A stretch of 64,000 nucleotides of DNA from assembly GCF_012272825.1 (NCBI RefSeq), contig NZ_JAAWWS010000153.1, forward strand, positions 1 to 64,000, written 5' to 3'. A program made the position numbers and the translations under genes. The notes beneath the pieces were generated by a model. That model ran no database searches, had not been told where the DNA came from, and saw only the letters and a program-made list of their open reading frames with translations. Shown piece after piece: positions 1-64,000 of the stretch; the stretch's first letter is position 1, and every line of letters begins with the position of its first letter. This DNA comes from Wenzhouxiangella sp. XN79A (GTDB taxonomy: Bacteria; Pseudomonadota; Gammaproteobacteria; Xanthomonadales; Wenzhouxiangellaceae).

Positions 1-640
1 GCCGCCGGACACGGCTCCGGCAAGACGCGAAGAAAGCAAACCACCTCTCAGCCGCTTGTGGCCGACCAGCGACACACCGGCCTGGCCCTGGCTTCTCGGA
101 TGCATCCGGGGCCACTGTAAACCGCAGCCGGAGCGAGCCAGGGCGCGGGCCGAACACCGGCCCACCGACGCAATCCGGAAGCCCCTTCGCGTTCCGCCGC
201 CTGTAAGAGCGCTTTTGCCTACTTTTGTCGCGACTGACAAAAGTAGGTCGCCAGAAAGCGGACGAAGTCCGCGTGGCGAAACGCTTGTAGCCAGAACCCC
301 GGCACAGCCGCCGGACACGGCTCCGGCAAGACGCGAAGAAAGCAAACCACCTCTCAGCCGCTTGTGGCCGACCAGCGACACACCGGCCTGGCCCTGGCTT
401 CGAGGATGCATCCGGGGCCACTGTAAACCGCAGCCGGAGTGAGCCAGGGCGCTTCGCAGACACCGGCCCACCGACACAGTCCGGAAGCCCCATCGCGTTC
501 CGCCGCCTTCGAAGAGCGCTTTTGCCTACTTCTGTCGCGATTGACAAAAGCAGGTCGCCGGAACGCGCGAAGCGCGTGGCGAAACGCTTGTAGTCCGAAC
601 CCCGGCATGAACAGCCGGACCCGGCTCCAACGAGCCCTGC
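1..640. repeat. 306-bp tandem repeat, two units, left edge of window
   Basis: Bases 1-306 are repeated as 307 to about 612 with few changes; base 1 aligns with base 307. Each unit has a hairpin with 12-bp arms (218-229 CCTACTTTTGTC, 236-247 GACAAAAGTAGG) and a second small hairpin (258-263 with 267-272). A related copy in the same orientation lies at about 62166-62425. Open frames across the units are imperfect and differ between copies, so I treat the stretch as non-coding repeat DNA. The array probably continues to the left of the window. Confidence 0.8.
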
Positions 641-668
641 AGAAAACAACGACCACGCGACAGCACAG

Positions 669-1052
669 TCACCCTCCTCCCCCGGACCGCAATGCCACCC
701 GCAGGCGGCGCCAGCCGTCGGGATCGAGTTCGTCGCGGAACAGGCCGAATCGGCTCGAACCGGCGACAGGGTCATGCACGGTGAAGGCGCAGTAGAAGCC
801 GCTGCAGTAGGCCGGCTGCAAGGCACCCTGCAGACACTGGCCGGACGGTGTCCGGAGCCGGATCCGGCCGCCCTCGATTCGCTCGACGTGGTGGCGTCCG
901 GGCGAGCCGAGGAGCGCGTGAACGACAACGGCAACAACGAACAGCGTCGCCGGCAGTGCGGCCCAGGGTGAAATCGGTGCGGTAACGGCGGCGAGCACGG
1001 CCAGCGCGCCGACCAGGGTGACCAGCCAGGCGCGGGCCGAGGGTCCCGCCAC
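669..1052 (-). CDS. ygfX: YgfX-like small membrane protein
   Basis: This 127-residue protein has two adjacent hydrophobic segments in its first ~50 residues (about 8-25 and 29-48) followed by a short soluble tail. That is the size and shape of YgfX/CptA, a small inner-membrane protein usually encoded directly after sdhE. Here it begins 3 bp after the sdhE stop codon, so the two are almost certainly co-transcribed. In E. coli the ygfX-sdhE pair was described as toxin-antitoxin-like; SdhE is now understood as a flavinylation factor, and the role of YgfX is unsettled. The assignment rests on topology, length and position, because sequence conservation in this family is low. Confidence 0.6.
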   Translation of the reverse strand: MAGPSARAWLVTLVGALAVLAAVTAPISPWAALPATLFVVAVVVHALLGSPGRHHVERIEGGRIRLRTPSGQCLQGALQPAYCSGFYCAFTVHDPVAGSSRFGLFRDELDPDGWRRLRVALRSGGGG

Positions 1053-1055
1053 GTT

Positions 1056-1310
1056 TCAGGCCCTGCGCGCGACGATTCGGCCGACCAGGTCGACGAGTGC
1101 CGGATCGGCCGGCGTCGCGCGACCCGTCACCCAGTCCCACAAGGCATCGTCCTCGGCATCGAGCAGCTGGAGAAAGGTTGCGCGGGTCCCGGCATCGGCT
1201 GAATCCCAGTGCCGCTCGACCCAGCCGGTCAGCAACGTATCGAGTTCTCTCATGCCACGGCGGCAGCGCCAGCGCAGCTGGGAGATCGTTACGGAGGCCG
1301 GGTCAGCCAT
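1056..1310 (-). CDS. sdhE: SdhE, FAD assembly factor
   Basis: An 84-residue, all-soluble protein of the SdhE/YgfY family, which promotes covalent attachment of FAD to SdhA (and FrdA). The family signature is visible near the N-terminus as [12 protein letters not shown], with the conserved RGxxE core, followed by the acidic stretch [15 protein letters not shown]. The gene lies 77 bp downstream of sdhB and immediately upstream of ygfX, the usual arrangement when sdhE is part of the succinate dehydrogenase operon. The ATG at 1310 gives the normal family length. Confidence 0.9.
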
Positions 1311-1387
1311 CGCCGGGTCGAGTCGATTGCACTGCCGATCGGGGCGCGGGCACCACCGGGAGGTCCGGCGCAGCCGTGCCGAGCGGT

Positions 1388-2173
1388 TCAGACGCCACGA
1401 CGCTGGAGCATCATCTTCTTGATCTCCGCGATGGCCTTGGCCGGGTTGAGGCCCTTCGGGCAGGTCTTCGCGCAGTTCATGATGGTGTGACAGCGATAGA
1501 GCTTGAACGGGTCTTCCAGTGCATCCAGGCGCTCACCGGTGGCTTCGTCGCGCGAGTCGGCCAGCCATCGATAGGCCTGCAGCAGGATCGCCGGGCCGAG
1601 ATAGCGGTCGCCGTTCCACCAGTAGCTGGGGCAGGACGTCGTGCAGCAGGCGCACAGGATGCACTCGTAGAGTCCGTCCAGCTGCGCGCGGTCCTCGCGG
1701 GACTGCAGGCGCTCCTTGTCGGGCGGCGCCGGGCTCTGGGTGCGGATCCACGGGCGGATCGAGGCGTACTGCGCATAGAAGTGGGTCAGGTCCGGCACCA
1801 GGTCCTTGACCACCGGCATGTGCGGCAGCGGGTAGATCTTCACATCGCCCTTGATCTCGTCGATGCCCTTGGTGCAGGCCAGCGTATTGGTGCCGTCGAT
1901 GTTGAACGCGCAGGAGCCGCAGATTCCTTCGCGACAGGAGCGTCGGAAGGTCAGCGTCGGGTCGTATTCGTTCTTGATCTTGATCAGCGCGTCGAGCACC
2001 ATCGGCCCGCACTTGTCCAGGTCCACGTCGAACCGGTCGATGCGCGGGTTCTCGCCGGAATCGGGATCCCAGCGGTAGATGCGGAAGGTCTTGGTCCGCG
2101 ACGCCCCGTCCGGGGCCGGGAACTGCTTGCCTTCGCGGATCCGGGAGTTCTTCGGAAGTCGGAATTCAGCCAT
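1388..2173 (-). CDS. sdhB: Succinate dehydrogenase iron-sulfur subunit
   Basis: SdhB (261 aa) carries electrons from the flavin of SdhA to the membrane quinone site through three iron-sulfur clusters. The 2Fe-2S ligands are seen in CREGICGSC (about residues 79-87) plus a later LAC cysteine. The ferredoxin-like half has [12 protein letters not shown] (about 172-183) and a second group ending CAKTCPKGL for the 4Fe-4S and 3Fe-4S clusters. Length is slightly above the usual ~235-260 because of a short N-terminal extension. It follows sdhA by 39 bp and is read in the order sdhC-D-A-B-E-ygfX. Confidence 0.97.
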
Positions 2174-2212
2174 GGATACGGTTCCGTCTCGTTCGTGGGC
2201 GGGTGGCGAGGA

Positions 2213-4003
2213 TCAGTAGGTCCGCTTCTTCGGCGGGATCACGTCGACGTCGTCGGACAGCGTGTACATGTGCACCGGCCGGTAATCGATCGTGGTGCCG
2301 CCCTTGTCGTCCATCCAGATCAGGCTGTGCTTCATCCAGTTCTCGTCGTCGCGATCCGGATGGTCCTCGTGGGCATGCGCGCCGCGCGATTCCTTGCGGT
2401 TCTCGGCCGAGGCCATGGTCGTGACCGCGTTGCCGAGCAGGTTGCGCAGCTCCAGGGTCTCGACCAGGTCGGAGTTCCAGATCATGCCGCGGTCGGAAAC
2501 CTTGACGTCATCGAAGGCCGCGTTGATCTCGCGGATCCTCTCCAGCCCCTGGGCCAGCGTTTCGTCGGTGCGAAACACCGCCGCGTCTTCCTGCATCGTA
2601 CGCTGCATGCGATTGCGGATCTCGGCCGTTGCGCTGCTGCCGTCGGCGTGACGGATCCGGTCGAATTCACCGATCAGGCCATCGACGATGTCGGCCGACA
2701 GGGTCTTGTGCGACTGGTTCGGCTTCATGGTCGCGGCACATCGCTTCGCGACGGCACGGCCGAACACGATCAGGTCGAGCAGCGAGTTCGAGCCCAGCCG
2801 GTTCGCGCCGTGGACGGACACGCAGCCGGCCTCGCCGATCGCGTAGAGCCCCTGGACCACGGCATCCGGATCGCCGTCCTTGAGCGTGACCACTTCGCCG
2901 TGGTAGTTGGTCGGAATGCCGCCCATGTTGTAATGCACGGTCGGGAGTACCGGGATCGGTTCCCGGGTCACATCGACGCCTGCGAAGATCTTCGCGGTCT
3001 CGGCGATGCCGGGCAGCCGTTCGTTGATGACCTCGGGTCCGAGGTGCTGCAGGTTCAGGTGGATGTGGTCGCCGTCGGCACCGACGCCGCGTCCCTCGCG
3101 GATTTCGATCGTCATCGAGCGGGACACCACGTCGCGCGAGGCCAGGTCCTTGGCGTTCGGCGCGTAGCGTTCCATGAAGCGTTCGCCCTCGGCGTTGGTC
3201 AGGTAGCCGCCCTCGCCCCGAACGCCCTCGGTAATCAGGCAACCGGCGCCGTAGACCCCGGTCGGATGGAACTGGACGAACTCCATGTCCTGCAGCGGCA
3301 GGCCTGCGCGCAGCACCATGCCGTTGCCGTCGCCGGTGCAGGTATGGGCCGAGGTCGCCGACAGCCAGGCACGACCGTAGCCGCCGGTGGCCAGGATCAC
3401 GGCATGGGCGCGGAACACATGCAGCTTGCCGGTGGACAGGTCCCAGGCCAGTACGCCGCGACAGGCCCCTTCCTCGTCCATGATCAGGTCGATGGCGAAG
3501 AACTCGATGAAGAATTGCGCGTCGTGCTTCAGCGACTGCTGGTAGAGCGTATGCAGGATGGCGTGACCGGTGCGGTCGGCCGCCGCGCAGGTGCGCTGTG
3601 CGGTGCCCTCACCGAAATGCGTGGTCATGCCGCCGAACGGACGCTGATAGATCTTGCCTTCTTCGGTGCGCGAGAACGGCACACCGAAATGCTCGAGCTC
3701 GATCACCGACGGGATGGCCTCGCGGCACATGTATTCGATCGCGTCCTGGTCACCCAGCCAGTCCGACCCCTTGATGGTGTCGTACATGTGCCAGCGCCAG
3801 TCGTCCTCGCCCATGTTGCCGAGGGCTGCGCTCATCCCGCCCTGCGCGGCGACGGTGTGCGAGCGGGTCGGGAACACCTTGGTGACGCAGGCAGTATTCA
3901 GGCCGGTCGCAGCCAGGCCCATGGTGGCGCGCAGACCGGCACCACCGGCGCCGACGACGACCACGTCGTATTCATGCGTTTCGATCTCGTAGTTCTTGGA
4001 CAT
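2213..4003 (-). CDS. sdhA: Succinate dehydrogenase flavoprotein subunit
   Basis: SdhA (596 aa) oxidises succinate to fumarate and holds covalently bound FAD. Visible marks are the N-terminal dinucleotide fold VVVGAGGAG (residues ~15-23), the FAD-linking histidine in SHTVAAQGG (about residue 48), the fumarate-reductase-family region [17 protein letters not shown] and the conserved [13 protein letters not shown] (about residue 397). Length matches the family. Its maturation factors are encoded nearby: SdhE downstream of sdhB and an SDHAF4-like gene upstream of sdhC. A long open frame runs antisense through this gene and is a GC-bias artefact. Confidence 0.98.
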
Positions 4004-4079
4004 CGGGGAATTCGAATCCTTGCAGCGTTTCTTGTCGAGCAGCGCTTCCGGCGCGGGGAGGATGCAGCGCAGCGGCGCG

Positions 4080-4463
4080 TCAGTTGGCGAACGCGACGTC
4101 GAGAATGGACACCACCGCGATCAGTGCACCGAAAATCGCGCCGGCGGCCACGAGAACCTGCAGTGCAAGCTCCGTCGGGCGATGGTGGATGTAGTCGCCG
4201 ATCACGACCTGCAGCCCGAGTCGACCGTGGTAGAACGAGGCCAGCACGAACAGGATGGCCATCGCAGCATTCCACGGCGACGCCAGCCAGGCCGAGGCGG
4301 TCTCGAAATCGGCCCCCGCCAGGACCGAAAGCGCCCACACCAGCCACAGCACCAGCGGGACCAGCAGAATCGCACTGAACCGCTGCGACCACCAGTGATC
4401 GACACCGTCTCCGGCCGCGCCGTGGTTGTGTGCGTTGGCAAGCGGATTTCTCAGCGGCTTCAT
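4080..4463 (-). CDS. sdhD: Succinate dehydrogenase membrane anchor subunit
   Basis: SdhD (127 aa) is one of the two membrane anchors that bind heme b and ubiquinone. Three hydrophobic segments are visible. The family marks are [18 protein letters not shown] near the first helix and [17 protein letters not shown] in the second, which includes the histidine expected to ligate heme and the DY pair near the quinone site. The ATG at 4463 overlaps the sdhC stop as ATGA, implying translational coupling. An in-frame extension further upstream would run through sdhC and is not credible. Confidence 0.93.
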
Positions 4464-4864
4464 GCAGCACCTCCCAGCATCGGAACCAGCCAGACGATGG
4501 CGGTGAGCACGAACGCGCCGATGACCACTGCGACTCCCGACGCCTTGGCCGGGCCGAGTTCGAGCATCATCCCGGCGTCCCAGAACAGGTGACGGATGCC
4601 GTTGAGCAGGTGATAGAACAGCGCCAGCGTCCACCCCACCAGCACGGCGACGACCAGCGGCGCCGACAGCCACCCGGTCACGGTCGCGAAGGCATCCGGG
4701 CCGGACGCCAGCGCAACCAGCCAGGCCACCACGAGCAGGGTTCCTGCCGACAGCAGCAGCCCGGTGATCCGATGCAGGATGGACAGTACCGACGTCCATT
4801 GCGGACGATAGATCTGCAGATGCGGGGAAAGAGGTCGTTGGTCTTCGGTGGTACGCGTGGTCAT
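4460..4864 (-). CDS. sdhC: Succinate dehydrogenase cytochrome b556 subunit
   Basis: SdhC (134 aa), the second heme/quinone anchor. The N-terminal family motif reads RPLSPHLQIYRPQWTSVLS followed by ILHRITG, and the heme-histidine region reads HLLNGIRHLFWD. Three transmembrane segments are visible. I chose the ATG at 4864 because the protein then starts a few residues before the conserved RPLSPHL motif. A longer open frame extends to 5125 but overlaps the SDHAF4-like gene on the same strand in another frame. It is the second gene of the cluster and overlaps sdhD by 4 bp. Confidence 0.94.
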   Translation of the reverse strand: MTTRTTEDQRPLSPHLQIYRPQWTSVLSILHRITGLLLSAGTLLVVAWLVALASGPDAFATVTGWLSAPLVVAVLVGWTLALFYHLLNGIRHLFWDAGMMLELGPAKASGVAVVIGAFVLTAIVWLVPMLGGAA

Positions 4865-4967
4865 TCTTGCCTGCCGGGTTTCGGTGGATTCCAGGGTCTG
4901 ATGCAGTCCGGGACCTGAGGATCGGCTCGACGACGCGAACGCGAGACCGGCCCCGGCGTGCGCAAGG

Positions 4968-5189
4968 TCAGAAATCGATACAGCGCCCGTTCTTTTCCCA
5001 ATCGCCGTACCGGGTGGGCTCGGGGCCCTTCCGACCGCCGTATTCGCGGGGCCGCTCGTCGCCATCGACGCTGCGCTCGGGTGCCCTCTCCCGCGCCACG
5101 CGGTCGGACGGGTCGTTCGGCACACTGCGGCCGCGGCGATCGCTCCGACTCGCGTCGGGCGCGCGAGGAACTTCGCTGTTCTCTACCAT
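4968..5189 (-). CDS. SDHAF4-like (DUF1674) succinate dehydrogenase assembly factor
   Basis: A 73-residue, highly charged protein whose C-terminus GPEPTRYGDWEKNGRCIDF is the hallmark of the DUF1674/SDHAF4 family. In mitochondria SDHAF4 binds flavinylated SDHA, protects it from oxidative damage and promotes its pairing with SDHB. The N-terminal ~45 residues are low-complexity and probably disordered. The gene lies 103 bp upstream of sdhC on the same strand, so context supports the role independently of sequence. The ATG at 5189 is the only reasonable start. The function in this organism is inferred from family and position. Confidence 0.85.
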   Translation of the reverse strand: MVENSEVPRAPDASRSDRRGRSVPNDPSDRVARERAPERSVDGDERPREYGGRKGPEPTRYGDWEKNGRCIDF

Positions 5190-5224
5190 GTCTGCATTCT
5201 ACCGCCATGCCGTGAGTGGATGTC

Positions 5225-6046
5225 ATGACGATGCACCCGAAATCCGACTGCCCGCCCTTGCCGGAGCTGGCATCGCTGTCGATCGAAGGCCCCGATGCCG
5301 CTGCGTTTCTCCAGGCCCAGTTGACCGCCGACGTCGCGGCCATGCCACCGGATCGCTGGTCACCCGCCGCCTGGTGCGACCCCAGGGGTCGCGTGCTCGC
5401 CGTGATGCTGGTCCTGCCGGGTCCACCGACGTTCCTTGTTGCGCTGCCCGGCCCTGTTGCCGAACAGGTGCGCACCCGCATGGACATGTTCAGGATCGGT
5501 CGGAAAGTGACGATTTCCGTCGGCAAGGAGGCCGGCCCCGGCGGCAATGGTGCCCCGCTCGCCCACGATCCGGACCGCCGTCTCGGCATTCCGGACTCGC
5601 CGCCGAGCGAGGCCGACCGGGCCGCCTGGTGGGCGGCCGAGGTCGATGCCGGCATGCCGTGGATCCTGCCCGACACCGCAGGCCGGTTCCTGCCGCAGAT
5701 GCTGGGTCTCGAACGGCTCGGCGGCCTGAGTTACCGCAAGGGCTGCTATCCCGGCCAGGAAGTCGTCGCCCGCGTCCATTATCGGGGCCGGGTCACCCAG
5801 CGCCTGGCGCGGTTCGAACTCCTCGGCCCGGCACCCGGCGCCGGCCAGGCCCTCGATCTCGGTGACTGTGCCGGAACGGTTCTCTACGCGGTCGACATCC
5901 GGGCGGCGGTTCCGACCAGCCGGGGGTTGATGGTCGTTCCCGCCAACGCTCGGCCGGAACCCGGCGGCAGCGGCGACTCGCATTCCCGGACGCTTCGATG
6001 GGCGTTGGTTGAGCCGAATCACGCTGTGCTACCATCCGGCCCGTAA
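5225..6046 (+). CDS. ygfZ: YgfZ, folate-dependent iron-sulfur cluster repair protein
   Basis: YgfZ/GcvT-like protein (273 aa from the ATG at 5225) that supports assembly or repair of certain iron-sulfur enzymes using tetrahydrofolate. The diagnostic KGCYPGQE motif, containing the functional cysteine, is present in GGLSYRKGCYPGQEVVARVH about two-thirds along the protein. It is divergent from the SDHAF4/sdh cluster, whose SdhB is itself an Fe-S protein. Start is uncertain: GTG at 5216, ATG at 5225 and ATG at 5231 are all in frame; a GAGTGG element just before 5225 makes that one preferable. Confidence 0.9.
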   Translation: MTMHPKSDCPPLPELASLSIEGPDAAAFLQAQLTADVAAMPPDRWSPAAWCDPRGRVLAVMLVLPGPPTFLVALPGPVAEQVRTRMDMFRIGRKVTISVGKEAGPGGNGAPLAHDPDRRLGIPDSPPSEADRAAWWAAEVDAGMPWILPDTAGRFLPQMLGLERLGGLSYRKGCYPGQEVVARVHYRGRVTQRLARFELLGPAPGAGQALDLGDCAGTVLYAVDIRAAVPTSRGLMVVPANARPEPGGSGDSHSRTLRWALVEPNHAVLPSGP

Positions 6047-6113
6047 ATTGCATTTTCATTCAAGAAGCGAACAACAACTGCTCGATGAAAATCTGCAACG
6101 GGGTCAGACAACG

Positions 6114-7034
6114 ATGAACATCCGCTCGAACAGGTCGTCGCGATCGACCGAATCCGTCCTCCGATTCCTGCTCCCTCCGCTTCTTGTCCTGTTCGTGCTG
6201 GTCTCGAACACGACAGCTGCGCAGGACGAGCCGACAGAACCGCAGGCTGCGGCTGCCGAAGCGGGCGCCGAACGCGTCGAGGTACCGATCCAGGACGTGA
6301 CCGGCCCGATCGAACTGCTGGTCAACCCGATCTACCTGCCCGACCAGGCCGAACTGGTCTACCAGCCGTTGATCGACTACCTGCGGGAAGTCACCGGGCT
6401 GGATCTTCGCCTGGCCACGGTCCGGAACTTCCATCGATACTGGCTGGAAGCCCGCCGGGACGATGCCGCGCCGCTGATCCTCGAAGATTCGCACATGGCC
6501 GCCTGGCGAATGAACAACCATGGCTACACGCCGCTGGTGACCACGCAGCGTCCGATCACGTTCTCGCTGCTGGCCAGCAATGCCAGCATGGAGCCCTCGC
6601 TCGACGAATTCGTCGGCAAGCGGGTCTCCACGCTGCCGTCGCCAAGCCTCGGTTTTCTCATCCTCAGTTCCTGGTACGACAATCCGCTGCAGCAACCGGT
6701 GATCCTGTCCAATGCCAGCTCGTGGCTGGACGCCGTGGAGATCGTGTTCTCGATGGAAGCCGACGCGGCCATCGTGCCGCGCGGCATCGCCGAGAAGTAC
6801 CCCAACCTGGTGACCGTGGCGACATCCGAAGAACTGCCGGGCATGACGCTGTCGGCCGGCCCGGGCGTACCGGAAAGCGTGCGGCAAGCGCTGGTCGAGG
6901 CGATGAGCGTGCTGCACGAGAATCCCGACCACCACGCGGCGCTGTTCGAACTGGACGTGGACCGGTTCGTGCAGGCCGATCCGGCCGACTACACCGACCT
7001 CGATCGCTGGCTGAACAACATCTTCGCGCTCTGA
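6114..7034 (+). CDS. PhnD-like periplasmic phosphate/phosphonate-type binding protein
   Basis: A 306-residue exported protein. A signal peptide with hydrophobic core LLPPLLVLFVLVSNTTAAQ and likely cleavage after AA precedes a ligand-binding domain of the phosphonate/phosphite ABC-transporter substrate-binding superfamily. The start of that domain is seen in LVNPIYLPDQAELVYQPLI, followed by a central FVGKRVSTLPSPSLGF segment typical of the hinge. No permease or ATPase gene is adjacent, so it may work as an orphan sensor or with a transporter elsewhere; the ligand cannot be told. The ATG at 6114 places the signal peptide properly. An upstream in-frame start at 6009 would overlap ygfZ. Confidence 0.75.
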   Translation: MNIRSNRSSRSTESVLRFLLPPLLVLFVLVSNTTAAQDEPTEPQAAAAEAGAERVEVPIQDVTGPIELLVNPIYLPDQAELVYQPLIDYLREVTGLDLRLATVRNFHRYWLEARRDDAAPLILEDSHMAAWRMNNHGYTPLVTTQRPITFSLLASNASMEPSLDEFVGKRVSTLPSPSLGFLILSSWYDNPLQQPVILSNASSWLDAVEIVFSMEADAAIVPRGIAEKYPNLVTVATSEELPGMTLSAGPGVPESVRQALVEAMSVLHENPDHHAALFELDVDRFVQADPADYTDLDRWLNNIFAL

Positions 7035-7085
7035 GGCGAGTCGTCGCCCCGGGGTTTTTCGACCCCGCGCCGGCTTCAACGATCG

Positions 7086-7113
7086 AAACGGCAGCCCTGG
7101 CGGCTGCCGTTTT
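7086..7113. terminator. Bidirectional intrinsic terminator
   Basis: A perfect 10-bp stem (AACGGCAGCC, 7087-7096, with GGCTGCCGTT, 7102-7111) and 5-nt loop, flanked by As on the left and Ts on the right. It lies between the convergent ends of the binding-protein gene and the methyltransferase gene, so it can serve both. Confidence 0.8.
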
Positions 7114-7146
7114 CGTTAGCGACGCCCGAGCGTCCCGATCCGACGG

Positions 7147-7968
7147 TCAGCGACGAGCGACCAGGTAGGCGATCCAGCCCGCGTCGGCGTCGCCCTGTTC
7201 GGTTGCGGTGTAGATGCCGTCGCCCTCGCCGGTTTCTTCGTCGGTGCCTTCCCAGTAGATTTCGGCCGACGAGAACCCGGCTTCGAGCAACAGCTCGCGG
7301 ACCTCGGGCAGCGTCCACAGCCGCCAGTGATAGACGAAGGCGTCGTGCAGTTCCGATCCGTCCGGAAATTCGAAGTGGATCCTGCAGGTCATGTGCTGGT
7401 TGATCGGATTGAACGCGTCCTGATCCCAGACGTAGGTGAAATCGTCGTGCTCGGTGCGTTCCTCCAGCTCCTGGTGGGCCTCGTAGCCGCCGAAGGCGTC
7501 GAGGAACAGGATGCCGTCGTCGACCAGTGCGGCGCGCGCCCGCTCGAAATAGCGGCGCAGCCTGTCGCGAGTGGTGAACAGGTAATAACTGAAGTTCATC
7601 GCCAGCACCGCGTCGACCTTCGGTGTTTCGACCTCCAGCACGTCGCCTTCGACCAATTCGATGCGCGCACGCGCATCGGCGGACAGGCGAGCAAGATGAT
7701 GTTCGCGCCCCCAGTCCAGGGTCGGCCGATCCAGATCGACACCGATCGCCCGGTGCGCCTCGCCCTGCCCGACCCAGTACGCCGAGGTATGGGCGGTGCC
7801 GCAGAAATCCTCGCGGATCGACGCCAGCGGTCGCCCGGCGAGGGCCTCGAAGGTCTCGGACACGAACTCCATTTCCGATTCCGGGTCTTGCACGCTGGCC
7901 TCGTACAGCACATGCCGATCGGCCCGCTCGGCCATCGTGGTCTGCTTGTTCTTCTTCGCTTTCGCCAT
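7147..7968 (-). CDS. Class I SAM-dependent methyltransferase
   Basis: A 273-residue cytosolic protein with a Rossmann-type methyltransferase fold. Motif I is degenerate (DFCGTAHTSAYW), motif II appears as AIGVDLDRPTLDWG, with acidic motif III at LVEGDVLEV and motif IV VDAVLAMNFSYYLFTTR. The C-terminal half contains FVYHWRLWTLPEVRELLLEA, a pattern common in small-molecule methyltransferases. The N-terminus is lysine-rich (MAKAKKNKQ). An AGGGAAC element precedes the ATG at 7968. Substrate is unknown and the neighbours give no hint: it is a single gene between a terminator and a repeat cluster. Confidence 0.75.
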   Translation of the reverse strand: MAKAKKNKQTTMAERADRHVLYEASVQDPESEMEFVSETFEALAGRPLASIREDFCGTAHTSAYWVGQGEAHRAIGVDLDRPTLDWGREHHLARLSADARARIELVEGDVLEVETPKVDAVLAMNFSYYLFTTRDRLRRYFERARAALVDDGILFLDAFGGYEAHQELEERTEHDDFTYVWDQDAFNPINQHMTCRIHFEFPDGSELHDAFVYHWRLWTLPEVRELLLEAGFSSAEIYWEGTDEETGEGDGIYTATEQGDADAGWIAYLVARR

Positions 7969-8036
7969 GTTGTTCCCTAGGGTTCCGATGAGGTGGAGAA
8001 CGCCTGCGATTCCGGGCCGGGGAGCCCGGGCCCTTC

Positions 8037-8238
8037 GTGCGCGGGATCGCCGGCGCGCAGGTGTCCGGAGCGCACTTCGTGTGCGTGAGGAACCCGAGCA
8101 CCGCCGAGCCCGACCGGCATGCTCGAAGAGCAGGTCCGGGCCGAGCGTTCGTGAGGTCCTCTGTGCGTGGGATCGCCGGCGCGCAGGTGTCCGGAGCGCA
8201 CTTCGTGTGCGTGAGGAACCCGAGCACCGCCGAGCCCG
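8037..8238. repeat. Pair of 76-bp direct repeats
   Basis: Bases 8037-8112 and 8163-8238 are nearly identical over 76 bp (offset 126), with shared core GGGATCGCCGGCGCGCAGG. They occupy the gap between the methyltransferase gene and the end of pgsA. The spacer between them begins the left arm of a large inverted repeat. No coding content is credible; the open frames differ between copies. Confidence 0.8.
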
Positions 8239-8265
8239 CGCACAGAGGACCTCACGAGCGCTCGG
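8141..8265. repeat. Inverted repeat with 27-bp arms enclosing the second direct repeat
   Basis: Left arm 8141-8167 and right arm 8239-8265 are complementary at 26 of 27 positions. The right arm spans the pgsA stop codon (8252-8254) and its last codons, so in pgsA mRNA this would form a long stem-loop immediately at the 3' end and could act as a terminator or mRNA-stabilising structure. Confidence 0.7.
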
Positions 8266-8815
8266 CCGTGATTGCAGGCCAGGCGGAGCGCAGGTAGATC
8301 ACCATCGACCAGATCGTCAACCCCGCCGCAATCACCAGCAGCACGCGCCCGATCGTCATGACCGGAAGATCCAGCAACGGCTCGCCATACAGCAGGAAGC
8401 CGATCGCGACCATCTGGAAGACGGTCTTGGACTTGCCGACCGCCGAGACCCTGACGCGGGCCCGCTGGCCGATCTCGGCCATCCATTCCCGCAGCGCGGA
8501 AATCGTGATCTCGCGACCGAGGATGATCGCCGCGGCCAGCGCCAGCAGGATCTCGGGGTGCTTCTGCACGATCAGAACCAGCGCCACGGCGACCAGCAGC
8601 TTGTCGGCGACCGGGTCGAGAAAGGCCCCGAACGGGCTCATCATCTCGTAGCGGCGCGCGATCCAGCCATCGGCCCAGTCAGTGATCCCCGCGGCGATGA
8701 ACAGGCCGACGACGACTTCGTTCGACCAACCGTACGGCAGGTAGAACACGACAACGAGCACCGGAATGATCACGATGCGCAGCAGGGTCAGGACGGTGGG
8801 AAGGTTGAGGGTCAA
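8252..8815 (-). CDS. pgsA: CDP-diacylglycerol-glycerol-3-phosphate 3-phosphatidyltransferase
   Basis: PgsA makes phosphatidylglycerophosphate, the committed step to phosphatidylglycerol and cardiolipin. The CDP-alcohol phosphotransferase signature DGx2ARx8Gx3Dx3D is present as TDWADGWIARRYEMMSPFGA followed by FLDPVADK, and the family stretch ITISALREWMAEIGQRARV is also clear. Four or more hydrophobic segments are visible. No ATG or GTG is available near the conserved N-terminus (LNLPTVLTLLRIV), so a TTG at 8815 is the most likely start; no strong Shine-Dalgarno precedes it. It follows uvrC by about 65 bp, the common uvrC-pgsA pairing. Confidence 0.9.
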   Translation of the reverse strand: MTLNLPTVLTLLRIVIIPVLVVVFYLPYGWSNEVVVGLFIAAGITDWADGWIARRYEMMSPFGAFLDPVADKLLVAVALVLIVQKHPEILLALAAAIILGREITISALREWMAEIGQRARVRVSAVGKSKTVFQMVAIGFLLYGEPLLDLPVMTIGRVLLVIAAGLTIWSMVIYLRSAWPAITAERS

Positions 8816-8880
8816 GGCCGGTGGAGAGTTGGAGCGGTCCCGATATGGTACGCGGTTCGGTCGCGCCGTGGCCACGTACG

Positions 8881-10704
8881 TCAGTCCCGGAGCTGACGAT
8901 AGATCGCCTCGGCCAGTTGCGCATTGATGCCGTCGACGCGCATCAGCTCCTCGACCCCGGCGGCGCGCACGCCCTTGAGGCCGCCGAAATGGTTGAGCAA
9001 CTGCTGTCGGCGCTTCGGTCCTACCCCGGGGACGGCCTCCAGCGGCGAGGCGGTGGCACGCTTCTGGCGGCGTTTCCGATGGCCGCGCACGGCAAAGCGA
9101 TGCGCCTCGTCGCGAATGCGCTGGGCCAGCAGCGACGCCGGATGGTTCGGCCCGGGCACGGCTTCGCGCCCGGCCATCACCCAGGTCTCGTGGCCGGCCC
9201 GGCGGGCCGGCCCCTTGGCGATGCCGACCACCGGCAGCGCATCCAGCCCCAGTTCGGCAAGCACGGCACGGGCCCGGTCGGACTGGCCGCGCCCCCCGTC
9301 GATCAGCACCAGGTCGGGAAGCTGAGCGGGATCCTCCTCGAGCACGCGCCGATACCGCCGGCGCAGCGCCTGCTCCATGGCCGCATAGTCGTCGCCCGGC
9401 GTGATGCCCTCGATGTTGAAGGTCCGGTAGAACTTCTTCTGCATGCCCCGATCGGTGTGGACGACGCAGGAGGCCACCGTCTCGGTGCCGGAGATGTGGC
9501 TGATATCGAAGCACTCGATCCGGGCCGGCGGCGCATCGAGCTTCAGCAGCTCGGCCAGGGCGGCCAGTTCGCGTCCGACCTGGTCGCGCTCCGACAGCCG
9601 GCGGCGCAGCGCATCGCGCGCGTTGGACTCGGCCATCTGGATCCACTGCCGCCGGTCACCGCGGACCCGGCTGGCGATCTTCAGCGGCCGCTGCCGCCGG
9701 CTCTTGAGTGCCTCGGTCAGGAGCTCGTCATCGGCCGGCCGGACCGAAACCAGGATCTCGGCCGGCGGCAGCCGCTCGGCGTAGTACTGGCCGAGGAATG
9801 CAGCCATGATGTCGGGCTCGTGGGCGTCGGCCTCGACATTGGTCGGAAAGAAGCTGCGCCCGCCGACGTTACGGCCGGCACGGAACTCCACGACCTGCAC
9901 CGCGACCGTTCCGCCCTCGGCGGCCAGAGCGATGACATCGAGCTCCTCGGCGCCGTCGGTGACGAACTGGCTGGACTGGATCTTCCGGATCGCCTGGATG
10001 CGGTCGCGCAGCTGGGCCGCGGCTTCGAAGTCCAGGGCCTTCGAGGCCGTCTGCATGCGCTCGCCGAGGTGCTCGACGACCGTCTCGTTCTCGCCCTTCA
10101 GGAACGCCCGGGCCGCGTCGACGTCGGCCGCGTAGTCACGCTCGGAGATCAGCCCCACGCAGGGCGCCGTGCAGCGCTTGATCTGGTACTGCAGGCACGG
10201 ACGGGTGCGGTTCTTGAACACGCTGTCGCGGCACTGGCGGACGCCGAACAGGCGGTAGACCTGGTTCAGCGCCTCGCGCACCGCCCCGGCGCTGGAATAC
10301 GGGCCGAAGTACTCGCCGGGCCGCGAGCGGCCACCGCGATAGAAGCCGATCCGCGGAAACTCCTGCTGCGTGGTCAGGCGGATCCACGGATAGCTCTTGT
10401 CGTCGCGCAGGTTGATGTTGTAGCGCGGCCGCAGCGCCTTGATCCATTCGTTCTCCAGCAGCAGCGCCTCGGCCTCGGTCCGGGTGATGCTGACTTCGAT
10501 GGCCCGGATCTTCGACACCATCAGACCGATCCGCGGGCCCTTGTCGCGACGGTCGAAATAGCTGGAGACGCGCTTGCGAAGGTTGCGCGCCTTGCCGACG
10601 TAGAGCGGCCGGCCCTGCTCGTCGCGCATCAGGTAGACGCCCGGCGCCTGGGCCAGGTTGCGCGCGAACGCGCGGCCGTCGAATTCGGTCTTCGAGCCGC
10701 TCAT
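8881..10704 (-). CDS. uvrC: UvrABC system protein C (excinuclease)
   Basis: UvrC (607 aa) makes both incisions in nucleotide excision repair. The N-terminal GIY-YIG nuclease is seen as GVYLMRDEQGRPLYVGKA (about residues 22-39). The conserved cysteine region QYQIKRCTAPCVG follows, then the UVR motif for UvrB contact (KALDFEAAAQLRDRI). The RNase-H-like second nuclease domain contains ECFDISHISG and LVLIDGGRGQ, and two helix-hairpin-helix motifs (VPGVGPKRRQQLLNHFGG) close the protein. Full length and intact. Its ATG overlaps the upstream phosphatase stop as ATGA. Confidence 0.97.
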   Translation of the reverse strand: MSGSKTEFDGRAFARNLAQAPGVYLMRDEQGRPLYVGKARNLRKRVSSYFDRRDKGPRIGLMVSKIRAIEVSITRTEAEALLLENEWIKALRPRYNINLRDDKSYPWIRLTTQQEFPRIGFYRGGRSRPGEYFGPYSSAGAVREALNQVYRLFGVRQCRDSVFKNRTRPCLQYQIKRCTAPCVGLISERDYAADVDAARAFLKGENETVVEHLGERMQTASKALDFEAAAQLRDRIQAIRKIQSSQFVTDGAEELDVIALAAEGGTVAVQVVEFRAGRNVGGRSFFPTNVEADAHEPDIMAAFLGQYYAERLPPAEILVSVRPADDELLTEALKSRRQRPLKIASRVRGDRRQWIQMAESNARDALRRRLSERDQVGRELAALAELLKLDAPPARIECFDISHISGTETVASCVVHTDRGMQKKFYRTFNIEGITPGDDYAAMEQALRRRYRRVLEEDPAQLPDLVLIDGGRGQSDRARAVLAELGLDALPVVGIAKGPARRAGHETWVMAGREAVPGPNHPASLLAQRIRDEAHRFAVRGHRKRRQKRATASPLEAVPGVGPKRRQQLLNHFGGLKGVRAAGVEELMRVDGINAQLAEAIYRQLRD

Positions 10705-11192
10705 TCCGGCGTCGTGCCGCGCTCCCGACCAGCGGCGGAGGCCAGCTCTTCGGCCAGCGCCAGTGCGGCAGCCTGCAGCATGTCGATGACGCGCACGAAC
10801 CCGTCGTCGCCGCCGTAGTACGGGTCGGGCACTTCGTCGAGCCCGTACTCCGGCACCAGTTCCATGATCAGGCGCACCTCGGCGCGCGCATCGGCCGGAC
10901 GGATGCGGGCCAGCACCTCGAAATTCGCCCGGTCCATGACGAAGATCCGGTCGAAGGCGTGAAAGTCGTTCTCCGCCACCTGGCGGGCGATGTCGTCGGC
11001 GATGTCGATGCCGACCGCCGATGCGGCGCGAATCGCCCGGGCATCGGGCCGCCGGCCGACGTGGTACTCATGGGTGCCGGCCGATGCACTCTCGAACGCG
11101 ATCCCGCGCTCGCGCAACGTGGCGTCGAACACGCCCTTTGCCGTCGGACTGCGGCAGATATTGCCCATGCAGACGTAGAGAATTCGGGTCAT
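10701..11192 (-). CDS. Low-molecular-weight protein tyrosine phosphatase
   Basis: A 163-residue cytosolic phosphatase. The catalytic P-loop CX5R is at the N-terminus as VCMGNICRSPTAKGVF, and the general-acid aspartate is in VPDPYYGG. Such enzymes may dephosphorylate tyrosine kinases of polysaccharide export or act more generally; no such kinase is present here. The ATG at 11192 puts the P-loop at residue 8, as usual; an in-frame TTG 6 bp upstream is less likely. It is translationally coupled to uvrC by a 4-bp overlap. Confidence 0.9.
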   Translation of the reverse strand: MTRILYVCMGNICRSPTAKGVFDATLRERGIAFESASAGTHEYHVGRRPDARAIRAASAVGIDIADDIARQVAENDFHAFDRIFVMDRANFEVLARIRPADARAEVRLIMELVPEYGLDEVPDPYYGGDDGFVRVIDMLQAAALALAEELASAAGRERGTTPE

Positions 11193-11480
11193 CGTCAATC
11201 TCCGTGTACTGGGAACACGCTGGACAAGTCTACGCGGCGCTCCGGAGCGCTGGTCACGGCCCGTGCGGATCGGGCATTCCGATCGACCCGACCCGACCCG
11301 ACCGCCCCGCGCAATATGCCCCGCCCCCGGCCCGGGAGCGGCAACGAAGGCGCGTGGTGGCCAGCGCTGGGGAATCCGCCGTTCGTGAATGCAAGCCGGT
11401 GGCGATTTCGACCTCCCGGTGACCTCGGGTCGAGGTCGACTTCATCGTTGCCTCGATCGATTCGCACCCTGCATGGGTTC

Positions 11481-12257
11481 TCAGAGATCGCCTCGGCTCG
11501 CAAATCGCGTGCGCATCGCTTCGAGGTCGGCCGGCGTGTCCACACCGGGCGGCATCGGCTCGACACCCTCAGCGACCACGATCCGCCAGCCTGCTTCGAG
11601 CGCCCTGAGCTGTTCGAGCGACTCCAGCTCGGCCAGCCGGCTGCGCGGCAGGCGATTCCAGCGTCGCAGTGCGCCGACGCGGTAGGCGTACAGGCCGACG
11701 TGCCGACGAGCCGTGCCGGCCGGCCAGTCGCCGTCGCGGACGGCCGGCACCGGGGCCCGGCTGAAGTACAAGGCGTTGCCCGAGGCATCGGCGATCAGCT
11801 TGACCACGTTCGGATCGCGCCATTCCTCGACCGCTTCGATGCGGGTCCACAGCGTGGCCATTTCGGCATCGGGACGCGACTCCAGCAGTGCCGCCAGCTG
11901 GTGGATGCAGGCAACCGGCACCGCCGGCTCGTCGCCCTGGACGTTGACGACCACCGCGGCATCGTCCAGGGCCAGGCGCTCGACCGCCTCGGCCAGGCGC
12001 GAGGTGCCTGAATCGTGATCGGTCGCGGTCGGCACGACCCGGCCGCCGGCGGCTTCGACCGCCTCGGTGATGGCCTGGCTGTCGGTCGCGACATGCACCG
12101 ACGCTGCACCGGCGGTCAGGGCGCGTTCGACCACACGCACGATCAGCGGCCGGCCGCCGAGGTCGGCCAGCGCCTTGCGCGGCAGACGCGTGGATTCCAG
12201 CCGGGCCGGGATCATGACGTGGAACACGCCGCGATCGGAATGCTGCAACTCGCTCAT
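11481..12257 (-). CDS. kdsB: 3-deoxy-manno-octulosonate cytidylyltransferase
   Basis: KdsB (258 aa) activates Kdo as CMP-Kdo for the inner core of LPS. The nucleotide-binding N-terminus reads IPARLESTRLPRKALADLGG, and the metal-binding and catalytic regions NVQGDEP and YFSRAPVP are present, as is RHVGLYAYRV. Slightly longer than E. coli KdsB owing to a short N-terminal tail (MSELQHSDRG). The ATG overlaps the lpxK stop by 4 bp, so kdsB, lpxK, msbA and exbD form a tightly coupled LPS operon. The 288 bp between it and the phosphatase gene hold a short GACCC tandem and nothing else recognisable. Confidence 0.95.
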   Translation of the reverse strand: MSELQHSDRGVFHVMIPARLESTRLPRKALADLGGRPLIVRVVERALTAGAASVHVATDSQAITEAVEAAGGRVVPTATDHDSGTSRLAEAVERLALDDAAVVVNVQGDEPAVPVACIHQLAALLESRPDAEMATLWTRIEAVEEWRDPNVVKLIADASGNALYFSRAPVPAVRDGDWPAGTARRHVGLYAYRVGALRRWNRLPRSRLAELESLEQLRALEAGWRIVVAEGVEPMPPGVDTPADLEAMRTRFASRGDL

Positions 12258-13243
12258 GCCCCGAATTCTCGCACATGGGCCCGAACCCGCCCGAGCAGCG
12301 CATCGGGCAGCTCGGCTCGAACGGTCGCAACGTACAGGTCATCGCGAACCATCCGATCGAGCCGGGCGGCATCCTTGGTCGTCATGACCACCGGCCCGGG
12401 CAGCGCGGCCAGCCAGTCCGGGTCGATCGGCGCGTGATCGGCCAGCCGATGGCGACGCAGCTCGAAGCCGGCGGTTCGCAGCGACTCGAAGAAGCCGGCC
12501 GGATCGGCGATCCCGGCCACGGCGTCGATGGTCTGCCCGAACGAACCCAGCTCGGACCGATCGGCGCACGATCGGATGCCGGTCGGCCGCAGCGTGAATG
12601 ACTCGCCGTCGACCGGAATCGCGGCACGCTGCGGTGCCTTGACCAATATGGCATCGACCGAGGCAAGTCGGCTCAGCGGTTCGCGCAGCGGCCCGGCCGG
12701 CAACAGCGCGCCGTTGCCGAAGCCGCGACGGCCGTCGATCACGCAGATCTCGAAGCTGCGCGGCAGTGCCCGGTGCTGCAGCCCGTCGTCGCTGACGACG
12801 ACCTCCGCACCCGCTGCCACCGCAGCGTCCAGCGCGGCGCGCCGGTCGGGGTCGATCCAGGTCGGCACGCCGGTCGCCCGATGCACGGCCAGCGCTTCAT
12901 CGCCGGCCACGCTCGCTCGGTCGCCGGTTTCGACCCGGTGGGGATGCTTCGGCGGCCGGCCACCGTACCCGCGCGAAATCACCGCCACGGCATGGCCGGC
13001 CTCGGCCAGGTCACGGACCAGCGCTTCGACAACGGGCGTCTTGCCGCTGCCGCCGGCAGTCAGGTTGCCGATCACGATCACCGGCACCGGTGGACGGCCG
13101 GAAGGACGGCCGAGCCGGCCGGACGACAGCCGACCGTAGACCGCGGCCAGCGGCCGCAGCGGCCACGGCGGTCGGGCTCGTTCGTACCACCAGCGGTGGG
13201 CCCGCCGTTCCAGGCGCGCGCGCAGCGTCCGGGGAGTCGTCAT
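12254..13243 (-). CDS. lpxK: Tetraacyldisaccharide 4'-kinase
   Basis: LpxK (329 aa) phosphorylates the 4' position of the lipid A precursor at the inner membrane. The family P-loop is present as GNLTAGGSGKTPVVEAL (about residues 60-76), followed by VISRGYGG and the catalytic-region motif VVVSDDGLQH. A hydrophobic N-terminal stretch after a basic segment (RRAHRWWYERARPPWPL) fits the peripheral membrane anchor. The ATG at 13243 overlaps the msbA stop as ATGA. A longer same-frame reading towards 15097 runs through msbA and is not real. Confidence 0.95.
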   Translation of the reverse strand: MTTPRTLRARLERRAHRWWYERARPPWPLRPLAAVYGRLSSGRLGRPSGRPPVPVIVIGNLTAGGSGKTPVVEALVRDLAEAGHAVAVISRGYGGRPPKHPHRVETGDRASVAGDEALAVHRATGVPTWIDPDRRAALDAAVAAGAEVVVSDDGLQHRALPRSFEICVIDGRRGFGNGALLPAGPLREPLSRLASVDAILVKAPQRAAIPVDGESFTLRPTGIRSCADRSELGSFGQTIDAVAGIADPAGFFESLRTAGFELRRHRLADHAPIDPDWLAALPGPVVMTTKDAARLDRMVRDDLYVATVRAELPDALLGRVRAHVREFGA

Positions 13244-14997
13244 ACGGGGTCGGCGTGGCGGAACTGCGCGTGATACAGCGACTGATAGACGCCGTCGTCG
13301 CGCGCCAGCAGGTCGGCGTGCCGGCCCTGTTCGACGATCCGACCGCGATCCATGACCACCACCTGGTCGGCCCGTTCGACGGTAGTCAGCCGGTGCGCGA
13401 TCACCAGCGTCGTGCGATTGGCCATCAACTGGTCCAGGCCGCGCTGGACTGCCTGTTCGGATTCGGCATCCAGCGCCGAGGTGGCCTCGTCGAGGATCAG
13501 GATCGGCGCATTCTTCAGCAGGGCCCGGGCGATCGCGATGCGCTGCTTCTGTCCGCCCGACAACTGCACGCCGCCGGCGCCGAGCCGGGTATCCAGACCG
13601 TCGGGCAGCGCGTCGATGAACTCGGTCGCGTGGGCCTGCCGGGCAGCCCGCTCGATCGCCGCTCGATCGACATCGTCGCGCTGGCCATAGCGGATGTTGG
13701 CCGCGACGGTGTCGTCGAACAGCACCGTCTGCTGGCCGACCAGTGCGATCTGGCGGCGAAGCGCCTCGAGATCGAAGTCGACCAGATCGACGCCGTCGAT
13801 CAGGATTCGACCGGCCACCGGCGCATGGAAGCGCGGCAGCAGGCGCGCCAGGGTGGTCTTGCCCGAGCCCGAGCGGCCGACCAGAGCGGTGACGGTGCCG
13901 GGTTCGAGGACCAGATCGATGTCCTCGAGCACGCGCGGCCGGTGGTCCGGGTAGCGGAACGTCACCTGATCGAACACCACCTCGCCGCGCACCCGCTCCG
14001 GCGCATGGCTGCCGCCGCGAGGCTCGGGCTCCCGGTCGAGCACGTCGTAGATCGAATCGGCCGCAGCGATGCCCTTCTGGATCAGCACGTGCATGTTGGT
14101 CAACCGCTTCAGCGGCGGGATGGTCGCGACCATCGCGGCCAGCACCGACATGAAGATGCCGGCCGAGACATCGGCGCGCATGAACGGGCTGCCGGCGACG
14201 AGCAGCAGCACGACCACCGACACCCCGGCGGCCAGCTGGATCATCGACGAGGAAACCAGCTGGGTCGCGCGCAGCCTGAGATGCAGCCGCCGGTTCGATT
14301 CGTTGATCCGCTCGAAATCGCCGGCCTCTCGGCCCTGGCCGCCGAACACCCGGATGATCTCCTGGCCGTGCACGGCCTGCTCGGTTCGGTGGGTGACCGC
14401 CCCCATCGAATCCTGGATGCGCCGCGCGATGGTCCGGAACCGACGGCTGACGACGAACACCACGAACGCGATCACCGGCACCAGCAGCAGCATGGTCAGC
14501 GTCAGCCGCCACGACTGGATCAGCATGACGGTCAACAGGCCGACCACGGTCAGCAGGTCGCGGACGGTGCCGATCAGCGCGGTGGTCGCGGCCTGGGCGA
14601 CCTGTTCGGTGTTGTAGGTCAGGCGCGAGATCATCGAGCCGCTGCCTTCGCGATCGAAGGCATGGATGGGCAGGTCCAGGTAGCGGCCGAACAGATCGCG
14701 ACGCAGGTCGGCGATCAGTCGCCGGCCCAGCCATTCCATGCCGAACACGCCGCCGAAGTTGCCCGACACACGGATCACCACGGCCACCAGCACCAGCGCC
14801 GGCAGAACCGGCGAGAACGCCGGGCCGCTGGCCCCGAGCGTGTCGTCGATCAACGGGCGCAGCAGGTAGACGAACATCGCCTGGCCGGCGGCGTCCAGCG
14901 AAACCGCCAGCAGCGATCCGGCCACCACCCAGGGATGGCCGCGCAGGAAACCGAGCAGCCGACGGTAGATCGTCGCCGCCGCCGGCTGCTCGCTCAC
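13240..14997 (-). CDS. msbA: Lipid A export ATP-binding/permease protein MsbA
   Basis: A 585-residue half-size ABC exporter that flips lipid A-core across the inner membrane. The first ~310 residues are a six-helix transmembrane domain. The nucleotide-binding domain shows Walker A GRSGSGKTT, Q-loop IALVGQ, signature LSGGQKQRIAIARAL, Walker B ILILDEATSALDAES and the switch histidine in VIAHRL. Start is a GTG at 14997 overlapping the exbD stop (GTGA). Being flanked by lpxK and kdsB supports MsbA over other ABCB exporters. Confidence 0.95.
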   Translation of the reverse strand: MSEQPAAATIYRRLLGFLRGHPWVVAGSLLAVSLDAAGQAMFVYLLRPLIDDTLGASGPAFSPVLPALVLVAVVIRVSGNFGGVFGMEWLGRRLIADLRRDLFGRYLDLPIHAFDREGSGSMISRLTYNTEQVAQAATTALIGTVRDLLTVVGLLTVMLIQSWRLTLTMLLLVPVIAFVVFVVSRRFRTIARRIQDSMGAVTHRTEQAVHGQEIIRVFGGQGREAGDFERINESNRRLHLRLRATQLVSSSMIQLAAGVSVVVLLLVAGSPFMRADVSAGIFMSVLAAMVATIPPLKRLTNMHVLIQKGIAAADSIYDVLDREPEPRGGSHAPERVRGEVVFDQVTFRYPDHRPRVLEDIDLVLEPGTVTALVGRSGSGKTTLARLLPRFHAPVAGRILIDGVDLVDFDLEALRRQIALVGQQTVLFDDTVAANIRYGQRDDVDRAAIERAARQAHATEFIDALPDGLDTRLGAGGVQLSGGQKQRIAIARALLKNAPILILDEATSALDAESEQAVQRGLDQLMANRTTLVIAHRLTTVERADQVVVMDRGRIVEQGRHADLLARDDGVYQSLYHAQFRHADPV

Positions 14998-15419
14998 GGC
15001 TCCGACCCGTCCTCTTCGACGGTCGCGATACTGAGTCGCGAAATCCCCTGGGCGGCCGCGGCGTCCAGTGCACGGACGACCAGTTGATGGCGGGCATTGG
15101 CGTCGGCGCGGATCACCAGCGCCGCGTCGGGCGCCTCGTCGAAGGCCTGGCGCAGGGCCAGCTCCAGCGTCGGCTTGCGGGTATCGGCCAGCATCGACTC
15201 ACCGAGGAAGTATTCGCCGGTTTCGGTCACCACCAGGTCGATCCGGTCGGCCACCGCTTCCTGGCGGGCAGTCGACGCCTCGGGCAACACGACGCGCAGC
15301 AGCGCCTGGCGCTCGAAGGTCGCCGAGACCATGAAGAAGATCAGCAGCAGGAAGACCACGTCGATCAACGACGTCAGGTTGATTTCCGGCTCCTCGTCCT
15401 GTTCGGTCTGCAGTTGCAT
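14994..15419 (-). CDS. exbD: ExbD/TolR-family proton-channel protein
   Basis: A 141-residue protein with one N-terminal membrane helix (SLIDVVFLLLIFFMVSATF, residues ~17-35) carrying the essential aspartate, and a periplasmic ExbD/TolR domain. With the adjacent ExbB it forms a proton-driven motor. Because a separate tolQ/tolR pair exists at 39.8-40.9 kb, this pair is more likely an ExbBD-type unit. The neighbouring msbA-lpxK-kdsB genes make exbBD-lipid-A gene linkage notable; no TonB gene is beside it. It overlaps msbA by 4 bp. Confidence 0.88.
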   Translation of the reverse strand: MQLQTEQDEEPEINLTSLIDVVFLLLIFFMVSATFERQALLRVVLPEASTARQEAVADRIDLVVTETGEYFLGESMLADTRKPTLELALRQAFDEAPDAALVIRADANARHQLVVRALDAAAAQGISRLSIATVEEDGSEP

Positions 15420-15432
15420 CGGCGCGCTCCGA

Positions 15433-16071
15433 TCAGCCCCAGCCGAGCTCGGACCGCCGCAGTTCGCGGTTGCCGTGCTCGATGGTATTGATCAGGTCCA
15501 GCGCCTGTTGCTCCATGCCGACCACGTAGGCACGCACCTTGCCGCGGTAGTACCGGTAGAAGAAGTAGCTGGGAATGGCCACGGTCAGTCCCGCGGCGGT
15601 CGTCAGCAGCGCCTCGGAAATGCCGCCGGCCAGCGGTGCCGGATCGCCGACGCCGGCTTCCATGATCGCCGAGAACACCTTGATCATGCCGATCACCGTG
15701 CCGAGCAGGCCCAGCAGCGGCGTGATGCCGGCGATGGTGCCGAGCGTGTTCAGGAACCGCTCCAGGTCGTGGACCACGTGACGGCCGGTATCCTCGACCG
15801 CTTCCTTGACCACCTCGCGGGCCCGGTCGCGGTTGTCCAGCGCAGCCGCCAGCACCCGCCCCAGCGGTGAGGACTGACGCAGCGACTCGATGTGCTTGCG
15901 GTCCAGTTCCCGCTGCCGGGCCCAGGCGGACACCTTTTCGACCACCCCGCTCGGCAGCACGCGCTGACGGCGCAGCGTCCAGCCGCGTTCGATGATGATG
16001 GCCAACGAGAGTACGGAGCAGAGCACGATGGGTGACATCAGCCAACCGCCGGCAAGAACGAGTTCGAGCAT
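15433..16071 (-). CDS. exbB: ExbB/MotA/TolQ-family proton-channel protein
   Basis: A 212-residue protein with a first membrane helix (GGWLMSPIVLCSVLSLAIII) and a pair of later helices around GTIAGITPLLGLLGTVIGMI and EALLTTAAGLTVAIPSYFFY, the pattern of the ExbB/TolQ family. Conserved threonine and glycine residues of the channel are in place. Partner of the exbD gene 13 bp downstream. The ATG at 16071 gives the usual family start (MLELVLAGG); the reading frame extends further upstream but with no recognisable sequence. Confidence 0.88.
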   Translation of the reverse strand: MLELVLAGGWLMSPIVLCSVLSLAIIIERGWTLRRQRVLPSGVVEKVSAWARQRELDRKHIESLRQSSPLGRVLAAALDNRDRAREVVKEAVEDTGRHVVHDLERFLNTLGTIAGITPLLGLLGTVIGMIKVFSAIMEAGVGDPAPLAGGISEALLTTAAGLTVAIPSYFFYRYYRGKVRAYVVGMEQQALDLINTIEHGNRELRRSELGWG

Positions 16072-16152
16072 CGGGGGAACCTGCGAATCCGACCAAACCA
16101 CGATGATAACCAAGTCCCCGCTCCGCTGCCCGCATCGAAGCACGGCTTCGAA

Positions 16153-18503
16153 TCACGGGTCCGGGCACTGCGTGGCACTTCGCCAGGCGCCGCGCTGCTC
16201 CGCCGATCGGTGCGCGAACGCCGGCGCACGTCCCGGCACCAGCGTCAGCGCAAGTGCACCGCACTCGGCCGTCGACCAGAATCGTCCCCCGACGGCTTCG
16301 AGCGCATCGGACCATTCCGTGTGCGGCAGCCCCCAGCGATTGACCGCGTCGACCGAAACCACCGCGTGGGTCGGTCGCACCGCGGACAGCCACGCCAGGT
16401 CGAGCGAGTCGCGATGTCCCTGGCGCGGCACGACCAGCATGGTCAGCGGACCGTACTCGTCGCCGATCCGACGCAGCACCCGGGCCGACACGCGGCCGCT
16501 CAGCAGGACGCGGCCGGCCGCGGAGGCGATCAGCAGCACGCAATCGTCGTCGCCGCCCAGTTCCGGCAGCGCCGGACCGGGATGCAGCACGCTGAACCGC
16601 ACGCCGTCGATCGTCCATCCCTGTCCGGCCCGGCACGCCCGATCCAGCTGCGGGTGACGGCCGATGAAGGCCGCCTCCGGCCAGCGCGCCCGGGCCACGG
16701 CCAGCCCGCCCGACTGCCCGCGCGCCGCCCCCGGCACCACCACCCGATCCGGCGCCCGGACTCCGAGCGTGCGCAGCGCGGGGCCGACGGTCCCGGGAAT
16801 CCGACTGGAGGCCGCGCCGTCGCCGGATCCGGTGCCGTACAGCAGGCTGCTGGTGCGGGTGCGGACCAGCACGGCCTGGCCGTCCCCGACATCGAGCACA
16901 TGGACGTCGAACGCCCCGGCCGGCAAGCGCTCCGGCGTGGCGCTGAGCAGCGGGATCAGCAGCACCAGGCCGAGCGGCCGGGCCGGCCAGCCGCGCGGCG
17001 CCAGCAGCCACAGCGCGCCGATCCCGGCCAGCAGCATTTCGGTCCAGTCGGCCGCACCCAGACGCTGCACCGCCGGGGCCCGGGCGGCGGCCCACTCCAG
17101 CACGACCACCAGCGCGCTCAGGCCCTGCCCGGCCATCCCGGCCAGCAGGCCGGGCAGCGGTCCCGGCAGGCCGAGCGCGAACCCGGCGGCGGCCAGCAGG
17201 CCGAACGGCAGCACGAGGAAGGTGACCAGCGGGATGGCGACCAGATTGGCCGGCAGGGCCGAGGGGGCCAGCTGGCGGAACACGCCGAGATTCAGCGGCA
17301 GCATGCCGACGGCGAGCACCAGCTGGGCGCGAATCAGCCCGAGGGCGCCGCGACCACCGCCGGGCGGCCGACCGGCGAAGCACCAGACCAGCACGGCGAC
17401 GGCCGCGAACGACAGCCAGAATCCGACCGCCAGCGGTGCCAGCGGATCGAACAGCAGCACCGCACCGAGTGCGACCAGCAACGCGCGGCCCGGCCCGATC
17501 GCTCGCCGCAGCAACACCGCGCCGAGCCCGACGGTCAGCATCAGCAGCGCGCGCTGCGCCGGCAGCGCGAAGCCGGTCAGTGCCGCATACAACGCTGCCG
17601 CAGCCAGACCGACGACCAGCGCGTGACGCCGGCGGTCGGGGCCGATCCAGCGCAGCGCGCGCCACGAGGCCAGCAGTCCGCCGAGCAGTGCACCGAATCC
17701 GGCGACCAGACTGACGTGCAGACCGGAAATCGCCAGCAGGTGCGCGGTGCCGGTGGCCCGCAGGCGTTCGTTCAGTTCGGGATCGATGCCGGAGCGATCG
17801 CCGACCACCAGAGCGCGAAGCAGTGCCGCGGCCTGCAGGTCGTCGACATTGGCCTGCAGCCAGTCACCCAGATCCTGGCGTAGCCGACCCAGTGCGGCTC
17901 CGGCCCCGCCCGGGGAACGTCGTTCGGCCGACTGGATACGACCGACCGCGCCGATCCGTGCCGCGAACAGGCTTCGCTCGCGATCCCAGCCACCCGGATT
18001 GCGCAGACCGGTCGGCGGCATCAGCCGGGCGCGCAGCCGCCAGGTCTCTCCGGGCCGCGGCCAGCCGTCAGGTCGGAACCAGTCCAGTTCGATCGTTGAA
18101 GGCAGTCCCGGCAATCCGGGCGATCGCGGCGACACGACCAGTCGCGTGCGCTCTCCGCGCCGCTCCGGCAAGCCGATCACGCGGGCGTCGAAGGTGACGA
18201 CCTCGCCGGCCCGTTCGGCCGGCCAGCGGTCCGCCGCCTGGCGTTCGACCGCGGCGACGAACAGCGCAGCACCGAACACCAGGCCCGCCGCGAACAGCAT
18301 CCTCGATCCCGACAGCGAGCGATCGGTCGAACGGGACGTGGGCCGTCGCCGACCCCGGCAACGCCGAATCGCCAGCAGCAGCGCGGCGGCAAGTCCGGCC
18401 AGCACCAGCACGGAGCGAACCGACAGGCCGACGGCGGCCGCGCCGAGCACGCCCGTGACGAGGCCGGCCAGGCCCCAGGCCAACGCTCGCCCCGGCTGCC
18501 CCA

Positions 18504-18504
<1 letters not shown>
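16153..18504 (-). CDS. comEC: ComEC/Rec2 DNA-uptake channel with degenerate hydrolase domain
   Basis: A 783-residue integral membrane protein of the ComEC/Rec2 family, the channel for single-stranded DNA in natural transformation. The N-terminal DUF4131/OB-like region is followed by the competence core, marked by HLLAISGLHVSLVAG (about residues 240-254), then many hydrophobic helices. The C-terminal metallo-beta-lactamase-like region begins FDVHVLDVGDGQAVLV, but where functional homologues have a metal-binding HxHxDH-type motif this protein reads VVVPGAARGQSGGLAVAR, with no histidine or aspartate. The putative nuclease is therefore probably inactive. ATG overlaps the lolD stop by 1 bp (TGATG). 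Confidence 0.92.
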
Positions 18505-19179
<675 letters not shown>

Positions 19180-19187
<8 letters not shown>

Positions 19188-20424
19188 AGCGCAGCGCCTC
19201 CGCCGGTCGGGTGCGGCCGGCCCGCCAGGCTGGATACAGCGTCGAGATCAGCGACAGCGCGAGTGCCAGCAAAGAGAATCGGACCACGTCGCCGCTATGC
19301 AGGTCCGACGGCAGATCGGAAATGTAGTAGATGTCGGCCGACAGGAATTCGGTGTTCAGAAGCGACTCCAGCCCGGCGACGATGTCCTGTACGTTCAGTG
19401 CCAGCAGCGTCCCGCCCAGCGCGCCGAGCAGGGTGCCGATCACGCCGATCATCATGCCCTGCACGATGAACACCACCATTACCCCGCCGGGACTCAGGCC
19501 CATGGTCTTGAGGATCGCGATGTCGGCCTGCTTGTCGGTGACCAGCATCACCAGCGTCGAGATGATGTTGAACGCAGCCACCACGATGATCAGCGACAGG
19601 ATGATGAACATCACCGTCTTTTCCATCTGCACGGCGCGGAACCAGTTGGCGTGCTGCTGGGTCCAGTCGCGCACCCGATAGAACCCCGGCAGCTCGTCGG
19701 CCAGCTCCAACGCGATCGACCGGGCCCGGAACAGGTCCTCGAACGCCAGCCGCACGCCGCTGATGTCGTCGCCGAGCCGGAACAGCGCCTGGGCGTCACG
19801 CCAGTGGATGACGGCCAGCCCGGCGTCGAACTCGTGCACGCCGGCCTCGAACACGCCGGCCACGGTGAACCGCCGCACCTGCGGCACGACACCGGCCGCG
19901 GTGGCCCGGATCTCGGGCGCGAAGATCGTCACCGGGTCGCCGGGGCCGACCCCGAGCATCGCCGCAAGCTCCACACCGAGCACCACCTGCCAGCGCTCGT
20001 CGTCGAGCGCGGCCAGCGAGCCGACGACCATCTGGTCGGCCAGTTCCGAGACGTCCGATTCCAGCGCCGGGTCGACGCCGCGGACCAGCGCGCCCTCCAC
20101 GCCACGGCCCTTGAGCAGCGTCATGCTCTCGACGAACGGCGCGGCGCCGATCACGTCGGGATGCTCGCGGGCGCGTTCGATCAGGTCGGGCCAGTCGGAG
20201 AACGAGCGATCCCAGGTCGAGACCGTGGCGTGCGACACCATTCCCAGGATGCGCTCGCGCAGTTCCTTCTCGAAGCCGTTCATGACCGAGATCACGGTGA
20301 TCAGGATCGCGACGCCGACGGCAATGCCGGCCATCGAGATCAGCGAGATGAACGAAATGAAGTGGTTTCGCCGCTTCGCGCGCAGATAGCGCAGGCCGAT
20401 GGCGACGGTCAGGGGCTGGAACAC
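19180..20424 (-). CDS. lolC: Lipoprotein-releasing system permease (LolC/E family)
   Basis: A 414-residue permease with the LolC/E layout: an N-terminal helix ([20 protein letters not shown]), a large periplasmic domain of ~220 residues, and three C-terminal helices. The N-terminal [18 protein letters not shown] is typical of LolC. Only one LolC/E gene is present here, so either a homodimeric (LolF-like) transporter is used or a second permease is encoded elsewhere. Encoded directly upstream of lolD. Confidence 0.92.
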
Positions 20425-20460
20425 GGGATCGGTTTCTCCGGATCGATGACGGCGATGGGT

Positions 20461-21366
20461 TCAGCGGCGCGTGCGCAGCGCGTCGAGCACGGCCGTCAGC
20501 TCGTCCGGCAACGGCGCAGAGAAGACCTGGTCGTCGGGCCACGGCAGGCGCAGGTAGGCGGCATGCAGGAACAGCCGTTCGAGCCCCGGGAGGTCGCCGC
20601 CCGGATCGTAGCGGTCGTCGCCGGCCACCGGTGCACCGGCCTCGGCGGCATGGACGCGGATCTGGTGGGTCCGGCCCGACTCGATCTCGGCTTCGACGAA
20701 ATCGTGGTCGCGGAACCGCTCCAGGACCTTGAAGGTGGTCCGCGCCGACTGGCCGTCCGGGTCGACGACGACGCGATGCTGGCCGCCGGCGTCGCGAATC
20801 TTCTTCAACGGAGCGTCGATCACCACGCGATCCTCGGGCAGGTGGCCGGTCAGCAGCGCCAGGTAGCGCTTGTCGACGGTATGACGGCGAAACGCCTGCT
20901 GGAGTTCACGGGCCGCCCGTCGGCCCAGCGCGAAGACCATCACGCCGCTGGTTTCCCGGTCCAGCCGGTGGACCGGCACGGCCTGTTCGTCGATCGCGGC
21001 GACCAGGTCGTTGAGCCCCCAGGCCAGGCCGCTGCCGGGTTGCGAGGCCAGTCCGGACGGCTTGTCCAGGACCAGGAACTCCTTCTGACGATGCAGGATC
21101 GCGGCCCGGACCTGTTCGATCCGCGCCGTAGGAAGCTTTGCTGCCGGGGCCTGGTCGCGAACCGGGGGAACCCGCACCCGATCGCCGGTCGCGAGCTTCT
21201 TCATCGGTTTGGCCCGTCCGCCGTTGATCCGCACCTGGCCGGTCCGGATCAGCCGATAGACCAGCGCGCGCGGCACGTTGCCGAGTTCGCGCATCAGGAA
21301 ATTGTCCAGCCGCTGCCCGGAACGATCGGGACCGATCTCGACATCGCGCGCGCGAGGCGTGGTCAT
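20461..21366 (-). CDS. rluC: 23S rRNA pseudouridine synthase RluC-type
   Basis: A 301-residue pseudouridine synthase. An N-terminal S4 RNA-binding domain (GQRLDNFLMRELGNVPRAL) precedes the RluA-family catalytic domain, with the active-site aspartate in VHRLDRETSGVMVFA and the family motif IESGRTHQIRVHA. RluC modifies U955, U2504 and U2580 in E. coli 23S rRNA. It is transcribed divergently from rne, the same neighbourhood as in E. coli and many relatives, which favours RluC over RluA or RluD. Confidence 0.92.
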   Translation of the reverse strand: MTTPRARDVEIGPDRSGQRLDNFLMRELGNVPRALVYRLIRTGQVRINGGRAKPMKKLATGDRVRVPPVRDQAPAAKLPTARIEQVRAAILHRQKEFLVLDKPSGLASQPGSGLAWGLNDLVAAIDEQAVPVHRLDRETSGVMVFALGRRAARELQQAFRRHTVDKRYLALLTGHLPEDRVVIDAPLKKIRDAGGQHRVVVDPDGQSARTTFKVLERFRDHDFVEAEIESGRTHQIRVHAAEAGAPVAGDDRYDPGGDLPGLERLFLHAAYLRLPWPDDQVFSAPLPDELTAVLDALRTRR

Positions 21367-21386
21367 CTGAAGAGCTCCTGAGGAAA

Positions 21387-21416
21387 TTGCCGGACCCGGG
21401 GCCGGCAGCGTATACT
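21387..21416 (+). promoter_or_regulatory. Sigma-70 promoter for rne
   Basis: -35 TTGCCG at 21387-21392 and -10 TATACT at 21411-21416, separated by 18 bp, pointing toward rne. This is the best promoter match between rluC and rne and predicts a 5' leader of about 420 nt. Confidence 0.65.
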
Positions 21417-21844
21417 ACGACGGTTGAGCGGTACGTTACCGGCCCAGGCCGGATTCGCTGCCGTTCGACCGGTCAACGCACTCAATGATAGCAGCGCGAC
21501 CGGCCCGACCCGGACCCGTTCGGTCGGACCTCGCGCGGTATCGAGCGGCCGGACTTCGACGTCCCGGCCGGCACGCCGACACCGGATTCCCGGCCTCCGA
21601 CCCGAGCCCCGCTCGACCGGAACCCGGACGACGCGAATCGCGCTTGCGCGACGCTTGAACGACAGGACCCGCCCGTCGACCGCGACCCGTTCGCCGGTCC
21701 GGACGGATCGACAAACACGACGCTCCCGGCCAGACGAACAAGACCAGAAACGGGCCGGGTCCGAGCGCACCGAAGGCGTGCGCCGAACGAGGATCCTGGC
21801 GGCCCCTGGCCGGCCGGGTGCGTCCACGAGGACAAGAATCGACA
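21417..21844 (+). promoter_or_regulatory. Long GC-rich 5' leader of rne
   Basis: About 420 nt between the predicted promoter and the rne start contain no credible gene. In E. coli the rne leader (about 360 nt) folds into hairpins through which RNase E limits its own synthesis. The length and GC content here are compatible with a similar leader, but I cannot show the specific structure by eye. Confidence 0.5.
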
Positions 21845-24490
21845 ATGAAACGAATGCTGATCAACGCGACTCAACCCGAAGAGTTGCGTGTGGCCATCGC
21901 CGATGGCCAGAACCTGATCGACCTCGATATCGAGGTTCCCGCCCAGGAACAGAAGAAATCCAACATCTACAAGGGGCGGATCACCCGCGTCGAACCGAGC
22001 CTCGAGGCCTGCTTCGTCGAGTTCGGGTCCGAGCGCCACGGCTTCCTGCCGCTGAAGGAAATCGCTCGCGAATACTTCTCCGAAACCGCCCAGAAGGCGC
22101 TCGATGCCGGCGAGAAGGTCGACATCAAGGATGCCGTCCAGGGCGGGCAGCAGGTCATCGTCCAGGTCGAGAAGGAAGAACGCGGCACCAAGGGCGCCGC
22201 GCTGACCACCTTCATCAGCCTGGCCGGCCGCTACCTGGTGCTGATGCCCAACAATCCGCGTGCCGGCGGCGTGTCGCGTCAGGTCACCGGCGACGATCGC
22301 AAGCACGTACTCGGCGCGCTCAAGCAGCTCGAGGTGCCCGAAGACATGGGCCTGATCGTCCGGACGGCCGGCGTCGGCCGTGAGGCCGAGGACCTGCAGT
22401 GGGACCTCAACTACCTGATGCAGCTGTGGGAGGCGATCTGCGAAGCGGCGCTGTCGAAGAAGGCCCCGTTCCTGATCTACCAGGAAAGCAACGTCATCAT
22501 CCGTGCCCTGCGCGATCACCTGCGCGACGACATCGGCGAGATCCTGATCGACGCCGAGAACGTGTTCGAGGACGCCCGCGAGTTCCTCCAGCAGGTCATG
22601 CCGCACAACCTGCGTAAATTGAAGCGCTACAACGAAGACACGCCGTTGTTCACCCGCTTCCAGATCGAGAGCAAGATCGAGTCGGCGTTCTCGCGCGAGG
22701 TCCGTCTGCCGTCCGGCGGCGCGGTGGTCATCGATCACACCGAGGCGCTGCTGTCGATCGACATCAACTCCGCGCGGGCGACGAAGGGTGCGGATATCGA
22801 AGAAACCGCTCTGCAGACCAACCTGGAGGCTGCCGACGAGATCGCCCGCCAGCTGCGCCTGCGCGACCTCGGCGGTCTGGTCGTGATCGACTTCATCGAC
22901 ATGAGCAGCCGCGACGCGCAGCGCCAGGTCGAGAACCGGCTGCGCGAAGCGATGAAGGCCGACAAGGCCCGCGTGCAGATCGGCCGGATCTCACGTTTCG
23001 GACTGCTCGAGCTGTCGCGTCAGCGACTGCGCCCGTCGCTCGGCGAATCCAGCCACATCACCTGCCCCCGATGCGACGGTTACGGATCGATCCGCTCGAT
23101 CGAATCGCTGGCCCTTGCCTTGCTGCGCCTGTCCGAAGAAGAGGCCATGAAGGAAAACACCGGCCGGGTCATCATCCAGGCACCGGTGGCCGTGGCCAAC
23201 TTCCTGCTCAACGAAAAGCGCAAGGCGATCCGCAACATCGAGAACCGCACCGGTACACCGGTGACCGTGGTCGCCAACCACCTGATGGAAACACCGCGCT
23301 ACGAGATCCAGCGACTCAAGGCCAGCGAAGACATCGAGGAGCCGAGCTACGCGATGCCCCGCGCCGAAGCGGCCGAGCAGGTCGTCTCGCCCAGCGAGAA
23401 ACAACAGGCCGTTCAGAAGCGCGAAGAACCGGCCGTCAGCACGATGCGACCTTCACAACCGGCCCCGGTGCGCCCGGAGCCGCCGCAGGTCAGCGAGGCT
23501 CCGCCGGGCCGTCCCGGCCTGCTTGCCGCGCTTGCGGCCTGGTGGCGCGGGCTGTTCGCCGGCGACGAACCGGACCCTGCACGCGACGAGTCGACCGAGC
23601 AGCGCAAGCACGAACGCAAGCCCGAGCGCAAACGCGCGAACTCGCAAGGCGGCAAGAAGCGGACCAAGAAGACCACTTCGGCCCGCACCGGCGCCAAGCC
23701 GCACGGCAATCGCGGTCGCAAGCAGGGCGCGGACGAAGCAAAGGACCCGGCACAGGACCATGGTCCGCCCCGGTCCGGCCGCCCCTCCGGCGATGACGAT
23801 GCGCCGAGCAAGAAAAAGAAGAAGCGTCGCCGTCGCGGGGGCAAGAAGCGCCGCAACAAGTTCGGCACCGGCGGCCAGGACGGCAACGATCACGGTGGTT
23901 CTTCGGCCCCGCAGGATGGCGGCGCCGATGGAGGCCATGGGGGTGCGAAGGATGGATCGAACGCCGGCCGGGGACAGCAGGCCTCGACCGACGCCGAGTC
24001 CACGCCGAAAGCAGAGCGGAAACCCGCGTCGAAGTCGGAGCCGAAGTCCGAGCCGAGACCTGCACCGAAGTCCGAGTCGAAGTCCGAGCCCGGGCCTACG
24101 CCGAAGCCCGAGCCGAAGCCCGAGCCGAAGTCCGAGCCGAAGTCCGAGCCGAAGTCCGAGCCGAAGCCCGAGCCGAAGCCCGAGCCGAAGTCCGAGCCGA
24201 AGCCCGAGCCGAAGCCCGAGCCGAAGCCCGAGCCGAAGTCCGAGCCGAAGTCCGAGCCGAAGTCCGAGCCGAAGCCCGAGCCGAAGCCCGAGCAGAAGTC
24301 CGAGCCGAAGTCCGAGCGGAAGTCCGAGCGGAAGCCCGAGCCGGCATCCCGCTCAGGTGCCGCCGAAGCACGCCGAAACGATTCCGCGTCCGGCGACGAC
24401 GGCGGATCGAAGCCGACCGCGAAACCTTCCGGTCAGCAGCCGGGCCTGTTCACGCTGAACGACGGCAAGAAGGACGGCGACAAGAACTGA
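21845..24490 (+). CDS. rne: Ribonuclease E
   Basis: RNase E (881 aa), the essential endonuclease for mRNA decay and for rRNA/tRNA processing. The N-terminal half is complete: S1 domain ([18 protein letters not shown]), catalytic DNase-I-like region with the metal-binding aspartate in [14 protein letters not shown] (about residue 306) and a second in LVVIDFIDM, and the zinc link CPRCDGYG (cysteines about 407 and 410). The C-terminal half is a disordered, charged scaffold with basic arginine/lysine patches ([16 protein letters not shown]) and then a long run of four-residue KPEP/KSEP repeats. The ATG at 21845 gives the standard [10 protein letters not shown] start. Canonical degradosome-binding motifs were not recognisable. 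Confidence 0.97.
24030..24342 (+). repeat. 12-bp minisatellite inside rne coding for KPEP/KSEP repeats
   Basis: About 20 near-identical 12-bp units of the form AAGYCCGAGCCG run through the 3' part of rne and encode (K-S/P-E-P)n near residues 730-832. The units alternate between TCC and CCC codons in an irregular pattern, as expected from slippage or unequal exchange. The unit length is a multiple of 3, so copy-number changes keep the frame. Confidence 0.9.
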
Positions 24491-24497
24491 CCTACAG

Positions 24498-24526
24498 CGC
24501 GGCCCGCCGAGGGCGGGCCGCGTTCT
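24498..24526 (+). terminator. Intrinsic terminator after rne
   Basis: Perfect 11-bp stem (CGCGGCCCGCC, 24498-24508; GGCGGGCCGCG, 24512-24522) with a 3-nt loop, then TTCTG, 8 bp after the rne stop. The T-run is short but the stem is very strong. The convergent response-regulator gene ends at 24548. Confidence 0.75.
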
Positions 24527-24547
24527 GTCCGGCCACCGGCCGGCGGC

Positions 24548-25189
24548 TCAGGTGCCGGCTTCGATCAGGTCATGCCGGATCGCTTCGCGCAGCAGCGCCA
24601 CCTCGCTGTCGACCCCGACCTTGTCGTAGATCCGGTACTTGTGGGTGGCGATGGTCTTCGGGCTGACGTTCATGAGACTGGCGATGTCGTTGACTCGCCG
24701 GCCATCGGCCAGCATCAGCGCCACCTCCATTTCCCGCGGCGTCAGCGACTGGAACGGCGACCTCGGCGCCCCGGGCAGCAGCGCCATGGCCAGTTGCTGG
24801 GCGACGTCCTTGCCGATGTGACGCCCACCGACATGAACGGTCCGGATCGCCCGGACCAGCTCTTCGGCCTCGCAGGCCTTGGTCAGGAAGCCCGATACGC
24901 CCATGTCCAGCAAACGGGCCGGATACGGCGGCTGGGTGTAGGCGGTCAGGACGATGATCCTGACCTCCGGATCCTGGCGGAGGATGCGATCGCTGATTTC
25001 GAATCCCGACATCCCCGGCAGACTGATGTCCATCAGGATCACGTCCGGCTTCAGCGAACGGGTCATGGCAAGCGCCTGCTCACCGTTTTCCGCCTCGCCG
25101 ACCACGTCGATGCCCGGCGCATCGTCAAGGATGCCGCGCAGACCGACGCGGACCAGGTGATGGTCTTCCACGACCAGCAATTTGATCAT
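24548..25189 (-). CDS. uvrY: UvrY/GacA-type response regulator (LuxR/NarL output)
   Basis: A 213-residue two-domain response regulator. The receiver has the acidic pocket VVEDHH, the phospho-acceptor aspartate in DVILMDISLPGMSG (about residue 54) and lysine in SGFLTKACEAEE. The output is a LuxR-type helix-turn-helix: LTPREMEVALMLADGRRVND followed by IASLMNVSPKTIATHKYRIY. The extended match (PDVILMDISLPG, TPREMEVALML, SPKTIATHKYRIYDKV) is closest to UvrY/GacA, the BarA/GacS partner that drives Csr/Rsm small RNAs. The ATG at 25189 is the correct start; the frame continues upstream without family sequence. Unusually, it is not next to uvrC. Confidence 0.85.
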   Translation of the reverse strand: MIKLLVVEDHHLVRVGLRGILDDAPGIDVVGEAENGEQALAMTRSLKPDVILMDISLPGMSGFEISDRILRQDPEVRIIVLTAYTQPPYPARLLDMGVSGFLTKACEAEELVRAIRTVHVGGRHIGKDVAQQLAMALLPGAPRSPFQSLTPREMEVALMLADGRRVNDIASLMNVSPKTIATHKYRIYDKVGVDSEVALLREAIRHDLIEAGT

Positions 25190-25334
25190 TCTCGAGTCCC
25201 CAGGTTGCCAACAGTCGAACGAACACGGCGCCCTACCGCCGCGGTCGTCTACTGTACACAATCCGGGCCCGTTGCGGGCATTCGAATGCGTCGACGGCGC
25301 CTGACCGGCGTCGACGGTTCTGCGTCCCGGCGGT

Positions 25335-25907
25335 TCAGTCGGCGGGTTTGCCGGCCTTGGCCGAAGATGCCGGGGCCGGGGTCGGCTTTGCATCTGCCCG
25401 GTCGTCGCTCTTGCCGTCGCTCTTGCCGTCGTTCTTCCCGGTCGCTTCCGGTCGGCTCCCGACGGCCCCTCCCCTGGCGCCGGACGTCGGCCCGGTCGAG
25501 CCGGCAGCGGCGGCCTCGGTCGGTGCCGAAGACACCGTCGGGGTGGATTTTCCGGACGACGGGCCGTTCGCTTCGACGGCCGGGCCGCGCGTCCCGATCC
25601 GCTTCAGGCGAACTTCCTGGTCGCTGACGCGCGGCATGCGTTCGCGCAGGCTGGCATCGTCGATCAGCGTTTCGGCGCCCTGGCTCAGGTGGTCGAACAG
25701 GTCCTTGTAGCTGTCGGTCAGCCGGTTGATCCGCTGCGCGGTCTCGACGAAGTGCTCGGTGACCTGTTCCCGGAACTGCTCGTGCTCCTTCTTCAGCGTG
25801 GCGACCGAAGTGCCGCCGCCGCGCTTGCGGTCCGTCCACCACATCACCAGCGCACCGAGTCCGAAGCCGATCACACCCGCGATCGCAACACCGATCCACA
25901 ACTCCAT
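25335..25907 (-). CDS. zapG: ZapG/YhcB-family (DUF1043) cell-envelope protein
   Basis: A 190-residue protein with one N-terminal membrane helix (GVAIAGVIGFGLGALVMWW), a coiled-coil region (TLKKEHEQFREQVTEHFVET) and a segment similar to YhcB (AQRINRLTDSYKDLFDHLSQ), then a long low-complexity tail rich in Ser, Gly, Asp and Lys. YhcB/ZapG links the divisome, peptidoglycan synthesis and envelope growth in E. coli. A GGAGG five bases before the ATG at 25907 decides the start over two ATGs upstream. The tail is longer than in E. coli. Confidence 0.8.
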   Translation of the reverse strand: MELWIGVAIAGVIGFGLGALVMWWTDRKRGGGTSVATLKKEHEQFREQVTEHFVETAQRINRLTDSYKDLFDHLSQGAETLIDDASLRERMPRVSDQEVRLKRIGTRGPAVEANGPSSGKSTPTVSSAPTEAAAAGSTGPTSGARGGAVGSRPEATGKNDGKSDGKSDDRADAKPTPAPASSAKAGKPAD

Positions 25908-25981
25908 GTCGTCCTCCATCATGCCGATCGAACCACGAGCCTAACAGGTTCGAGGCCGTCATCGGACGGCGGTCCGGCGAA

Positions 25982-28633
<2,652 letters not shown>

Positions 28634-29112
28634 GGTCCGGCTCGGGCGCATTCGTAAACCCGCAACTATAGCGGATGCGCCTTCCCGAGCGTGACAGGAC
28701 CGGTGCACTCCGTCGCCCGCTGCCTACCGTCCCGGGCACGACGGAATCGACCGCTTCCTGTGCAAACGGCGTTCGAACGACCCCCGCCGCGAAGGATCGA
28801 CACGCCGGAACGGCGGCTCGCACGCGCAAGCAGCGGAAGCGCCGAACGGCCGGCCTGCAGGGCGCCGACCCGGCCTGGAACCGGCCCGCGAGGCGCTGGG
28901 CCGTGCTGCAGGAGCGAAGCGAAGGGCGTGTCACGAGGCCCGGACTCCGCTCGTCCTGTCCATCGGCGCCGAGGATTGGCCGAACCGGAACGCTCGAGCA
29001 GCGCAGAGGGGCCTGCAGGCGCTCGTTTCCTCGCTCACTCGGACCGGGCGACCTGGATGTCGAGCCCGCTCCGAGCCGGACGCGCCTCGAATGGTTCGTT
29101 CAGCGGAGTTCC
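28634..29112. other. Non-coding stretch between alaS and the inverted-repeat element
   Basis: About 480 bp with no gene I can support. Frames on both strands are arginine-rich and lack family motifs or ribosome binding sites. It must contain the alaS promoter if alaS is not read from recX; I could not pick one out. Confidence 0.6.
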
Positions 29113-29379
29113 AGTGAACCCCGCCACTCATTGTGTGACGTAGGACGAGTCGGAGAGCGTTTGGCTGCAAGGTCGGTCTCGCAGGGAATGGCAGCGTCCT
29201 TTCCAGCCAACAGAACGCAGCAGATGAATGCGCTCCGGCTCGCCCTTCGAGGAGCGCGCCTGAACCGACATCGCGGCGTTGGGCCCCTTGTCGAGGGCGG
29301 GCCATTCACTGCGGGCCGCGCCTTGCACAATCGATTCGGGTGCACGCCATAGGTCACACGATGAGCGGCGGGGTTCACT
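29113..29379. mobile_element. MITE-like element, copy B (267 bp), between recX and alaS
   Basis: Left end 29113-29144 and right end 29348-29379 form an imperfect 32-bp terminal inverted repeat (28 of 32 match) beginning AGTGAACCCCGCCACTCATT. The interior shares about 100 bp with the element at 61150-61312, including GTTTGGCTGCAAGG and GAATGGCAGC, and has about 105 bp extra. There is no transposase. The recX stop codon lies on its right border, in a CTAGAA shared with copy A. Confidence 0.8.
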
Positions 29380-29872
29380 AGAACGACAGCGCGTTGATTT
29401 CACGCAGGTGTTCGCTGGAAAATCCGCGCCTCAGCATGGCCTGGTAGCGCCGCGAGCGCTCCTTGATGTCGCCCGGCGCGGGCCGGCCGCGGTAGCGGCG
29501 GTGGTACACGCTCGCCGCCAGCTCGAAGAAATCGACTCCAAGCGACTCCAGCGCACCTTCGGCCGTGCCCTCATCGATGCCGCGCTGGCGAAGCTCTGCC
29601 CCGATCCGAACCGGTCCGTAGCCCTTCTCCACCCGCTGCCGGGCAAAGCTCTCGGCAAAGCGGCGATCCGACTGCAGTCCCTCGGACGCCAGTTCGTTCA
29701 CCGCTCCGTCGACGAGCTCGGCCGGCCAACCCTTGCGAACGAGTTTGTCGCCCAATTCGCGTGCGGCGTGTTCGCGCCGGGCGAGCAGCCGAATCGCGGC
29801 CTCGCGGACCTCGCCCGGTCCGACCGAGCGGGTCGACCGGTCGGAGCCGCCTCGGCCGCCGTGGTCGGTCAC
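29378..29872 (-). CDS. recX: Regulatory protein RecX
   Basis: RecX (164 aa) binds RecA filaments and limits their extension. Family features are the three-helix repeats, with AIRLLARREHAARELGDKLV at the N-terminus and DRRFAESFARQRVEKGYGPV in the middle. It begins 8 bp after the recA stop, the standard recA-recX pair. Its stop TAG lies in the terminal CTAGAA of the adjacent inverted-repeat element, so the last one or two codons have probably been supplied by that insertion; the C-terminus (REINALSF) is otherwise of normal length. Confidence 0.92.
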   Translation of the reverse strand: MTDHGGRGGSDRSTRSVGPGEVREAAIRLLARREHAARELGDKLVRKGWPAELVDGAVNELASEGLQSDRRFAESFARQRVEKGYGPVRIGAELRQRGIDEGTAEGALESLGVDFFELAASVYHRRYRGRPAPGDIKERSRRYQAMLRRGFSSEHLREINALSF

Positions 29873-29880
29873 GATCGAGA

Positions 29881-30924
29881 TCAGCCGGTCGCTTCTTCGG
29901 AGTCCGCTGCAGTCCTGTCTTCCGCAGGCGGCTCCTTCGGCAACAGGATGTCGCGGAGCTTCTTCTCGATGTCCGCGGCAATCTCCGGGTTGTCCTTCAT
30001 GAACTGGCGAGCGTTGTCCTTGCCCTGCCCGATCCGGTCATCGCCGTAGCTGTACCAGGCGCCGGACTTGTTGATGATCTTGTGTTCGACGCCGAGCTCG
30101 ACCAGCTCACCCTCGCGCGAGATGCCCTCGCCGTAGAGGATCTCGAACACGGCCTGGCGGAACGGCGGGGCCATCTTGTTCTTGACGACCTTGACCCGGG
30201 TCTCGTTGCCGATGACCTCGTCGCCGCGCTTCAGCGCGCCGATCCGACGGATGTCCAGGCGCACCGAGCTGTAGAACTTCAGCGCGTTGCCACCGGTGGT
30301 GGTTTCCGGCGAACCGAACATCACGCCGATCTTCATGCGGATCTGGTTGATGAAGATCACCGTGCAGTTGGTGCGCTTGATGTTGCCGGTCAGCTTGCGC
30401 AGGGCCTGGCTCATCAGGCGGGCCTGCAGGCCGACGTGGGAGTCGCCCATCTCGCCTTCGATCTCGGCCTTCGGCGTCAGCGCCGCGACCGAGTCGACAA
30501 CGACGATGTCGACGGCGCCCGAGCGCACCAGCATGTCGGTGATCTCCAGCGCCTGCTCGCCGGTATCGGGCTGGGAGACCAGCAGGTCATCGACATTGAC
30601 GCCCAGCTTGCCGGCGTAGGAGGGATCGAGGGCGTGCTCGGCGTCGACGAACGCGGCCGTGCCGCCGACCTTCTGGGCCTCGGCCACGGCATGCAGCGTC
30701 AGCGTGGTCTTGCCGGAGGATTCCGGGCCGTAGATTTCGATGACCCGGCCGCGCGGCAGGCCGCCGATCCCCAGCGCGACATCCAGGGCCAGCGAACCGG
30801 TCGAGACCACCGGGACATCCCGGGCGCCGGTCTCGTCGCCCATGCGCATGATGGCGCCCTTGCCGTACTGCTTTTCGATCTGGCTCAGTGCCGCCGAAAG
30901 TGCTCGTTTTCGATTGTCGTCCAC
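29881..30924 (-). CDS. recA: Recombinase RecA
   Basis: RecA (347 aa) drives homologous recombination and activates LexA cleavage. Visible motifs: Walker [10 protein letters not shown] (about 68-76), Walker B region [14 protein letters not shown], the L1 loop with [16 protein letters not shown] and L2 with [14 protein letters not shown]. The start is a GTG at 30924 (reads [20 protein letters not shown]), which gives family length; the open frame runs upstream to 31014 but matches nothing. A LexA-type box lies 11 bp upstream. Its C-terminus is acidic as usual. Confidence 0.97.
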
Positions 30925-30935
30925 GTTGCGTCTCG

Positions 30936-30951
30936 CTGTGTATTTGTTCAG
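30936..30951 (-). promoter_or_regulatory. LexA (SOS) box upstream of recA
   Basis: On the recA strand the sequence is TACTG-N10-CAG, matching the gammaproteobacterial SOS pattern CTG-N10-CAG with the left half (TACTG) perfect. The box ends 11 bp before the GTG start, leaving room only for a weak Shine-Dalgarno (GAGACG). Confidence 0.6.
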
Positions 30952-31020
30952 TAGTTTACCCGGAGTTCGAGTATCGCACACACCACGGGGATTTCGCGCT
31001 ACGGCACGAGCCATCGCAGC

Positions 31021-31081
31021 GATTTCCTACCCCGATCCGGTCCGATTTCCTACGGATCGGCACTCGGCCGGAGCGATTTCC
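31021..31081 (-). repeat. Direct repeats of GTAGGAAATC upstream of recA
   Basis: On the recA strand GTAGGAAATC occurs at 31053-31044 and 31030-31021 (offset 23), with a partial third copy (GGAAATC) at 31081-31075. The same 10-mer recurs at 53462. Possibly a regulator binding array; identity unknown. Confidence 0.5.
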
Positions 31082-31093
31082 GGGTGCTCGGCA

Positions 31094-31624
31094 TCATTCT
31101 ACGGGCCAGGTTCTCAAAACCTGATACGGCCGGCCGGGGATCGACTCGATCAGGGCGAAGTCCCGGACCGCCCAGTCGATCGGTTCGTCGAGCGCCGGCA
31201 GCAGGCCCGACGGGCGTGCGTCGATCCCGCGCACCAGCGTCACGTGCGGTCGCCACGAACGGGCATCGATGCGCAGACCCTGCCTGCAGGCCACGCCGAT
31301 CAGCATCTCGACCAGCGCCAGTGCGGCGGGAACCGGCGCGGCGCCCAGCCAGGCCACCCGGGCCGGCGGGAAGGTGCCGAACCGGTCGAGTCGCAGCGTG
31401 AACGGCCCCGGCGGAGTCGACTGACCGACCTCGTCGATCAGCGCATCGACGCGCTCGGCGGCGACGTTGCCGAGAAAGACCAGCGTGAGGTGAAGATTGT
31501 GCGCAGGCACCCGGCGCCCGCCGAACTCGCGAACCAGCCGGGCCCGTTCGGTGCGCTCGACCATCGCGGCTCGGAGGGCCGTGTCCGGCCACAGCGCAAG
31601 GAACAGCCGGCGGGTGGCGCTCAC
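31094..31624 (-). CDS. thpR: RNA 2',3'-cyclic phosphodiesterase ThpR (LigT)
   Basis: A 176-residue member of the 2H phosphoesterase family. Both catalytic HxTx motifs are visible, HLTL in NLHLTLVFLGN (about residue 44) and HVTL in RPHVTLVRG (about residue 126). ThpR opens 2',3'-cyclic phosphates on RNA ends and can join tRNA halves in vitro with a 2'-5' bond; the physiological role is unclear. Start is a GTG at 31624 overlapping the pncC stop (GTGA). It commonly travels with pncC-recA-recX, as here. Confidence 0.93.
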   Translation of the reverse strand: MSATRRLFLALWPDTALRAAMVERTERARLVREFGGRRVPAHNLHLTLVFLGNVAAERVDALIDEVGQSTPPGPFTLRLDRFGTFPPARVAWLGAAPVPAALALVEMLIGVACRQGLRIDARSWRPHVTLVRGIDARPSGLLPALDEPIDWAVRDFALIESIPGRPYQVLRTWPVE

Positions 31625-32130
31625 GACCTCGTCGACACGCGCTCGAGCAGACCGTCCAGGGCGTAGGCGACCGTACGCCGGCGGACCGCATCGCGATCGC
31701 CGTCGAAGCGCACCGTCTCGGTTTCAGGCTCGTCGTCCGGCCCGACCCAGCCGAAGCAGACCGTGCCGACCGGCTTGTCCGGGCGGCCGCCGCCCGGCCC
31801 GGCGATGCCGCTGACCGCGACTGCATAGTCGACATGGGCCGCGGAACGCGCGCCGCGAGCCATCTCGGCGACCACCATTTCGCTGACCGCGCCGTAGCGA
31901 TCGATTGTTGCAGCACGAACGCCGAGCGCCTCGGCCTTGGCCCGGTTGGAATAGGTCACCAGGCCGCGGTCGAACCAGTCGGAGCTTCCCGCCAGGTCGG
32001 TGCAGACCTTGGCGATCCAGCCGCCGGTACAGGATTCGGCCGTGGCCATGGTCCGTCCGTGCGCGCGCAGCTCCGCGGCCAGGGCCTCGGCCCGGTGCAG
32101 CAGCGACGCATCGTCCACCCGATCGGTCAT
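31621..32130 (-). CDS. pncC: Nicotinamide-nucleotide amidase (CinA C-terminal domain)
   Basis: PncC (169 aa) deamidates nicotinamide mononucleotide to nicotinate mononucleotide for NAD recycling. The family signature TAESCTGGWIAKV is present near residue 30, followed by GVRAATIDRYGAVSEMVVAE and VSGIAGPGGG. This is the stand-alone CinA C-terminal form. Divergent from mutS with about 90 bp between the likely starts and coupled to thpR; the usual pncC-recA neighbourhood. Confidence 0.94.
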   Translation of the reverse strand: MTDRVDDASLLHRAEALAAELRAHGRTMATAESCTGGWIAKVCTDLAGSSDWFDRGLVTYSNRAKAEALGVRAATIDRYGAVSEMVVAEMARGARSAAHVDYAVAVSGIAGPGGGRPDKPVGTVCFGWVGPDDEPETETVRFDGDRDAVRRRTVAYALDGLLERVSTRS

Positions 32131-32219
32131 GACGGTATGATGCCCTGCCCGTGTCGATGCTGCACGGTCCCGCCGTCTCCGACCCGATCACGCCAACCGC
32201 CTCCGATTCCGACGCCGCC

Positions 32220-34811
32220 ATGCCCGAACGCGACCGCTCCGCCCACACCCCGCTGATGGCCCAGTACCTGCGGATCAAGGCCGAGCATCCCGACATCCTG
32301 CTGTTCTTCCGGATGGGCGACTTCTACGAACTGTTCTACGACGATGCGAGGCGCTCGGCCGAGTTGCTCGACATCACCCTGACCACGCGCGGCCAGTCGG
32401 CCGGCCAGCCGATTCCGATGGCCGGCGTGCCGGTGCACGCAGTGGAGTCGTATCTGGCCCGGTTGCTGCGCAAGGGCGAGTCGGTGGCGATCTGCGAACA
32501 GGTCGGCGACCCGGACACCGCCAAGGGACCGGTCGAACGCAAGGTGGTCCGCATCGTCACGCCGGGCACGCTGACCGACGAATCGCTGCTCGAGGCCCGC
32601 GACAGCCGCTTGCTGTGTGCCGTGTGCGGCGCTGGCGGCGGCTACGGGCTGGCCTGGATGGACCTGGCCGGCGGACGGGTCGGTTGCGCCCGTGCCGAGG
32701 GCGGCGAAGCGCTGAACGCCGAGCTGGAGCGACTAAGGCCGGCCGAACTGCTGATGCCGGAAACCGGCCTGGGCGGCGTGAGCGTGGGGCTGGAGACCTG
32801 CACCACCCGCCGACCGGACTGGACCTTCGACATCGAGGCCGGCGCCCGGACCCTGACCCGCCAGTTCGGCGTCCGCGACCTGTCGGGCTTCGGCGTCGAC
32901 GAGGCCGGTCCGGAAATCGGTGCGGCGGGCGCGCTGATCGACTACGCCAGGACCATGCTGGCCGGCGAGCTGCCGCCGCTGGTCGGCCTGAAGCGCGAGG
33001 TCGCCGACGAACACCTCCAGATGGACGCAGCGACCCGCCGCCACCTGGAGATCGACCGCCACCCCGACGGCCGCGCCGAGCACACGCTGGTCGGCCTGCT
33101 GGACCGGGCCGGAACCCCGATGGGCAGCCGCAAGCTCCGGCGCTGGATCACCCATCCGCTGCGCAATCGCGAGGTGCTGGCGCGTCGCCACCAGGCCGTC
33201 GCCGCGCTGCTCGACGCCCAGCGCCACCCGCGCCTGGCCGAAACGCTGGCCGGGCTCGGCGATCTCGAGCGCATCCTCACCCGGATCGGGCTGGGCAGCG
33301 CCCGGCCCCGCGACCTGACCACGCTGCGCGGCGGACTGGAGCGCCTGCCGACGATCGCCGGCCAACTGGCCGATCTCGACGACCCGCTGCTGGCCGAGCT
33401 GGTCGAGGCCCTGCCCGAGCGCGCCGACCTCGTCGACCTGTTGTCCCGCGCGCTGGTCGACGAGCCGCCGGTGCTGATCCGCGATGGCGGCGTCGTCCGC
33501 GACGGCTTCGACGCCGAACTCGACGAACTCAGGAGCCTCAGCGGCAATGCCGACGATTTCCTGCAGCGATACGAGCAGCGCGAGCGCGAGCGGACCGGCA
33601 TCGGCACGCTGAAGGTCGGCTACAACCGCGTGCACGGCTTCTTCATCGAGGTCTCGAAAGCCCACGGCGACAAGGTCCCGACCGAGTACACCCGGCGCCA
33701 GACCCTCAAGAACGCCGAGCGCTACGTGACCGAAGAGCTCAAGCGCCACGAAGACAAGGTGCTGTCGGCTCGCGAGCGCGCACTGTCGCGCGAGAAGGCG
33801 CTGTACGAGCAGCTGGTCCGCGACCTGGCCGAAGAGCATGCCGCGCTGTCCGGCATCGCCGACGCGCTGGCCCGGCTGGACGTGCTGGTCACCTACGCCG
33901 AGCGTGCCGAGGCGCTCGACTGGTCGCGGCCGACGCTCGACGATGCGCCCGGTCTCGAGATCGAGCAGGGCCGCCACCCGGTCGTCGAGCCGTTCCAGGA
34001 TCAGCCGTTCGTGCCCAACGACTGCCGGCTGGATCCGGAACGCCGGATGCTGGTGATCACCGGCCCGAACATGGGCGGCAAGTCGACCTACATGCGGCAG
34101 GTCGCGCTGATCGTCCTGCTGGCCCACGCCGGAAGCTTCGTACCGGCCCGGGCGATGCGCTGTGGGCCGATCGACCGGATCTTCTCGCGGATCGGCGCCG
34201 GCGACGACCTGACCCGCGGCCGCTCGACGTTCATGGTGGAAATGGTCGAGACCGCCAACATCCTGAACAACGCGACCGCACAGTCGCTGGTCCTGATGGA
34301 CGAGATCGGCCGCGGCACCTCGACCTTCGACGGGCTGGCGCTGGCCTGGGCGGTGGCCACCGAACTGGCCATGCAACTCCAGGCCTACACCCTGTTCGCC
34401 ACCCACTACTTCGAACTGACCCAGCTGTCGGCCGACCACGACGGCATCGTCAACGTGCATCTCGATGCGAAGGAACACGCCGAGCGTGTGATCTTCCTGC
34501 ACGCCGTCCGCGAGGGGCCGGCCAGCCAGAGCTACGGCCTGCAGGTCGCGCGGCTGGCCGGTGTGCCGGCCCCGGTCGTGAAGCGTGCCCGCCGCCACCT
34601 CGACCAGCTGGAGAAGAAGGCCCGCGCCGCCGATTCCCCGCAGCTCGGTCTGTTCGACGCGCCCAGCGCCGCCGAACCGGAACCTGGCCCGCCCCCGGCC
34701 CATCCCGTGATCGATGCCCTGGCCGAGCTGGATCCCGACGCGCTGTCGCCGCGCGAAGCGCTGGAAACGCTGTATGCGTTGAAGGAGGCGCTGGAGAGCG
34801 GAGAGAATTGA
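32220..34811 (+). CDS. mutS: DNA mismatch repair protein MutS
   Basis: MutS (863 aa from the ATG at 32220) recognises mismatches. The N-terminal mismatch-binding domain shows [15 protein letters not shown] with the conserved Phe-x-Glu contact; the clamp and lever domains follow; the ATPase has Walker [15 protein letters not shown] (about residue 615), Walker [17 protein letters not shown] and [10 protein letters not shown]. In-frame starts at 32151 (GTG) and 32157 (ATG) also exist; 32220 gives the usual short lead before HTPLMAQYL, but no start has a clear Shine-Dalgarno. A TATGAT at 32136-32141 may be the -10. The C-terminus is complete and ends just before a minisatellite. Confidence 0.95.
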
Positions 34812-34820
34812 GGGAGGGAG

Positions 34821-34967
34821 CTCTCAGTTCTCAGTTCTCAGTTCTCAGTTCTCAGTTCTCAGTTCTCAGTTCTCAGTTCTCAGTTCTCAGTTCTCAGTTC
34901 TCAGTTCTCAGTTCTCAGTTCTCAGTTCTCAGTTCTCAGTTCTCAGTCGTCAGTTGCCGGTTGTCAG
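34821..34967 (+). repeat. 7-bp minisatellite (TTCTCAG)n after mutS
   Basis: Eighteen consecutive 7-bp units run from 34821 to 34946 (the first CTCTCAG, then 17 of TTCTCAG), followed by three degenerate units to 34967. It begins 9 bp after the mutS stop. A complementary-type motif, ACTGAAAACTGAAAACTG, lies just downstream at about 35037-35054. No spacers, so it is not a CRISPR array. The rest of the gap to queE (34968-35137) holds nothing else I can identify. Confidence 0.95.
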
Positions 34968-35137
34968 TGAAAGCGGACAGCTTCAAGGTTCGGGTTCGCG
35001 ACGCTTCTCTCCTGACGCACGCGCCAGCGGATCACTGAAAACTGAAAACTGCGTACTGAAAACGTCCCGCTCACTCGGGCACGCCCGGAACCGCGAACAG
35101 CGCCACGTCACCCGGACCGCCACGTCGCCCCGACGGC

Positions 35138-35809
35138 CTACACCCCCGGCCGATCGCCCCATAGGATCTTGTGCAGTTGGACCTGCAGCCGCGCGTTCAG
35201 CCCGCTGTCCAGCAGCCATTCGGCCAGCTGGGCCGGCGACAGGGTTTCCCAGACCGGGGAGAACCAGACGGTCCATCGTTCGAGGCCGTGTGCGCGGACC
35301 AGCGCGGCGGCTTCATCGAAGTCCTTGCGGTCGGCGACGACGAATTTGATCTGGTCGTGCGGCTGGAGATGTTCGAGGTTGTCGAAGTCGTTGCGCGCGG
35401 CCTCGCCGGAGGCCGCGAGCTTGAGGTCGAGCACCTTGACCACGCGCGGATCGACGTCGGCCACCGGCAGCGCCCCGCTGGTTTCCAGCGATACCCGGTA
35501 CCCGGCCTCGCACAGGCGTTCCAGCAACGGCAGGCAGGTGCGCTGGGCCAGTGGCTCTCCGCCGGTCACGCAGACGTGCCGCGCGCCGTGGTCCCTCACC
35601 TGATCGAGGACCGCGTCGATGGTCATCCATTGTCCGCCATGGAAGGCGTAGGCGGTATCGCACCAGCTGCAGCGAAGCGGACAGCCGGTCAGGCGAACGA
35701 AGGTGGTCGGCCAGCCGGCCGAATCGGACTCACCCTGGACCGAATGGAAGATCTCGGTGATCTTGAGCTCGGTGGCCGAGCGATGGGTGGAGTCTGCGGG
35801 CGAGGACAT
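35138..35809 (-). CDS. queE: 7-carboxy-7-deazaguanine synthase
   Basis: QueE (223 aa), a radical-SAM enzyme that contracts 6-carboxytetrahydropterin to the 7-deazaguanine base of queuosine. The cluster-binding motif CX3CX2C is seen as GCPLRCSWCDTAYAF (about residues 43-57), preceded by IFHSVQGE and followed by VTGGEPLAQ and LETSGALPV. It lies at the end of the tol-pal-cpoB cluster, a common position, but the usual queC neighbour is absent. Confidence 0.95.
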   Translation of the reverse strand: MSSPADSTHRSATELKITEIFHSVQGESDSAGWPTTFVRLTGCPLRCSWCDTAYAFHGGQWMTIDAVLDQVRDHGARHVCVTGGEPLAQRTCLPLLERLCEAGYRVSLETSGALPVADVDPRVVKVLDLKLAASGEAARNDFDNLEHLQPHDQIKFVVADRKDFDEAAALVRAHGLERWTVWFSPVWETLSPAQLAEWLLDSGLNARLQVQLHKILWGDRPGV

Positions 35810-35817
35810 GAGAGCGG

Positions 35818-35930
35818 GGCTCAGGGGCGGGGGACGAGGGGAAAGGGACGACTGATCGACGTCGGACGGCGCGTTCGACGAGGTTTCGACGTCGCCACTC
35901 GTCCCGGGTCCCTTGCCCCTGGTCCCTAGC
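35818..35930. repeat. GA-rich dispersed repeat, inverted pair, between queE and cpoB
   Basis: Left part around 35829-35851 (GGGGACGAGGGGAAAGGGAC) is complementary at about 17 of 20 positions to the right part near 35908-35928. The same GGGACGAGGGG-type sequence recurs at 40911-41060. Together these fill the whole gap between queE and cpoB. Confidence 0.65.
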
Positions 35931-35933
35931 GAA

Positions 35934-36878
35934 TCACAACCTACCTTCCAGCCGCATGGTGCGCAGGCGGTTTTCGGCCAGGCGCGAGTAGTTGGTGCCG
36001 GGGAACTGCTCGGCGACCTGCTGCAGAGCCGCGCGGGCCTCGATCCAGTGCTCCAGTTCGTAGTGACTGAAGCCGATCTTCAGCAGTGCGTCGGGCTCCT
36101 TGCCGCTGCCCGGGTAGCGCTCGAGCAGATCGTTGAACTGGCCCAACGCCGTTTCGAAGTCGCGGGTCACGTAGTAGACCTCACCGAGCCAGTACAGCGC
36201 ATTCGGTGCCAGGCTGGACTGCGGATGATCCTGCAGGAAGCGGTCGAAGCCTTCCGCGGCGTCGGCATAGCGGGTTTCACGCAGCGCGAGGAAGGCCTGG
36301 TCATAGGCCTGGGTTTCGGCTTCGGTCGGCTGCTGGAGCTCGCGCGCATCGGTCCGGGTCGGCGTCGCCAGGGTCGCGATCTCCGCTTCGGCATCCAGCG
36401 GCTCACGGACTTCAGGCAGGTCCGAGGGCGGCGGCACGCGGCCGATCGCCTCGGCGCCTGGCTCGACCACCGGGCCGTCGGCATCGATGCCGGTCGGCTG
36501 CCGGCCCGGGTCGCTGGCCGGACCGTTGACCGGATCGTTGACCGGATCGGCCGACGCCCGTGAACTGGACAATGCACCGGCAGCCCCTTCCAGTCCGCCG
36601 ATGCGGCGATCGAGATCGAGGTACTGATCGCGCTGTCGGCGCTTGAGGTTCTCGATCTCCTGCGCCTGCGCTTCGACCAGCCCGCGCAGCTCACGCACTT
36701 CCTCGCGCATCTGCTGCAGTTCGAGCACGAACCGCGCCGTCATGTCGTCGGCACCATCCTGCTCGACCTGTGCCGGCGCCACGACGGGCGCCAGCAACAG
36801 GGTCGAGGCCAGCAGTGCCAGCGGCCAGCGAATCTGCGAGCGGGCGGCGGGCGGCATTGGGGTCATCGTGGAGGACAT
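35934..36878 (-). CDS. cpoB: Cell division coordinator CpoB (YbgF)
   Basis: CpoB (314 aa) is a periplasmic protein that links the Tol machine with septal peptidoglycan synthesis. A signal peptide (WPLALLASTLLLAPVVAPAQ) is followed by an N-terminal coiled coil (about residues 50-100, for example REELRGL-type heptads in MREEVRELRGLVEAQAQEIE), a proline/aspartate-rich linker with repeated DPVN, and C-terminal TPR repeats (YWLGEVYYVTRDFETALGQF). It starts 7 bp after the pal stop, the standard last gene of the tol-pal operon. An alternative ATG lies at 36866. Confidence 0.92.
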   Translation of the reverse strand: MSSTMTPMPPAARSQIRWPLALLASTLLLAPVVAPAQVEQDGADDMTARFVLELQQMREEVRELRGLVEAQAQEIENLKRRQRDQYLDLDRRIGGLEGAAGALSSSRASADPVNDPVNGPASDPGRQPTGIDADGPVVEPGAEAIGRVPPPSDLPEVREPLDAEAEIATLATPTRTDARELQQPTEAETQAYDQAFLALRETRYADAAEGFDRFLQDHPQSSLAPNALYWLGEVYYVTRDFETALGQFNDLLERYPGSGKEPDALLKIGFSHYELEHWIEARAALQQVAEQFPGTNYSRLAENRLRTMRLEGRL

Positions 36879-36885
36879 GCTGCCG

Positions 36886-37419
36886 TCAGCGCGCGGTGTA
36901 GACGATCTCCACCCGGCGGTTCCGCTCCCAGCACGCTTCGCTGGTCTGGCGGCAGACCGGGCGTTCTTCGCCGTAACTGACCACTTCCACCTGGTTGCCG
37001 GACACGCCTTCGGCGCGCATCAGGTCGAGCACGGAATTGCCGCGACGCTCACCGAGGCCCAGGTTGTACTCGCGCGAACCGCGCTCGTCGGCGTGGCCTT
37101 CGAGCAGCACCCGGCCGCTCGGGTTGGCCTTCAGGTACTCGGCGTGCGCGCGGATGATCGGCAGGTACTGCGGCTGGACGTTCGAGCGATCGAACTCGAA
37201 GTAGATCTCGCGCTGGCTCAGCAGGCTGTCCGGGTTGTCGAGATTGCGCGAGTCGGCGAAGTCGGCCGGGTCGACGCGATCGACTTCGACCGGCTCGGTG
37301 GTGGTCGGGCCCGGATCGGTCGGTTCGGCTTCCGGCGGCGTCTCGCGCGTCGGCTGCGCACAGGCGGCCAGCAGCAGGCTCAGCACAACGAGGCTCAAAA
37401 TGCGGACTGCAGTGTTCAT
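36886..37419 (-). CDS. pal: Peptidoglycan-associated lipoprotein Pal
   Basis: Pal (177 aa) anchors the outer membrane to peptidoglycan and works with TolB. The signal peptide ends in the lipobox LLLAAC (lipidated Cys about residue 20). A Pro/Glu/Thr-rich linker precedes the OmpA-like domain: IYFEFDRSNVQPQYLPII, LEGHADERGSREYNLGLGER. A GGAGG-type Shine-Dalgarno precedes the ATG at 37419. Confidence 0.96.
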   Translation of the reverse strand: MNTAVRILSLVVLSLLLAACAQPTRETPPEAEPTDPGPTTTEPVEVDRVDPADFADSRNLDNPDSLLSQREIYFEFDRSNVQPQYLPIIRAHAEYLKANPSGRVLLEGHADERGSREYNLGLGERRGNSVLDLMRAEGVSGNQVEVVSYGEERPVCRQTSEACWERNRRVEIVYTAR

Positions 37420-37559
37420 GCTTCCTCCAGGGGATACGGATCGTAGGGTCGGGGTCGGCTCGAGCTCGACGACGATGTTCGGTTCGGGTTCGTTCGGGTT
37501 CGTTCGTGCTCGAGTGATGATTATTGTCGTTTTCGCGTGACCGATCCGGCGGCACGCGG

Positions 37560-38879
37560 TCAGCGAATGCGCGGCGACCAGGCCGGCTCGCGAACGTCGC
37601 CGTCGGTCAGCACCAGTCGCTGCCGGAACCGGCCGTCCACCGAGACCGCGGCCAGTACGCCCCGCTCGCCTTCGCGCGTGGCGTAGAGCACCATGCTGCC
37701 GTTCGGCGCAAAGCTCGGCGACTCGTCCATGCGACCCGGAGATAATACACGCAAACGCTCGGATTCGCGATCCAGCACGGCGATCCGGAAGTCCCGCCCA
37801 TCGCCGTGCACCATCGCCAGCATTCCGGTCTCCGGATCGACCGATACGCGAGAGTTGTAGCGTCCTTCCGTGGTCACCCGCTCGATGTTGCGCCCGTCGC
37901 GCCGAACCCGGTAGATCTGCGGCTGGCCGGCGCGGTCGGAGGTGAAGTACAGGTGCCGGCCGTCGAGCGACCAGGCCGGCTCGGTGTTGATCGAATAATG
38001 CTGGGTCAACTGCTCCATGCGGCCGGTCTCCAGGTCCTTGACCCAGATTTCAGGACTGCCGCTGCGCGAAAGGCTCATCGCCAGGGAGCGACCGTCGGGC
38101 GAGAACGCCGGTGCGCCGTTGATGCCGCGCTCCGACGACACCGTCTCGCGCTGGCCGGTGAAGATGTCCTGCACGATCACGTGCGAGGTGCCGGTGGCGA
38201 AGGACACATAGGCCAGCCGGCGACCTTCCGGCCCCCAGTTCGGCGACAGGATGGGCTGGCTGTGGCGGACGATGGTCTGCGGGTTGTAGCCGTCGGAGTC
38301 GGCAACGATCAGCTCGAACTGCTCGGCGTCGGTGCCGGCGCCGGTGACCTGGACATAGGCGATCCGGCTGGCGAACGCGCCGGGCACGCCGATCAGCTCC
38401 TCGTAGATCGCATCGGCGATCTGGTGGGCCCGCAGGCGATGCTCGCCGGGCCCGCTCGGAATCGCGCGCGAGAACAGCGTGCGGCCCGACGGCACGGCCA
38501 CCAGGTGATACTCGATCTCCTCGCGGAGGCCGTCCGGCCCGGCCACCAGCCGGCCCATCGCCACGTAATCGACCTCGAGCAGGTTCCAGGTGTTCGGCCG
38601 CACTTCGGCCGGTCGGGTCGGCCGATCGATCATGTCGGCCACGTCCATCGGTTCGAACAGGCCGGAGCGCCGCAGGTCCGCGGCAATGACTTCGTGGATC
38701 GGGGTTTCCGGCGGCAGCACCCCGGGACCCTCGGCGAACGGCACGACCGCGATCGCCAGCGCACCTTCGACGCCGTCGACGATCTCGATCTGGAGCTGGG
38801 CCCGGGCCGGCACCGCGGCGAGAAGCGCCAGCGCCAGCACGACGCTAGCCGTCGTAGCGAAAAACGAATTCGATTTCAC
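37560..38879 (-). CDS. tolB: Tol-Pal system protein TolB
   Basis: TolB (439 aa), a periplasmic protein that couples TolA and Pal. The signal peptide (VVLALALLAAVPARAQ) is followed by the N-terminal TolB domain and a six-bladed WD40-like propeller whose PD40 repeats are visible as QPILSPNWGPEGRRLAYVSF, GAPAFSPDGRSLAMSLSR and TEPAWSLDGRHLYFTSDRAG. It overlaps tolA by 35 bp. A 140-bp gap without features separates it from pal. Confidence 0.97.
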   Translation of the reverse strand: MKSNSFFATTASVVLALALLAAVPARAQLQIEIVDGVEGALAIAVVPFAEGPGVLPPETPIHEVIAADLRRSGLFEPMDVADMIDRPTRPAEVRPNTWNLLEVDYVAMGRLVAGPDGLREEIEYHLVAVPSGRTLFSRAIPSGPGEHRLRAHQIADAIYEELIGVPGAFASRIAYVQVTGAGTDAEQFELIVADSDGYNPQTIVRHSQPILSPNWGPEGRRLAYVSFATGTSHVIVQDIFTGQRETVSSERGINGAPAFSPDGRSLAMSLSRSGSPEIWVKDLETGRMEQLTQHYSINTEPAWSLDGRHLYFTSDRAGQPQIYRVRRDGRNIERVTTEGRYNSRVSVDPETGMLAMVHGDGRDFRIAVLDRESERLRVLSPGRMDESPSFAPNGSMVLYATREGERGVLAAVSVDGRFRQRLVLTDGDVREPAWSPRIR

Positions 38880-39773
38880 GTTGGAAGACCTCCTCGTAGC
38901 CTCGATAGGCCAGGTTTTCGGTGCGCTCGACGGCCGAAAGAATCGAGCGGCGAGTCAGTTCATCGGCGTTGCAGGGCGAAACGATCGACTGGTCGATGAT
39001 CTCGCCGCCGGGAATCTGTAGAACACGGACCGCGCAGCGCAACCCCGGTTCCGTGGTCGGCGGCCGGCGCCAGTTGCGGGTGACCTGTTCCTGGATGGTG
39101 GCGATGTATTCCTCGAACAGCGTCGCGCGCCGCTCCGCGGCCTGCGCCTGTTCGCGCGCCAGCCGAAGGCGTTCGGCCTCGGCCTCGGCGGCGCGCCGGC
39201 GCTCGTCCTCGACGCGCCGTTCGGCCAGTTCGGCCAGCCGCCGTTCTTCTTCTTCGCGCCGCTGCTGCGCTTCCTCGCGCTGGCGCCGGAGATCCTCGAG
39301 CTCGCGCAGTCGTTCGGCCTCGGCTTCGCGGCGCTGGCGCTCCAGCGCTTCGGCCTGCTCGCGCTGACGCCGGGCCTCCTCGGCCTCGCGCTCGCGGGCC
39401 AGCTGGGCCTGGCGCTGCTGTTCGAGCAGGCGCTGGCGCTCGGCCTCGGCCTCGCTGCGTTCGCGCTGCTGCCGCTGACGCTCTTCGAGCTCGCGCTGAC
39501 GTCGGGCCTCCTCGGCCTGGCGCTGTTCCAGCAGCTGCCGGGCCTGCTCGGCCTGTTGCTCGGCGCGCCGCTCGTCGGCGCGTTGCTCGACGAACGGTGC
39601 GGCGTCGACCAGCGTGAACGACGGCGTCGGCCGGACCGGCTCGGGCGCCTTCCAGCCCAGACTGCCCAGCCACAGCAGGCCGACCGCAGCGACGTGGACG
39701 AGCATGGCAAGGCCCAGCGCACGAAGCGACTCGCGCGCCGGCGACGGCCCGGATTGGGGAATGCGGCGCGTGT

Positions 39774-39777
<4 letters not shown>
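38845..39777 (-). CDS. tolA: Cell envelope integrity protein TolA
   Basis: TolA (310 aa) spans from the inner membrane to TolB/Pal. One N-terminal helix (LGLAMLVHVAAVGLLWLGSL) precedes a long Arg/Glu/Gln/Ala-rich helix (about residues 65-225) and the globular C-terminal domain (EEYIATIQEQVTRNWRRP). The helical region is rich in arginine rather than lysine, in line with the GC content. Start is a GTG at 39777 overlapping the tolR stop. Confidence 0.95.
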
Positions 39778-40202
<425 letters not shown>

Positions 40203-40203
40203 C

Positions 40204-40890
<687 letters not shown>

Positions 40891-40910
40891 TCGGTCTTCC
40901 CGTTGTTTTT

Positions 40911-41060
40911 GGAGGGGCGAGGGACGAGGGGTGAGGGACGAGTGTTGTTCATTCGGGCTTCAGGGTGCGTTAATTTCTCGAGGGACGAGGGGTGAGGGGA
41001 AAGGGACGAGTGAAAAATCGAACAGAACACTCGCCCCTAGTCCCTGGCCCCTTTCCCCTC
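40911..41060. repeat. GA-rich dispersed repeat between ybgC and tolQ
   Basis: Two direct copies of GAGGGACGAGGGGTGAGGG (about 40919-40937 and 40979-40997) are followed by a complementary stretch around 41028-41060 (CACTCGCCCC...TTTCCCC). It is related to the repeat at 35818-35930 and runs into the 3' end of ybgC. Confidence 0.65.
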
Positions 41061-41495
41061 CTGCATCATCGTCTCGACCGCCTCGAGAATCCGGGTCCGC
41101 ACCTCGTGCGGCGTCCGAGCCGGCACAAAGCGTTCCGCATCGAGACAGGCCGCCTGCACGGTGGCGGTCAGCAACAGTTCACCGTCGCGCTCGATCCGTT
41201 GTTCGAACTCCATCTTCAGCCGGCCGATCGCTAGGACGCCAACGGTGACCGAGAGTTCATCTTCCAGCCGCGCCGGCCGGCGGAAATCCAGCTGCATCTT
41301 CGTGATCGCGAAGAGCACGCCGTGTTCCTTGCGCAGCGGTACCTGGTGGACGCCGATCGACGCCAGCCAGTCCGAGCGCGCGCGCTCGAGGAACTGCAGG
41401 TAGCGGGCGTGGTAGACCACGCCGCCGGCATCCGTGTCTTCCCAGTAGACGCGGTAGCGGAAGACTCCGTTACATGCATCGGGCGCGGCCGTCAT
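41037..41495 (-). CDS. ybgC: Acyl-CoA thioesterase YbgC of the tol-pal cluster
   Basis: YbgC (152 aa), a cytosolic hotdog-fold thioesterase. The active-site region [20 protein letters not shown] contains the catalytic aspartate. It usually heads the tol-pal operon, as here. The C-terminal EGKGARD and its TAG stop are encoded by the dispersed GA-rich repeat, so the natural C-terminus has been altered by that insertion. ATG overlaps the ruvB stop by 4 bp. Confidence 0.94.
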
Positions 41496-42562
41496 TTCTC
41501 GTCGCCGCGCTGGAACAGGTCGCCGACCGGCGCGCCCTGCCCCGACGGCGGCTTCAGGCCCAGGTGGCGCCAGGTCCGGTCCGTGGCCATGCGGCCGCGT
41601 GCGGTGCGGACCAGGAAGCCCTGCTGGATCAGGTAGGGCTCGATCACGTCCTCGATCGTGCCGCGTTCTTCCGACAGGGCCGCGGCCAGCGATTCCACGC
41701 CGACCGGCCCGCCGTTGAAATGCTCGACCAGGATCTGCAGCAGGCGGCGGTCGAGCTGGTCGAAGCCCTCGGCGTCGACCTGCATCATCTCCAGCGCATC
41801 GCCGGCTTCCTGGCCGCCGATCCGGCCCTCGGCGCGCACCTCGGCGAAGTCGCGCACGCGGCGCAGCAGGCGGTTGGCGATCCGCGGGGTTCCGCGCGAG
41901 CGCCGCGCGATCTCGGCGGCGCCCTTCGCGTCACACTCGATGCCGAGAATGCCGGCCGAGCGCGAAACAATTTTCGCCAGGTCGTCGACGTCATAGAACT
42001 CCAGCCGCTCGACGATGCCGAAGCGGTCGCGCAGCGGCGAAGTCAGCAGGCCGGCCCGGGTGGTCGCGCCGACCAGCGTGAAGCGCGGCAGGTCGAGCTG
42101 GATCGATCGGGCCGCCGGCCCCTCGCCGATGATGATATCGATCCGGTAGTCCTCCATCGCCGGATACAGCACCTCTTCGACCACCGGCGACAGGCGGTGG
42201 ATCTCGTCGACGAACAGCACGTCGCCGGGCTCGAGGTTGGTCAGCATCGCCGCCAGGTCGCCGGCCTTCTCCAGCACCGGGCCCGAGGTCTGGCGCAGCT
42301 GGGTGCCCATCTCGGCGGCGATCACATTGGCCAGCGTCGTCTTGCCGAGCCCGGGCGGGCCGAAGATCAGCACGTGATCGAGCGCCTCGGCGCGGTTGCG
42401 GGCCGACTCCAGGTAGATGCCGAGTCGGTCCTTCATCGCCCGTTGACCAATGTACTCGGCAAGCCGGGTCGGCCGCAGGCTGGCCTCGACGCGGGCCTCG
42501 TCGCCCTCGGCGCTGGCGCCGATCAGGCGCGCGTGGTCATCGGCGGAAGGAAGGTCATTCAT
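41492..42562 (-). CDS. ruvB: Holliday junction DNA helicase RuvB
   Basis: RuvB (356 aa), the hexameric motor for branch migration. The AAA+ Walker A is [16 protein letters not shown], Walker B is [12 protein letters not shown], sensor 1 lies in [10 protein letters not shown] and the arginine finger near [10 protein letters not shown]; the C-terminal winged helix includes [14 protein letters not shown]. The ATG at 42562 gives the family-like start MNDLPSADD; the frame extends to 42643 without homology. Unusually it is separated from ruvA by a plus-strand gene. Confidence 0.97.
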
Positions 42563-42715
42563 CGGGATTCGGCACCGGAACGCGCCGGTCCTGACGGGGC
42601 AATTCGAGAATGGTAGCCCATCCGGAGCAAGCCGACAGCGCATGCGACGGATTGCGCCCTTCCCACGCGTCCGCTACGCTGATCGAGGCGGATTGGCACG
42701 GGACGGGGAGTTTTC

Positions 42716-43921
42716 ATGATTCGATCATCGATGGGGAAATGCCCGGCTTCGCCCGTCGGCGGGGTCGCGGCCGCACTGATGGCCATCGTGCTGCTGGCGT
42801 CAGCAACGATTGCGCACGGCACGGCATTGATCTGGCAGGAGCGGCCGCTGCCGACGCCCGATGTCCAGTTCCTGCAGGTCGCCAGCTCCGGCACGATGTT
42901 GCTGGCACGCGGTTTCGACATCGACGAACCGTTCGGCCCGGGCCTGTTGTTCATCAGCGACAATGGCCTCGACTGGACGCCGATCGACCCGGGCCTGGCC
43001 GGTCGAAGCGTCGACGCCATCGGCTTCGCGCTCGATCACTTCGTCGTGATCACGGAAGACGGCGAGTTGCTGCTCGGTAACGACGACGCCGCCAGCTGGT
43101 CCACGCGACCCGCCGCCGTCGACCCGTCCGCGAGTATCCGCGGGGTGGTCGAACACGAGCGTCGAGTCTGGATGCTGGCGACGTGGCGGTTCGGCCCAGC
43201 TGCTGCGGAGCTGGTCTCGAGCGCGGATTTCATCGATTGGACGACGGAATACTCCTCCGAAGCCATTGGCGTTCTCTTCGACCCGATCCTCGGCAATCTG
43301 ACCGCCGGTGACGGCGCGTTGGCCTTGACGAAGATGTCGCCCCCACCGGCGGTGACGACCGGCGCGGCTCTTGCGCTGTCCTCGGACGGCCCGGACTGGC
43401 TGAGCTTCAGCAGCAACAATCCCCCCGCAGGGCCGCCCGTGAGCCCCGGCGGCCTGGCGTGGAACGGCAGCGCGTTCGTTGGGCTTGCAGCCCCTCCCCT
43501 CGACGGCTCCCCGACGCCGCTGCAGATCGTTCAACGAACGCCGGACGGCAACAGCGATGTTTTCGAGTACCCGGATCGGGTCGGGAAATTTCGAACGCTG
43601 CACGGAGGTCCGGACGGTCTCGTTGTCCAGCAACTGGATGACGATGCCCATCGCTTGTGGACGAGCCGGGACGGAACCGACTGGTTCGAGGAGTCGGTCG
43701 TTCCCAGCGGCACGTTTCGCGGCTTCGCTCGTTGGAAGGGCGGCTGGGTCGGGGTCGGCACCACGACGATCCGCGGCGTGCCGCGGCAGGCCCTCCCGAT
43801 CCCGACCCTGCCGCTGGGCGGGCTGACGGTGCTGGCGATCGTTCTGGCGCTGGCCGGCAGCGTCGCGGTCGCGCGGCGCCGCCCTACTTCGCCATCCGGT
43901 TCTTCAACGCCTGGCGGATGA
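42716..43921 (+). CDS. Exported propeller-like protein with IPTL-CTERM sorting signal
   Basis: A 401-residue protein of unknown function. A signal peptide (GVAAALMAIVLLASATIAHG) precedes repeated blocks in which a tryptophan-rich unit recurs (SDNGLDWTPIDPG, SSDGPDWLSFSS, SRDGTDWFEESVV), suggesting a beta-propeller of the sialidase/photosystem-assembly type. The C-terminus is a sorting tripartite signal: IPTLPLGGLTVLAIVLALAG, then an arginine cluster (ARRR), matching the IPTL-CTERM pattern. Proteins with this tail are thought to be processed at the membrane. A GGGGAG element precedes the ATG. Its 3' end overlaps the convergent ruvA gene by 38 bp. Confidence 0.8.
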   Translation: MIRSSMGKCPASPVGGVAAALMAIVLLASATIAHGTALIWQERPLPTPDVQFLQVASSGTMLLARGFDIDEPFGPGLLFISDNGLDWTPIDPGLAGRSVDAIGFALDHFVVITEDGELLLGNDDAASWSTRPAAVDPSASIRGVVEHERRVWMLATWRFGPAAAELVSSADFIDWTTEYSSEAIGVLFDPILGNLTAGDGALALTKMSPPPAVTTGAALALSSDGPDWLSFSSNNPPAGPPVSPGGLAWNGSAFVGLAAPPLDGSPTPLQIVQRTPDGNSDVFEYPDRVGKFRTLHGGPDGLVVQQLDDDAHRLWTSRDGTDWFEESVVPSGTFRGFARWKGGWVGVGTTTIRGVPRQALPIPTLPLGGLTVLAIVLALAGSVAVARRRPTSPSGSSTPGG

Positions 43922-44477
43922 TCGCCTCGGCGCTTTCGGCGCCATCGACGCCCTTGACCATCTTCAGCGCTTCGGCCGGTGAGTAGCCCAGCGCCACGAG
44001 ACCGGCTCTCGCTTCCGCGCTGGCGTCCGGCGCCGAAGCTTCGCCGCCGCCCAGCCCGGTCGCCTCGAGCCCCAGGTCGTCGAGCCGCGACTTCATTTCC
44101 AGGATCAACCGCTCGGCGGTCTTCCTGCCGATGCCGGGAAGGCGCGTCAGGGCCTTGCTGTCGCCCGATTCGACCATCAGGGCGAAATCATTCGCCGAGA
44201 CGCTCGAAAGGATGGCCAGCGCCAGCTTCGGCCCGACCCCGGAAATCTTCAACAAGGTCCGGAACAGCTGACGATCGGAGGCACGGGCGAAGCCGAACAG
44301 CAGGTGCGCGTCTTCGCGGATCACCGTGTGGATCACCAGGGTGACGTCCTTGCCGGCCGCGGGCAGGCCGTCGAACACGGTCATCGGGCACTCCACCTCG
44401 TAGCCGACGCCGTGGCAGTCGATCACCACGAAGGGGGGCTGGCGCTCGATCAGGGTTCCGGACAGTCGGGCGATCAT
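43884..44477 (-). CDS. ruvA: Holliday junction DNA helicase RuvA
   Basis: RuvA (197 aa) binds four-way junctions and loads RuvB. The N-terminal OB domain starts MIARLSGTLIERQPPFVVID, the helix-hairpin-helix pair is seen in LKISGVGPKLALAILSS and LTRLPGIGRKTAERLILEM, and the RuvB-contact domain III ends ALKNRMAK. It follows ruvC by 25 bp. Its stop codon lies inside the convergent IPTL-CTERM gene. Confidence 0.97.
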   Translation of the reverse strand: MIARLSGTLIERQPPFVVIDCHGVGYEVECPMTVFDGLPAAGKDVTLVIHTVIREDAHLLFGFARASDRQLFRTLLKISGVGPKLALAILSSVSANDFALMVESGDSKALTRLPGIGRKTAERLILEMKSRLDDLGLEATGLGGGEASAPDASAEARAGLVALGYSPAEALKMVKGVDGAESAEAIIRQALKNRMAK

Positions 44478-44502
44478 TGCTTGCTCCTCGTTGCTGCAGC
44501 CT

Positions 44503-44991
44503 TCATCGCAGGCGGACGCCGGCCGGCAGCCGCGACGCGGTCTGCGCCGTGTGCAGGTGGCACAGTGCGACGGCCAGCGCGTCGGCCGCGTCGGCGCCGA
44601 AGGGGGCCTTGGTCTTCAGCAGCATCCGCACCATGTGCTGCACCTGTTCCTTGTCGGCGCCGCCCCGCCCGACCAGGGCCTGTTTGATCAGGCGCGGTGC
44701 GTACTCGTGGACGTCCAGGCCGCACTGCACGGCCGCGCAGATCGCCGCGCCGCGGGCCTGGCCCAGCTTGATTGCGGCCTGCGGGTTGCGGCTCATGAAG
44801 GCGGTTTCGATCGCGACGATTTCGGGCCGGTGGGTTTCGACGGCCTCGCGAACGCCGTCGAAGATGGCCGAAAGCCGGCCCGGCATGTCGCCATCGCCCA
44901 GCTTCAGGTCGAAGGCCGCGACCAGCGTGTGGCCGTCGACCACGCCGATGCCCGTGACCCGCGACCCCGGATCGATGCCGAGGACGCGCAT
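44503..44991 (-). CDS. ruvC: Crossover junction endodeoxyribonuclease RuvC
   Basis: RuvC (162 aa) resolves Holliday junctions. The catalytic acids are visible: Asp7 in LGIDPGSRVTG, Glu at about residue 62 in VAIETAFMSRNP, and the C-terminal pair in FGADAADALAVALCH. The ATG overlaps the yebC stop by one base (TGATG), giving the standard yebC-ruvC-ruvA order. Confidence 0.97.
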   Translation of the reverse strand: MRVLGIDPGSRVTGIGVVDGHTLVAAFDLKLGDGDMPGRLSAIFDGVREAVETHRPEIVAIETAFMSRNPQAAIKLGQARGAAICAAVQCGLDVHEYAPRLIKQALVGRGGADKEQVQHMVRMLLKTKAPFGADAADALAVALCHLHTAQTASRLPAGVRLR

Positions 44992-45731
44992 CAGTCCTCG
45001 TAGGCTTCGGCGGGAATCTCGGCGTTGTGCCAGACGTTCTGCGTGTCGTCGAGGTCCTCGAGCATGTCGAGAAAGGTCACCAGCTTCCTGCCGCCTTCGG
45101 CATCCTGCGGCACGCTGGTCGAGGCGCGCATGGTGACCTCGGACTCGTCCGGCTCCAGGCCGGCGGCCTGGATCGCGCCGAGCACTTCGGCGAACTGCTC
45201 CGGTGTGGTCAGCACCTCGACGCTGCCGTCATCGGCCGTCTCGATGTCCTCGGCGCCGGCCTCGAGCGCGGCTTCCATGATGCGGTCCTCGTCGGCGCCG
45301 GGGCCGAAGCTGATCACGCCCTTGTTCTCGAACAGGTAGGCCACCGAGCCGTCGGTGCCGAGGTTGCCGCCGTGCTTGCTGAACGCATGGCGGACCGCCG
45401 CGACCGTTCGGTTGCGGTTGTCGGTGACGGTGTCGACCATCACGGCCACGCCGCCGGGCGCGTAGCCCTCGTAGCGAATCTCTTCGTACGCAACGCCTTC
45501 GAGGTCGCCGGTGGCCTTCTTGATCGCGCGTTCGATGTTGTCCTTCGGCACGTTGGCCGCGTTGGCCTTGTCCCAGGCCAGCCGCAGCCGCGGATTGCTG
45601 TCCGGATCACCGCCGCCTTCGCGCGCGGCAACGGTGATTTCGCGCACCAGGCGCGTGAAGATCTTGCCCCGCTTGGCGTCCTGCGCCTTCTTGCGGTGCT
45701 GGATGTTGGCCCACTTGGAATGCCCTGCCAT
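44991..45731 (-). CDS. yebC: YebC/PmpR-family DNA-binding regulatory protein
   Basis: YebC (246 aa) of the TACO1/PmpR family, reported as transcriptional regulators and, in recent work on the family, as translation factors at polyproline sites. The start [20 protein letters not shown] is diagnostic. The ATG at 45731 is chosen on that basis; the frame runs on to 46238, antisense to the next gene. First gene of the yebC-ruvC-ruvA unit. Confidence 0.96.
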
Positions 45732-45863
45732 GGGTCTGGAAATCCCGCGATTGAACAGGGTGAAAAGTCTATCATGCAGCGCCCGCGCGGCCCGGTTCAG
45801 CTTCGAGTCATCCTCGAGCGCTAGAATGGCGTTGTAGTCAGAATCGAACCCGGAGCCATGACC

Positions 45864-46913
45864 ATGACGAACCGCCTTCGCCGCCTTGTCGCGACCACTG
45901 CCCTGCTCGCCGCTGTCGCCCCCGGCCTCGCCGCCGCCCAGGCCGGCGAACTGAACCTGCTGACCGACCTCGGCACGCCGTTCCCGCCGGGCTGCCTGTC
46001 GATCGACCTGCCCGAGCAGCCGTCGGATCCCGACAGTCTGCTGGTCGACAACGACATCGACGTGCCGGCCGCCCTCAGCAACAGCAACGATGCCACCGTG
46101 AACGTCAAGGTCTGGCGGGTGGCCTGCGCCGACGAAGGGTACTCCGTGGTGCTGGTCCGGTTGGAGCAGCTCGCCGGCAACCCCGTCGTCATTCCGCAGG
46201 TCTACGCCGAGGCCGGCGACGTCGATCGTCCGTTCCACGAGGCCCAGCTGCTGACCATTCCGGCCGCCGGCAACGTCGGCGCGACCGGCGGTATCGTGAC
46301 CAACGCCGGCACCACGTTCATGCTGGCCGTGGAGCCGACCTCGATCGACGGCCAGACCACCTTCCTGCCCGAGGACTACAACGAGCAGTTCACCGTCGAG
46401 TTCACCTGGGAGGCCTTCTCCGGCGCCCAGACGGTCAACTTCCCGGTCCTGCTCGACCGGTTCGAGCCCAGTCTGGATCCGCCGCAGTTCGCCGACACCG
46501 TGCTGAACGGCCGCTACAGCGGCCAGTGGGTCCTGCCGGGCACGCCGAAGACCGGGCTGGTGCTGCAGATCGCCGAAAATGGCGACGAGAACTTCGTCTT
46601 CGCGATCTTCTTCACCTATCGCGACGGCGAGCCGTTCTGGATCGTCGGCAACACCTCCTCCGGCCTGACCCAGCCCGGCCCGGTGACGATCGACATGCTG
46701 GAGTCGTTCAATGGTGAATTCATCAGCCGACCCAACCAGCCCGCCGACGGCGATGTGCCCTTCAGCGACGCCGGACAGATCACGATCCGGGCGAAGGACT
46801 GCAACACGCTGGACGTCGACTACGACTTCTCGCCGCTGGGCGAAGGGACCGGCAGCTTCGACCTGGAGCGCTTGATCCGGATCGCCGGCTACGACTGCAA
46901 CCCCTGGGAATGA
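45864..46913 (+). CDS. Exported protein of unknown function
   Basis: A 349-residue protein with a signal peptide ([21 protein letters not shown]) and no domain I recognise. The mature part is acidic, poor in lysine, and has a few cysteines (for example [35 protein letters not shown]), probably disulfide-bonded. The second half has a short repeat-like pattern ([26 protein letters not shown]) that resembles extracellular lipid or sugar-binding beta folds seen in many environmental gammaproteobacteria. An ATG at 45858 is also in frame, but GGAG spacing favours 45864. Divergent from yebC. Confidence 0.75.
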
Positions 46914-46935
46914 TGGACGTATCCACCGCCTGACC

Positions 46936-46969
46936 CGATCGCGGCCCGGCCCTCGCCGGGCCGCGATCG
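46936..46969 (+). terminator. Strong hairpin after the exported-protein gene
   Basis: Perfect 15-bp stem (46936-46950 with 46955-46969) and a CCTC loop, 22 bp after the stop codon. The following TTCC is not a proper T-run, so it may be a terminator of the weak-tail kind or an mRNA-stabilising structure. Confidence 0.6.
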
Positions 46970-47069
46970 TTCCGGATCTCGAAGGCCGTGAACCGGCCGC
47001 GCGCGAAACGGGCGAAAGAAACCCGGCAGCGACCCGGTATCCTCTCCCGACCCCTCGCCGAGCCCGCCG

Positions 47070-49235
47070 ATGAACCGCACCCTACCCCGCCTGCTCCTGC
47101 TGACTGCGCTGGCCGCCCTGATCGGCGTGTTCTTCTGGCTCGACCTCGGTCAGTACTTCAGCCTCGACGAGCTCCGCGCCCGGCGCGACCAGCTGCTGGC
47201 CTACATCGACCGGAATTTCCTCCTGGCGCTGGTCATCTACGTCGGCGCGTACATCCTGATGGCGGCCCTGTCCCTGCCGGGTGCGGCCATCCTGACCCTG
47301 GCCGGCGGTGCCCTGTTCGGACTGCTGGCCGGAACGGTTGCCGTATCGCTTGCATCGACGATCGGCGCGACACTGGTCTTCCTGGCCGCACGCTTCCTGT
47401 TCCACGACGCGGTGCAGAATCGCTTCGGCAAGCGGCTGAAGCGGATCAACGAAGGCGTCGAACGCGACGGCGCGTTCTACCTGCTGGCCCTGCGACTGGT
47501 ACCGATCTTTCCGTTCTGGGTCATCAACCTGGTCATGGCGCTGACGCCGATCCGGACCTGGACCTATGCCTGGGTCAGCCTGGTCGGCATGTTTCCGGCC
47601 ACGGTGGTCTACGTGAACGCCGGCACCCAGCTGGCCCGGGTCGACACGGTCGGCGACGTGCTGTCACCTGGCCTGATCGGGGCCTTCGTGCTGCTCGGCC
47701 TGCTGCCGCTGATCACCCGCTGGATCCTGCGGTTGCTGAACAACCGCAAGGTCTATGCCGGCCACGACAAACCGACATCGTTCGACTACAACCTGATCGT
47801 GATCGGCGCCGGCTCGGCCGGGCTGGTCTCCTCGCTGATCGGCTCGACGGTCAAGGCAAAGGTCGCTCTGGTCGAGAAACACCGGATGGGCGGCGACTGC
47901 CTGAACACCGGCTGCGTGCCGTCCAAGGCCCTGCTGCGCACCGCGCGGCTGGTCCAGGAGGCCCGTGACAGCCGCGACTACGGCATCCGCAGCATGACCG
48001 CCGAGTTCGACTGGCAGGAGGTCATGCAGCGCGTGCACTCGGTGATCGAGACCATCGAACCGCACGACTCGCCGGAGCGCTACCGGGGTCTCGGCGTCGA
48101 CGTGATGCTGGCCGAGGGCCGGCTGATTTCGCCGTGGGCGGTCGAAGTCACCGACGAGGAAGGAACGCGCACCATCACCGCGCGCAGCATCGTGCTGGCC
48201 ACCGGGGCCGAGCCGCTGGTGCCGCCGATCGACGGGCTGGACCAGGTGCCGAGCTGCACCTCCGACACCCTCTGGGACCTGGACACCCAACCCGAACGCC
48301 TGCTGGTGCTCGGCGGCGGACCGATCGGCTGCGAGCTGGGCCAGGCCTTTGCCCGCCTCGGCTCGAAGGTCACGATCGTCGAGATGGGCGAGCGGCTGCT
48401 GCAGAAGGAAGACGTCGAGGCGTCGCGCGCGCTGACCGCACGCCTCGAGGCCGAGGGCGTCACCGTGGCCACCGGTCATCGCGCCGTGCGCTTCGAGCGC
48501 GCCGAGGTCGGCGGCGTGGCCGTCTGCCAGCGGACCGGTGACGGAAGCGGTGACGAGGTCCGCTTCGAGTTCGACCGGGTGCTGGTCGCGCTGGGCCGCC
48601 GGGCGCGGACGAAGGGCTTCGGCCTGGAAGAGCTGGGCATCGAGATCGCCGACGGCGGCACGATCGCCACCGACGACTTCCTGCGCACGACCTTCCCGAA
48701 CGTCTACGTCTGCGGCGACGCCGCCGGCCCGTACCAGTTCACCCACGTCGCCTCGCACCAGGCCTGGTTCGCCAGCGTCAACGGCCTGCTGGCGCCGTTC
48801 TGGTCGTTCCGCGCCGATTACCGGGTGATCCCCTGGGCCACCTTCACCGACCCGGAAGTCGCACGCGTCGGGCTGAACGAACAGGACGCCGCCGAGCAGG
48901 ACGTCGACGTCGAGGTCACGACCTACGGCATCGATGACCTGGATCGGGCGATCGCCGATTCGGCCGCGCACGGCTTCGTCAAGGTGCTGACCGAGCCGGG
49001 CAAGGACCGGATCCTCGGCGCGACCATCGTCGGGCCGCACGCCAGCGAACTGATCGCGGAGTTCGTGCTGGCGATGAAGCACGGGCTGGGCCTGAACAAG
49101 ATCCTGTCGACCATCCACATCTACCCGACGCTCAACGAGGCCAACAAGTTCGCCGCCGGCGAGTGGAAGAAGGCGCGCAAGCCGGAGACGCTGCTGAAGC
49201 TCGCCGAGCGCTTCTTCGCCTGGCGACGGCGCTGA
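47070..49235 (+). CDS. TVP38/TMEM64 membrane domain fused to FAD disulfide oxidoreductase
   Basis: A 721-residue fusion. Residues ~1-230 form a TVP38/TMEM64 (DedA-like) membrane domain with the family core [20 protein letters not shown] and [20 protein letters not shown]. Residues ~240-721 are a class I pyridine nucleotide-disulfide oxidoreductase related to mercuric reductase and dihydrolipoamide dehydrogenase: FAD fold [15 protein letters not shown], redox-active cysteines [16 protein letters not shown](P) fold [22 protein letters not shown] motif [17 protein letters not shown] and dimer region IHIYPTLNE. No N-terminal mercury-binding domain and no mer genes are present, so mercury reduction is not supported. 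Probably a membrane-tethered redox enzyme. Confidence 0.88.
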
Positions 49236-49248
49236 GCCCGGTCGGCCG

Positions 49249-49830
49249 TCAGTCGTCGGGCGACTGGAAGCCCGGCTGGCCGACCTGCCCGGGAAACTGC
49301 GGCACCTTGAGGAATTCGGTCGTGTCGTAGCCGTTGGTCTCGAACACCGTCATCAGCCGCTGGTACTCGGCCTCGCCGATCCGCGGCTCGCGCGCCATCA
49401 CCCAGCCGTAGTTCCGGCTCGGATGACCGACGGCGACGTGGCGGTAGTCGTCATCGACATCGAGAATCACGTAATCGAAGGTCAGCGGCCAGAAGAAGCG
49501 CACCTTCCAGCGTGCGTTGCTCTGCTTGTCCACCACCCAGGCCACGCCCTCCATCGACTCTTCGGCGGCGCCGAAGTCGTCGCGGTAGAAATACAGATCG
49601 TCCATCCGGCCATCGTCGCGCGGGCGATACACGGCCCGCGAAGCCACCTTGCCGCGTTCGGCGAAATACGGGATGTTGGCGATCACGTACCAGGTGCCGA
49701 GGTAGCGATCGAGGTCGACCGAGGCTTCGGCGACCAGCGGCGGCTGATCGCCGCCTCGCGGCACCAGCAGCACGAACGCGCCGACGATCACGAGCACCCC
49801 GACGGGAATCCAGCGTTTCTTTCCTTTCAT
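49249..49830 (-). CDS. blc: Lipocalin family protein (Blc-like)
   Basis: A 193-residue lipocalin. The N-terminus has a hydrophobic membrane segment (WIPVGVLVIVGAFVLLVP) without a lipobox cysteine, so it is probably a membrane-anchored or secreted form rather than the classic Blc lipoprotein. Structural motifs are YLGTWYVIANIPYFAERG (the GxW motif), FWPLTFDYVILDVDDDYRHV and NYGWVMAREP. Bacterial lipocalins bind lysophospholipids or fatty acids. The ATG at 49830 is chosen; the frame extends to 49860. Convergent with the oxidoreductase fusion gene, stop codons 13 bp apart. Confidence 0.85.
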   Translation of the reverse strand: MKGKKRWIPVGVLVIVGAFVLLVPRGGDQPPLVAEASVDLDRYLGTWYVIANIPYFAERGKVASRAVYRPRDDGRMDDLYFYRDDFGAAEESMEGVAWVVDKQSNARWKVRFFWPLTFDYVILDVDDDYRHVAVGHPSRNYGWVMAREPRIGEAEYQRLMTVFETNGYDTTEFLKVPQFPGQVGQPGFQSPDD

Positions 49831-49919
49831 GCCACCAGCATAGCGCCTGCCCTGGTGCACCCGGTGGCGGAATCGATTCGGCTATCCTCGCGCTCACGCC
49901 CGGCGAACGGAGCCCGACC

Positions 49920-50618
49920 ATCCAACGCACGATTCCGCCCAACGAGACCGCCCGCATCGGGCCACCGATCAGCGTCGTCATTCCGTGCGGTCCGGGCGAG
50001 ACGGCCTGGCGCGGACTGCTGGCGGCGCTCGATGACGCGCCGTTCGAGCACGAACGCCTCCTGGCCGGCTGCGAACCTGCGCCTGTCGACCTTCCGGAGG
50101 CCCCAGGACTCCGCTGGATCGAGGCGCCCGCGAATCGCGCGGCGCAGCTCAACGCCGGCGTGGCCGCAGCGAGCCACGACCAGCTCTGGCTGCTCCACGC
50201 CGACAGCCGACCGTCGCCGGCGGTCCTGCGCGCGGCTGGCGAGCCCGTCGGCCCGGACCGGTTGGCCTGGTTTCCGCTTTGCTTCGAACCGGCGCGCCCA
50301 CCGGCCGTTCGCCTCAATGCCCTCGGCGCAAACCTGCGCTCGCGCTGGCTGGGCCTGCCGTTCGGCGACCAGGGCTTCCGGCTGGATCGCGACACCTTCG
50401 AGCGCCTCGGCGGCTTCGATCCCGGCGTGCGCCCCGGCGAAGACCTGGACTTCGTCGTCCGCGCCCGTGCCGCCGGCGTCCGCCTTGCGCGCCGTCGCCC
50501 GCCCCTGGCGACCTCGCCCAGACGCTATGCCGACGCCGGCTGGTGGCCGACCACCGTGCGCTACGTCGGCCTGACCTGGACGCTGTGGCGAGACAGCCGG
50601 CGAAGACTCGCGTCGTGA
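49920..50618 (+). CDS. Family 2 glycosyltransferase with probable ATC start
   Basis: A GT-A glycosyltransferase (about 232 aa) of the TIGR04283 type. The nucleotide-sugar pocket begins PISVVIPCGPGETAW, the family's acidic motif is WLLHADSRPSP and a later FGDQGFRLDRDTFERLGGF matches the acceptor region. No ATG, GTG, TTG or CTG lies in frame near this N-terminus; the first possible canonical start is 400 bp away, antisense to the lipocalin gene. A GGAG (49909-49912) sits 7 bases before an ATC at 49920, so that rare start is the best candidate; ATT at 49932 is the alternative. The TGA overlaps the next gene's GTG. Confidence 0.8.
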   Translation: MQRTIPPNETARIGPPISVVIPCGPGETAWRGLLAALDDAPFEHERLLAGCEPAPVDLPEAPGLRWIEAPANRAAQLNAGVAAASHDQLWLLHADSRPSPAVLRAAGEPVGPDRLAWFPLCFEPARPPAVRLNALGANLRSRWLGLPFGDQGFRLDRDTFERLGGFDPGVRPGEDLDFVVRARAAGVRLARRRPPLATSPRRYADAGWWPTTVRYVGLTWTLWRDSRRRLAS

Positions 50619-51289
50619 CTTCGTGGACCCGGCCCGTGGTCGCGATCTTCGTCAAGACGCCCGGCCGATCGTCGATCAAGACCCGCCTGGCCCGCGATCT
50701 CGGCCGCGAACGGGCCGAGTCGCTGTATCTCGATGCCGTGGACTGCGTGCGCGAATCGGTCGACCGGTCCCGACTCCCGCGCGCCTGGGCCGTGGCCGAA
50801 TCCGGGGCCGCCGATCGTGCACCGTGGGCAGACGCACCGTGCCAGGCGCAGCCGGCCGGCGACCTGGGCACGCGCATGGCCGGCGTGTTCATCGCGCTGC
50901 GCGCCCGCGCGCCGGCCGTGCTGTTGATCGGTGGCGACCTGCCCCAGCTCGATCCGGCCCTGCTGGGTCGCGCCGCCGACTGGCTCACCGTTCCCGATCG
51001 CCACGTCATGGGTCCCGCAGCCGACGGCGGCTTCTGGCTGTACGGCAGCTCGGCCCATAACCCGACCAGCGGCTGGCCCGGCCTGCCCTACAGCCGACCG
51101 GACACTGCCGCGCAGTTCCGCGCAACCATCGGCGGATCGGCCGAGGCCTGGCTGAAGCTGCCGACCCGGACCGATCTGGACGAATCGACCGACCTGGCTG
51201 CCGTCTGTCGGGAACTGACCGCGCTGGACGCGCCGACCGCCGCACAGCAACGATTTCGTGACCGCCTGCAGGGCATCATCGACGGATGA
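50615..51289 (+). CDS. TIGR04282-family glycosyltransferase (DUF2064)
   Basis: A 224-residue GT-A-like enzyme of the DUF2064/TIGR04282 family, seen in VVAIFVKTPGRSSIKTRLAR (basic nucleotide-binding start), LLIGGDLPQLDPALL (acidic motif) and HVMGPAADGGFWLYG. TIGR04282 and TIGR04283 enzymes are commonly encoded side by side, as here; their products are unknown. Starts at GTG 50615, overlapping the previous stop (GTGA), and overlaps the next gene by 4 bp, so the three genes form one operon. Confidence 0.88.
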   Translation: MTSWTRPVVAIFVKTPGRSSIKTRLARDLGRERAESLYLDAVDCVRESVDRSRLPRAWAVAESGAADRAPWADAPCQAQPAGDLGTRMAGVFIALRARAPAVLLIGGDLPQLDPALLGRAADWLTVPDRHVMGPAADGGFWLYGSSAHNPTSGWPGLPYSRPDTAAQFRATIGGSAEAWLKLPTRTDLDESTDLAAVCRELTALDAPTAAQQRFRDRLQGIIDG

Positions 51290-52107
51290 CCGATGTGCTT
51301 GCCAACGATGGACCGATCCGGCTGATCGCCTTCCTGGCGGTCGGTGGCCTGCTGCTGGTGCTGCAGTGGCGCTTCGCGCTGCGCGGAGACGGGCGCTTGT
51401 CCCGGCGCCAGGGCGTCAACCTGGCCATGGGCGTCATCGATACGCTGGTGCTGCGCTTCGGCTTCCCGGTGCTGGCCGTGGCCTGGGCCGTCGACGTCGC
51501 CGGCCGGGACGCCGGCCTGCTCGGCCGGCTGGACCTGCATCCGCTCCTCGGCTTCGTACTGGCCGTGCTCGTGCTGGACCTGGTGATCTACTGGCAGCAC
51601 CGGCTGATGCACCGCATTCCGCTGCTCTGGCGCATGCACCGCGTCCACCACGCCGACCGTGGCTTCGACGTGACCACCGCCGTGCGCTTCCACCCGCTGG
51701 AAATCGCCCTGTCGATGGGCCTGAAGCTGGTCGTGATCCGCCTGCTCGGCCCCGACCCGCTGGCCGTGCTGACCTTCGAGCTGATGCTCAGCCTCGGATC
51801 GCTGTGGACCCACACCGACATCGCCCTGCCGAAACCCATCGACCGCGCCGCCCGCTGGCTGTTGGTCACCCCGAGCATGCACCGCATCCATCACTCGACA
51901 TGGCAGCCGGAAACCGACAGCAACTACGGCTTCCACCTGTCGATCTGGGACCGCGTCTTCCGCAGCTACCGCAGCGAACCGAAGCAGCCGGAGACCGACA
52001 TGCCGATCGGGCTTGACGAGTACATGGACGATCGGCACCAGAGATTGCTCGCACTGCTGTCAAACCCGTTCCGATTCGCCACTGATCGCAAGACGACTCC
52101 AAAATAA
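51286..52107 (+). CDS. Sterol desaturase/fatty acid hydroxylase family protein
   Basis: A 273-residue membrane protein with four or more hydrophobic helices and the di-iron histidine boxes of the family: HRLMHR (about residue 106), HRVHH (about 120) and HRIHH (about 204), plus SMHRIHHS. Members hydroxylate or desaturate sterols, carotenoids, fatty acids or alkylglycerols. Operon with two glycosyltransferases suggests modification of a glycosylated membrane lipid; the substrate cannot be inferred. The ATG overlaps the upstream stop by 4 bp. The 254 bp after it are AT-richer and hold nothing recognisable. Confidence 0.9.
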   Translation: MTDVLANDGPIRLIAFLAVGGLLLVLQWRFALRGDGRLSRRQGVNLAMGVIDTLVLRFGFPVLAVAWAVDVAGRDAGLLGRLDLHPLLGFVLAVLVLDLVIYWQHRLMHRIPLLWRMHRVHHADRGFDVTTAVRFHPLEIALSMGLKLVVIRLLGPDPLAVLTFELMLSLGSLWTHTDIALPKPIDRAARWLLVTPSMHRIHHSTWQPETDSNYGFHLSIWDRVFRSYRSEPKQPETDMPIGLDEYMDDRHQRLLALLSNPFRFATDRKTTPK

Positions 52108-52361
52108 GCGCTGACGGGCTTTCATCTGATTGCAGAATACGTTTCTGGAACCTTCTCGCCTTCCAGGCCCAAGGATGACTGTCGGAGTATCCGGCAGGCA
52201 GCAAGAACTTTGTTCCGCATCTCTGGCGCTCTGAAAAATCCAGCATTATGGCGGAACCCAGAATCACTGTCGTATCGAACCCAACGATAGTTGAATCTTG
52301 CAAGACTGGGGCATAGAGTTGCCCCAGTCGAATAACAGTCAGCGCTCAGTAGCGCCCGCAG

Positions 52362-53354
52362 CTAATAACCATCTTCGTCATCATCATCGTCATCTCCGGG
52401 GCCTCCTGGAAGGGGTGGAAGGCTCGGGCTGCCGACGCCACCACCTCCACCACCACTGGTGCAACAAGTACAACGAGGTTGCATAATCGGGCCGCACTCG
52501 CAACAAGCGTACATATGCGAAAAACACGACGCGACACAAGAAGCACCAGCTGAATTCGTACAAGCGCATGACTCAGTGCCTGGCCCACCATTTCGACAGC
52601 TATTACAAAAACCAAACAGCTTTTCCGAGCCCGACTCCTTGTCGCAGTTTTCGCCTGACTGGCCCACCTTCACATCAGAAGAAGACGAGGGCCTTTTTCC
52701 AAAAAGAGCGTTTAACGAACCTTGAATCAGATTGCGGATGCCCTTCAGAGGCGGACGCTCATCTTCCAGCCACTCTTGACGGTGATGGGCAAAAACCACC
52801 TGCTGCAGGTCTGCTTCCGCGAAGTTGACACCAGCTCCGATTGACGCATCTGCGATCAAATCCATAGCGTTCACTCGCCGAGATCTTTCGTCCAGAAGAA
52901 AATACGGAGATTTTCCTGCCGACCCGTAATCAATGAACAACATTCCCAAGAGAGGGTCTGCAATGACTTTGGCATCATCCATCACAGCACTGGAGCCTAG
53001 CTCCAGCTCAGACTCCGACGCAACCATAGAAATCCACTTGACCCGGCAGCCCTCCAAGCGTCCGGAAACTCTGCCCTGATGAATCAGGTCGGAGAGCAAC
53101 TGCACATTCAAAGAATCACAAAATCGGGTCGATTCCAAACCAAGAATGACGGCCACATCCACGCTTTCTGTTTCGGAAAAAAAACTCCGATCAACAACTA
53201 CGACCCTCTCTGCGTGAGATCGATCATAGGCAGAATCGAACAGCCCCTGCACCAACTCACTTGAATCCGTCCAGGTCGATTCTTGAGCCAAGGAATCGCC
53301 ATTGGTCCACCCGATAAAACTGACAACACATAAAGCAAACAAAACCACTCTCAT
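52362..53354 (-). CDS. Cysteine-rich secreted protein of unknown function, low GC
   Basis: A 330-residue protein I do not recognise. A signal peptide (MRVVLFALCVVSFIGWTNGD) is followed by a mixed alpha/beta domain of ~190 residues (for example VVVVDRSFFSETESVDVAVI). After a Ser-rich linker comes a dense cysteine cluster with 13 cysteines in about 65 residues (CDKESGS, CACTNSAG, YACCECGP, CTCC), then GGGGGG, a proline-glycine stretch and an Asp-rich tail (DDDDDDEDGY). GC is visibly lower than in neighbours (45-53% in lines I counted), which suggests transfer. GGAGG spacing favours the ATG at 53354 over 53369 or 53405. Confidence 0.75.
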   Translation of the reverse strand: MRVVLFALCVVSFIGWTNGDSLAQESTWTDSSELVQGLFDSAYDRSHAERVVVVDRSFFSETESVDVAVILGLESTRFCDSLNVQLLSDLIHQGRVSGRLEGCRVKWISMVASESELELGSSAVMDDAKVIADPLLGMLFIDYGSAGKSPYFLLDERSRRVNAMDLIADASIGAGVNFAEADLQQVVFAHHRQEWLEDERPPLKGIRNLIQGSLNALFGKRPSSSSDVKVGQSGENCDKESGSEKLFGFCNSCRNGGPGTESCACTNSAGASCVASCFSHMYACCECGPIMQPRCTCCTSGGGGGGVGSPSLPPLPGGPGDDDDDDEDGY

Positions 53355-53410
53355 TACAGGTTCCTCCATTGCAAGTTCGCCAACCGCGCTATTGGTTATG
53401 CGCAACCAAA

Positions 53411-53440
53411 AGGCTAGTCCAAAAAAATAACCGCGGTCAA
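53411..53440 (-). promoter_or_regulatory. Possible promoter of the cysteine-rich gene
   Basis: On the gene strand TTGACC (53440-53435) and TAGCCT (53416-53411) are 18 bp apart. The -35 is good, the -10 is poor. Confidence 0.35.
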
Positions 53441-53460
53441 GATCTCCAAGAACGCGAATG

Positions 53461-53501
53461 GGTAGGAAATCGGATTTTTCTTCTGTAGGAAATTTCCTAC
53501 A
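53461..53501. promoter_or_regulatory. 18-bp perfect palindrome plus GTAGGAAATC half-site
   Basis: TGTAGGAAATTTCCTACA at 53484-53501 is a perfect palindrome, and a direct half-site GTAGGAAATC lies at 53462-53471. The half-site recurs twice upstream of recA. It looks like an operator for a dimeric regulator. The rest of the 290-bp gap between the cysteine-rich gene and nadK holds nothing else I can identify. Confidence 0.55.
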
Positions 53502-53695
53502 ACACAGACAGGAAAGTGATGATCAGGCTATTTTTGGCCATCCAGCCATAGCCGGCATCGAATTTCTGGCAGCAGCCCACTTGAGCATCGACTTACAAAA
53601 GGCAGCAAAACGAAAAGGCTGACCCAACAAGAATGCGCTGGCGGAGACAGCGACGAGCGCGTCGCCGCAGTAGCGCAGCACCCCAAGGGCGCGGC

Positions 53696-54469
53696 CTACA
53701 AAAACTGCTCGGCCAGGATCCGTTCGTCCAGCGAATGCTCCGGGTCGAACAACAGCACGTGCTCGGCGTCGTCGGCCTGTTCGACCTCCACCTTCACGAC
53801 GTCGCGGACCTCGTCGTAATCGGCCGTTGCGCTGACCGGGCGGCGTTCCGGGTTCAGGACCTCGAACTCGATCGTCGCCGCCGACGGCAGAACGGCGCCG
53901 CGCCAGCGCCGGGGACGGAACGGGCTGATCGGGGTCAGGACGACGGCGTCCGTGCCCAGCGGCAGGATAGGACCGTGGGCCGAGAGGTTGTAGGCGGTGG
54001 AGCCGGCGGCGGTGGCGACCAGCGCGCCGTCGGCGATCAGGCGCGCGACACGCTGGCGGCCGTTGACGTGGATGACCAGGTGCGCGGCCTGGCTGGACTG
54101 GCGCAGCAGCGCGACCTCGTTGATCGCCAGCCCCGTGTGGACCGCGCCGTCGAGCGTGGTCACGCGCATCCGCAGCGGCTTCAGCGTGAACGACGCGGCC
54201 TTGCGGATGCGCTCGACCAGGTCGTCTTCGCTGAATCGGTTCATCAGGAAGCCGACCTCGCCGAAGTGCAGGCCGAACACCGGCACCTTGCGGTCGCTGT
54301 TCTCGTGCAGCGTGTGCAGCATGAAGCCGTCGCCGCCGAGCACGACCAGCACGTCGGCTTCCTCGCGCGGGCAGGTGCCGTAGCGATCGACCAGGCGCTG
54401 GGCCGCATCGCGCGCGGCCGGTCGCTCGCTGTTCAGGAACGCGATGCGAAGGGGCCGGTCGGAGGGCAT
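53696..54469 (-). CDS. nadK: NAD kinase
   Basis: NadK (257 aa) makes NADP from NAD and ATP. The family motifs are GGDG in VVLGGDGFMLHTLHE, NE in AINEVALLR and GSTAYN in ATAAGSTAYNLSAHGP. It belongs to the shorter NadK form common in this branch. It lies 4 bp after gdhB, so supply of NADP and NAD-linked glutamate catabolism may be co-expressed. Confidence 0.95.
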   Translation of the reverse strand: MPSDRPLRIAFLNSERPAARDAAQRLVDRYGTCPREEADVLVVLGGDGFMLHTLHENSDRKVPVFGLHFGEVGFLMNRFSEDDLVERIRKAASFTLKPLRMRVTTLDGAVHTGLAINEVALLRQSSQAAHLVIHVNGRQRVARLIADGALVATAAGSTAYNLSAHGPILPLGTDAVVLTPISPFRPRRWRGAVLPSAATIEFEVLNPERRPVSATADYDEVRDVVKVEVEQADDAEHVLLFDPEHSLDERILAEQFL

Positions 54470-54473
54470 TCGA

Positions 54474-57400
54474 TCAGTCCGTCGCGTTGAGCAGCTGGCC
54501 GAGGCCGTGGATGGCGACCTGCAGGGTCGGGTAGTCCTGCACCGCGGTGGCCTGCATTTCTTCCAGCATCACGCGGGTGCGAGCAACCGCTTCATGGTGT
54601 TGCTCGAACCACGCGGAAATCGGGTCGTCGGCGTCGCGGTGCTCGGTGAGGATGCGTCGGGCCAGCGTTCGGTGGTGGCTGAACAACTCGTCGCGCAGGT
54701 TGCCGCGGGCGTGGGCGTGCCATTGCTTCTCGACCGACAGGTCCTCGACGCTGTCGCGCAGCCAGCGCAGGCACAACTCGTCGAACAGGCAGAAGTAGAT
54801 CCGGCCCACGCGCTCGACGTCCAGGTCGAGATTGCGCGCCTCGTCGACGACGTCCAGCGAGGAATACATCCAGCCCAGCGAGGCGCAGCGGCGCGCGAAT
54901 TCCGGCTCGAACCCCTCGGTCTCGTACTCGGCGGTGCGCGTACGCATGGCGTCGAGCTCTTCTTCGGTCAGCATGCGTTCCAGCGCATTGCGGAAATCCG
55001 CCATGCCCGGCGCGAAGCGATGGACCTTGCTGGAGATGTCCAGGTCGTAGCCGCCGGGCAGCATGATCAATCGGCGGGTGGTCTGGCGCAACAGGTTCCA
55101 CAGCTCGAGATAGACCCGGTTCTGGACTTCGGCGTCGACCTCGTTGTCGAGCTTCTCCAGCGCGTGCCAGATCGGCCGGGCCTCGAAGATCTCCCGCGCG
55201 ACGGTGAAGGCCTTGGCCACGATCGCGGAGCTGGCACCGGTGTCTTCCTTGATCCGGGTCGCGAAGTAGGCGCCCATGCGGTTGACCAGGTTGTTGGTCA
55301 CACGCGTGGCGATGATCTCGCGCTTCAGCCGGTGCTGCTGCATCAGCTCGGCGTAGGATTCGCGCAGCGGTTTCGGGAAGTAGTCCTCGAGCTCGCGCGA
55401 CAGGTAGGGGTCTTCGGGCACCTCCGAGGCGACCAGGTCCTGATAGAGGGTGATCTTGCTGAACGAGAACAGCACGGCCAGTTCCGGCCGGGTCAGCCCC
55501 AGGCCGCGGGCCACGCGCTCGCGCAGTTCTTCTTCGTCCGGCAGGTCCTCGAGGTCGCGGTCGATCACGCCCTGGTGTTCGAGCATGGTGATGAAGTGCG
55601 CCTCCGCGCCGAGGCGCTTGGAAGTCATCGACTCCATCATGCTGATTGCCTGGGTCTGAAGGTAGTTGGAGCGCAGCACCAGCTCCTCGACCTCGTCGGT
55701 CATCTCTCGCAGCAGCCGGTTGCGCTGTTCGACGTCCAGACGACCGGCGCCGACGGCCTGGTTCAGCAGGATCTTGATGTTGACCTCGTGGTCCGAGCAG
55801 TCCACGCCGGCGGAGTTGTCGATGAAGTCGGTATTGATCCGGCCGCCGTTCAAGGCGAACTCGATCCGGCCGCGCTGGGTGAGCCCCAGGTTGCCGCCCT
55901 CGCCGACCACCCGGCAACGCAGATCGCGTCCATCGACCCGGACCGGGTTGTTGGCCAGGTCGCCGACGTCGGAATGCGACTCGCTGGCGGCCTTCACGTA
56001 GGTCCCGATGCCGCCGTTCCACAACAGGTCGTACTCGGCAGTCAGCAGCAGTCGGATCAGGGCCTGCGGCGCCAGTTCCCCGACCTCGACACCGAGCCAC
56101 TCGCGCACCTGCGGCGACAGCGGGATGGTCTTGGACAGGCGCGAGAACACGCCGCCGCCGGCCGAGATCTTCTCGCGGTCGTAATCGCTCCAGCTCGAGC
56201 GCGGCAGCGCGAACATCCGCCGGCGCTCCTCGAACGAGACCTCCGGGTCCGGATCCGGGTCGAGGAAGATGTGCATGTGATTGAAGGCGGCCTTCAAGCG
56301 GATGTGTTTCGAGAGCAGCATGCCGTTGCCGAACACGTCGCCGGACATGTCGCCGATGCCGACGACGTCGAAGCCCTCGCTCTGGGTATCCAGCCCCAGC
56401 TCACGGAAATGACGCTTGACCGACTCCCAGGCGCCCTTGGCGGTGATGCCCATGCCCTTGTGGTCGTAGCCGTTCGAGCCGCCGGAGGCGAACGCGTCGC
56501 CGAGCCAGAATTCGTGTTCGGCCGAGATCGCGTTGGCGATGTCGGAGAAGGTGGCCGTGCCCTTGTCGGCAGCCACGACCAGGTAGGGATCGTCACCGTC
56601 GTGACGCACGACATCGGCCGGCGGAACGACCCGATCGCCGTCGAGGTTGTCGGTGAGGTCGAGCAGCCCGTTGATGAACGAGCGGTAGCAGTAGACCACC
56701 TCCGCCATGATCGCGTCGCGGTCCTCGGTCTCCGGCAAGCGCTTGGGGAAGAAGCCGCCCTTGGCGCCGACCGGCACGATCATGGTGTTCTTGACCGTCT
56801 GCGCCTTCATCAGGCCCAGCACCTCGGTGCGGAAGTCTTCGCGCCGGTCCGACCAGCGCAGTCCCCCACGCGCGACCAGCCCGCCGCGCAGGTGCACGCC
56901 CTCGACCCGTGGCGAGTAGACCCAGACCTCGCGGAACGGACGCGGCTTCGGCAGCTCCGGCAGCTGGGCGGAGTCGAACTTGAAGCTCATGTAGGCACGC
57001 GGCTGGCCGCGGACGTCGCGCTGGAACGCGTTGGTCCGGAGCATCGCCCGGATCACATCGGCGAAGCTGCGCAGGATGCGGTCCTGGTCAGCGCTGGAGA
57101 CCGAGTCCATCACCCGCAGGATCGCGCGTCGAACGGTCTGCGCGTCATCGTCCGGGTCCGGCGTCTCGCGGGCCACGAACACCTCGTCGAGGTAATCCTC
57201 GAGCACCGGGTCGTCGATACCCTCGGCCAGTTCGCGGCACTGGCTTTCCAGCGCCTTGCGGCTGGCCGCACGCCGCTTGACCGGCTCGTCGAGGCGGGCC
57301 GGATCGAAGCGCGCTTCGAAGTACTCGACCAGCAGCCGCGCGACCAGCGGCCAGGCCGCCAGGGTCTGCTCCATGTAACTCTGCGAGAACGGTGTTCCGG

Positions 57401-59408
57401 TCTGCAGCAGGTACTTCGCGCAGGCCCGCAATACGCTGGCCTGCTGCCAGCTCAGCTTGGCCAGCAGCACCAGGCGGTTGAATCCGTCGTCCTCGTTGTG
57501 GCCGCGCCAGGTCTGCTCGAAGGCCTCCTGGAAGTGCTCGCGGATCAGCTCCAGGTTGAACGGACCGGAGCCCGGCGGCTGCATGTCGAAGTCCTGGATC
57601 CAGATCGTGTTGCCGTCGGCCAGCTCCATCGCATACGGGCGCTCGGAGACGATCCGCATGCCGAGGTTCTCGAGCATCGGCAGCACGTCGGACAGCGGAA
57701 TCGGCTCGTCGTACTTGAAGATCTTGAAGCGCAGGATGCCCTGGGTCCGACGGCGCGGCCGATACAGGCTCATCTGCAGGTCCTCGACGCTCTTCAGCCG
57801 CGAGGCCGCCAGCACGTCGAAACTGGCAACGTGCGGCGCAACGTCGCCCTGGTAGCTCAGCGGGAAGGCGCGCCCGAACCGCCGCAACAGCTCGAGCCCC
57901 TTCTCCTCCCCGCACTGGCGGATCAGGATTTCCCCGAGCTCGTCGTCCCAGCTGCGGATGGCCTGCTTGATCCGATCCTCGATTTCGGACGGATCGAAGG
58001 CCGCGACGCGATCGGCCCGCGGCCGGACGATGACGTGCATCCGGGCCAGCTTGGACTCGCCGACCTGGACCGAGAAATCCAGCCGCTCGCCCTTCAGCGC
58101 CCTTTTCAGGATGGCCTGGACCTTCTGTCGGTTCTCGGTGTTGAATCGATCGCGCGGAATGAACACCATGCAGGAATAGAAGCGCCCGAAGCGCTCCCGG
58201 CGCACGAACAGACGGGTCTGGACCCGCTCCTGCAGGTCGAGAATGCCGGTACCGAGTTCGAGCAGGTCGCTACTGGCGGCCTGGAACAACTCGTCACGCG
58301 GCAGCGTCTCGAGAATGTGCAGCAGCGCCTTGCCGGCGTGGCTGCCCGGCCGCAGTCCGGAGGCGGCCAGCACCTTCTCGACCTTGCGCCGGACCAGCGG
58401 CGTGTCCTGGCAGCGGCGGATGTAGGCGCCGGAAGTGAACAGGCCGATGATCCGCTTCTCACCCGTCACACGCCCCTCGTCATCGAAGCGCAGGATCGAG
58501 ATGTAGTCCATGTAGCCGTCGCGGTGGACGGTCGATCGGCCGTTGGTCTTGGTGATGATGATCGGGTGGATCGACGACTGGCCGTCCTCGAGCGCACGGA
58601 CCGGCCGGGTCGGCGATGCACGGTGCTCGTCGCGCATCAGCCCCAGGCCGCTGCCGGGCACGGCCTCGAGCACGCGACCGGCGTCGGTCGAGCGGATCGC
58701 ATACTCGCGATAGCCGAGGAAGGTGAAGTGGTCGTCGGCCAGCCAGCGGAAGAACTCGCGCGCCTCCTCGACCTCGTCGGCGTCCAGCCCGGACCGGCTT
58801 TCGGCCAGCTCGTCGGCAATCTCGGTCGCTTTTGCGGTCATCGCCCGCCAGTCCTCGACCGAACGACGGACGTCGGCCAGCGTCGAGCGGATTCGTCGCT
58901 CGATCCGCGCCAGCATGTCCGGCGAGGTCTGGCGATCGATCTGCAGATGCATCAGCGACTCCGGCCGGCCCTCGTCTCCGTCGGTCACCACCTCGAGCAC
59001 GTGGCCGCCCGGATCACGCTTGAGCCGGATGACCGGGTGGATGATCAGGTGCACCGACAGATCCAGCGCGGTCAACGCGATCACCACCGAATCGACCAGA
59101 AACGGCATGTCGTCATTGACCAGCTCGACGACAGTGTGGCTGGACGTCCAGCCCTGCTCGTTCTCGCCGGGATTGAAGATCCGGAACTTGAGCTCCCCCG
59201 GGCGCCGCTCGCGGCTGAACGCCTGGAAGCCGGCCGCGATCCGGGCCAGCGCCTCTGGCGTCAGCTCCTCCGGATCGGTTGCAGGAAGGTTGCGGAAGAA
59301 AGCCCCGGCAAAGGTCGGATCGACCTTGTCGGGGATGTTCTTCACTGCTTCAAGAATCTTTTCCAGATCATTGGTTTTTTTGATTTTTTTCTGCCCTGAC
59401 TCCGACAT
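54474..59408 (-). CDS. gdhB: NAD-specific glutamate dehydrogenase, ~180-kDa class
   Basis: A very large (1644 aa) NAD-dependent glutamate dehydrogenase of the L_180 class, which oxidises glutamate to 2-oxoglutarate and ammonia. The N-terminal ~700 residues are the regulatory ACT-like region (VNDDMPFLVDSVVIALTALD), and the catalytic core is seen in GGLRWSDRREDFRTEVLGL and the lysine-containing VKNTMIVPVGAKGGFFPK, then the NAD fold KVVGEGGN-type motif (VVGEGGNLGLTQRG). Full length and undisturbed. The 1651-codon open frame on the opposite strand is an artefact of GC-rich codon use. Confidence 0.97.
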   Translation of the reverse strand: MSESGQKKIKKTNDLEKILEAVKNIPDKVDPTFAGAFFRNLPATDPEELTPEALARIAAGFQAFSRERRPGELKFRIFNPGENEQGWTSSHTVVELVNDDMPFLVDSVVIALTALDLSVHLIIHPVIRLKRDPGGHVLEVVTDGDEGRPESLMHLQIDRQTSPDMLARIERRIRSTLADVRRSVEDWRAMTAKATEIADELAESRSGLDADEVEEAREFFRWLADDHFTFLGYREYAIRSTDAGRVLEAVPGSGLGLMRDEHRASPTRPVRALEDGQSSIHPIIITKTNGRSTVHRDGYMDYISILRFDDEGRVTGEKRIIGLFTSGAYIRRCQDTPLVRRKVEKVLAASGLRPGSHAGKALLHILETLPRDELFQAASSDLLELGTGILDLQERVQTRLFVRRERFGRFYSCMVFIPRDRFNTENRQKVQAILKRALKGERLDFSVQVGESKLARMHVIVRPRADRVAAFDPSEIEDRIKQAIRSWDDELGEILIRQCGEEKGLELLRRFGRAFPLSYQGDVAPHVASFDVLAASRLKSVEDLQMSLYRPRRRTQGILRFKIFKYDEPIPLSDVLPMLENLGMRIVSERPYAMELADGNTIWIQDFDMQPPGSGPFNLELIREHFQEAFEQTWRGHNEDDGFNRLVLLAKLSWQQASVLRACAKYLLQTGTPFSQSYMEQTLAAWPLVARLLVEYFEARFDPARLDEPVKRRAASRKALESQCRELAEGIDDPVLEDYLDEVFVARETPDPDDDAQTVRRAILRVMDSVSSADQDRILRSFADVIRAMLRTNAFQRDVRGQPRAYMSFKFDSAQLPELPKPRPFREVWVYSPRVEGVHLRGGLVARGGLRWSDRREDFRTEVLGLMKAQTVKNTMIVPVGAKGGFFPKRLPETEDRDAIMAEVVYCYRSFINGLLDLTDNLDGDRVVPPADVVRHDGDDPYLVVAADKGTATFSDIANAISAEHEFWLGDAFASGGSNGYDHKGMGITAKGAWESVKRHFRELGLDTQSEGFDVVGIGDMSGDVFGNGMLLSKHIRLKAAFNHMHIFLDPDPDPEVSFEERRRMFALPRSSWSDYDREKISAGGGVFSRLSKTIPLSPQVREWLGVEVGELAPQALIRLLLTAEYDLLWNGGIGTYVKAASESHSDVGDLANNPVRVDGRDLRCRVVGEGGNLGLTQRGRIEFALNGGRINTDFIDNSAGVDCSDHEVNIKILLNQAVGAGRLDVEQRNRLLREMTDEVEELVLRSNYLQTQAISMMESMTSKRLGAEAHFITMLEHQGVIDRDLEDLPDEEELRERVARGLGLTRPELAVLFSFSKITLYQDLVASEVPEDPYLSRELEDYFPKPLRESYAELMQQHRLKREIIATRVTNNLVNRMGAYFATRIKEDTGASSAIVAKAFTVAREIFEARPIWHALEKLDNEVDAEVQNRVYLELWNLLRQTTRRLIMLPGGYDLDISSKVHRFAPGMADFRNALERMLTEEELDAMRTRTAEYETEGFEPEFARRCASLGWMYSSLDVVDEARNLDLDVERVGRIYFCLFDELCLRWLRDSVEDLSVEKQWHAHARGNLRDELFSHHRTLARRILTEHRDADDPISAWFEQHHEAVARTRVMLEEMQATAVQDYPTLQVAIHGLGQLLNATD

Positions 59409-59460
59409 CTCGTCTACCCCGACGTGTGTCTCTGGCTCCCGTGATGGTCCTCGGCCCGCG

Positions 59461-60624
59461 TCAGCGCAGGCCGGTTTCCGTGCGTCCGATCACCATCCGC
59501 TGGATTTCGCTCGTGCCTTCGTAGATCTCGGTGATCTTCGCATCGCGGAAGTAGCGCTCGACCGGCATTTCCTTGCTGTAGCCCATACCGCCGTGAATCT
59601 GGACGGCCTGGTGCGTAATGTACATGCAGGCTTCGGAGGCGACCAGCTTGGCCATCGAGCCGTCGACCGTGAACCGGGCGCCGGTACGCTGGGCCTGCAT
59701 CTTGGCCCAGGCCGCGCGCAGCGTCAGCAGCCGGGCCGCCTCGAGCCGGCACTTCATGTCGGCGATCTTGGCCTGGATCATCTGGAAGCTGCCGATCTCG
59801 CGGCCGAAGGCCTTGCGGTCGCGGGACCAGGCCAGGCTGGCATCGTAGGCGGCCTGGGCAATGCCGACGGCCTGGGCGGCAATCCCGATGCGACCAGCGT
59901 CGAGCACGCCCATCGCGATCTTGAAGCCCTGCCCCTCTTCACCGAGCAGGCAGTCGGCCGGGCACTTGTAGTCGTCGAGCTCGACCTCGCAGGTCGCCGA
60001 GGCCCGAATGCCCAGCTTCGGCTCGGTCTTGCCGCGCGAGAAACCGTCGACCCGGGTGTCGATGATGAACGCCGACACGCCCTTGGCGCCGGCCTCCGGA
60101 TCGGTCATCGCGAACAGCACCAGGTAGTCGGCGTACGGGCCGGAAGTGATCCACGACTTGCGCGCGTTGATCACGTAGTGGCTGCCATCGTCGGACCGGA
60201 CCGCGCGCGACTTCATGTTGGAGGCGTCCGAACCCGACTGCGGCTCGGTCAGCGCGTAGGCGCCGATGGCCTCACCGCTGGCCACGGCCCGCACGTACTT
60301 CTGCTTCTGGTCCTCGGTGCCGTGCTTCAGAATGCCGTTGCAGAACAGCGAGTTGTTGACGCTCATGATGGTCCCGTGGGCGGCATCGGCCTCGCAGATC
60401 TCCATCAGCGCCAGGGCATACCCGATCGTGTCCAGCCCGGCACCACCGTAGGCCTCGGGCACTTCGATGCCCATCAGCCCCAGTTCGCCCATCGCGCGGA
60501 TGTTGTCGATGGGAAACGTGCCGGATTCGTCGAATTCGGCGGCCACGGGGGCGATGCGCTCGCGGGCGAAATCACGCGCCGCGGCCTGGATCATCTGCTG
60601 TTCTTCGGTCAGGTTGAAATCCAT
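59461..60624 (-). CDS. Acyl-CoA dehydrogenase (short-chain type)
   Basis: An FAD-dependent acyl-CoA dehydrogenase (387 aa). Family signatures are AYALTEPQSGSDASNMKSRA (FAD-binding), VHGGMGY-like IHGGMGYSKEMPVERYFRDA and the catalytic-base region ITEIYEGTSEIQRMVIGR, in which Glu before GT is the expected active-site base. Length and motif order resemble butyryl-CoA/short-chain enzymes. The ATG at 60624 gives the usual MDFNLTEEQQMI start. It lies 52 bp upstream of gdhB on the same strand. The region from 60625 to 60828 holds no other gene. Confidence 0.93.
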   Translation of the reverse strand: MDFNLTEEQQMIQAAARDFARERIAPVAAEFDESGTFPIDNIRAMGELGLMGIEVPEAYGGAGLDTIGYALALMEICEADAAHGTIMSVNNSLFCNGILKHGTEDQKQKYVRAVASGEAIGAYALTEPQSGSDASNMKSRAVRSDDGSHYVINARKSWITSGPYADYLVLFAMTDPEAGAKGVSAFIIDTRVDGFSRGKTEPKLGIRASATCEVELDDYKCPADCLLGEEGQGFKIAMGVLDAGRIGIAAQAVGIAQAAYDASLAWSRDRKAFGREIGSFQMIQAKIADMKCRLEAARLLTLRAAWAKMQAQRTGARFTVDGSMAKLVASEACMYITHQAVQIHGGMGYSKEMPVERYFRDAKITEIYEGTSEIQRMVIGRTETGLR

Positions 60625-60828
60625 GGTCAGTGCAATCCTCGAGCGTCGGTCTGGAACCGCGGACAAGCGCCTCGACGAACCGGAATCGACCCGCTGCGCG
60701 CACCGCGAAACAAAGCGTTGAAGTATAGCATCGACCGACAATTCGGCCCGTGCACGAAGGGCCGCCACGCAGCGCCGGCGAACGGCCCGATCGCGCGGCC
60801 GGAAACGCTGAAATGTGACACGCTTCGC

Positions 60829-60856
60829 TTGACATGCAGCGAGTACAAGGTAGAAT
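60829..60856 (+). promoter_or_regulatory. Strong sigma-70 promoter before the tRNA-Leu leader
   Basis: -35 TTGACA (60829-60834, consensus) and -10 TAGAAT (60851-60856, one mismatch) separated by 16 bp. Predicted transcription start is near 60862-60864, which is exactly where the first hairpin of the leader begins. Confidence 0.85.
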
Positions 60857-60861
60857 TTTGC

Positions 60862-60939
60862 ATTCCGGTCTGGGGTTCCCCCCTTCCCCGAGCCGGAATT
60901 GTGGCCGAGGTTCCCCCCTTGCCTCGGCCACTTCTTTTT
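60862..60939 (+). ncRNA. Candidate C-rich-loop small RNA / tRNA-Leu leader, ~78 nt
   Basis: Between the promoter and tRNA-Leu(CAG) the sequence folds into two hairpins. The first closes with ATTCCGG (60862-60868) and CCGGAAT (60893-60899), with an inner GGGG/CCCC pairing. The second is a perfect 10-bp stem, GTGGCCGAGG (60901-60910) with CCTCGGCCAC (60922-60931). Both expose the same 12-mer GGTTCCCCCCTT (60874-60885 and 60909-60920). The second ends in TTCTTTTT and so is an intrinsic terminator. A short stable RNA is predicted, either by termination or by RNase P cleavage at the tRNA 5' end. Not previously named as far as I can tell. Confidence 0.7.
60901..60939 (+). terminator. Intrinsic terminator directly abutting tRNA-Leu
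   Basis: A 10-bp perfect GC-rich stem and 11-nt loop followed by TTCTTTTT (60932-60939). The T-run ends at the base before the mature tRNA 5' end, so read-through or processing is needed for tRNA expression from the upstream promoter. Confidence 0.8.
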
Positions 60940-61026
60940 GCCGAGGTGGCGGAATTGGTAGACGCGCTAGCTTCAGGTGCTAGTGTCCGTTAGGACGTGG
61001 GAGTTCGAGTCTCCCCCTCGGCACCA
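60940..61026 (+). tRNA. tRNA-Leu (anticodon CAG)
   Basis: An 87-nt class II tRNA. Acceptor stem GCCGAGG/CCTCGGC, anticodon stem CTAGC/GCTAG with loop TTCAGGT giving anticodon CAG, a long variable arm, T-loop GTTCGAGTC and an encoded CCA end. Reads CUG, the dominant leucine codon in a GC-rich genome. Confidence 0.95.
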
Positions 61027-61149
61027 TTCCCGCCCCGGGATGGTGCGGCAAGAACGGAAATCTCCTGGTGACAAGTCCCTGTTGGAATCGACCGCCCGGC
61101 CTCGTGCCGGGGCGCGGTCCTGCTTGCCCCTGGCATGAGAGGTCGCGCC

Positions 61150-61312
61150 AGTGTACCCCGCCACTCATTGTGTAACGTATAGCGAGTCGGAGGCCGTTTG
61201 GCTGCAAGGCCTGTCTCGCCGGGAATGGCAGCATCCTTTCCAGGCGGCAGAACGCCGCAGATGAATGCTCTCCGGCTCACCATACGTTACACAATGAGTG
61301 GCGGGGTACACT
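61150..61312. mobile_element. MITE-like element, copy A (163 bp), between two tRNA-Leu genes
   Basis: Terminal inverted repeats 61150-61180 and 61282-61312 are perfectly complementary over 31 bp (GTACCCCGCCACTCATTGTG core). The ~100-bp interior resembles copy B at 29113-29379. There is no coding capacity and no transposase here. The right border is followed by CTAGAA-type sequence, as in copy B. Confidence 0.88.
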
Positions 61313-61326
61313 AGAATGCAGCCCGT

Positions 61327-61411
61327 GCCGAGGTGGCGGAACTGGTAGACGCGCCAGATTTAGGTTCTGGTGGGGCATCCCGTGGAGGTTCGAGTCCTCT
61401 CCTCGGCACCA
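61327..61411 (+). tRNA. tRNA-Leu (anticodon UAG)
   Basis: An 85-nt class II tRNA. Acceptor GCCGAGG/CCTCGGC, anticodon stem CCAGA/TCTGG with loop TTTAGGT giving anticodon TAG (reads CUA and other CUN), a long variable arm, T-loop GGTTCGAGTCC and encoded CCA. Its 5' end lies 15 bp after the inverted-repeat element. Confidence 0.95.
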
Positions 61412-61545
61412 ACTGTTTTTCATTGACCTGCGGCTCGGGGGGCGCACGCCGCTGCTGCAGCGACGGACCCGTCGCGAGCGATCTAGGAACGAGGCCTTCC
61501 GCCGGCGCCTTTCCCGAATTCGGACTGGGTGCTTCCCGGTGCTGC

Positions 61546-62460
61546 AAGCGTTTCGCCACGCGGGTTTTGCCCGCTTTCCGGCGAGGCGCTTCTGTCGATG
61601 GCCACAAACGTACCCGAAAGGGGTTTTTTCAAGCGCGCGCACCTGTCGGGGTTTGCCCTCCGGTGACGGCTGTGGCGCGAAGAATCGCGCAGTGCCGCGG
61701 AGAAGGAAGGGCTTGCCGGGGTACAGAGGCATTGGAACCCGAAGCGAAGCCGGATCGTTGCTGCTGGCTCGGTTCGAACACAGGCCGCTTCGGTCGATGG
61801 TCGTGGCCAACCAGCGACGACATGGCCTGGCCCTGACTTCGCTAGTGCATCCGTGGCAGCTGTGCTTCTCGTGTCTTGCTCGCCTTCCGGTTGTTGCTGC
61901 CCCGGGCTACAAGCGTTTCGCCACGCGGGCTTCGCCCGCTTTCTGGCGAGGTACTTTTGTCAAACGCCACAAACGTACCCAAAAGGGCTTTTTTACAAGC
62001 GCGCGTACCGGTGGGGGTTTGCCCTCCGGTGAGGGTCGTGGCGCGGAAAATCGCGCAGTGCCGCGGAGAAGGAAGGGCTTGCCTGGGTACAGAGGCATTG
62101 GAACCTGAAGCGAAGCCGGATCATTGCCGGTGGCTCGGTTCGAACACAGGCCGCTTCGCTCGACGGTTGTGGCCGACCAGCGACACACCGGCCTGGCCCT
62201 GGCTTCGCGGATGCATCCGGGGCCACTGTAACCCGCAGCCGGAGCGAGCCCGGCCGCTTCGCAGACACCGGCCCACCATCATTGCCCGCAAGCCACTGCC
62301 CGTTCCGCCGCCTGTAAGAGCGCTTTTGCCTACTTTTGTCGCGACTGACAAAAACAGGTCGCCAGAAAGCGCGAAGCGCGTGGCGAAATGCTTGTAGCCA
62401 GAACCCCGGCAAAGCCGCCAGACGCGGCTTCAACGAAACCGGCAGAAAGCAAACACCCCT
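61546..62460. repeat. Dispersed repeat field, two ~365-bp direct copies and a unit shared with the left edge
   Basis: A stretch beginning AAGCGTTTCGCCACGCGGG at 61546 recurs at 61911 (offset about 365). The second copy runs on into sequence that matches the 306-bp unit at the left edge of the window: 62166-62425 aligns with about 55-315, including the CCTACTTTTGTC hairpin and GATGCATCCGGGGCCACTGT. The open frames here are short and inconsistent between copies. No gene supported from 61412 to 62552. Confidence 0.8.
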
Positions 62461-62552
62461 CGGCCGTATCCAGACCGCGAGCCAGGCTCAGTTCGAGTCA
62501 GATCGACTGGATCGGCGCCGATCGAGCTCGACTCGACCGTCGACGCTGCCCC

Positions 62553-63716
62553 TCAGAACGCATTCAATCCGGTCAATTCCCGCCCCACCACCAGCTGATG
62601 GATGGTCTCGGTGCCCTCGTAGGTGATCACCGACTCCAGGTTCAGCATGTGACGGATCGGAACGTATTCCAGGGTGATGCCGGAGCCGCCGAGCAGGTCG
62701 CGGCATTCGCGGGCGATGTCGAGCGCCATGCGCACGTTGTTCCACTTGGCGAGGCTGACCTGGGTCGGGTGCATCCTGCCGGCGTCCTTCAGGCGGCCGA
62801 GGCGCAGCGAGATCAGCTGGGCGGCGGTGATGCGGCGGGCCATGTCGGCCAGGCGCAGCTGAACGGCCTGGTTGGCGGCCAGCGGGCGTTTGAACAGTTC
62901 GCGGTCGGCGGTGTAGCGCAGGGTCTCGTCGAGGCAGGCCTGGGCGGCCCCGATCGGACCCCAGGTAATGCCGTAGCGGGCCTGGTTCAGGCACGAAAGC
63001 GGCCCCTTCAGCCCCTTGACCTTGGGCAGCCGATTGGACTCCGGCACCCGGACGTTATCGAAATACAGTTCCGAGGTCACCGACGCGCGAAGCGACATCT
63101 TGGCCTTGATGTCGCGTGCCTCGAAGCCCCTGGAGTCGGTCTCGACGATGAAGCCCTGGATGCCGTCCTCGGTGCGCGCCCAGACGATCGCGATCTGTGC
63201 CAGCGTCCCGTTGGTGATCCACATCTTGGCGCCGTTGAGGATCCAGTCCTCGCCGTCGCGCCTGGCGTGGGTCTTCATGTTGGCCGGATCCGATCCGCCG
63301 TGCGGTTCGGTCAGACCGAAGCAGCCGATCACCTCGCCAGCCGCCATCTTCGGCAGCCAGGTTTCCTTCTGCTCTTCCGAGCCGAAGGCGTGAATCGGAT
63401 ACATGCACAGCGAGGACTGCACCGACACGAAGCTGCGAAGCCCGGAATCGCCGCGCTCGAGTTCCTGGCAGATCAGTCCGTAGCTGACGCCGTTCAGTCC
63501 CGCGCAACCGTAGCCCTCGAGGCTGGATCCGAGCAGGCCCAGGTCGGCGATCTCGGGAATCAGCTCGGTCGGGAAGCGCCCCTCGTCGAAGCACTCGGCA
63601 ATGATCGGCAGCGCCTTCTGGTCGACGAAACGGGCCACCGATTCGCGGATCATCCGCTCCTCGTCGGTCAGTTCGTCGGCAATGGAATACAGGTCGAGGG
63701 GATCGAGAGAATGCAT
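62553..63716 (-). CDS. gcdH: Glutaryl-CoA dehydrogenase-type acyl-CoA dehydrogenase
   Basis: A 387-residue FAD acyl-CoA dehydrogenase. Signatures include CFGLTEPHGGSDPANMKTHA, LLGGSGITLEYVPIRHMLNL and the catalytic-base region ESVITYEGTETIHQLVVGR followed by ELTGLNAF. The stretch LRSFVSVQSSLCMYPIHAFG contains the arginine-serine context used in glutaryl-CoA dehydrogenases, which both oxidise and decarboxylate glutaryl-CoA in lysine/tryptophan breakdown. The ATG at 63716 gives MHSLDPLDLYSIADEL; frame continues upstream without homology. A second, different acyl-CoA dehydrogenase lies at 59.5 kb. Confidence 0.88.
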   Translation of the reverse strand: MHSLDPLDLYSIADELTDEERMIRESVARFVDQKALPIIAECFDEGRFPTELIPEIADLGLLGSSLEGYGCAGLNGVSYGLICQELERGDSGLRSFVSVQSSLCMYPIHAFGSEEQKETWLPKMAAGEVIGCFGLTEPHGGSDPANMKTHARRDGEDWILNGAKMWITNGTLAQIAIVWARTEDGIQGFIVETDSRGFEARDIKAKMSLRASVTSELYFDNVRVPESNRLPKVKGLKGPLSCLNQARYGITWGPIGAAQACLDETLRYTADRELFKRPLAANQAVQLRLADMARRITAAQLISLRLGRLKDAGRMHPTQVSLAKWNNVRMALDIARECRDLLGGSGITLEYVPIRHMLNLESVITYEGTETIHQLVVGRELTGLNAF

Positions 63717-63854
63717 GGGTCGGAACGCTCCGATGACGTGCGGATTTACGGTCGATGCCGTGCGGGCCCGGGTTGCGGCAGGGTCGCCCGGCGGACCGCC
63801 GGATTCTGGGATGGAATTGTACACGCAGCACCTGCATGCAAGGTGGACGCCGGC

Positions 63855-63860
63855 TATAAT
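63855..63860 (+). promoter_or_regulatory. Consensus -10 element for the cytochrome c gene
   Basis: TATAAT at 63855-63860, about 35 bp before the ATG at 63895. No good -35 at 17 bp is visible (CTGCAT at 63832-63837 is the closest), so activation may be needed. Confidence 0.4.
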
Positions 63861-63894
63861 GTCGCGATTGCTCGAACATGCGGAAACCACTCTG

Positions 63895-64000
63895 ATGCGA
63901 CGCTCATTGATTGCCCTCGCGCTGCTGCTCGGGGCCCCGATCACTGCTGCCGCCGAAGGCGACGAGGCCCGCGGCAGGATCCTGGCCTACACCTGCTCCG
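63895..64000 (+). CDS. Probable c-type cytochrome, truncated by window end
   Basis: Only the first 35 residues are in view. A signal peptide (RRSLIALALLLGAPITAAA) is followed by EGDEARGRILAYTCS, which resembles the start of a class I cytochrome c up to the first heme cysteine (CxxCH expected next). The identity cannot be settled without the next bases. Divergent from gcdH. Confidence 0.55.
   Translation, partial: MRRSLIALALLLGAPITAAAEGDEARGRILAYTCS

Follow-up and report, generated by a model that had tools for sequence, protein, structure and literature searches.

Genetic organization upstream of tRNA-Leu(CAG)

The window, that is, the whole 64,000-nt stretch of DNA that was analysed, contains a tRNA-Leu(CAG) gene; of the Leu tRNA matches obtained in its own genome, no other is a CAG gene. 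Upstream of this gene lie, on the same strand, a promoter and a short region that folds into hairpins; a divergent gene, whose sequence resembles an acyl-CoA dehydrogenase, occupies the - strand from ~60.6 kb. The elements of the locus are the following:

60829-60856, + strand: promoter, TTGACA (60829-60834), 16-nt spacer and TAGAAT (60851-60856), 11/12 match
60862-60939, + strand: predicted small RNA of ~78 nt with putative ends, from fold z, covariance model and covariation
60862-60899, + strand: hairpin 1, loop UUCCCCCCUU at 60876-60885, from the fold; loop kept and stem changed across 38 homologues
60901-60931, + strand: hairpin 2, 11-bp stem, loop UCCCCCCUU at 60912-60920, from the fold and the covariation of helix 3
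60932-60939, + strand: U-rich tail TTCTTTTT, terminator tail and/or 8-nt end of the tRNA leader, from sequence
60940-61026, + strand: tRNA-Leu(CAG), directly 3′ of the tail

A first-pass annotation of this DNA had proposed that a near-consensus promoter, TTGACA-N16-TAGAAT, fires into a 78-nt stretch made of two hairpins that share a 12-mer, and that the T-run behind them touches the mature tRNA. Our results bear out all of these points. The promoter is one of two promoter-like sites in 2 kb, shuffled sequences yielding 0.3, and scanning from 60829 to tRNA-Leu(CAG) revealed no second promoter-like site. Folding of 60862-60939 gave exactly two hairpins at -42.7 kcal/mol, compared with a mean of -23.2 kcal/mol for shuffled versions (z = -7.1, with 0 of 200 equally stable). 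Both hairpins contain identical GGUUCCCCCCUU segments, and the 12-mer GGTTCCCCCCTT, at 60874-60885 and at 60909-60920, has no further copy on either strand in the 388 kb of the organism's own genome that were examined. The tail stops immediately 5′ of base 60940, the first of the tRNA. Hairpin 2 is a possible stem of an intrinsic terminator; our terminator scan did not call it, solely because its 9-nt loop exceeds the 8-nt limit of the scan.

The motif UCCCCC(C)UU, and hence its complement, is scarce in the same 388 kb, with four sites on both strands, two of which are these loops. The complement may be scarce because pairing with the RNA is avoided, or because G-runs are avoided in general. 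Between both tRNA-Leu genes, positions 61150-61312 form a 163-bp imperfect palindrome that is MITE-like, with 56-nt arms that are 84% complementary. Its end sequence recurs within the window, on the - strand, and ends related to it (GTGTACCCCGCC) occur in three other places in the examined stretches of the genome.

Stems covary around conserved loops

Alignment A5 (38 homologues), whose fitting to the covariance model biases it toward structure, has 96.4% of its cells paired and compensatory changes in 18 of 21 pairs. It holds 103 double-change cells; shuffles give 18, and sliding the partner gives 8-27. Helix 3, which corresponds to hairpin 2, has 99.5% of cells paired and compensatory changes in 8 of its 11 pairs. 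The MAFFT alignment A2 concurs (99.1% paired, double changes in 6 pairs, 0/500 shuffles).

When homologues were folded singly, two C-loops were obtained in 38/38; in one of them (L030) the predicted loop of hairpin 1 terminates at the C-run. A run of C4-C7 is found in both loops of all 38 homologues, and the next base is a U in every loop but one (L068, CCCCCA). Between genera the stems have been replaced wholesale, and the C-runs of the loops retained. Changing stems around conserved loops are the pattern expected of a paired scaffold that shows a functional loop sequence. The promoter is kept too: a site scoring 9-11/12 stands at the equivalent position in 38/38 homologues, whereas random 71-nt stretches from the same loci score at least 9 in 2.2% of cases.

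The predicted RNA recurs across Wenzhouxiangellaceae

Leader and tRNA together are 89-93% identical across five genomes of the window's genus. A covariance model (R1) was built from 16 sequences and searched in 299 genomes of the order. R1 matches 37 of the 43 Wenzhouxiangellaceae genomes, at one place per genome; in draft genomes a missing match is no proof of loss. Weaker and diverged covariance-model matches were recovered in one other Lysobacterales family (f8). A match in Xanthomonadaceae (L074), where a C-rich hairpin lacks a clear second hairpin, was discounted as a probable chance hit. The broader model R2, used at E<=0.001 with the stricter filters of Infernal, was searched in 369 genomes drawn across the class and matched a single one, the organism's own genome, leaving the other 368 without a match.

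A loose pattern scan of named genomes gave matches in Wenzhouxiangella and other Wenzhouxiangellaceae (order Lysobacterales, also called Xanthomonadales), including W. sediminis XDB06. It also gave cyanobacterial and other matches, its looseness permitting chance or repeats. Our literature search found nothing on small RNAs in Wenzhouxiangella.

The link to tRNA-Leu(CAG) varies between lineages

In the window's genus (6 loci) and in genera g4 and g5 (4 loci), the RNA stands between a single promoter and tRNA-Leu(CAG). The same arrangement is found in the f8 copies L034, L065, L066, L068, L071-L073 and L076, and in all these single-promoter loci the 3′ end of the RNA falls within ~20 nt of the tRNA. 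The layout is different in 19 loci of Wenzhouxiangella and its sister genus, where the RNA is followed by a GC-rich hairpin with a T-run, then by a separate TATAAT promoter (10-11/12) and only then by the tRNA; in Wenzhouxiangella this third hairpin is a terminator without C-run. In L075 the tRNA lies ~950 nt from the RNA, and no tRNA is found near it in L069. For the other families of the order in which the CAG tRNA was retrieved, a plain promoter is located directly 5′ of the tRNA, with no hairpins.

These promoter and terminator layouts, together with L069 and L075, would place the RNA inside the transcription unit of the tRNA in several lineages and outside it in others, so that linkage, as read from gene order, is not obligatory. 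The proposal that the RNA is made from the 5′ leader of tRNA-Leu(CAG) is hence upheld for some lineages, in the form of a putative shared transcription unit, and fails for Wenzhouxiangella, where the RNA ends in a terminator hairpin of its own and the tRNA is preceded by a separate promoter, as well as for the two unlinked genomes. The sequences themselves show the structure, the conservation, the promoter and the gene order, and how this order differs between genera.

Since the linkage is not obligatory and the loops are conserved even after separation from the tRNA, the RNA is probably a trans-acting small RNA and not a cis leader element. The loops kept in Wenzhouxiangella despite the TATAAT promoter of the tRNA, and the unlinked L069 and L075, argue for trans action. 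The contrary reading is a cis-acting attenuator, in which the hairpins, chiefly hairpin 2 with the U-run, would set the amount of tRNA-Leu(CAG) by partial termination and the RNA piece would be idle. This would suit the terminator-like hairpin and U-run found between the sole promoter and the tRNA in the window's genus, g4 and g5. Yet an attenuator has no need for a conserved loop sequence, and both loops are nearly invariant in the 19 Wenzhouxiangella and sister-genus loci, where the tRNA promoter is 3′ of the RNA. With two genomes carrying the RNA without an adjoining tRNA-Leu(CAG), and three tRNA-adjacent homologues devoid of a U-run, we hold attenuation to be unlikely.

These three homologues also bear on how the 3′ end of the trans-acting RNA would be made. 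The U-run is kept within the window's genus, and second-family copies L068, L071 and L073 have AUUU instead. The first-pass annotation had named, as a finding that would refute it, leaders of relatives that do not keep the two C-rich loops and the T-run. Its core idea survives this test: both loops are kept, and the U-run is missing in these three copies. With AUUU only before the tRNA, termination is unlikely in L068, L071 and L073 and processing is the likelier source of the 3′ end; termination cannot therefore be its general source. That the end would be produced by RNase P is suggested by these same homologues, which abut the tRNA.

Proposed loop pairing and search for targets

The C-rich loops most likely pair with G-rich ribosome-binding sites, by analogy with sX13 and 6C/B11. 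The former pairs with G-rich motifs near start codons, and its repression needs both the C-rich loops and the G-rich motifs, Hfq being dispensable (PMC3771888). B11/6C represses G-rich ribosome-binding sites using either loop, and loop and target mutations that restored pairing restored repression (PMC10470900).

Six genomes of the window's genus and eight of the family were searched for AAGGGGG at a distance of 2-11 nt upstream of ATG, and 79 downstream reading frames were compared. No convincing conserved target of this motif was obtained in the 14 family genomes. A shared set in dnaN was an internal coding match, and the only other shared set consisted of one 51-aa ORF in two genomes. Comparison with the reversed pattern gave 134 versus 64 sites in six Wenzhouxiangella, 55 versus 38 in the window's genus and 26 versus 34 in genus g4; such a modest excess is no evidence of targeting, because any use of Shine-Dalgarno sequences would give it. 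The null search is in turn weak negative evidence, since gene starts were unannotated, a single motif was used and a subset of matches was fetched. The scarcity of UCCCCC(C)UU, and with it of its complement, in the 388 kb likewise weighs against the pairing model.

A different use of the loops would be that of a protein decoy, titrating an RNA-binding protein or Rho instead of mRNAs. Two near-identical loops per molecule, their very high conservation and the lack of a conserved mRNA target in our search are consistent with it, as is the general preference of Rho for C-rich RNA. Rho, however, requires long unstructured RNA, whereas the loops here measure 6-13 nt and sit on GC-rich stems, and the studied C-loop RNAs of this architecture work by base pairing. 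A decoy role is accordingly improbable in our view, and pairing with mRNAs remains the preferred function.

Relation to known C-loop and tRNA-derived RNAs

At the gathering threshold, Rfam returned only the two tRNAs. The best match to the RNA itself was 6C (RF01066), over its full length, at 33.1 bits for a cut-off of 47 (E = 0.004 for 161 nt), so that membership was rejected. At E<=1, 6C gave no match in eight loci of relatives, six of which hold homologues. Membership of sX13 (RF02232) was likewise rejected (16.7 bits, cut-off 50), and the sX13 model gave no match in the organism's own genome, whose polA 3′ flank (L203) holds no sX13-like RNA. The first-pass annotation's candidate, a C-rich-loop small RNA at this tRNA, thus stands at the level of sequence comparison: relatives keep both loops, the stems covary and no Rfam model reaches its cut-off.

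The likeness to the actinobacterial 6C/B11 lies in a pair of successive hairpins with some six C exposed in each loop (the C6 loops typical of 6C are present in both), and in a similar length. In contrast, the RNA described here is gammaproteobacterial and linked to tRNA-Leu(CAG), and its C-run is mostly followed by UU; the resemblance is probably convergent. With sX13 of Xanthomonadaceae it shares the order and the design of a short, highly structured RNA with stable hairpins and C-rich loops. However, sX13 lies 3′ of polA and consists of three hairpins whose loops carry 4C/4C/5C, and here two hairpins are found at tRNA-Leu(CAG).

Regulatory RNAs can also derive from a tRNA precursor, outside the tRNA itself, as does 3′ETS-leuZ of E. 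coli, which as a 3′ spacer acts as a sponge for Hfq-bound small RNAs; the RNA here is instead 5′, directly after the promoter, and has C-rich loops. The CCUCC-loop ("cuckoo") RNAs of Alphaproteobacteria have loops that resemble the anti-Shine-Dalgarno sequence, whereas here UU comes after an uninterrupted run of C, and CCUCC is absent from the loops of the 38 homologues.

Other C-loop RNAs were encountered on the way. Three-hairpin sX13-like RNAs, whose loops read CCCUCCCU, ACAGUCCCCA and CCUCCCUC or differ slightly from these, lie 3′ of polA in Wenzhouxiangella G010 (L199) and sister-genus G006 (L205), yet sX13 had been confined to Xanthomonadaceae (PMC3771888). Other families have comparable C-rich hairpins 3′ of polA, in L197, L204 and L206. 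In f8, L067 and L070 hold another C-loop RNA with three hairpins; its loops include UCCCCCUU, UCCCCUU and UGACCCCUU, and a methyltransferase gene resembling bioC adjoins it.

That the tRNA-linked RNA is a diverged 6C or sX13 member relocated to a new locus is very unlikely, despite the full-length 6C match, the weaker sX13 match and the presence of sX13 in the same order, since both scores stay below their gathering cut-offs, 6C was not reported in the tested relatives, and the separate polA-linked RNAs of G010 and G006 indicate that it is not simply sX13 moved. By this comparison the predicted RNA forms a separate family, neither 6C nor sX13, that probably works like both and whose distinguishing feature is its variable link to tRNA-Leu(CAG).

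Discussion

The model that we consider reasonably probable is that of a conserved two-hairpin trans-acting RNA whose loops repress G-rich ribosome-binding sites and which, in the window's genus, shares its promoter with the tRNA. The exposed loops, U-C(5-6)-UU, would block translation by pairing with G-rich stretches (AAGGGG, for example) in or close to ribosome-binding sites, a mode of action established elsewhere for sX13 and 6C/B11. The strong promoter of tRNA-Leu(CAG) would also drive the RNA in the window's genus. Transcripts halting at hairpin 2 would yield the RNA directly, and those reading through would yield the tRNA, with an RNase P cut at 60939/60940 freeing the same RNA. As the promoter would be shared and termination or RNase P would give the same molecule, the level of the RNA would follow tRNA output and growth. 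In this scheme we infer the transcript and its ends, the release by RNase P, the G-rich targets and their repression.

A more ambitious version, which we advance tentatively and hold to be rather doubtful, is that of a family of translation-repressing C-loop RNAs that owe their 3′ end to RNase P cleavage of a tRNA-Leu(CAG) precursor in some lineages and to their own terminator in others. Such an mRNA repressor would be made in parallel with a major tRNA and with growth rate, and would be an independent gene in Wenzhouxiangella.

The RNA described here would add a further family of C-rich-loop small RNAs, distinct from sX13 and 6C. Its two-loop design is shared with 6C of a distant phylum, which suggests repeated evolution of an anti-Shine-Dalgarno-like loop. 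Furthermore, its tRNA-leader and free-standing forms offer a natural comparison for how a small RNA may emerge from, or escape, a tRNA transcription unit, and the same comparison bears on whether one promoter ties tRNA supply to translation repression.
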